Source: a virus. Taken from it: 26,515 nucleotides of DNA. This document shows positions 1-26,515 of the stretch, piece by piece. Numbering within the stretch: the stretch's first letter is position 1; each line of letters starts with the position of its first letter. Both the position numbers and the translations under genes were made by a program. The stretch covers positions 1-26,515 of the IMG/VR virus record IMGVR_UViG_3300010885_015140; one strand, given 5' to 3'. Under the pieces are notes generated by a model, which was given only the letters and a program-made list of their open reading frames with translations, did not search any database and had not been told where the DNA came from.

Positions 1-10
1 GTCTATAGAA

Positions 11-44
11 GGTACATAGAAAAAACGATGTACCCACCCGGGTG
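11..44. repeat. Inverted repeat GGTACAT/ATGTACC plus CACCCGGGTG palindrome
   Basis: Just past the stop codon of the leftmost HNH gene, GGTACAT (11-17) and ATGTACC (28-34) form a 7-bp inverted repeat around an A-rich spacer. It is followed at once by the perfect 10-bp palindrome CACCCGGGTG (35-44). The GGTACA core also recurs in the control region near 2275-2402. It could be an operator, a weak terminator hairpin for the minus strand, or part of a packaging-site region. None of these is proven. Confidence 0.45.
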
Positions 45-45
45 T

Positions 46-378
46 TTATATTTTGTTTTTCTTTTTGGAGTTACACGAGCGGCAACAAGCTGCTAAGTTC
101 TTGGAGTCCAGCCTGAGCGAATAATCTTTATCTAAAGAAATAATATGATCAACAGTTGCATCACTGCCTGATAAATGTTTGTTGCATAAATAGCAGACCC
201 ATCCATCTCTATCGAGAACGAGTTTGCGAATCTTTTGCCAAGAGTAATCGTAGCCACGTTGGGCAGATGATGACTTAGTTGGTCTTGGTCTATTGAGCAA
301 GATTAGTTCACTGCACTTGGGGCAACGTGATGTGCGTGATGGTGTGCCACATTCAAGGCAGGGTTTAAGCAATGCCAT
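46..378 (-). CDS. HNH endonuclease
   Basis: 110 residues, ATG start. An N-terminal zinc ribbon (C7/C10 and C19/C22) is followed by an HNH nuclease core: C62-x2-C65, then the metal-binding VDHI (D77, H78), N94, and C99/C102 with the closing N103. Such small HNH proteins cut DNA with a beta-beta-alpha metal fold, and in HK97-like phages they often sit beside the terminase genes and help packaging. Its place as the last gene of the leftward series would fit a terminase lying just left of the window in a circular map, but that is inference. It overlaps the upstream endonuclease VII gene by 14 bases. Confidence 0.88.
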   Translation of the reverse strand: MALLKPCLECGTPSRTSRCPKCSELILLNRPRPTKSSSAQRGYDYSWQKIRKLVLDRDGWVCYLCNKHLSGSDATVDHIISLDKDYSLRLDSKNLAACCRSCNSKKKNKI

Positions 379-739
379 CTGTTGCTATCAAGTATTCGAT
401 TGCCATAGCCAAATGCGTTGTGTTATCTTTGAAATGACCAAGCCCAACATTGCAACTATTGCAAAGAAGGCCACGCACTTTATGAGTCTCGTGATTATGA
501 TCAACACTTAACTCCTTTGGTAATTCATTTACATTGATGCCACATATAGCACAACAACTATTTTGTTTCTCTAATAGCAATCTATACTCACGTTTTGGCA
601 AGCGAGTGATTGCCTGATGCTGACTACGACAACTGGCACACATAACACGAAAGCCGTTACCAGTTCGAGAATCTCTGTGATATTCAATTAAAGGTTTTTC
701 TATTTTACAATTCTTGCAAACTTGTGTGCTATTCGTCAT
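365..739 (-). CDS. Recombination endonuclease VII-like (HNH/beta-beta-alpha-metal) nuclease
   Basis: 124 residues, ATG start. The C-terminal half carries the endonuclease VII pattern: C63/C66 zinc pair, the catalytic block VDHNHET (D80, H81, H83), VRGLLC and the second zinc pair C93/C96 followed by N97. The family resolves branched DNA (Holliday junctions, Y-forks) before packaging, as T4 gp49 does. The N-terminal part adds another cysteine cluster (C8, C11, C34, C37), probably a separate zinc ribbon often seen in actinophage versions. It starts 11 bases inside the end of the 60-residue upstream gene, suggesting translational coupling, and is followed by a second HNH gene. Confidence 0.88.
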   Translation of the reverse strand: MTNSTQVCKNCKIEKPLIEYHRDSRTGNGFRVMCASCRSQHQAITRLPKREYRLLLEKQNSCCAICGINVNELPKELSVDHNHETHKVRGLLCNSCNVGLGHFKDNTTHLAMAIEYLIATDGIA

Positions 740-911
740 CGTTCTCTAAAGAGTTTTCATATTGCTCAATGCTAACAAAGTATTTATTGTAAGCATCTAG
801 TGTTGATGTTGTCGCTCGCGTTAGCAAAGTGTCAATAGCATCAAATGATAATTGTTGATCCGTCATCACTTCAGTAGATACCTCGCCGATACTAACTGCA
901 ATGTTTATCAC
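729..911 (-). CDS. Hypothetical small acidic protein
   Basis: 60 residues. The start is GTG at 911, overlapping the TGA of the upstream gene as GTGA, an arrangement seen repeatedly here. The protein is acidic, ends in a run of Asp/Glu, and has no cysteine cluster, membrane segment or motif I recognise. The middle (about residues 20-50) looks helical. It sits between a 49-residue protein and the endonuclease VII gene and overlaps both, so it is surely co-translated with them. Function unknown. Confidence 0.6.
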   Translation of the reverse strand: MINIAVSIGEVSTEVMTDQQLSFDAIDTLLTRATTSTLDAYNKYFVSIEQYENSLENDDE

Positions 912-1057
912 TTAGTCAGCTCCAATCGGCTATCGAGTAAATCGTCAATGAATTTATCAACGATATGTTTCTTGGAATCTATTGATTGTTTGCGAGTAAT
1001 AAGAGCGTGGGCAAGTGCCTCGTCTATTTCCTCAAGGGTTTCAATGTCGCTATCCAT
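908..1057 (-). CDS. Hypothetical 49-residue helical protein
   Basis: The frame stays open back to a TTG at 1120, but that region is occupied by a terminator hairpin (1076-1108). I therefore take the ATG at 1057, preceded by AAAGG at a rather short distance. The product is a 49-residue, highly charged protein that looks almost entirely alpha-helical (IETLEEIDEALAHALITRK). Nothing in it points to a specific function. Because it begins just beyond the terminator, it is probably the first gene of the short unit that continues into the two HNH-type nucleases. The start codon is uncertain. Confidence 0.55.
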   Translation of the reverse strand: MDSDIETLEEIDEALAHALITRKQSIDSKKHIVDKFIDDLLDSRLELTK

Positions 1058-1075
1058 ATCCTTTGTCCATATACG

Positions 1076-1108
1076 AAAAAAGCCCTCAACCAATATGGTT
1101 AGGGCTTT
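1076..1108 (-). terminator. Rho-independent terminator after the zinc-ribbon/HTH gene
   Basis: On the minus strand AAAGCCCT pairs with AGGGCTTT, extended by AACCA/TGGTT across one bulged base, with a 3-base loop. The hairpin is followed at once by six T. It ends the transcript carrying the 249-residue zinc-ribbon/HTH gene. Some read-through would be needed to feed the next genes unless they have their own promoter. Confidence 0.8.
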
Positions 1109-1171
1109 GTGGGATAGCAATATCTGTTACACGAAAGTGTATCACAAGGCGTTGCAATTTGTTGTCAATTT

Positions 1172-1921
1172 TTACCTTGCCTCAATAACCTGTTTGACAT
1201 TGTAAAGAGAGCCTTGGCGCTCAACATCGGCAAACTTGATGATGTTGTAAACCTGACGAATCTTTAGCCCTAGCAGGGAGGCAATAGCTTCGGCATCGAG
1301 AAAGAATTTCTTTTCAGGATTATTCATTGCCAAGGTGATCAGTCTGATAATGCTCCACGATTGCTTGCAACCAAAGCAGGTGATTTCCTCGGTCAATCCA
1401 TATTCGCTCAATCGTTGGGCATCAATGACAACGCTTCTTTTGCAATCATCGCTAGGGCAAGGAATCTTTCTAGGTTGCTCAACGAATTGCTTGCAAGCAG
1501 CAATTCCTTTCGCGTGGAGTTCTCCGACTTCAACTATAAAGTCTTTTGCCCAATCCTGTTTCAATGTCCAATCAAGGTGCGATAAGTGGAACTGGCAAGT
1601 GGCTCTGACTTCTAACTCTGTTGTTGCCAATCTCTTGACCAGCGCCGGCGGTGTCAATTTGCGCCCCTCGCGGATAAGAATCTCCCATCCGTGCAAGATG
1701 GCCAGCAACTCTGTAGCCATTGAAAAATCAAGAGCTGAGACATTGATACCAATCGAGCGTTCGGCGCTGACCGAGCCATTGCCTGACCTGCCGGGTCTAA
1801 GATAATCAGATGCCGTTGCCTGTAGATCGGGTAGCGCCATTAAATGCCCTGAAATCCTAAATTGGCATTTATAGCAAACGCCTTCAACCTTGGATGGCTT
1901 ATCGCAGATATTGCATTTCAA
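1172..1921 (-). CDS. Zinc-ribbon and winged helix-turn-helix DNA-binding protein
   Basis: 249 residues, ATG start. Two zinc ribbons are visible: C3/C6 with C16/C19 at the N-terminus, and C155/C160 with C182/C185 late in the protein. The last 40 residues (about 208-249) form a MerR/excisionase-like helix-turn-helix, with IASLLGLKIRQVYNIIKFA as the recognition part and a short wing. The middle is a helical domain of unknown role. This layout recurs in actinophages and suggests a transcription or replication regulator, though the target is unknown. It overlaps the 113-residue upstream gene by ATGA and is followed by a strong terminator, so the two genes form a short unit. Confidence 0.75.
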   Translation of the reverse strand: MKCNICDKPSKVEGVCYKCQFRISGHLMALPDLQATASDYLRPGRSGNGSVSAERSIGINVSALDFSMATELLAILHGWEILIREGRKLTPPALVKRLATTELEVRATCQFHLSHLDWTLKQDWAKDFIVEVGELHAKGIAACKQFVEQPRKIPCPSDDCKRSVVIDAQRLSEYGLTEEITCFGCKQSWSIIRLITLAMNNPEKKFFLDAEAIASLLGLKIRQVYNIIKFADVERQGSLYNVKQVIEAR

Positions 1922-2259
1922 AATGGCACTTCCTCACTGGTAGTTAATTCCTGTTTCGCCTGCCCCCAATAGTCAGGTGCCGACTCACTAAATACGGTCA
2001 TTGGGTAACACTCGTGCAGGGCTAGGACAATGGGGTTGGCGGCGTTGATATATGCCTTGCTCCTTGGTGTGACCTGAAATGAAACTGAAGTCCGATGGAT
2101 TTGATAAGTCCTGCCCCCTGTCAGCAATTTGACGATTTCATCTCTAAGGCTGAGTCGGCCTGTATCAAGTTTGATAGGAACGCCTGCATAACTCAATCCA
2201 TCCCAAACAAGGTTTCCGCAGCTTCGGCAATCAATGGCTTGAAAGTTAGATGAGGTCAT
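1918..2259 (-). CDS. Hypothetical protein, partner of the zinc-ribbon/HTH gene
   Basis: 113 residues, ATG start, with a purine-rich AAGGG about 10 bases upstream. Near the N-terminus there is one CRSCG pair that could take part in a zinc knuckle, but no second pair is seen. The remainder looks like a mixed alpha/beta fold with no motif I recognise. It is the first gene after the GTAC-rich control region and overlaps the zinc-ribbon/HTH gene by four bases. The two products are therefore made together and may act together. Function unknown. Confidence 0.65.
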   Translation of the reverse strand: MTSSNFQAIDCRSCGNLVWDGLSYAGVPIKLDTGRLSLRDEIVKLLTGGRTYQIHRTSVSFQVTPRSKAYINAANPIVLALHECYPMTVFSESAPDYWGQAKQELTTSEEVPF

Positions 2260-2300
2260 TTATTTATTCCCTTCTGTACCGAGAATGTGGGTGTACCTAC

Positions 2301-2324
2301 TTCCGTATATATACATATACGGAA
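2301..2324. repeat. Inverted repeat TTCCGTATA-N6-TATACGGAA
   Basis: A perfect 9-bp inverted repeat with a 6-base spacer, giving a 24-base dyad typical of a dimeric repressor site. It is flanked by CGGTAC at 2325-2330. It lies about 42 bases upstream of the start of the 113-residue gene, a suitable place for an operator. Confidence 0.65.
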
Positions 2325-2371
2325 CGGTACGCACACCGCCCACGCTCATTTCTGCCTGTGTTCCCTTTTTG

Positions 2372-2402
2372 AAAAGGTACACAAAAGGTACGGTACGGTA
2401 CA
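2372..2402. repeat. Direct repeats AAAAGGTAC (x2) and GGTAC (x3 in tandem)
   Basis: AAAAGGTAC occurs at 2372-2380 and 2383-2391 (11-base period, one helical turn). GGTAC is then repeated head-to-tail at 2387-2391, 2392-2396 and 2397-2401. Same-face spacing of an identical box resembles iterons or cooperative operator sites. Confidence 0.6.
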
Positions 2403-2405
2403 CCA

Positions 2406-4517
2406 TCAGTTAGCCTTCAACTGAGTGATTTCGGCATCTAAAAGGTTGAAATGGCTCTTGCCCTCATTGGTGACATAGAGAATAAATGAACGCTCATTGC
2501 CCTTATTCTCAATCCAACCGCCAGTAAGTAAATCGGCAATGCGATCACCAATAACATCTTTTGACCCAGTAATGCCCTCTTGAACCAATCGGCGAGTAGC
2601 GGCAGGGTGATTGTGGATGAACTCGACAATCTCCTTAGTTTTCTTAAACTCCTTATTGGCCTCAATTTCTTCTTCAACGGCTGGTACGCAGATAACGTAC
2701 TTCATCACATTTGAAGTTGAATCAATTTCGATAATTGCAGCTTCTTGAGTTCTATCAGATTTGCGCCACATACCAGCATTGCGCCTAACTGAGCCGGGGC
2801 GGTCTTTAGTTACTCTGACAGTCAGCGCGCCCGCACCGCCGGGGGCAAGGTTGCGAAGTGGCTCAATAAGGTAGGCGGCGCCATCAATGGTTGCCAACTT
2901 TGCCTGCCCGCCAATGGCAAAGCGCCCGCGAGTCTCGGCGTTCTTTGTAATGTGATCAACTAGGACTACTGCTGCACCCGATTTTGCCAATGCCCTCGGA
3001 AACTCTCGCATCCATTGGGTAATGTCATCGTTTTCTTTAGTCTGCTTTTCCCACATTGTTAGGGCTTCGGTTACTCCATCAATGATAATAAGAGTTGCAG
3101 AACCTTCTTCTAACAAAGTCAGCCAAGCAGGGTCATCGAGTAAATTACGGCGTTCAGGTCGGATGTATCGAAAGTAAGCCATTGCCTCGGGCTTGGTGAC
3201 TCCAAGGATTTTCAAGCGATTGGCTATATCGAGTGGGTCGGATTCAAAGTCAATATAGACAACCTTTTGGTAACTCTTGAGGACTTCGGCGCAGGCAATC
3301 TGTGCCAGCCACGATTTACCCGATTCAGATTCACCGTAGAATGAGTGAACTTTGCCGGGGTAAAGCAATCCAGCACCATCGGTGCGCTTGAGCAAGGTTG
3401 CTTCTTGCAATGTAAATAAGCCATCGAAATAACCTTCAAGGCTAATCGGCTCCCAACTTGTCACAAACTCGCTTAAATCGGCTTCAGTGCCATCTAAAAG
3501 GTAATCTTGCGAAGGTTTGGGCATTAAGTTTTTTGACTCATTGAGCGATTTCAGGTCAGATTGCCCGTAGCCTTGAGAGCGCAAGTCGTTGGCTGCTCGC
3601 TTGAAATCGCCACCGTGCTTGAGATGGACATAGGCGCCAAAGCGATCATAAGAGCGTTCGGCATCAAATGCGGTAGATGTAGAGAACACCCGTAGTTTGT
3701 CAGTTCCCCCAAAATTGGTGGTGGCACTGACACCGATAGTTTTGCCCGGTCTGCGCCAAGCGGTCTTTTCGCCTTGAGTGTAAACGCGAATCCAGCCAAG
3801 TGGTTCTAATATCTGCTCCCACGTTGTGCGAGCGTTGTAATCATTTCCGGGGGTTAAAGTTCCATCGCGTTTTGTGGCTACATCTTGTGCGATTGCCTCA
3901 ACCTTTGGCATTTCATCAAACATTTCAAATATGGTATGTAATGCAGTTCGCTGGCTCATAGTAATTGTTGGGATAGTCTCAATCGAACCGCCAATGAGAT
4001 TCCACTCACCGCCTGAAGGATGAGTTGAACCTGAAGATGGAGCGCAGATTGTAAAACCGCCCTCTGATCTAGTTTCTGCCCAAACATCAACCCCACCATT
4101 TTCGCCCGGCTTACGAGCTAACTTGGTGTTTCCCGGCAATACTCCATCAGATACTTTGTAGAGCCAGTGCAGGCCACCACTAGGAGTGATTTCGACATAA
4201 CCTTGATTGAGTAATTGCCACAAATCGCCAAGGCCCGAACTTTGTGCAATCTCTGCAATCTCTAAGTGCATCTTGGCGGCTACGGCGCGACCTTCTAATT
4301 CGAGCATCTCTAGGTTGCCCGAGATAGCACCGCAGATAACACCTACACCGTCAGGCTTATTGCTAAACCATTGCAGTAGTTCATCGGGTGTTGGTTGGCG
4401 CTTTTGGAACTCCACCCACGATGACAGACCCGGGCGTTTGCTTCCATCGCCAGCGACAGGCACGGCAACAATGCCATTGCTCGCAAAGCGAAGGGCGGTG
4501 GTTAGTGTGTCAGTCAT
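2406..4517 (-). CDS. Bifunctional primase-polymerase / RepA-like helicase
   Basis: 703 residues, the replication initiator of the module. The N-terminal ~180 residues match the Prim-Pol (archaeo-eukaryotic primase-like) domain of phage and plasmid proteins, with GVGVICG (57-63), the acidic block LEMLELEGRA (69-78) and the GGLHW motif (114-118). A linker leads to a RecA-fold ATPase. Its Walker A is GESESGKS (395-402), and two hydrophobic strands end in acidic residues (ATLIIIDGV and VVLVDH). The final ~90 residues look like a winged helix. It would unwind DNA and lay primers for a host or phage polymerase. The gene starts immediately after the stop of the upstream 61-residue HTH-like gene (TAAATG). 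Confidence 0.9.
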   Translation of the reverse strand: MTDTLTTALRFASNGIVAVPVAGDGSKRPGLSSWVEFQKRQPTPDELLQWFSNKPDGVGVICGAISGNLEMLELEGRAVAAKMHLEIAEIAQSSGLGDLWQLLNQGYVEITPSGGLHWLYKVSDGVLPGNTKLARKPGENGGVDVWAETRSEGGFTICAPSSGSTHPSGGEWNLIGGSIETIPTITMSQRTALHTIFEMFDEMPKVEAIAQDVATKRDGTLTPGNDYNARTTWEQILEPLGWIRVYTQGEKTAWRRPGKTIGVSATTNFGGTDKLRVFSTSTAFDAERSYDRFGAYVHLKHGGDFKRAANDLRSQGYGQSDLKSLNESKNLMPKPSQDYLLDGTEADLSEFVTSWEPISLEGYFDGLFTLQEATLLKRTDGAGLLYPGKVHSFYGESESGKSWLAQIACAEVLKSYQKVVYIDFESDPLDIANRLKILGVTKPEAMAYFRYIRPERRNLLDDPAWLTLLEEGSATLIIIDGVTEALTMWEKQTKENDDITQWMREFPRALAKSGAAVVLVDHITKNAETRGRFAIGGQAKLATIDGAAYLIEPLRNLAPGGAGALTVRVTKDRPGSVRRNAGMWRKSDRTQEAAIIEIDSTSNVMKYVICVPAVEEEIEANKEFKKTKEIVEFIHNHPAATRRLVQEGITGSKDVIGDRIADLLTGGWIENKGNERSFILYVTNEGKSHFNLLDAEITQLKAN

Positions 4518-4703
4518 TTAATTTGCCCCCGTTAATTTTTCTAAAATAGAAATATATCTTTGCTCTAACCTGCCAGCCTTCTTTGCTCTATCCAATCGGC
4601 GGGTAAGAGAATCAAGCTGAACGCCTGCATCACGGGCAATAAACTCTAAATTAAAGCCACGATCTAATTGTTCAAAAATGTAATCAATCGGATAGTCGCT
4701 CAT
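4518..4703 (-). CDS. Small helix-turn-helix-like protein
   Basis: 61 residues, ATG start, overlapping the upstream gene by ATGA. The central part (FEQLDRGFNLEFIARDAG followed by LDSLTRRLDRAKKAG) has the spacing of a helix-turn-helix and ends in a basic helix. It may be a small DNA-binding protein or helicase loader placed just before the primase-helicase gene, with which it abuts stop to start. The assignment is from secondary-structure impression only. Confidence 0.6.
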   Translation of the reverse strand: MSDYPIDYIFEQLDRGFNLEFIARDAGVQLDSLTRRLDRAKKAGRLEQRYISILEKLTGAN

Positions 4704-4927
4704 TCAAATTCCTTTTGCATCGCTTTGATAGTTTCGCAAATGGGTGCTTGAACTGGACATATATTGCACCAGCCATCAGAATCGGGTTTATGCAACTGTG
4801 CTATTTCAATCAATAATTTGGTGGCACGACATTTCCAGCAAGCAAATAAGCATTTATCATCAAGTTGTAAATTTAACTTATACAACAAATCGGCGTGGGC
4901 AGTTGGTAATTGATTAGATGATTTCAA
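4700..4927 (-). CDS. Small zinc-binding protein
   Basis: I choose a TTG start at 4927 (75 residues) because a GGGGG Shine-Dalgarno run lies seven bases upstream. Longer in-frame starts would run deep into the neighbouring gene. The product has two cysteine groups, CLFACWKC and CNICPVQAPIC, which could bind one zinc or an iron-sulfur cluster. The two groups are separated by a helical stretch. Function is unknown. It overlaps the 55-residue gene upstream and the 61-residue HTH-like gene downstream, so it belongs to the replication unit. The unusual start codon is the main uncertainty. Confidence 0.6.
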   Translation of the reverse strand: MKSSNQLPTAHADLLYKLNLQLDDKCLFACWKCRATKLLIEIAQLHKPDSDGWCNICPVQAPICETIKAMQKEFE

Positions 4928-5081
4928 TTTCTTGCCCCCTTGCAATAGCGGCACTAAGAAACACGGCGTGGGCAAAGCCATTGTTAAAAGGAGTCTCGGC
5001 AATGCCAAATGCCTGTTTTTCAATCTCCACCGCTATCTGCTCACGCAGCTCTTGCAACTGTATTTCTATTGTTCTTTGCAT
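4914..5081 (-). CDS. Hypothetical 55-residue protein
   Basis: Short gene with a strong ribosome binding site (AAAGGGGGAACGG just before ATG). The 55-residue product starts with a charged helix (QLQELREQIAVEIEKQ) and ends with FNNGFAHAVFLSAAIARGQE. Similar very small proteins are common in actinophage replication regions, but no function is known to me. It overlaps the start of the zinc-binding gene downstream and lies 11 bases after the PD-(D/E)XK nuclease gene. Confidence 0.65.
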   Translation of the reverse strand: MQRTIEIQLQELREQIAVEIEKQAFGIAETPFNNGFAHAVFLSAAIARGQEIEII

Positions 5082-5092
5082 CCGTTCCCCCT

Positions 5093-5482
5093 TTATGGTA
5101 ATGCGATTCTAAAAGCGTGTTTGGTGTGGATCATTGTGACAATCTTTGGCACATTTGTGTTGTTCTCAAAGTCGGTAGTCTGCGGAAGATGCATAGTAAT
5201 CCATTCAGGCTTCAAATGAATCAAATCAAAGAAATAGATGTTTTCGGGTGTCGAGCAGACATACCACGGCGATAAACCTAATTCCTGCCCCATTGTCATC
5301 ATTGCATCGTATTTGGCTTGCTCTAATATCAGTTCATCATAGTGAGTGCGCCGGCATTTGAGTTCAAAGTAAGAGTTAGTTGCTGGCGATACACAATCCC
5401 ACTTGGAATATGGATGCGGTGACGGTATCAAGTCAGGCATTATGTTTTTCTTAAGATACATAAACAAAGTTTCTTCGGTCAC
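5093..5482 (-). CDS. PD-(D/E)XK nuclease-like protein
   Basis: 129 residues from a GTG at 5482. That GTG overlaps the stop of the Mom-like gene as GTGA and has AAAGGAG correctly placed upstream. An ATG at 5521 is possible but lies deeper in the neighbour. The core WDCVSPATNSYFELKCR places D29, E40 and K42 in the D-x10-E-x-K pattern of the restriction-endonuclease fold, followed by a helix with EQAKYDAM. It probably cuts or trims DNA during replication, recombination or host takeover. The exact substrate cannot be told. It sits between the DNA-modification gene and the primase-helicase unit. Confidence 0.7.
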   Translation of the reverse strand: MTEETLFMYLKKNIMPDLIPSPHPYSKWDCVSPATNSYFELKCRRTHYDELILEQAKYDAMMTMGQELGLSPWYVCSTPENIYFFDLIHLKPEWITMHLPQTTDFENNTNVPKIVTMIHTKHAFRIALP

Positions 5483-6144
5483 TTGCTCTCCTTTGGATAA
5501 GCCTCTTGTTGCCATATGCAAACAATCTTTTTATCAAGCAAATATAGATAACGATGTTTGCGCGATCTAGGCATCCATTGCCCTTCTAAACCTTTAACTT
5601 TTCCTCTTGAAAGTTTTGTGCCATTTGAAAGTATAAAATCATTTTTTTGAGGTGATAAACCGTGATAAGTAAAATTTGCAGCTTGATAAACTGCTCCAAT
5701 GTGACGAGATGAATCTGCATAACTTATGACTGCTTTTATATTTAATTTCTTTAATTCACGCAAAGAGCGAGCAATTAAATAAGAACCATAATTGGCGCCA
5801 TTGAGATGAGAACTAAGCACTAGCCGGCTCATTTCTAAAAATTCAGGATAACTGCCTCTTGGTAAACCAAAAGCCGATGTTGCTGATTCGGGAACTGATA
5901 AAGGCGAATAAACAACTGCGCCTTGTAATTCATTTTTTATGTAAAGCCCAAAACAATACTGACCAATAAAACGCTTTGACCCTAAATAATGAAATGATTT
6001 TACTAAATCATATGCTTCTTGATATTTAATACCAGCAACATATTGGAGCGATGAAGTCGGAATTGAACCGCTATCTGATAACTGGAACGCCATCTGTGTT
6101 GCCATTACACCATCATCGCATATCTCGTTAATCATAACATTCAC
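5479..6144 (-). CDS. mom: Mom-like DNA adenine modification protein (GNAT fold)
   Basis: 221 residues from a GTG at 6144 that overlaps the stop of the upstream zinc-ribbon gene (GTGA). TTG at 6159 and ATG at 6135 are alternatives. Motifs shared with phage Mu Mom are FHYLGSK near residue 50, LQGAVVYSPLS, FLEMSRLVLSSH and VISYADSSRHIGAVYQAANFTYHGL. Mom proteins convert adenine in phage DNA to N6-methylcarbamoyl-adenine and so block many host restriction enzymes. The protein acts on DNA in the cytoplasm late in infection. In Mu, mom is translated only when the Com zinc protein, encoded by the overlapping upstream gene, remodels the mRNA. The layout here looks the same. Family assignment is by remembered motifs. 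Confidence 0.8.
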   Translation of the reverse strand: MNVMINEICDDGVMATQMAFQLSDSGSIPTSSLQYVAGIKYQEAYDLVKSFHYLGSKRFIGQYCFGLYIKNELQGAVVYSPLSVPESATSAFGLPRGSYPEFLEMSRLVLSSHLNGANYGSYLIARSLRELKKLNIKAVISYADSSRHIGAVYQAANFTYHGLSPQKNDFILSNGTKLSRGKVKGLEGQWMPRSRKHRYLYLLDKKIVCIWQQEAYPKESK

Positions 6145-6311
6145 TTGCTGCCACCCCAACCCTCACCCTTAAAGATAGAGAGAATGGGCGTATAAATACG
6201 GATCAATGGTTTTTCGCAATCTTCACAATAGGGCAGTTCTTTATTATCTATCGGCAACGTCAGCTCGAATGTCTGAGCGCATTGCTCGCATTTGTAATCA
6301 TAGTTCGGCAT
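6141..6311 (-). CDS. FmdB-type zinc-ribbon protein, possible Com-like regulator
   Basis: 56 residues from the ATG at 6311, chosen because GGGGG lies five bases upstream and because MPNYDYKC is the standard start of the FmdB/CxxC regulatory family. Two CxxC pairs (CEQC and CEDC) make one zinc ribbon. The tail ends in GEGWGGSK. The last four bases overlap the GTG start of the Mom-like gene. In phage Mu a zinc protein of similar size (Com) occupies exactly this place and switches on mom translation. The two sequences are not obviously related, so a Com-like role is inferred from position and zinc ribbon only. Confidence 0.72.
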   Translation of the reverse strand: MPNYDYKCEQCAQTFELTLPIDNKELPYCEDCEKPLIRIYTPILSIFKGEGWGGSK

Positions 6312-6345
6312 CATTTCCCCCGTTCGTTTAGTCAATCTATTGCGT

Positions 6346-6404
6346 GGCGTTTTGGGAATCGAACCCAATGACTTCCCCACAAAGTCAGTATCCAATACAA
6401 CGCC
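6346..6404 (-). ncRNA. Compact tRNA-like cloverleaf (59 nt)
   Basis: On the minus strand four perfect stems fit together with no linker bases. GGCGTT/AACGCC closes the structure (6 bp). GTAT-TGG-ATAC forms a D-like arm, TGACTT-TGTGGGG-AAGTCA a 7-base-loop anticodon-like arm, and TTGGG-TTCGATT-CCCAA a T arm whose loop matches the universal TTCRANN consensus. All 21 pairs are Watson-Crick. It lacks U8/A9, a variable loop and a proper 3' CCA. The loop reads like proline UGG but has G in place of U33. It is therefore a tRNA mimic, a decayed tRNA, or a regulatory RNA, rather than a normal tRNA. Confidence 0.6.
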
Positions 6405-6440
6405 GCCTTTTCCCTCACCCGAAAGGATAAAAGGTGAAGT

Positions 6441-6896
6441 TTACTTAACTGGCGTTGCCCCGAGTTGTGCCAGTAGAGCTGCTACTTCAGGTGTGATGGT
6501 GCCAGCAGCCACAGGCGCCGCCACTGCAGCGGCAGGTGCAGGTGTTCCACCGATGTAGGCATTTGCCTTGGCAACGGCGGTTGCATCATTTGTTGCATCT
6601 AGCAGAATCCACGGTGCTGATTTGCCGGGCTTGGCAGTACCTTGACCAATACGGGCAAGGACTTTGTGACCGACCTTAGATTTCAATGCGTTCTTAAGAG
6701 CAACATTGAAAAACAACACATTGTTGTGAACTGCATTATCGTCAAGATTGACAATGTTTACTTCGATTGCATCAGTCTCGCCGTGAACGGTTTGAATACC
6801 GCTCTTATATTCGATTGGCTCGATGATGAGTAACTTGCCGTTGAGATCAGCAACCTTCACTGATTCTGTTGCTGCGCTTGGTGCTTCGAAAGCCAT
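6441..6896 (-). CDS. Putative single-stranded-DNA-binding (OB-fold-like) protein
   Basis: 151 residues, ATG start behind AGGGGGAGCC. Residues 15-105 look like a beta-rich barrel (DLNGKLLIIEPIEYKSGI, then AIEVNIVNLDD, LFFNVALKNAL, HKVLARIGQG). A low-complexity Ala/Pro hinge (GGTPAPAAAVAAPVAAG) then leads to a short C-terminal helix. A folded beta domain with a flexible tail in a replication cluster suits a phage SSB, although the tail here ends in a short helix rather than in acidic residues. It is encoded next to a Cas4-like exonuclease and upstream of the tRNA-like element. The OB-fold claim needs a structure prediction. Confidence 0.6.
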   Translation of the reverse strand: MAFEAPSAATESVKVADLNGKLLIIEPIEYKSGIQTVHGETDAIEVNIVNLDDNAVHNNVLFFNVALKNALKSKVGHKVLARIGQGTAKPGKSAPWILLDATNDATAVAKANAYIGGTPAPAAAVAAPVAAGTITPEVAALLAQLGATPVK

Positions 6897-6906
6897 TTGG
6901 CTCCCC

Positions 6907-7044
6907 CTATTCTGTTTGGGTATTGCTTGGGTTTGGTTGTTGGTTTTCCAACTCTATGGGCGGGTTCAATTCCGCTAGTTCTTTGGCAATGTCATTGATA
7001 GTTTTGGCTGGCATACCGCAGGCGCAACCATCTCGCTCACACAT
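6907..7044 (-). CDS. Hypothetical 45-residue protein with N-terminal Cys cluster
   Basis: Short gene whose ATG overlaps the stop of the Cas4-like gene (TAATG). The product begins MCERDGCACGMP, giving three cysteines in eight residues that could hold a metal. It continues as a short helix (INDIAKELAELNP) and ends in a disordered Asn/Gln/Pro-rich tail. No known function. The stop codon lies ten bases before the start of the SSB-like gene, whose ribosome binding site overlaps it, so all three are translated as one block. Confidence 0.6.
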   Translation of the reverse strand: MCERDGCACGMPAKTINDIAKELAELNPPIELENQQPNPSNTQTE

Positions 7045-7781
7045 TATTTGGTATCTCCTGCACAAGCCTTAGATGGATCATCGCTAAAGGGTCTGAAATA
7101 TGGGCAATAGTTACAAAGGCGTGACGGCGCGATTGGAATCATTGACCACATATCAGGGTTTGCTTCAACATCTACGGTTGAGAGCAAAGTGTAAATAGAA
7201 TCAAGGCGAGCAAGGGCATCGAGTGCAACCTGCTCATCATATGGGTGCAGCTCCACATACATATCTGTAATGGAACCGCCGGTTGGCAGATAGATAAGGC
7301 CAACAAAATTTACGGTCACGCCCTGTTGGGCTTTGCCATAGGCATAAAGCATTGTTTGAATAACATTTTGCTCGGTGGCACCTTCACGCTTTCGCACTTG
7401 AAGATTAGATGGTGAAGTTGTTTTCCAATCTAGGACTGCGCCTAATTCTTTATCGAATAGGTCAATAGTGCCTGATAAGTTGGCACGAATCTTGACCTTT
7501 TCTTCAACTTCATATCGTTCAGGCATCTTGCTAAAAATCTTTTCCAAGTGTGAGTGAATTGCAGTTCCCACTTGGCTTGCCCAATTACCGCCTGAGCCTT
7601 CATTGACCTTTTCCCACGCCAGCAGCTTGTATGCCAATTTGCGGGTACATTTTTCACCAACTTCACTTGGGCCAATATAAACCTGTTGTGATCGTGGTGC
7701 ATAAATGCCAGCATCGGTAATCATCTTGGCTAAATCTCTACCAAGATTTTCTGCTGGCGTGGTTAAAGGTGTGAATGTCAT
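7044..7781 (-). CDS. Cas4-like / RecB-type Fe-S exonuclease
   Basis: 245 residues, ATG start. The PD-(D/E)XK core has H76 (GTAIHSHLE), D107 (GTIDLFD), D118 and K120 (VLDWKTT), and a QTMLYAYG motif IV helix. Four cysteines, C45 (EKCTRKLAY) and C223, C226, C240 near the C-terminus, have the split arrangement that holds a 4Fe-4S cluster in Cas4 and AddB. Such enzymes resect DNA ends to give single strands for recombination. Here it sits beside an SSB-like gene and near a Holliday-junction-resolvase-like gene. No other cas genes or CRISPR array are visible, so a phage recombination role is more likely than adaptation. Confidence 0.85.
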   Translation of the reverse strand: MTFTPLTTPAENLGRDLAKMITDAGIYAPRSQQVYIGPSEVGEKCTRKLAYKLLAWEKVNEGSGGNWASQVGTAIHSHLEKIFSKMPERYEVEEKVKIRANLSGTIDLFDKELGAVLDWKTTSPSNLQVRKREGATEQNVIQTMLYAYGKAQQGVTVNFVGLIYLPTGGSITDMYVELHPYDEQVALDALARLDSIYTLLSTVDVEANPDMWSMIPIAPSRLCNYCPYFRPFSDDPSKACAGDTK

Positions 7782-7784
7782 TTG

Positions 7785-8102
7785 TTAGTTGTCCTCATTT
7801 ACAAGAGTGAATTTGCGTGAAGTAGATATTACCTCAAGTGCTGCAATTACTTGTTCAGGCAGGATTTCTCTTGCTCGTTTGGTGTCGAATCGTTTGGATT
7901 CAACGTGAGTCCAACGAACAACAGGGCGATTGAGAAACATTCCAGTTTCGCTATCGCCAAGGGCTTGCTCAATATGCGCTCTAGCAACATCGGCAACCTC
8001 CGTTAGTTCTTTGATTTTGGCAAGAGCTGATTTGTATTGCTCTAACCAAGCGGCAGTATTGACATCAAAATCAATAACGCCTTTTTCGATTTCTACACTC
8101 AT
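7785..8102 (-). CDS. Conserved hypothetical protein next to the Cas4-like nuclease
   Basis: 105 residues from the ATG at 8102, which follows AAGGGGGAACGGA; an upstream start at 8156 has no such signal. The N-terminal half is helical (WLEQYKSALAKIKELTEVADVARAHIEQAL). The second half has GMFLNRPVVRWTHVESKRFDTKRAREILP and a final beta strand, a pattern I associate with small proteins found beside phage recombination exonucleases. It is three bases from the Cas4-like gene, suggesting the two work as a pair. Function remains unproven. Confidence 0.65.
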   Translation of the reverse strand: MSVEIEKGVIDFDVNTAAWLEQYKSALAKIKELTEVADVARAHIEQALGDSETGMFLNRPVVRWTHVESKRFDTKRAREILPEQVIAALEVISTSRKFTLVNEDN

Positions 8103-8113
8103 TCCGTTCCCCC

Positions 8114-8485
8114 TTAGTAATATGAGTGGGTTTTCCAAAATGACCAAGCGGCGCACGGGCCACCTGATCCATACTTGCGCCCAATATATGCAAGTGCTGC
8201 TACGGTCTGAGCAACAGTAGATTTACTGCGCTTCATACCGAGATTGCGATAGGTATCATCTAACAGTTGTCCAACCCCACGGGCTGAACTTGTCGGATTC
8301 TTGTGGTCCTTCCAGTGGCTTTCTCTAACCATTATGTTATTGAAGCACTTGAAGTCCTTGGGTGTGAGCAGCTCTTTAGCCACTTCACGAGCATCCACCT
8401 GCATTAGCGGTGTGCGCTCTTTGTAGATAATCAACTCCGGCACTGCCTGAGTCGCTGAAACAACTCCGCTTATTATGGCGGTCAC
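8114..8485 (-). CDS. Secreted lysozyme-like / aggregation-promoting-factor-type protein
   Basis: 123 residues from GTG at 8485 (GTGA overlap with the WhiB gene stop). From the GTG start, residues about 46-123 resemble lysozyme-fold cell-wall enzymes of the aggregation-promoting-factor C-terminal family: IMVRESHW with the likely catalytic Glu, SSARGVGQLL, AYIGRKYGSGGPCAAW and a final HSYY. The reading frame upstream of the GTG continues without stop to 8552 and encodes a basic stretch followed by a long hydrophobic run. Together these would make a full signal peptide, starting perhaps at a non-standard ATC (8536). It may loosen the wall or block superinfection from outside the membrane. Confidence 0.7.
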   Translation of the reverse strand: MTAIISGVVSATQAVPELIIYKERTPLMQVDAREVAKELLTPKDFKCFNNIMVRESHWKDHKNPTSSARGVGQLLDDTYRNLGMKRSKSTVAQTVAALAYIGRKYGSGGPCAAWSFWKTHSYY

Positions 8486-8940
8486 GATGAGGATTCCAAG
8501 GATTGTGAGGAATCTTCTTTTGTCTCTTGGTGTGATTGGATTTCTCCTTTTCTAGTTACCCCAAACTGGCTCAAAATCTTTCGGACATAACCGAGAGATG
8601 TGTTGAGTTCGGATGCAATTTCGTTAGCAGTAAATCCCCGATCATTGAAATCAATGATGCTATTGGCAATGGTGCCAACTGGTATTCGATTAGGGCGAAC
8701 AACATATGCTCGCTCTTTAGGCGTTTGACCGCCCCAAATTCCATAAGGGATTTCCTTGCTTATGGCATATTCCAAGCACTCCTTTCTGTGGATACAACTG
8801 AAGCATAATGCTTTCAACTGTGGCAGTCTCTCTGCCTCGTTTACACGACCATCAGGGAAAAAGAAATCTTTGTCCTCGATAGTTGCACAAACTGCTTGTG
8901 CGAAGTCAGGTGCATCGCAAAGGACATCTCTAATCGTCAT
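8482..8940 (-). CDS. whiB: WhiB-family Fe-S regulator with C-terminal helix-turn-helix
   Basis: 152 residues, ATG start. The four cluster cysteines are C18, C46, C49 and C55 (C-x2-C-x5-C spacing), followed by the WhiB signature GIWGG (67-71) and a basic PKER. Residues about 88-130 form an extra helix-turn-helix (FTANEIASELNTSLGYVRKILSQF), then a Ser/Gln/Glu-rich tail. WhiB proteins bind 4Fe-4S and the host sigma factor; phage copies such as that of TM4 repress host whiB2 and block superinfection. The added HTH would give it its own DNA specificity. It is the best host marker in the window, since WhiB is confined to Actinobacteria and their phages. Confidence 0.92.
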   Translation of the reverse strand: MTIRDVLCDAPDFAQAVCATIEDKDFFFPDGRVNEAERLPQLKALCFSCIHRKECLEYAISKEIPYGIWGGQTPKERAYVVRPNRIPVGTIANSIIDFNDRGFTANEIASELNTSLGYVRKILSQFGVTRKGEIQSHQETKEDSSQSLESSS

Positions 8941-9287
8941 TTGCGCTCATCCAACCATTGTGTTAAATCTTGGATTACCCAAGACTTTTCGATGCCAGCG
9001 TTCCTTCGCTTAACGATGACATAATGCAACGGCACTTGTTTAATCCCCCGAGCCTTTGCGTAGTTTTCTGCCTCAACTTGTGCTTCACGCCAAAATTCAG
9101 GCAAAGTTAGTGATTTTCTATTCTTGAGTTCAAGTACATAAGTTTTGCCAGCAATGACGGCAACTAAATCACCTTCATCATTGGCACCAGCTTTAACCAA
9201 ACGCTCGCAAAGGGCACCTGCTGCGCGAAGCCATCGCATCACGTCAGTTTCAAATTGTGCGCCCTTACGCCCGTTTGGATTAGCCAT
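8937..9287 (-). CDS. Holliday-junction-resolvase-like PD-(D/E)XK nuclease
   Basis: 116 residues, ATG start, overlapping whiB by ATGA. The fold signature is complete: RKGAQFETDVMRWLR with E13, AGANDEGDLVAV with D40, and YVLELKNRKS with E53 and K55, followed by a helix (PEFWREAQVEAENYA). This order fits Hjc-type archaeal/phage resolvases, which cut four-way junctions arising in recombination and replication before packaging. A related nuclease role on other branched DNA is possible. With the Cas4-like exonuclease and the endonuclease VII-like gene, this gives three recombination or debranching nucleases in one 10-kb region. Confidence 0.82.
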   Translation of the reverse strand: MANPNGRKGAQFETDVMRWLRAAGALCERLVKAGANDEGDLVAVIAGKTYVLELKNRKSLTLPEFWREAQVEAENYAKARGIKQVPLHYVIVKRRNAGIEKSWVIQDLTQWLDERK

Positions 9288-9662
9288 TTACTTAACAACC
9301 CTCAATCCTAAATTTACTGCAATCCGTTCCTCGCGCATATGGCGTGAAATCTTGATTGCTTTGATAATGTCTTGAGCAAGATTAAGTGCTTCTTCTTCGC
9401 TCATATGTATCAACTTGATTGCGCCTTCTTCAAAATTACTTCGGCAAGTTTCTAAGTTCTCAAAGTAATCTTCATTTTTCCAAGAACCATCAATACAACC
9501 CCGTAATTCGCCAAGTAAACTTACATCCCATTGACCAACTACATCTTCAATAACATCTTTGATTGCATCTTGTTCTTCAAGATAAATGGCAACTGATCCA
9601 TCATCGCTTGTATGGATTGAAAATAATGGCTCGCGTGGTTTTTTGAATTGATTAAAATCCAT
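9288..9662 (-). CDS. Hypothetical acidic protein
   Basis: 124 residues. I choose ATG at 9662 (nine bases after GAGG) over ATG at 9668, which is too close to it. The protein is acidic, with a beta start (PLFSIHTSDDGSVAIYLEE), several helices and a basic C-terminal end (KISRHMREERIAVNLGLRVVK). No motif is recognised. The gene overlaps the end of the 36-residue membrane gene, and its ribosome binding site lies inside a hairpin (9671-9691). Its translation therefore probably depends on ribosomes moving through the small gene. It abuts the resolvase-like gene (stop then ATG). Confidence 0.6.
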   Translation of the reverse strand: MDFNQFKKPREPLFSIHTSDDGSVAIYLEEQDAIKDVIEDVVGQWDVSLLGELRGCIDGSWKNEDYFENLETCRSNFEEGAIKLIHMSEEEALNLAQDIIKAIKISRHMREERIAVNLGLRVVK

Positions 9663-9762
9663 CGTCATCACCCTCAATCAAATCTTGAGGGCCTTCTAGC
9701 TCTAACAACGTATAGAAAATGCCGACTACGCCGACAATTCCTATGGCAAGTGCAAGTAACAT
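9652..9762 (-). CDS. Very small single-pass membrane protein
   Basis: 36 residues from an ATG at 9762 with AAAAGGAG upstream. Residues 2-20 form one hydrophobic segment rich in Leu, Ala, Gly and Val (LLALAIGIVGVVGIFYTLL), followed by an acidic tail ending in DDDGF. There is no charged N-terminus or cleavage site, so it probably stays in the membrane. It could be a superinfection-exclusion peptide or a leader whose main task is to open the hairpin over the next ribosome binding site. Both are guesses. Confidence 0.6.
   Translation of the reverse strand: MLLALAIGIVGVVGIFYTLLELEGPQDLIEGDDDGF
9671..9691 (-). promoter_or_regulatory. Hairpin covering the ribosome binding site of the 124-residue gene
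   Basis: On the minus strand CCCTCAA and TTGAGGG pair perfectly (7 bp) around a 7-base loop. The 3' arm contains the GAGGG Shine-Dalgarno of the next gene, so free mRNA would hide it. Translation of the 36-residue gene, which runs through the hairpin, would melt it. This is a classic coupling design. Confidence 0.6.
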
Positions 9763-9834
9763 TTGGGTGTCTCCTTTTCGTTTCTATAAGGGTGACACAC
9801 AATACACCTATTTGCAGGTGCAACACGCCAAAGG

Positions 9835-10386
9835 CTAAATCTTTTTTTGAACCTCAATTTGAAAAGGTCCTGCGGTGTTGATGTCGTACTTGGCTGAGAC
9901 TCCTAGTGCTTCAAGAAACTCCCCAGTTGCCCAATCAATTTCACGCAGATTGGCGGCGGTGCCAGCAAGGTATCCCATTGCATAGGCACTGCCCGAACCC
10001 ACGCCATAGATGCCATCAGATGATTGAGAGATGCTGAGTTCATCGCCGATTTCAAAGATATTGCCATTGAAAGCCAGCAAGTATGAGTATGAAGCTGCAT
10101 CCTTGGTAAAGTCATAACCTTGCGCCTTGAAGATGGCAATGATGCTTGGGATAATTTTCTTGCCCATAAACTTCACAGGATCGGTGTTGTCATAAGCCGG
10201 TGGTTTCCAGTTATACATAAGGATGTCTCCCGGGCGGCAATCGCCCGAAACGGCTAAAAGGTACTTATTAAGTTTGACTATCTTTGGCGTTGATGGCGAG
10301 AGGATACGCTTGTCACCGTCAGTTATTTGGCTATCAGCCCCGAGCAGGGCAAAGTCTGAGCCTTGGTAGCCAATTATGGTAGTCAC
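9835..10386 (-). CDS. HslV/proteasome-beta-like Ntn-hydrolase (peptidase)
   Basis: 183 residues, GTG start, close to HslV in length. The protein reads MTTIIGY from its first residue, so removal of Met exposes Thr2 as the N-terminal nucleophile with no propeptide, as in HslV. The rest of the active site is in order: GADSQIT with D18 (17th counting from Thr2), K35 (34th, one residue beyond the usual K33), VSGD (47-50) in place of the oxyanion glycine strand, and GVGSGSAYAMGYL with S131. Such enzymes form ring-shaped proteases fed by an ATPase; no ATPase partner lies in the window. It could digest host or phage proteins or act alone like Anbu-type relatives. First gene of the leftward left-hand series. 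Confidence 0.82.
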   Translation of the reverse strand: MTTIIGYQGSDFALLGADSQITDGDKRILSPSTPKIVKLNKYLLAVSGDCRPGDILMYNWKPPAYDNTDPVKFMGKKIIPSIIAIFKAQGYDFTKDAASYSYLLAFNGNIFEIGDELSISQSSDGIYGVGSGSAYAMGYLAGTAANLREIDWATGEFLEALGVSAKYDINTAGPFQIEVQKKI

Positions 10387-10597
10387 CCGCCCAATGGTAC
10401 GGCAAAGGCGTAAAAAACCCCTCGTAGCATTTCCCCAAATCTTTCCGAAGGGCTTTCCACGCCAAAATTGAGCCTATACCCAACCCTGAATCGTTATCAA
10501 ATCGTGACCTAATTTTGCCCCCTTTGGTATGGACAACGACTGCACAAGTGTTATTGTTTACTTATTGGGGAACGGCCCCTACAGAACGGATCAGAAA
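10387..10597. promoter_or_regulatory. Divergent intergenic control region
   Basis: 211 bases between the leftward peptidase gene and the rightward small-gene operon, so promoters for both directions should lie here. A GGTACGG copy near 10394 recalls the boxes at 2275-2402. I could not pick -35/-10 pairs with confidence. An ATG at 10529 is in frame with the first plus-strand gene but has no ribosome binding site, so I leave it as non-coding. Confidence 0.5.
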
Positions 10598-10873
10598 ATG
10601 ACACAGATTACAATTCAGGGAATCAAAGATATTCTTAACGACCAAGACACAATTTTTATGAAGCAAGGCAAGGGTGGAAAAAAAGTTCATCTTTCAGTTG
10701 GCGCTTGCCGTGAAAACAATTTACTTTGTGGCGTAACTTATTCTCGCAATGGAAATCGCTCATCATACTTGTTCAAATTGCATTTTAATCAAGTTGAAAC
10801 AGATTTAATGTGCAAAGATTGCTTGGCTATTGTTCACGAAAAAGTTCAACCAGTTGCAAAGGCAGGTGCATAA
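10598..10873 (+). CDS. Hypothetical 91-residue protein, first of the plus-strand operon
   Basis: ATG at 10598 is taken as the start; a longer form from 10529 adds 23 residues but lacks a ribosome binding site. The product is basic with short beta stretches (KKVHLSVGACRENNLLCGVTYS) and a CKDC pair that may join C45-type cysteines in metal binding. It ends in the peptide KAGA, shared with the third gene of the operon. Its stop overlaps the next ATG (TAATG). Function unknown. Confidence 0.6.
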   Translation: MTQITIQGIKDILNDQDTIFMKQGKGGKKVHLSVGACRENNLLCGVTYSRNGNRSSYLFKLHFNQVETDLMCKDCLAIVHEKVQPVAKAGA

Positions 10874-11034
10874 TGACAACTGCAACATTAGTTTTTTGCA
10901 ATCTTTGCGACAAAGTTACATACATTTCAGCAATAAATTATCACGCTCAAAATCCTTGTGTTGCATCTCGCAATGGTTGGGATTGTATGGAGTTTGAAAA
11001 TGAAAAATTATTTTGCGAATGTGAGGTTAAATAA
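10873..11034 (+). CDS. Hypothetical 53-residue Cys-rich protein
   Basis: Starts with the ATG of a TAATG overlap preceded by AAGGCAGG. The cysteines are arranged as CNLC near residue 9-12, then C30 and C38, and a final CEC. This could form a zinc ribbon or knuckle with the His at about residue 24 as an extra ligand. It ends in another TAATG overlap with the next gene. No function is known to me. Confidence 0.6.
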   Translation: MTTATLVFCNLCDKVTYISAINYHAQNPCVASRNGWDCMEFENEKLFCECEVK

Positions 11035-11258
11035 TGATTAAGTTCAATAAAATCAATGGTTGGTCTTACAAGACGATTGATAACAAATTTATGATTTCAA
11101 ATTGCGGTCCTCGTCAATGGTTTTCTGCAGAGATTGATTTGGAATACTCGGAAAAATTTGGTTGGGCAATTCCTGTTGAGAATTCAAAGGTTTATCACGC
11201 AAGCATTAAAGAAGCTCAACAATGGGTTCGCACCGTTGAATATAAGGCAGGTGCATAA
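11034..11258 (+). CDS. Hypothetical 74-residue protein
   Basis: ATG start in a TAATG overlap. The sequence has alternating aromatic residues (NGWSYKTIDNKFMISNCGPRQWFSAEIDLEYSEKFGWAIP), suggesting a small beta sheet, then one helix (ASIKEAQQWVRTVEY). It ends with KAGA, and its last 18 bases across the stop/start junction are identical to those at the end of the first operon gene. Function unknown. Translational coupling to both neighbours is evident. Confidence 0.6.
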   Translation: MIKFNKINGWSYKTIDNKFMISNCGPRQWFSAEIDLEYSEKFGWAIPVENSKVYHASIKEAQQWVRTVEYKAGA

Positions 11259-11437
11259 TGAGACTCACCGACAATATGCGAGTCAAAGTAACTCATCATT
11301 CAGGCGTTGAATATGGCGTGATTGAAAGCGCACAAGATGCAAGCAAAGCAATTTTGTTTGCAATGAAAATAACAGTAAAAATGGATGATGGAACTTATTG
11401 CGGATTTCCTGCACGATGGATTGAGGAGGCAAACTAA
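11258..11437 (+). CDS. Hypothetical 59-residue protein
   Basis: Starts at the TAATG overlap after the repeated AAGGCAGG ribosome binding site and ends in another TAATG. The product resembles a small beta barrel: RVKVTHHSGVEYGVI, then KAILFAMKITVKMDDGTYCGFPARWIEEA, a pattern seen in SH3-like or Kow-like small folds. This is only an impression from strand spacing. The end of the gene carries GAGGAGG, a strong ribosome binding site for the next gene. Confidence 0.58.
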   Translation: MRLTDNMRVKVTHHSGVEYGVIESAQDASKAILFAMKITVKMDDGTYCGFPARWIEEAN

Positions 11438-11577
11438 TGGAGCGTTACTGGTGTGTGTATTGCGGTTTTGATATGACCGCACTTGGTCATTGTATTGATT
11501 GCAACGAATATAAAAGCGCAGTCACATTTAATCAATATGTTGAAATAAACGGTGTTAAGCCAAAGGTATTTGCATAA
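11437..11577 (+). CDS. Hypothetical 46-residue zinc-ribbon peptide
   Basis: Begins in the TAATG overlap with GAGGAGG six bases upstream. Two pairs of cysteines, CVYC at residues 6-9 and CIDC at 19-22, make a compact zinc ribbon of the type seen in many small phage proteins. The C-terminal half is a beta-like tail (SAVTFNQYVEINGVKPKVFA). Zinc binding is likely, function unknown. Ends at another TAATG overlap. Confidence 0.62.
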   Translation: MERYWCVYCGFDMTALGHCIDCNEYKSAVTFNQYVEINGVKPKVFA

Positions 11578-11783
11578 TGGACTACGCCAATATGATTAAA
11601 GATTCATTGATTGAGGTATATCAGACACCCTCAAACATTATGAGCAGTTCAGCCCAAAAGCTGATGGATGCTTCCGTCAGTAGCGATTTAGAGTTTATTG
11701 AATCAACCCTTATTGCGGTCACAATGATCACAAAAGTATGCCTACAAATCGTCAGAGAGGAATCAGTCAATGTCACTAACTAA
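11577..11783 (+). CDS. Hypothetical 68-residue helical protein
   Basis: ATG start at a TAATG overlap. The product looks all-helical, with a polar N-terminal part and a hydrophobic helix around residues 44-60 (SDLEFIESTLIAVTMITKVCLQIVRE). It has no cysteine pair or known motif. Its last 14 bases overlap the start of the membrane protein gene, in another frame. Function unknown. Confidence 0.58.
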   Translation: MDYANMIKDSLIEVYQTPSNIMSSSAQKLMDASVSSDLEFIESTLIAVTMITKVCLQIVREESVNVTN

Positions 11784-11937
11784 AAGAGGCAAGCGAGTTC
11801 GAGCAGTTGCAATCTTGATTGGAATCATCATTATTTGGCAAGTTGCCAGCAATCTATGGTGGGTCGGTGTCGGCGCACCCCAAGCCGAGTTTCTTGGCTG
11901 GTGTTGGGGTTCAATGACTGAGTGCGTGGTGTTGTAA
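11770..11937 (+). CDS. Small single-pass membrane protein
   Basis: 55 residues. The ATG at 11770 follows AGAGAGGAATC inside the previous gene. A basic start (SLTKRGKRVRAVA) leads into one hydrophobic segment (about residues 12-30, VRAVAILIGIIIIWQVASNL) and a Trp- and Gly-rich outer part with two cysteines. The charge pattern predicts an N-inside orientation. A role in superinfection exclusion or membrane signalling is possible but not shown. Stop and next ATG overlap (TAATG). Confidence 0.62.
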   Translation: MSLTKRGKRVRAVAILIGIIIIWQVASNLWWVGVGAPQAEFLGWCWGSMTECVVL

Positions 11938-12065
11938 TGCGTAGCAAGCACTCCATCAGAGTTCCCGAAGGTTTATGGGATGCGGTCAAAGCCAAAGCAT
12001 CTGCCGAACATTTAACCGTGACTCATATTCTGATTGAGGCATTGAAGGCATACTTAAAAGATTAA
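11937..12065 (+). CDS. Ribbon-helix-helix (Arc/CopG-type) DNA-binding peptide
   Basis: 42 residues. The N-terminal strand SKHSIRVPEGLW is followed by helix A (DAVKAKASAEHLTV) and helix B (THILIEALKAYLKD), the exact plan of the Arc/MetJ/CopG fold, which binds operators as a dimer through its paired strands. As the last gene of the plus-strand operon it is a good candidate for the repressor of that operon or of the divergent promoter at 10387-10597. It is directly followed by a terminator. Confidence 0.72.
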   Translation: MRSKHSIRVPEGLWDAVKAKASAEHLTVTHILIEALKAYLKD

Positions 12066-12072
12066 AAAGGCG

Positions 12073-12113
12073 AAAAGCCCCGCACACTTGGAACGGCAAG
12101 TGGCGGGGCTTTT
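12073..12113. terminator. Bidirectional Rho-independent terminator
   Basis: GCCCCGC (12077-12083) pairs with GCGGGGC (12103-12109), extended inward by CACTT/AAGTG across one bulged A. AAAA lies on the left and TTTT on the right. It works for both strands and separates the plus-strand operon from the converging minus-strand late genes. Confidence 0.9.
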
Positions 12114-12127
12114 CTATGTGGTAAAAC

Positions 12128-12400
12128 CTATATGTCAAACTCGGTTGAAATCTCGCCAGCAATGCTCGCGTATGCCGCCAAATCCACAAAACTATCAAGA
12201 TGTTCAGGAGTCTCAATCAATCGTGCAACCTTGACTAGCCCTAAGCATATTGCAGCTTGTGCCGGCGTTATCTCGCACTCAAGAAAGATAGACCAAAGAC
12301 TAGCAATGCGGGCGTGATTGGTAATCGGTTTGCCGTAATTCTTATTGCGATCACCGTGTGTGAGGCGGTCAGCCTCGGCAAGAATTTCCCCCCGATTCAT
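12128..12400 (-). CDS. DUF6378-like conserved phage protein
   Basis: 90 residues, ATG start. The pattern ILAEADRLTHGDRNKNYGKPITNHARIASLW, then ITPAQAAICLGLVKVARL and HLDSFVDLAAYASIA, is that of the small DUF6378 family, found in many phages of varied hosts. Its conserved HGDR..YG and DS..D residues suggest a helical enzyme related in shape to MazG-type nucleotide pyrophosphohydrolases, but no activity is established. It is the last gene of the leftward late series, ending 15 bases before the bidirectional terminator. Confidence 0.78.
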   Translation of the reverse strand: MNRGEILAEADRLTHGDRNKNYGKPITNHARIASLWSIFLECEITPAQAAICLGLVKVARLIETPEHLDSFVDLAAYASIAGEISTEFDI

Positions 12401-12402
12401 AC

Positions 12403-12615
12403 TTAAGCCTTTGGCTTTGTAAGAGTTAATTCATCTTTTGGATTTGCCCATTTAATGATTACAGGCACAAGTGCAATCCAAATACCATTGGCGGCTGCTT
12501 TCCAATCGTGAACTGAGAAATCAAACGGAGATTTACCGATTGTTGCAACGGCAGTAATGGCGCTGAACACAAGATACTTTGCCCATATTTCAAATACTTT
12601 TGAATTGATTTTCAT
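12403..12615 (-). CDS. Putative holin
   Basis: 70 residues from the ATG at 12615, which overlaps the endolysin stop (TAATG) with GGAG six bases upstream. A TTG- or ATG-like start further up is less likely. Two hydrophobic segments are seen, roughly residues 11-28 (AKYLVFSAITAVATIG) and 42-59 (NGIWIALVPVIIKWANP), joined by a short polar turn with DFSVHDW. A charged C-terminal tail (PKDELTLTKPKA) follows. Size, topology and placement right after the endolysin fit an r1t-type holin, which forms membrane holes at the end of infection. Confidence 0.72.
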   Translation of the reverse strand: MKINSKVFEIWAKYLVFSAITAVATIGKSPFDFSVHDWKAAANGIWIALVPVIIKWANPKDELTLTKPKA

Positions 12616-13118
12616 TACTTGCTCCATTTCGGTGTGCCAAATCCTACGATGTAGGTTGGAATTTTTTTCTTATTTACTTTTTTATACGCTCTAATTCTTA
12701 CTGCTACCTGACCACCGTTGGCTTGACTGCCTTTGGCATTTTCAGGCGATGTATTGCCTTCAATGGTTGTAACCGTACCATCAAGATTATCTTTGACAAC
12801 AATGCCAACGTGTTCTACGGGGGCGCCGCCTTCAACGAAATCAAAGAATACAATATCACCCGGCTTTGGCTTTGCAGTTTCTGCATTGCTCCATTTGCCA
12901 ATACCTTGAAAGCCTACGACTCCTGCTGGTGTATAGACACAGTTGGGAATCTTAAGAGCTGGTTTGATTTGAGCAGCGCACCACATAACAAATGAGCCAC
13001 ACCAAGGCTGTAGATCGTGTTTAGTGAACTTGCCATATTTTGTTTCATTATTTTTAGGGCCTTCAATAGTGCCAACTTCTTTATGTGCTATTGCTAAGAA
13101 ATCCTCAATTTGGCTCAT
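12615..13118 (-). CDS. CHAP-domain endolysin
   Basis: 167 residues, ATG start. The whole protein is a CHAP amidase/peptidase: catalytic Cys40 in PWCGSFVMW, PKPGDIVFFDF (84-94), catalytic His103 in VEHVGIV, and the acidic third residue Glu120 in TIEGN. It would cut peptidoglycan cross-links or the amide bond at lysis. There is no signal peptide and no separate wall-binding domain. It therefore needs the holin encoded just downstream, and binds the wall through the catalytic domain or the short basic C-terminus (KKVNKKKIPTYIVG). Confidence 0.88.
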   Translation of the reverse strand: MSQIEDFLAIAHKEVGTIEGPKNNETKYGKFTKHDLQPWCGSFVMWCAAQIKPALKIPNCVYTPAGVVGFQGIGKWSNAETAKPKPGDIVFFDFVEGGAPVEHVGIVVKDNLDGTVTTIEGNTSPENAKGSQANGGQVAVRIRAYKKVNKKKIPTYIVGFGTPKWSK

Positions 13119-13369
13119 TTTCCAACCTTTGCTTTCATTACTTCAACATCAATCTTGATAGATTGTTGGTTTTCTAGCAATTCTTCAACCTTGTTAATCA
13201 ATCCAGTTTTGCCCTCATTGTAAAGAGCATATTCAATACGAGATAATTTATCCTCAATATGTTCAGTGTGCTTAGCAATCGTATGCTTGGCAATAATACT
13301 AAAACCAGTCAAAACTCCTGCAGCAACAAAGAAATAAGAATAAATAATTGTGGCAATATCGGATGACAT
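13115..13369 (-). CDS. Membrane-anchored coiled-coil protein of the lysis cassette
   Basis: 84 residues, ATG start, ATGA overlap with the endolysin. One hydrophobic N-terminal segment (about residues 5-27, IATIIYSYFFVAAGVLTGFSII) is followed by a short direct repeat (AKHTIAKHTEHIE) and a long predicted coiled coil to the end. This one-TM-plus-coil shape is common for small proteins beside phage endolysins, where they act as second holins, antiholins or inner-membrane spanin-like factors. Which of these applies here cannot be decided from sequence. Confidence 0.68.
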   Translation of the reverse strand: MSSDIATIIYSYFFVAAGVLTGFSIIAKHTIAKHTEHIEDKLSRIEYALYNEGKTGLINKVEELLENQQSIKIDVEVMKAKVGK

Positions 13370-13392
13370 TTGCGCCCTTTCGGGTTGTAGGG

Positions 13393-13515
13393 TTATGTGG
13401 TCGGAGTATCTTTCATAGCAATAGTCGCTTTGAGAATTGCTATCTCTTGTGCTTGGTTGCCGATTGTCTCTCGCAAAGATTTGAGGACTTCAGCGATTTC
13501 TACTTGCGGTTCCAT
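13393..13515 (-). CDS. Small coiled-coil protein (40 residues)
   Basis: Short gene with AAGGGGGAAT upstream and an ATG overlapping the previous stop (TAATG). The product is almost entirely one amphipathic helix (QVEIAEVLKSLRETIGNQAQEIAILKATIAM) with heptad-like hydrophobic spacing, ending in TPTT. Peptides of this kind are frequent between tail-fibre and lysis genes of actinophages, possibly as trimerisation pieces. No function is established. Confidence 0.58.
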   Translation of the reverse strand: MEPQVEIAEVLKSLRETIGNQAQEIAILKATIAMKDTPTT

Positions 13516-13676
13516 TATTCCCCCTTGGCTTTTGGTTCATTGATATAAAGAGCTGCTAACTGTCTTTTGGCATCTTTTTCGGTCGTATGGCAACCAATAA
13601 CTTTGCCATCGGCATCTTTAACTACTGGATAACCTTTGCAACCGTATGACCCCTTTGGGCCTATGTGGTATGGCAT
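13515..13676 (-). CDS. Small HxIGxxG...CxGY-type phage domain protein
   Basis: 53 residues, starting immediately after the fibre-gene stop (TAA-ATG). The sequence YHIGPKGSYGCKGYPVVKD, then KVIGCHTTEKDAKRQLAALYINE, matches a small stand-alone domain often fused to the N-terminus of phage prohead proteases or capsid-region proteins. Here it stands alone in the tail/lysis region. Two conserved cysteines (13 and 29) and the His following the second one may pair or bind metal. Role in the virion or assembly unknown. Confidence 0.68.
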   Translation of the reverse strand: MPYHIGPKGSYGCKGYPVVKDADGKVIGCHTTEKDAKRQLAALYINEPKAKGE

Positions 13677-15131
13677 TTACTTCCCCTCTAGTGCTAACAA
13701 ACGGTCATTGATTTGTTTCAATGCTGGAATCATAAAAATAGAAAGACGATCATAAGCGATTGATTCAGGCAATCCATCAGGGTCATAATTTACTACTGAC
13801 GAAAATTCGGGTATTTCTGCAACTCGTTCGGCGATAAGTCCTGAAATAACTTGATTGGGATTATCTGTATATTCAGGCTTGTAAGTAAAAGTAACTGGCT
13901 CAAGTTCTAGTATTTTGGCAAGATAATTAGAGCCATCAACGGGAGTTATATTATTTTTGTGGCGCTCGGTTGAAGTAGTCAGATAAAAGCGTTGATTAGA
14001 TGAGGACCACACAACACCCGTTGCCGCCAGTGATGCCATTGATGCAGCTTCAATGTTTCCAGTTGAGCGCAAAGTACCGCCGCTAGTGATGGCGCCAGTG
14101 GTTGTAATAGTTGAACCACCGGACATTGCTCCACCACCCATAGCAATGCTGCCACCACCCATAGCAAGGTTGGCTCCATTTTGCATTGAAATGCCAGTAG
14201 ATCCTGATGCTTGTTGAATATAAATAAGTTGTGTTGATAATGCACCACTTGAATTGTTCCAGTAATAGCCCGTTCCACCAGCTCCACTGCTCAAATAAGT
14301 AGAACCCAAAACGAAGCCACCAATAGTTCCAGAACTAGAGTTAATTGTTCCAGTAAAACTGCCCGAAGTTGCGGTAATAATTCCAGTAATCGTTGCGCCA
14401 GTTGCAGTTAAATAACCACTTGAATTGATGATGGCATTTCCAGCGATATTTAGTGTGCCACCAGTAATAGTTGCACCAGTTACGCTACCTGAAAAGACCG
14501 CTGCGCCAGTTGATGCAGTAATGGCAAAGGTTGCATTGTTTGAAGAATCATATCCAGCAAGGCCAGCCGAGTTCATTACAACGCGAGCGCCTGAAGTTGA
14601 TGATGAGCCTGAGTAAACGGTAATACCGTTGGTGGCAATAGCAGTTATTTGATTGGTTGAATTGACGATTGTGCTGGCACTTGGTTGCAAAGATGCAACG
14701 GCTGCATTGTAGGCAGTTAGTGCATTTGCAAGTGCGGTGGTGGCATCGGCTTGGGCTTGTGCCGCTTGAACTAAAGCAAGATTTACTGTTGGATCGTTAA
14801 GGTCATCAGTGTTTGTAAAAAATACAGTTCCCAAATCTTGATAATCATATTCAGTTGGATCAACCCAAAAGGCGTTGCCCACGGCATCAGTAACGGTTGC
14901 ATTGGTGGTGTTGGCAACGGTAAAAGTGTTAGTTGCGGTGCCAGTAAGAGTAAAAGTGCCATTATATCCATCAGGGGCTAATCCTGAGACTAGAACAATA
15001 TCACCCGTTGAAAAGGTATGACCTGTTGCAGTATAAGTAGCCGTTGAGGATGTGTAAGTGACGGCGCTAATATCAAAGTTCTTAGTAGTAATATCCTCGG
15101 GCGTAATTGTTATCTGCGGTGATAATGGCAT
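13677..15131 (-). CDS. Tail fibre protein with S74 intramolecular chaperone domain
   Basis: 484 residues, ATG start behind AAGGGG. Residues 1-95 look like a tail-attachment region with a beta domain (YTATGHTFSTGDIVLVSGL). A helical Ala/Gln stretch (about 115-145) follows, then a long run of beta repeats rich in Gly, Ser and Thr (ATITGGTLNIAGNAIINSSG and similar). The last ~98 residues are a Peptidase_S74 domain: TSTERHKNNI with likely self-cleavage Ser387 and Lys392, then ILELEPVTFTY and a C-terminal coiled coil. The chaperone folds the fibre trimer and then cuts itself off. It should be a receptor-binding or side fibre. Confidence 0.86.
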   Translation of the reverse strand: MPLSPQITITPEDITTKNFDISAVTYTSSTATYTATGHTFSTGDIVLVSGLAPDGYNGTFTLTGTATNTFTVANTTNATVTDAVGNAFWVDPTEYDYQDLGTVFFTNTDDLNDPTVNLALVQAAQAQADATTALANALTAYNAAVASLQPSASTIVNSTNQITAIATNGITVYSGSSSTSGARVVMNSAGLAGYDSSNNATFAITASTGAAVFSGSVTGATITGGTLNIAGNAIINSSGYLTATGATITGIITATSGSFTGTINSSSGTIGGFVLGSTYLSSGAGGTGYYWNNSSGALSTQLIYIQQASGSTGISMQNGANLAMGGGSIAMGGGAMSGGSTITTTGAITSGGTLRSTGNIEAASMASLAATGVVWSSSNQRFYLTTSTERHKNNITPVDGSNYLAKILELEPVTFTYKPEYTDNPNQVISGLIAERVAEIPEFSSVVNYDPDGLPESIAYDRLSIFMIPALKQINDRLLALEGK

Positions 15132-15140
15132 TGTTACCCC

Positions 15141-16289
15141 TTACGGTAGATAAACTCGTGTGGCTGCAATCGGACTTGTGTAAAAAGTAACATCCCAATT
15201 TGTTGGGGTAATAGTATGGCGAAAGCCCTCAATCGTTAAATTGAAAGTTTGACTGCGACCATCAACTGTTGTTCGCTTAACAATGCACAAATCTTGGATT
15301 TCAGTTTCAAGCAAATCAGGGTAAAGAGCGCCTAAAGCAAAGGCAGTAAATGAGATGCTTTGCACAAGAGTTTTAGGAGCTGCGTTGCGCTTGGCAAGGT
15401 AGGTAGCAAGTTTATTGGCAACGGCATCGGTAAGAATGTAGGTATCTACGGTGACAACTTTTGAGCCATATTTAGCAATCGAAGTTGTATTTTTGAATAG
15501 TTTTTGCTTGCCCTTTTTATCACTTGGCGCATAATTGATTACGGCAGAATTTACTAACTGATATGTGCCGGGCGTGGTATCAATGCCATAATACTCAACC
15601 GTGTCGCTAGTTCTTTGATCATCAAAGGTTAATTGAGTTGGGCGTGAAAATTTATTCTGTAGGTTTACAAGGGTGGCAACGCCCGTGCGGGAGATATAAA
15701 AACAACCCGCCTCGGCATCTTCGCATTGGTTGATAATGTCCATAATTGGCATATTTTGAGGAGTTTTTGCAAGGGTTACTGTTCCAGTCAATGAACGCCA
15801 CGATGTACCAGTTGCCCATCCAGCATAAGTGAGCATACGGCCCACACGAGTAGATGTTGTTTCGCCGCTATAAGCTGCAGTTTTAAGGGCAGGGGCGGTG
15901 TAGCGGCTAAGTTTGCCGATACCATCAACAAAAGTCATTGTGGCAGTTGCATCAAAGCCCGCATCGAGTTTGGTGGTTTCAAGATAGCCATCATAGATGA
16001 CATAGCCCGTAGCCGACCAAGTAGCAACCACTCGGGCGCGTAAGTCAGCCCTAAGAGTTGTTTGCCCCGATAACCACCAAGGACTGCTCGAATTGTCGGG
16101 GTCATAATCGCCTGAGCGATTGTCAAGGGTAACAATCAACTGGCCTGCATCAATTCTTTGGTCAGGTCGAACACGCCCACGAGTTAAATCAATCGAGCGC
16201 AAATCAGCAATAGGCACATCGGTAAAAGCGCCATTGTAATAAAACTGAATTTTGAATGTAGGACCATTGGTACCATCAAATGCTGGCAT
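15141..16289 (-). CDS. Minor tail / baseplate hub-like protein
   Basis: 382 residues, ATG start with GGGGG eight bases upstream. It opens with a beta domain (FKIQFYYNGAFTDVPIADLRSIDLTRGR) typical of distal tail proteins. A central region with GWATGTSW and a Cys-containing stretch (DIINQCEDAEAGCFYISRTGVATL) and a long beta C-terminal half with an FRHTITPTNWDVTFYTSP end follow. This ending is common in actinophage minor tail proteins. Encoded between the tape measure and the fibre, it probably forms part of the tail tip that joins tube and fibres. The exact ring (Dit or Tal) is not settled. Confidence 0.75.
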   Translation of the reverse strand: MPAFDGTNGPTFKIQFYYNGAFTDVPIADLRSIDLTRGRVRPDQRIDAGQLIVTLDNRSGDYDPDNSSSPWWLSGQTTLRADLRARVVATWSATGYVIYDGYLETTKLDAGFDATATMTFVDGIGKLSRYTAPALKTAAYSGETTSTRVGRMLTYAGWATGTSWRSLTGTVTLAKTPQNMPIMDIINQCEDAEAGCFYISRTGVATLVNLQNKFSRPTQLTFDDQRTSDTVEYYGIDTTPGTYQLVNSAVINYAPSDKKGKQKLFKNTTSIAKYGSKVVTVDTYILTDAVANKLATYLAKRNAAPKTLVQSISFTAFALGALYPDLLETEIQDLCIVKRTTVDGRSQTFNLTIEGFRHTITPTNWDVTFYTSPIAATRVYLP

Positions 16290-16292
16290 TGA

Positions 16293-17651
16293 TTAAACCC
16301 CCAAAATTGCAGTGCTAAGACCTTTTCGGCGTAGTAATTGTGCCATATCGTTGCGAACACGCAGGGCAATTTCTTTTTCGGTTACAACTGATCCTTGAAT
16401 ATGATTGATGATTGTAACGCCATCGAGCATACCAATTTTGTTCAATGGGATAATGGCTTCAGGGCCAGCTTCACCGATAATACCCATTTGAGGGCGAGTA
16501 ACAATGCCACCTTTAGCGTGCTTTGGCACGTTAGACATTGAAGTACCATTCCACGTTTTATTTGACTCGGTGGACCAAGAAGGAATCTTGCTTGGATCAG
16601 TAAGCAATGCTTTACGGTTTGCAATAAGTTTATCGGTTGCAATCTTGATGCCTACAAAGGCTGCAGCAATAGCAGTAATTGTGAGCAAGAATGGCGCCCA
16701 AGCAACCTCAACTGCGACACCAGCAGCAGCCATTTCACCGCCGGCGGTAGTTGTAGCCACGGCAGCGGTTTCAACGGCTACGGTGTAACCAGTCCAGCGA
16801 GCAATCATTGTAAGGAACATTTTTGCAGTTTGAAATGCTTGGAATACTTTGAGTGCTACGTTGGCTGCAATTATTGCCGCCGATAAGCCGGCAATGACAA
16901 CAATAACTTTGCCAATAGTTTCTTTATTGCGCTCAATATATGGAAGCATTTTTGAAAAAGCATCAGCAGTTTTTTCAAGATATGGCAAAAGCATATAGCC
17001 AAAAGATTCTTTCAGCTCATCCGTTGCAACCTTGAGACGGCGCATCTTACCTTCGGCAGTGTTGGCTTCTTTTTTAGCAAAGCCATCAACAGTTTTAGTA
17101 ACGACTGCCATAATTTTATTAAAATCTTTGGTTTTTAATGTTGCAGCACTTACACCTAAGCCAAGTTTATTCAAACCTAAATAGTTGCCGTTGTAAGCCT
17201 TACCTAAAGCATTGACAACATCTTCAAGTGGTTTACCTGTTTGAGCAGTAATATCTAAAGCCGTGTTCATTAACTGTTGAGCTTTAACAGTGTCTTTGGT
17301 ACTTCTTACCAAACGAGCAAAAGCAGGGCGCATTTCATCATCGGCAATACCAACTGCAAGAGATGTTTTAGCAATATATGCTTCAACGGCTGCTACTTGT
17401 GTTTTTGTTGCGTGAGCAGAATTTTGAAGTGTGCCTGCAAGAATTGTTTGAGAATGAGCATCTTCGGCAGCGGCTTTGGCAGCCATAATACCAGCAGCAG
17501 CAATAGCACCAAATACAACAGTTGCTTTGCGACCCATAGATTCTAGGGTCTGCGTGGCAGTCTTTGCTTGTTTACCAACACCGCCAAGTGCCTTGCCCAT
17601 TGAAACATCGCGACCAAATAAACTTGCGGTTAAGGATAAATCTTTACCCAC
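16293..17651 (-). CDS. Tail tape measure protein
   Basis: 452 residues from a GTG at 17651 with AAGGAG well placed. N-terminal helices contain GKQAKTATQTLESMG and a first hydrophobic stretch (47-58). The middle is alpha-helical with two further hydrophobic segments (VIVVIAGLSAAIIAANVAL and LLTITAIAAAFVGI). The C-terminal part carries the hallmark AKGGIVTRPQMGIIGEAGPEAIIPL. This protein spans the tail lumen and sets tail length. At the usual ~1.5 Angstrom per residue the tail would be about 70 nm, short for a siphovirus. It follows the tail assembly chaperone pair, as expected. Confidence 0.9.
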   Translation of the reverse strand: MGKDLSLTASLFGRDVSMGKALGGVGKQAKTATQTLESMGRKATVVFGAIAAAGIMAAKAAAEDAHSQTILAGTLQNSAHATKTQVAAVEAYIAKTSLAVGIADDEMRPAFARLVRSTKDTVKAQQLMNTALDITAQTGKPLEDVVNALGKAYNGNYLGLNKLGLGVSAATLKTKDFNKIMAVVTKTVDGFAKKEANTAEGKMRRLKVATDELKESFGYMLLPYLEKTADAFSKMLPYIERNKETIGKVIVVIAGLSAAIIAANVALKVFQAFQTAKMFLTMIARWTGYTVAVETAAVATTTAGGEMAAAGVAVEVAWAPFLLTITAIAAAFVGIKIATDKLIANRKALLTDPSKIPSWSTESNKTWNGTSMSNVPKHAKGGIVTRPQMGIIGEAGPEAIIPLNKIGMLDGVTIINHIQGSVVTEKEIALRVRNDMAQLLRRKGLSTAILGV

Positions 17652-17660
17652 TTTGTCTCC

Positions 17661-18121
17661 TTATGTTTCAGGCTTGGCGGTTGCCGCTGCTATCAGATCG
17701 TTGATTAAATCCATTTCTAAATCCCACACATTCCACGGCGTAATGCCGGGATATGTGTGCATTAGGATTGGGAGATAACTTCGGATTCTTGCTCGGGTAC
17801 CGCCTCGGATAAGGCGGTCTGTTCTTTTTTTACTTCTATTTCTTCTTCCATAAACTCATCAATGGAATAATCATTGAGGACATCTTGAATAGACAAGATT
17901 TCACCAGCTCTTACCATACATATCCAAGCAAGAGCATAGAAAGCCTTGGTCTTTGTGTATCCCGGCAATGCACTTGGCTTGTTTGATTCTAATGTGCCAA
18001 ATAGAGTGAGAGCATCAACGCCAAAAGCATCTTCGATTGCCATCAACTCTTTACCAAGCAAGCCCGGCTGATCACCTTCATTGGGCGTTGGATATGATTT
18101 ACCACGGATATTTAGTGCCAT
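17661..18121 (-). CDS. Tail assembly chaperone, -1 frameshifted long (gpGT-like) form
   Basis: If ribosomes slip back one base at A7 (17825-17831), they leave the short frame after Lys99. They then read 54 more residues to a stop at 17661, giving about 153 residues. The new tail contains MHTYPGITPWNVWDLEMDLINDLI, the Trp- and acidic-rich T domain that contacts the tube protein in phage lambda. No stop lies in the -1 frame between the slip and the end. The T part also has its own ATG at 17762 in a TAATG overlap, so separate synthesis of a 33-residue peptide is possible. Confidence 0.82.
17762..18121 (-). CDS. Tail assembly chaperone, short (gpG-like) form
   Basis: 119 residues, ATG start behind TAGGGGGAAAC. 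This is the unshifted product: a folded part (residues 1-90, with LLGKELMAIEDAFGVDALTLFGTL and ALAWICMVRAGE) and a Glu-rich end. Chaperones of this family coat the tape measure until the tube polymerises around it. They are not in the finished virion. Lys98-Lys99 are encoded by the slippery A7 run, where some ribosomes move to the -1 frame to make the long form (17661-18121). Confidence 0.85.
   Translation of the reverse strand: MALNIRGKSYPTPNEGDQPGLLGKELMAIEDAFGVDALTLFGTLESNKPSALPGYTKTKAFYALAWICMVRAGEILSIQDVLNDYSIDEFMEEEIEVKKEQTALSEAVPEQESEVISQS
17799..17831 (-). promoter_or_regulatory. Programmed -1 ribosomal frameshift signal
   Basis: The slippery heptamer A-AAA-AAA sits in the right phase (GTA AAA AAA). 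Six bases later a perfect 7-bp stem, ACCGCCT/AGGCGGT, with a 6-base loop (17799-17818) can stall the ribosome. The downstream -1 frame is open and encodes the conserved T domain. Confidence 0.85.
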
Positions 18122-18130
18122 TGTTTCCCC

Positions 18131-18652
18131 CTATTTGATTTTCGCTTGGATTTCTTTTACTACATCTTCAACTGCATTATTGACTGCCAAAGCAAAGGCA
18201 GGCTTATTGCGAGCAACAATTTCACCTAAGAATGGCTTTGGTTTTTGACCAACCCAATTATCTTTGTTGCCATAAACAGGATGGCGCCATTCTCGTTTTC
18301 TGCGACCTTCCATATAATAAGGCAAAGTGCGTGGTCTGCCTGAAACAGTAAGAAATCGGCTGGTGGATACACGAACGTGTAATACCGCGCCGCGACCTGT
18401 ACCGTTGAAATCAGCTTTGGTTGCCGCCGCCAATGATGCCCGAAGCCCGAGATGGGCACCCTTCTTTTTACGGGTACCGCCCATCTCGCGCTTTGAAGGC
18501 AAATTCAATTCGGCTTGTTTTACTTCGGCAACAACAGGCTTTGCAAGAGTCATTAAACGCTTACGCAAAGCCTTTTTTAGTTCAGGCTCAAATTGAGCAA
18601 GTGCCTTGTAAAAGGCAACAAACTCTTTAGTATCAACCTGAATATCTGCCAT
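18131..18652 (-). CDS. HK97 gp10-like tail completion/neck protein
   Basis: 173 residues, ATG directly after the tube-gene stop. The strongly basic sequence starts with a helix (TKEFVAFYKALAQFEPELKKALRKRL), has a GGTRKKKGAHLGLRASLAAATK middle, and ends with PFLGEIVARNKPAFALAVNNAVEDVVKEI. This plan is typical of HK97-gp10-like proteins. These link head and tail or cap the tail tube. Its place after the tube gene rather than before it is a common variant in actinophages. Assignment is from overall pattern, not from catalytic residues. Confidence 0.72.
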   Translation of the reverse strand: MADIQVDTKEFVAFYKALAQFEPELKKALRKRLMTLAKPVVAEVKQAELNLPSKREMGGTRKKKGAHLGLRASLAAATKADFNGTGRGAVLHVRVSTSRFLTVSGRPRTLPYYMEGRRKREWRHPVYGNKDNWVGQKPKPFLGEIVARNKPAFALAVNNAVEDVVKEIQAKIK

Positions 18653-19597
18653 TTAGAGAGCGGCATCCGTAGTCGTGTAAACGATTGTTAGCGGTGCATC
18701 TGTTCCATTGTCATATCCTTCAAATGTGAAGCTGACATCAATAACTTCAGGACCGCCGACTTGTGGCGCTGATCCATCGAACTTAACGGCTGAAACAGTA
18801 ATTGCAAGAATATCGCTTCCGCTTGTGAAAGTAAGTCCAAGAGCAGTTGTTGTATCTGCAAGGAACTTAGCAAGCAAAGTGGTGTCAGTAAATTCTGCAG
18901 TAACTGTTCCTGCAATCTTGCGGAAACCATTGATTACCTGAGTTGCCTTGATTCCGCTTGAACCAAGGTTGTAACGGTCAGTTTTCAATGAGTTATCAAC
19001 AGTCAAAGTAAAGTCCTTGATGTTGGCAACTGCTGAACCATCAACTGTTACTGCACCTTGTGCAAAGTGAAATAGGTTAGTTGAAGCTGAATAAGAGGCA
19101 GTTGCAAGAGATGTAGCAGTTGTAAATGAAGCGCCATCAATAGAGAAACGACCTGTTGCAATTCCAGCATTGCTTACGCCTAATTCAAAAGATGAGATTT
19201 TGCATCCACCGATTGTTTTAGGAGTAACAGTTCCACCGTATTGAGGAACGCCAACCTGAGATGTGAAAGATTTGGTATAAACATCACCAAGTGTAAAAGT
19301 GAAAGCGCCTGCAGCTTTAGTTGGGAATGAACCCATTGCGTGTGCAAGCAATAGCCCTAATCCGCTTGTTGGCAGATCAAGAGTAATATCGCCAGTTGCA
19401 TCTGATGTTGTAACTACACGGCGTTGTGAGCGTGGAAGTTGTCCACCTGCACGAAGGCCAAGACCGACTGCAGTGGTCTTGTTGTAGTTGATGCTTTCAT
19501 TGGTAAATTCATAAAAGCGTGTGACAGTTATTGGTGTGTTGAAAGTTGTTTCGGTTGCAATTCCAAGTTGGGAGCCGATACCTGAGCCGATTGCCAT
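18653..19597 (-). CDS. Major tail (tube) protein
   Basis: 314 residues, ATG start with AAGGAG upstream. The opening MAIGSGIGSQLGIATETTFNTP leads into a beta-rich protein with repeated strand-turn units (TGDITLDLPTSGLGLLLAHAMG, then GCKISSFELGVSNAGIATG). This is typical of the phage tail tube proteins that stack as hexamer rings around the tape measure. The C-terminal ~100 residues may be an extra Ig-like domain on the tube surface (DFTLTVDNSLKTDRYNLGS onward). As a highly expressed virion protein it has one of the best ribosome binding sites in the window. Confidence 0.88.
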   Translation of the reverse strand: MAIGSGIGSQLGIATETTFNTPITVTRFYEFTNESINYNKTTAVGLGLRAGGQLPRSQRRVVTTSDATGDITLDLPTSGLGLLLAHAMGSFPTKAAGAFTFTLGDVYTKSFTSQVGVPQYGGTVTPKTIGGCKISSFELGVSNAGIATGRFSIDGASFTTATSLATASYSASTNLFHFAQGAVTVDGSAVANIKDFTLTVDNSLKTDRYNLGSSGIKATQVINGFRKIAGTVTAEFTDTTLLAKFLADTTTALGLTFTSGSDILAITVSAVKFDGSAPQVGGPEVIDVSFTFEGYDNGTDAPLTIVYTTTDAAL

Positions 19598-19599
19598 AA

Positions 19600-19782
19600 T
19601 TATTCTCCTTCAGGGGTGATTGAGGCTGCTGCTTTGTCGGCAGGCGCCCAGTTGTCTTTTTGTTCTAACAATGAAGCTGCGGCATCATCTGCCACTTCTA
19701 CTATCGCCCCTGCCTTGACCATAATGCCCAAAGCAGGAACATCTAAATCGCCAAGAGGCGAGATATTTTTTACTTTTGCCAC
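19600..19782 (-). CDS. Hypothetical 60-residue protein between terminator and tube genes
   Basis: I choose the GTG at 19782 because AAGGAG lies six bases upstream. A TTG at 19815 would run into the tail terminator gene. The product starts with a beta part (KVKNISPLGDLDVPALGIMVKAGAIVEVADDAA) that resembles a small barrel, then a helix and an acidic tail. Such short proteins between terminator and tube genes are common in actinophages and may act in head-tail joining. No function is known. Confidence 0.65.
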   Translation of the reverse strand: MAKVKNISPLGDLDVPALGIMVKAGAIVEVADDAAASLLEQKDNWAPADKAAASITPEGE

Positions 19783-19792
19783 GATTTTCTCC

Positions 19793-20251
19793 TTATGTCC
19801 TTGCTCGGTAAGCAATGGTGAAGTTGATAATTACAACCGCGCCGGCATTGGTTTGACGGTAAACGGCTGAATGGTTTTCAAGCCCTGAGTATAAACAAGC
19901 ACCTGAAAATGAAGGGTCAAGTCGGATAACGGTATCAACCGCCGACAAGATTGCATAAGCCCGAACTCTGCGAGCAGTTAAATCAGATGTGCCATCCCAC
20001 GCCCACAATGAGCAGTTGATAACGCCATCTTCAAACATACGCTTTGCGCCAAGTTGATCGTAAGAGTTGCGGGCGCTCATTGCCTCTAAATCGCCATCTT
20101 CACTTCCATCGTGACCTACGGCGATTGCATCTCCCGGATATGTCTCATCAATTTCAGGGCCATCAAATACACGCACGGCGCTTAAATCACTTGCAGCTCC
20201 AAGAGCCGTAATGATATTAGTGATAAGGGTTGGGAAGGCAACAGTTGTCAT
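19793..20251 (-). CDS. Tail terminator-like protein
   Basis: 152 residues, ATG immediately after the connector stop (TAA-ATG). Features typical of tail terminators are a helical start (FPTLITNIITALGAAS), AIAVGHDGSEDGDLEAMSARNSYDQLGAKRMFEDGVINCSLWAWDG, and a C-terminal strand ending in VIINFTIAYRART. These proteins form the hexamer ring that ends tail growth and docks the tail to the head. The neighbours, connector upstream and tube protein downstream, agree with this role. Confidence 0.8.
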   Translation of the reverse strand: MTTVAFPTLITNIITALGAASDLSAVRVFDGPEIDETYPGDAIAVGHDGSEDGDLEAMSARNSYDQLGAKRMFEDGVINCSLWAWDGTSDLTARRVRAYAILSAVDTVIRLDPSFSGACLYSGLENHSAVYRQTNAGAVVIINFTIAYRART

Positions 20252-21097
20252 TTATGCAAGCCCCGGCAAACTCATTTGGTCAAGCAATTCCATACAACGG
20301 CGCGGTAATGAATATGTTGAGCCGGGGTAGAAATCATCGCCTGTTTGATTGCGAGAAATTACACTCATCGCGCCTCGTTGTGTTTGCCATAAATGGCGCA
20401 CGATTTCAAGCACACCTTGCTTTGCTGCTGCTGGTGGATTGATAAAGCCCGAAACATACGAAACTTCGATGTTGTTAGCACCCGGTGCCCAAATACCAAA
20501 GTAGTTAGGACCTGCGATTGAACCTGTAGTAATGCGTGAGATGCGCTGACCTGTTGGATCAAGTGAGTAATTTTCAGATGTAAGCAAAGTTCCGCTTTCA
20601 TATACTGAAGTAATACTCATTGCTCGTGGGTTGCGTAAGCGAATAATATCTGTATTGCCATCATATAATTCATTGGTAAATACTTGGCGGCCTAGAACGC
20701 AACCAACATAATTTTCAGCCAAATCAGATGCAGCATCAATGAAACGGCGAAGTTCCTCATCTAAATCAGTATTAGCAGCAGGGATATTCAAGTGAGCCTT
20801 TACTTCATCAAGGGCCACGATTGAAAGATGTGTGCCGTCACGAACAGTAAAATCATCTTGATAAGCTGAAGCATTGGTGCCTGTGGCAACCCAACGGATA
20901 AGATAGCGCCCTGAAGTTGTTGGCGTGAAGCTGACATCATAAAGACCAGTACCTGAATTAGTAACCGATGGGATTGATGTAGTTCCATCAGGTGCCGTAA
21001 TAGTTGCAACAACGGTAGTTGCATTGGCTGGTGCGCCTGCAGTATTGGTGATTGTTACTCCAAGAGCAACAACATCGCCTAGATCATAAACTGCCAT
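20252..21097 (-). CDS. Ig-like domain fused to gp6-like head-tail connector
   Basis: 281 residues, ATG start in a TAATG overlap. Residues 1-90 are an Ig-like/macroglobulin-type beta domain (ALGVTITNTAGAPANATTVVATITAPDGT and SGTGLYDVSFTPTTSGRYLIRW). From residue ~95 the protein becomes the helical gp6-like connector: LDEVKAHLNIPAANTDLDEELRRFIDAASDLAENYVG, then a beta insertion and a final helical part (VLEIVRHLWQTQRG). gp6-like proteins build the ring under the portal. The added Ig-like domain would project outwards and may bind surfaces. Fusion with the connector rather than with a capsid or tube protein is uncommon. Confidence 0.78.
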   Translation of the reverse strand: MAVYDLGDVVALGVTITNTAGAPANATTVVATITAPDGTTSIPSVTNSGTGLYDVSFTPTTSGRYLIRWVATGTNASAYQDDFTVRDGTHLSIVALDEVKAHLNIPAANTDLDEELRRFIDAASDLAENYVGCVLGRQVFTNELYDGNTDIIRLRNPRAMSITSVYESGTLLTSENYSLDPTGQRISRITTGSIAGPNYFGIWAPGANNIEVSYVSGFINPPAAAKQGVLEIVRHLWQTQRGAMSVISRNQTGDDFYPGSTYSLPRRCMELLDQMSLPGLA

Positions 21098-21363
21098 TAT
21101 CTACCTTTCATACTTGGTGTAGCCAAAATTCGGGATTTCATACCTATCTTGCTTCCGGCTGGAATTGGGGTAGATGTCATATTTGGCGTTGCTATAACAC
21201 GGGGTTTACTGTTTCCGCGACTTGAATAATAATTGTATGTTACAAATGATTCGTTATATCTAACTTGTGGTTCGTTGTATCTGTAATGATAAACAGTTGA
21301 ATCGCTAGACTCGCGATACATCATTTGTGAAGTAGCAACATTTCTTGGTTTCATATCAACCAT
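21097..21363 (-). CDS. Hypothetical triple-repeat protein (K-x-R-x-x-A-T-x-x-M)
   Basis: 88 residues, ATG at 21363 with AAAGGAG upstream and an 8-base overlap with the glycosyltransferase gene. The motif KPRNVATSQM (5-14) returns as KPRVIATPNM (53-62) and KSRILATPSM (76-85). Between the first two lies a Tyr/Glu-rich stretch with its own repeat (YRYNEPQ, RYNESF). The net charge is strongly basic. Three equal short repeats suggest three equal binding sites, perhaps on a symmetric partner such as a capsid or neck ring. No family is recognised. Confidence 0.6.
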   Translation of the reverse strand: MVDMKPRNVATSQMMYRESSDSTVYHYRYNEPQVRYNESFVTYNYYSSRGNSKPRVIATPNMTSTPIPAGSKIGMKSRILATPSMKGR

Positions 21364-22408
21364 TTGTTGCTCCTTTGTAATGCTCTAAGTTTTCTTTTAA
21401 GCGTTCAATCCACGGTGCAAGTTCGATTGCTCTTAATCCTTGTTCTAAAGCCTTTTTGTAATTGCCTAGATTATACGCCGAAATTGCGATTAAATCGTGT
21501 GGCAAGTATCCCCAAGCATCTGATTCTACTAGATATTCGAGCGGTTGGTGAGTTATTTTTAGAACAGAATGAGCCATTGCATAGCAATCGAGCCATTGAC
21601 CTTTTGAATAGTAATACTCTGCTAAATCAACCCTTGGCTCACGGCTTATGGGAGATTCGGCGATTGCTTTGAGCAACCAACTTTCTTGATTGTCGTGATC
21701 CATTTTGGCGAGATAGCGCATAGATGCAGCTCTTTCGGGCTTCCATACTGCCTTTGGTAAAGATAGATGGCGCTTAAATTGAGCAATCGCCTCGGTGTAA
21801 TGATTGTTGAAAAATAATTCGCGAGCATAATAAAAAGCATTGCGGTCATTGTCGGGGTCCTCTTGAATTGCAAGGCGCAACAACGGGTAATACTGCCCAC
21901 GAGATTTCTCATTATCAGGGTGATGGTGAATTTCCAAATCAATCCACGCCTGAGATTCCTCACCGCTTGGGGTAAGTGTCTCGTGAACTGGATGCTTCCA
22001 ACGATAACCATTACGGGTGTGAATCTTATCCCCACCGTATGTAAGCCCCGTGGAGCCATCAGGATTCCAGCTCCAAGTGTATTTATATCTTGGGCGCATA
22101 ATCCCGTCAGGTACGGCTTCTAGGGCTTGGCGCCAGCCTTCCTTAAGAATCTCATCCATATCAAGGGCGATTGCGTAATCAATATCGTTAGGCAAGGCTG
22201 CTAAAGCTGCATTACGGGCATCATCAAAGCGCCACGGATTGATGCCAATCTTGATGACATTGATGCCGTAATTCTTGGCATATTTAACGGTTGAATCGGT
22301 TGAGCCGGTATCTGCAATAAGTAAATAGTCAGCATCTTTGGCAGATTGATACCAGCGTTCAACAAATTGTGCTTCATTGAGAGCAATGGTGTAAACGGCT
22401 ATTTTCAT
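21356..22408 (-). CDS. GT2-family glycosyltransferase with helical-repeat tail
   Basis: 350 residues from the ATG at 22408 (GGGGG four bases upstream). Residues 1-110 are a GT-A nucleotide-sugar domain: KIAVYTIALNEAQFVERW, ADTGSTDSTV, FDDARNAALAALP and the metal-binding DMD at 83-85. From about residue 170 the protein becomes helical repeats of TPR type (NDRNAFYYARELFFNNHYTEAIAQFKRHL and later units). Bacterial relatives of this build add sugars to lipids or proteins. In a phage structural cluster, possible targets are the glycine-rich fibres, the tail or the phage-modified host wall. No signal peptide. Confidence 0.82.
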   Translation of the reverse strand: MKIAVYTIALNEAQFVERWYQSAKDADYLLIADTGSTDSTVKYAKNYGINVIKIGINPWRFDDARNAALAALPNDIDYAIALDMDEILKEGWRQALEAVPDGIMRPRYKYTWSWNPDGSTGLTYGGDKIHTRNGYRWKHPVHETLTPSGEESQAWIDLEIHHHPDNEKSRGQYYPLLRLAIQEDPDNDRNAFYYARELFFNNHYTEAIAQFKRHLSLPKAVWKPERAASMRYLAKMDHDNQESWLLKAIAESPISREPRVDLAEYYYSKGQWLDCYAMAHSVLKITHQPLEYLVESDAWGYLPHDLIAISAYNLGNYKKALEQGLRAIELAPWIERLKENLEHYKGATNG

Positions 22409-22425
22409 CAATCCCCCTGTAAAAA

Positions 22426-22599
22426 TTATTCGGCTATGACCTCGGCTGCTGGTTCATCTAAAATTGTTTCTTGGATCAAAACATAATCGCCTTGACCGCA
22501 AACATTGCACTTTGTAACCACTTGAGCATCCTCGGCATTGCGAGTTTCAATATAGTAATGTGTGCAACAAGTTGAGTTATATTCGTATTTGATAGCCAT
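22426..22599 (-). CDS. Hypothetical 57-residue zinc-ribbon protein
   Basis: ATG at 22599 with AAGGAG upstream. The product has a CC pair at 11-12 near HYY and a CNVCG pair at 31-34, which can form one zinc ribbon, then a beta strand (DYVLIQETIL) and an acidic tail. It sits between the first glycine-rich fibre gene and the glycosyltransferase gene. Function unknown. Confidence 0.6.
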   Translation of the reverse strand: MAIKYEYNSTCCTHYYIETRNAEDAQVVTKCNVCGQGDYVLIQETILDEPAAEVIAE

Positions 22600-22608
22600 A
22601 ATCACTCC

Positions 22609-23448
22609 TTAGTAGTAAAGATAAACAACGCCGTTACCGCCTGTACCAGCAAGTCCTAGTGTTGAGGCACCTCCGCCACCACCGCCACCTGTGCCACCGT
22701 TGCCGCCATTATTTGCAGAAGCATTTGAACCAGCGCCAGTGTATCCAGCGCCTCCACCACCACCACCAAAAGTTATTCCTGTACCACCCGCTCCAGTACC
22801 ACCAGCAAAAAAGTCACCAGTGCCGCCAGCACCTGAAATATTTATTCCTACGGTTCCAGTTGCTCCACCGCCACCGCAAATCAACCCACGACCACCAGCG
22901 TTAGCGGTTTGGTTTCCAGTTGTAGTTGTAATTCCACCAGCACCACCAGTACAAACTCCAGCTCCAGGCAAAATTCCAATTGAGCTACCACCACCACTTG
23001 CATATCCAATGGCTCCTTGGGTACCAGCAGCGGGCGCTCCAGTATAAGAAACATTTCCAACAGCACTTCCAGTTGTTGTAGCACCAGCACCACCGCCACC
23101 AGTGGGCGCTCCACTACCACCGCCGCCACCAGCAATAACCATTCCATAAATAGATGAAGTACCAGTCGCGCCAGCACCATTCACTGAAGTTCCAACACCG
23201 CCAGTTCCAACAGTCACGGCATTTGTAATATAAGTCCAACCAGCAGAATAACCACCTGCGCCACCACCACCTCCTCCACCTGTAGTCTGTGTGCCTCCTG
23301 CTCCACCACCGCCAATAACAACTGCATAAATGCGGTTAATACCTGTTGGGATTACAACAGATGTTGATGAGGCAGTAAAAGTTTGTTGCAGCTTTAATCC
23401 ATAAGGGGAATCAGTAAATGATGAATTTGAATAAATAGTTGCGCTCAT
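22609..23448 (-). CDS. Glycine-rich adhesin-like protein 1 of 3
   Basis: 279 residues, ATG with GGAG upstream. The N-terminal ~45 residues form a beta cap (PYGLKLQQTFTASSTSVVIPTGINRIYAVVIGG). The rest is one long glycine-rich region with runs of up to seven Gly (for example GGGGGGGAGGYSAGW), ending GVVYLYY. This matches the Gly-rich domain family and recalls the polyglycine-II sandwich of receptor-binding phage tip proteins such as S16 gp38. It is the most diverged of three tandem paralogs. It may bind host surface glycans or protein, but receptor binding is inferred. Confidence 0.75.
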   Translation of the reverse strand: MSATIYSNSSFTDSPYGLKLQQTFTASSTSVVIPTGINRIYAVVIGGGGAGGTQTTGGGGGGGAGGYSAGWTYITNAVTVGTGGVGTSVNGAGATGTSSIYGMVIAGGGGGSGAPTGGGGAGATTTGSAVGNVSYTGAPAAGTQGAIGYASGGGSSIGILPGAGVCTGGAGGITTTTGNQTANAGGRGLICGGGGATGTVGINISGAGGTGDFFAGGTGAGGTGITFGGGGGGAGYTGAGSNASANNGGNGGTGGGGGGGASTLGLAGTGGNGVVYLYY

Positions 23449-23475
23449 AGTTCTCCATTGTATAGCAATTAAAAT

Positions 23476-24375
23476 TTAATAAAAAAGGTAAAGAATCCCT
23501 GCGCCACCTGATCCCGGTGTAACACCGCTACCGCCTCCACCACCACCAAGCCCACCAGCACCAGCAACTGTTCCTGAAGCAGTATTGCCGTTGCCTGCAA
23601 TACCTGCTCCACCGCCGCCTGCACCATTTGTACCTGTGCCAGTAGAACCCGAACCACCAGTTGTAATTGCACCAGTAAGGATGTTGATTCCAGTACCACC
23701 AGCACCACCTGTACGAGTACCAGTTGTTGTGCTTGCGCTTCCACCACCACCACCAACTAAACCATTACCGCCAGCACCACCTGTATTAGTTGTTGTGCCA
23801 GTAAAAGAACTGCCAGCGCCACCACCACCTGAAATTCCATCGCCACCACCACCTGCAGTACCGTTAGCGCTACGTGGTAAGCCCGATCCTGCACCGCTTC
23901 CATTGAATCCTTTGTAATTATTTGCGGCACTTCCTCCTAGCCCGCTAGGGATTCCCCAGTAATTTGTTGAACCGCTAGAAGCACCGCCACCACCGCCAAT
24001 AAACGGACTAACACCGTCACCGCCGCCACCACCGCCAGCAATAATGTTTCCGTATCGTGTGTAGTTACCAACGCTAGTAGCGCTACCAGTTCCAACTATG
24101 CAAGTGCTGTTTGCTAAAGTCCAGCCCCAAGCGACACCACCTGCACCGCCACTATATGTTGCAGCACCACCACCACCACCGCCAACTGCTATTGCATAAA
24201 CCCAAGTAACGCCAGCAGGAATTGTGACTGACGTAGTTCCAGCGTTGATTGTTTGTTTAAGTTGTAAGCCGTAAGGTATTTTAAAATGCGTATTAGCAAA
24301 AGGGGTTACAGAAGCGCTCTGCAAACTATTTGAAACTGAATTGCCAGCTTGTCCTCTGCGATTTGGATTAGTCAT
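23476..24375 (-). CDS. Glycine-rich adhesin-like protein 2 of 3
   Basis: 299 residues, ATG with GGAG upstream. N-terminal residues 1-36 are polar (NPNRRGQAGNSVSN), then comes the beta cap (PYGLQLKQTINAGTTSVTIPAGVTWVYAIAVGG). A shared block WGWTLANSTCIVGTG and GNYTRYGNIIAGGGG, Gly runs with variable loops (PFIG, NYWGIPSG, GFNGSG), and a GILYLFY end follow. The loops between fixed Gly frames differ from the neighbour copy, as expected for a receptor-binding surface under selection. It lies 9 bases from copy 3 and 27 from copy 1. Confidence 0.78.
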   Translation of the reverse strand: MTNPNRRGQAGNSVSNSLQSASVTPFANTHFKIPYGLQLKQTINAGTTSVTIPAGVTWVYAIAVGGGGGGAATYSGGAGGVAWGWTLANSTCIVGTGSATSVGNYTRYGNIIAGGGGGGDGVSPFIGGGGGASSGSTNYWGIPSGLGGSAANNYKGFNGSGAGSGLPRSANGTAGGGGDGISGGGGAGSSFTGTTTNTGGAGGNGLVGGGGGSASTTTGTRTGGAGGTGINILTGAITTGGSGSTGTGTNGAGGGGAGIAGNGNTASGTVAGAGGLGGGGGGSGVTPGSGGAGILYLFY

Positions 24376-24384
24376 ATTTGCTCC

Positions 24385-25308
24385 CTAGTAGAAAAGGTAA
24401 AGAATCCCTGCGCCGCCTGCGCCGCCTGTTGCACCTGTACCGCTACCACCGCCACCGCCACCAAGACCACCTGCACCGCCAGTATTTCCTGATGCAGCAG
24501 AACCATTACTTACAATCCCTGCTCCACCACCACCTGAACCATTGTTATTTGTACCAGTTGAACCAGCACCACCAGTTGTTACTGCACCTGTCAGGATATT
24601 GATTCCGTTACCACCTGTACCACCTGTGCGAGAGCCTGAACCGATTGACTGCCCACCGCCACCACCTGCTAAACCTGAACCGCCGTTGCCACCTGTGGAA
24701 GTTACGGATGTTCCTTGTCCACCACCACCACCACCTGAAATACCATTGCCGCCATTACCTGCACGAGTTGCTGTGATGCTTGAATAACCACCGCCAGCGC
24801 CACCGCCATTTGTACCATCTAAAGTTATGGATGAACCACCAATACCATTTGGTATGCCCCAATAATTAGTTCCACCCGAAGCACCGCTTTGAGCATAGTT
24901 TGCACCGCCACCTGCACCACCAAGTGTTCCGCTAGTAGCACCTGTTGCGCCGCTACCAGCAATAATATTTCCATAGCGTGTGTAGTTACCAGATGCACCT
25001 GAAGCACCGCCTGTGCCTACAATGCAAGTTGAGTTTGCAAGAGTCCATCCCCAAGCAATACCACCTGCACCAGCACCACCTGCACCTGAAGATGTTGAAC
25101 CACCACCGCCACCACCAACTGCGATGGCATACACAAATGTTATTCCAGCAGGGATTGTGACTGATGTTGTGCCAGCATTGATTGTTTGTTGTAAGAGCAA
25201 ACCGTATGGCAAAATAAAAGATGTATTGGCAAATGGAGTATCTGAATCGCCTCTGCCTTCAGTTGAAACAGGCGCACCTACTTGCCCTCTGCGACTGGCA
25301 TTAGACAT
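24385..25308 (-). CDS. Glycine-rich adhesin-like protein 3 of 3
   Basis: 307 residues, ATG in a TAATG overlap with the upstream virion-type gene. The beta cap (PYGLLLQQTINAGTTSVTIPAGITFVYAIAVGG), the block GIAWGWTLANSTCIVGTG and GNYTRYGNIIAG, and the GILYLFY end are shared almost word for word with copy 2. The Gly frames in between carry different loops (SGTLGGAGGGANYAQSGAS and others). It is the first copy to be translated. The near-identical ends of copies 2 and 3 leave room for recombination that shuffles the variable middle. Confidence 0.78.
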   Translation of the reverse strand: MSNASRRGQVGAPVSTEGRGDSDTPFANTSFILPYGLLLQQTINAGTTSVTIPAGITFVYAIAVGGGGGGSTSSGAGGAGAGGIAWGWTLANSTCIVGTGGASGASGNYTRYGNIIAGSGATGATSGTLGGAGGGANYAQSGASGGTNYWGIPNGIGGSSITLDGTNGGGAGGGYSSITATRAGNGGNGISGGGGGGQGTSVTSTGGNGGSGLAGGGGGQSIGSGSRTGGTGGNGINILTGAVTTGGAGSTGTNNNGSGGGGAGIVSNGSAASGNTGGAGGLGGGGGGSGTGATGGAGGAGILYLFY

Positions 25309-25670
25309 TACGAAATCCTGTTTACATAACCTGAAATTGTAATAACTGAAGCAGTTGCAGCAAAAGCATAAGTTGTTGTTGCAACTGAACCTGTACCAGT
25401 AAGAGGAAGGCCAGCAACGATAAGAACATCGCCTGACTGTGGCGCAAGAGTAATTGGCTTAGAGTTTTGTGGAGAGGAAGTGCCACCAAATTGAACCGTC
25501 AAAAGAACTGGCGATGTTGAAGTATTATTGGCATACAACCAAATTTCATCAATAATAGATGAGGAAGTTCCAGTTGCGTGAATAGTTGTGCCAGTTGAAG
25601 CCGTAGCTGCAACTGTTATTGGCTGACCTACAGTTGATCCTGATAGAAGTATCTTGGAATATGTTGCCAT
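25308..25670 (-). CDS. Small beta-rich virion-type protein
   Basis: 120 residues, ATG with AAGGAT upstream. The sequence is all beta and Thr/Ser-rich (MATYSKILLSGSTVGQPITV, then DEIWLYANNTSTSPVLLTVQFGG and SGDVLIVAGLPLTGTG). This plan is common in small phage structural proteins encoded with tail fibres, and may form a trimeric or decoration unit. It sits between the collagen-like fibre gene and glycine-rich copy 3, with a TAATG overlap to the latter. No named family can be asserted. Confidence 0.68.
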   Translation of the reverse strand: MATYSKILLSGSTVGQPITVAATASTGTTIHATGTSSSIIDEIWLYANNTSTSPVLLTVQFGGTSSPQNSKPITLAPQSGDVLIVAGLPLTGTGSVATTTYAFAATASVITISGYVNRIS

Positions 25671-25680
25671 TTATTTATCC

Positions 25681-26515
<835 letters not shown>

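Follow-up and report, generated by a model that had tools for sequence, protein, structure and literature searches.

A tRNA-Gly-like RNA linked to phage mom genes and its proposed role as glycine donor in DNA modification

A class of tRNA-Gly-like RNAs co-occurs near-exclusively with Mom, a family of DNA modification enzymes, and keeps the glycine identity of a tRNA without its decoding features. We found it in a viral DNA stretch of 26,515 nucleotides (hereafter, the window), where one such RNA, element B, is located ∼230 nt downstream of a miniature tRNA-like cloverleaf, element A; an earlier sequence-only reading of the window had listed element A but not element B. We propose that the two tRNA-like RNAs have different jobs. 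For element B, the patterns of conservation make it likely that DNA hypermodification by Mom is aminoacyl-tRNA dependent, such that a non-decoding tRNA-Gly of many phages, in most cases overlapping mom, would be charged by the glycyl-tRNA synthetase (GlyRS) of the host and Mom would put its glycine on adenine in DNA.

Results

The mom Region of the Window

The genes and RNA elements of the region are all on the minus strand (Table 1). The Mom-family protein of the window also has the Mom fold: its AlphaFold model (pLDDT 85.5) had as its best Foldseek match 8bv8, the crystal structure of phage Mu Mom (E 1.8e-11). The zinc ribbon directly before mom, preceded by GGGGGA in the window sequence, is absent in the relatives, and a Pfam search with the CL0 protein returned no family. 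Further away, an ORF at 8482-8940 (minus strand) looks WhiB-like by eye and suggests an actinobacterial host.

Table 1. Features of the mom region in the window, in order along the minus strand
Feature	Position	Strand	Basis or description
CL0, conserved phage gene of ∼150 aa, upstream of element A	6441..6896	-	24 loci
Small hairpin with AUCCUUUC in its loop, after the CL0 stop codon and before element A	6415..6437	-	sequence
Element A, 59-nt linker-free miniature tRNA-like cloverleaf	6346..6404	-	sequence, relatives, covariation
Com-like zinc-ribbon gene	6141..6314	-	start ATG 6312-6314; Zn_ribbon_8, E 1.2e-9
mom, Mom-family GNAT-fold DNA modification enzyme	5479..6135	-	PF25680, E 5.7e-28; best structural match 8bv8
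Element B	6044..6119	-	76 nt, tRNA-Gly(UCC)-like, U73-CCA encoded; in frame within the mom 5' end

The candidate starts of mom are the ATG at 6133-6135, upstream of element B, and an ATG within the D arm of element B. The window sequence has no in-frame ATG, GTG, or TTG between element B and the Mom domain, and no in-frame start codon was seen there in the loci inspected, so Mom has to be translated through element B or from within it.

A tRNA-Gly-Like RNA Inside the mom Frame

A scan with the Mom protein of the window gave ten viral relatives, all of which had element B just before the Mom domain. Standard tRNA finders come close to the element or pass over it: ARAGORN found no tRNA in the window, and the match of element B to the Rfam tRNA model RF00005 fell just under the cut-off (27.4 bits against 29; E 0.0025). 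Across 23 distinct copies, the acceptor, D, anticodon, and T arms of a cloverleaf are all present and standard pairs fill 99.0% of pair cells, in comparison with 90.7±0.7% in shuffles and 31-51% in slid controls; compensatory changes are seen at nine pairs. The invariant positions in these copies are G1-C72, C2-G71, G3-C70, U73, C35, and C36. As the determinants of bacterial glycyl-tRNA synthetase are G1-C72, C2-G71, U73, C35, and C36 (PMC9976931), element B retains the bacterial glycine identity set.

The rest of the molecule departs from a regular tRNA. The anticodon arm consists of a 6-bp stem and a 6-nt loop or, alternatively, of 5 bp and 8 nt; the 3' strand of the T stem has a bulged A63; and the D-loop GG is variable. 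Element B thus lacks two features required for decoding and EF-Tu, a 7-nt U33 anticodon loop and a regular T stem of 5 bp, and with its abnormal anticodon arm and bulged T stem we did not class it as an elongator tRNA-Gly.

Variation in element B is flat over the three codon positions (0.167/0.171/0.118), with 309 synonymous and 1951 nonsynonymous codon differences; the corresponding figures for the Mom body are 0.258/0.184/0.538, with 17113 synonymous and 12870 nonsynonymous differences. Judged from these patterns, element B is constrained as an RNA and not as a protein, and the flat variation led us to reject a constrained protein leader. At two loci (L044 and L185), the frame through element B stops one to seven codons past the tRNA, leaving a leader unfused to Mom. 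At their T-arm end, all ORF-nested Mom-linked tRNAs examined share one reading frame (..GG[SA]xPTxxLQ), whichever end of the gene they occupy, perhaps because of stop codons in the other frames.

Searching from the RNA Alone

We then reversed the search and used an RNA-only pattern, consisting of the bulged T arm and the acceptor end and containing no protein information. The pattern matched at least 120 viral stretches. Among the matches listed, 77 new viral loci all had a 7-bp acceptor partner and 72 of them contained a Mom ORF (E 2e-11 to 9e-62), in comparison with 0 of 91 control viral loci; in the five without Mom, the tRNA was no more than 350 nt from an end of the stretch, on the side expected for a 3'-type mom. 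Six genomes with a previously known Mom gave four matches, all beside Mom ORFs, and 400 genomes of one phylum gave two, both beside Mom ORFs and one of them new.

The viral pattern fixes the T arm, acceptor pairs 1-3, and U73-C74, and their conservation is there by construction. The positions left free tell the same story as the copies of element B. In 40 full-length 76-nt tRNAs, a subset of the 73 distinct viral tRNAs among the matches listed, 159 of the 160 cells for acceptor pairs 4-7 are paired, each of these positions has 4-5 pair types, and C occupies column 35 in all 40 and column 36 in 38. Among the same 73 tRNAs of the matches listed, CC is found in the anticodon loop of 72, while nt 33 and nt 34 are not conserved and loop lengths are irregular; the total length varies from 68 to 79 nt and includes forms almost without a D arm. 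The position relative to the gene differs as well: among the matches listed, the tRNA lies within the ORF at the mom 3' end in 39 cases and at the 5' end in 20, over the mom stop in 8, and after the ORF in 3, with 2 others.

Mom-Linked tRNAs in Other Lineages

A covariance model of element B, applied to 70 Mom loci of bacterial genome records, gave strong matches near mom (42.6-70.6 bits) in Chloroflexota, Clostridium, Ignavibacteria, and Chitinophagales records. Two of the 70 loci (L293 and L296) had an ordinary-looking tRNA-Gly near mom that lacks the bulged A. In Pseudanabaena phage Pan3 (L019:2104-2172) and in three related viruses, the mom 3' end is overlapped by a shorter tRNA-Gly-like RNA with U73-CCA, again without the bulged T-stem A; within this group pairing is preserved through changes in the anticodon and T stems, and the protein tail differs. 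Apart from L293, L296, and the Pan3 group, the bulged A recurs in the Mom-linked tRNAs. A descriptor for Pan3-type tRNAs, run over 400 kb of Mom loci, had five matches, each located at an edge of mom; the opposite strand had none.

The linkage is also found in a cultured phage, Psychrobacter phage vB_PmaS_Y8A (L418), which has two tandem tRNA copies after a Mom-family gene. This gene with its two tRNA copies (7125-7778 of the Y8A record) is annotated as hypothetical; the paper describing the phage reports no tRNA and assigns Mom to another ORF, at 39,393-40,157 (PMC10434257), and Y8A may thus have two Mom genes. In Roseobacter phage CRP-212 (L012), gp15, annotated as a MazG pyrophosphohydrolase, consists of a Mom domain and, after it, a MazG-like domain, with the annotated start falling inside the Mom domain. 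A Mom with a 3' tRNA, from L321, is 33.5% identical to phage Mu Mom over 90% of the length (E 4e-21).

Some Mom-type tRNA-Gly genes are ∼200 to 1300 nt away from mom (L251:1407-1482, L318:3032-3106, and L348:8089-8163, oriented). Pan3 carries a second tRNA-like element ∼1.2 kb after the mom-linked tRNA (L019:3362-3427; RF00005, 34.9 bits), which has a 5-bp acceptor, normal D and T arms, and an irregular anticodon arm with GGGA, and recalls element A.

The linked tRNA has its limits. A search of 79 distant viral Moms for tRNA-like elements returned only the already-known loci of elements A and B, and no linked tRNA-Gly was found at phage Mu mom. A phage-borne linked tRNA is therefore not general for Mom, and most Mom genes, including that of Mu, are without a recognised one. 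Searches for element B with distant blastn in annotated phages and with a narrow pattern in GTDB genomes gave nothing, as the queries were too close to the subgroup of the window; the T-arm pattern worked.

A Conserved Miniature Cloverleaf Upstream of the Cassette

For element A, re-reading the minus strand at its position bore out the four stems of 6+4+6+5 pairs without unpaired linkers that had been described from the sequence: GGCGTT GTAT-TGG-ATAC TGACTT-TGTGGGG-AAGTCA TTGGG-TTCGATT-CCCAA AACGCC. RNAfold on the given strand of the element predicted the same cloverleaf at -19.2 kcal/mol (z -2.1), with 7 of 200 shuffles equally good, and the signal was gone with 111 nt of context (z -0.3). 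The comparison with shuffled sequence proposed in the sequence-only reading thus came out in favor of the isolated element but not of the element within its surroundings, and folding energy is weak evidence for element A. In Rfam, the element had a weak match to tRNA-Sec (19.8 bits against a cut-off of 47).

Related phages gave a clearer answer, as the compensatory changes that the same reading had suggested looking for are present among 20 distinct relatives. The number of standard pair types is 4, 4, 3, 3, 2, and 4 for acceptor pairs 1-6 and 4, 3, and 4 for T-stem pairs 1-3, with 0 mismatches in either helix, which is partly by construction, most of the 20 copies having been chosen by the requirement that these helices pair. 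The variety of pair types is independent of this selection, and the copies from the window, L002, L003, L008, and L011 entered via their Mom gene. The 20 relatives show little or no change in the T-loop core, the D-loop GG, or the trailing A-C, and the cloverleaf is the minimum-energy fold in approximately three-quarters of the copies. Most of the ten viral relatives from the Mom scan have element A again, in the same fold with differing letters; one subgroup (L004, L005, and L030) has shortened acceptor and D stems. On the grounds of covariation, and not of folding energy, we conclude that element A is a real, conserved structured RNA. With the covariation and the conserved elbow, the earlier view of it as an RNA that mimics a tRNA without being a normal one stands. 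The acceptor pairs are too variable for a tRNA of one given synthetase, and we rejected that candidate.

CL0 is upstream of element A wherever both were seen (24 loci), and a hairpin is found at their junction in most relatives. The loop of this hairpin often has AUCCUUUC, resembling the 3' tail of 16S rRNA (6415-6437 of the window, minus strand, and relatives), and both the loop of element A and the subsequent Shine-Dalgarno (SD) sequences read GGGGA. The gene after element A varies and can be a Com-like zinc ribbon, a DNA methyltransferase, another gene, or Mom directly. A specific tie of element A to com/mom, suggested by the gene order in the window, was accordingly not borne out: the constant neighbor is CL0, after which element A is followed by many different genes, and we rejected element A as com/mom specific. 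Element A is a conserved RNA located where a core phage gene meets a variable cassette. The region downstream of it is a swap site for DNA-modification genes, including methyltransferases of several kinds and others, and otherwise similar phages have different genes after element A (L138, L146, L147, L168, L179, L181, L194, and L220).

Discussion

In the mechanism that we propose, element B and mom form a two-part DNA-modification system. The host glycyl-tRNA synthetase would charge the phage tRNA-Gly, and the abnormal anticodon arm and the bulge in the T stem, a binding site of EF-Tu, would keep the charged tRNA from EF-Tu and the ribosome. Mom, a GNAT-fold transferase, would then move glycine from Gly-tRNA to N6 of adenine in DNA. 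The known product of Mom is N6-carbamoylmethyl-adenine, which is an isomer of N6-glycyl-adenine, so that transfer of the glycyl group and a subsequent intramolecular rearrangement would lead to the known product without another carbon source. With element B nested in the mom frame, a transcript could yield the tRNA or the Mom mRNA, hardly both, and this may balance the two parts; excision of the tRNA from inside the ORF by RNase P and RNase Z is assumed. Moms without a linked tRNA, including that of Mu, would draw on host Gly-tRNA.

To our knowledge, no known DNA modification uses aminoacyl-tRNA, and a Gly-tRNA donor would make the Mom modification the first example. A close parallel is in the cell-wall synthesis of Staphylococcus, where the glycine of a non-ribosomal tRNA-Gly is used by Fem transferases. 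There, likewise, an altered tRNA-Gly diverts glycine from the ribosome to a transferase, as proposed here, but its target is peptidoglycan instead of DNA, whereas element B is phage encoded, overlaps the enzyme gene, and has a T-stem bulge and an irregular anticodon arm. The GNAT-fold enzymes TacT and AtaT2 are specific for Gly-tRNA-Gly (PMC9177977) and recognise U73 and G71 (PMC9976931); Mom has the same fold, and we count the likeness in favor of the donor role, although these enzymes acetylate the tRNA-bound glycine from acetyl-CoA and Mom would take the glycine off the tRNA. Counted against it are the structural neighbors of the window Mom, which after Mu Mom are CoA-dependent acetyltransferases, and a review describes the donor as an acyl-CoA such as glycyl-CoA (PMC7824862), not a tRNA. 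Phage Mu com-mom shares the Mom family and fold with the window, which also has a small zinc-ribbon gene directly before mom, but no tRNA-Gly was found at its mom. A literature search, with subscription papers and preprints, including possible work linked to 8bv8, mostly outside its scope, found no report of Mom with Gly-tRNA. Taken singly, Mom and tRNA-Gly are known families.

Other explanations of element B have to be weighed against this. It could be a cis-acting operator in the mom mRNA, where binding of Mom, GlyRS, or Com to the tRNA mimic switches translation and no glycine is transferred. Element B indeed spans the mom translation start in the group of the window, and Mu Com acts on the translation of mom mRNA (PMC6483171). 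Among the matches listed, however, the tRNA is mostly at, over, or after the mom 3' end (39 + 8 + 3 against 20 at the 5' end) and Y8A has its two tandem copies after mom, and an arrangement this varied, with copies in tandem, speaks against an operator that acts purely in cis; nor would an operator need U73-CCA and C35-C36. We thus consider this explanation unlikely. That many copies keep tertiary features and the UCC anticodon, and that some are recognised by Rfam and ARAGORN, would be expected of an ordinary phage tRNA-Gly aiding the translation of glycine codons. The irregular loop lengths, the unconserved nt 33 and nt 34, a T stem bulged in nearly all copies outside the Pan3 group, the 68-nt forms almost without a D arm, and the near-exclusive association with Mom make such a function highly improbable.

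We see little chance, too, that the RNA is a decoy or replacement tRNA-Gly which, placed beside another anti-defence gene, counters host defences attacking tRNA-Gly, such as GNAT toxins and toxSAS. TacT and AtaT2 act on Gly-tRNA-Gly (PMC9177977) and FaRel2 acts on tRNA-Gly (PMC11559606). A decoy would be expected away from Mom too, yet was not seen there in the viral loci and whole genomes covered, and the overlap with the mom gene would be left unexplained. Phages often integrate in tRNA genes, and a tRNA-derived attachment site would be in keeping with this general habit; such a site would be a partial tRNA copy beside an integrase, and the structures found are complete and covarying, deviate in the anticodon arm and T stem, and are accompanied by Mom in 72 of 77 loci among the matches listed. 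This makes integration the least credible of the explanations.

Use of the tRNA as a glycine donor for Mom would, if correct, join the translation machinery to phage anti-restriction and make the old open question of the donor of Mom testable by a simple reconstitution. More broadly, these loci show that tRNA genes can be nested in protein-coding frames and escape standard tRNA finders, and non-ribosomal tRNAs may have gone unnoticed as a class of phage genes.

The job of element A would be separate from that of element B and mom. A decayed tRNA serving as an attachment site, one of the ideas of the sequence-only reading, is a poor fit with a structure maintained by selection. The other two, a processing element and translational control, were retained as tentative candidates, and we rank the former slightly above the latter. 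Element A has the acceptor/T-arm stack and the elbow that are read by RNase P and RNase Z, as the D-loop GG and the T-loop core are invariant and the acceptor and T stems covary, and it would probably be recognised by tRNA-processing enzymes. From these features, one candidate role is that of tRNA-like punctuation for RNase P/RNase Z, which we regard as plausible but somewhat short of an even chance. In comparison with known elements cut by these enzymes, element A lacks the CCA (having A-C only) and has an intercistronic phage setting, and its cleavage is putative.

A role in steering downstream translation, through the purine-rich, SD-like GGGGA loop and the preceding, anti-SD-like hairpin with AUCCUUUC, is possible but rather doubtful. 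GGGGA or GGA is found in the second hairpin loop of most copies, and GGGGGA or a similar sequence stands before the genes that follow element A. The loop motif is variable, and missing in L181, whereas the elbow of D-loop GG and T-loop is invariant, which fits better with tRNA-processing enzymes. The model for translational control is provided by the thrS operator and T-box riboswitches, tRNA-like or tRNA-reading structures in mRNA; in contrast to those, element A precedes no synthetase gene and its downstream genes vary, and element B comprises an entire tRNA, CCA included, and frequently lies on the 3' side of its gene. We also considered pairing between the GGA loop of element A and the UCC anticodon of element B, which would comprise only three base pairs with an invariant partner.
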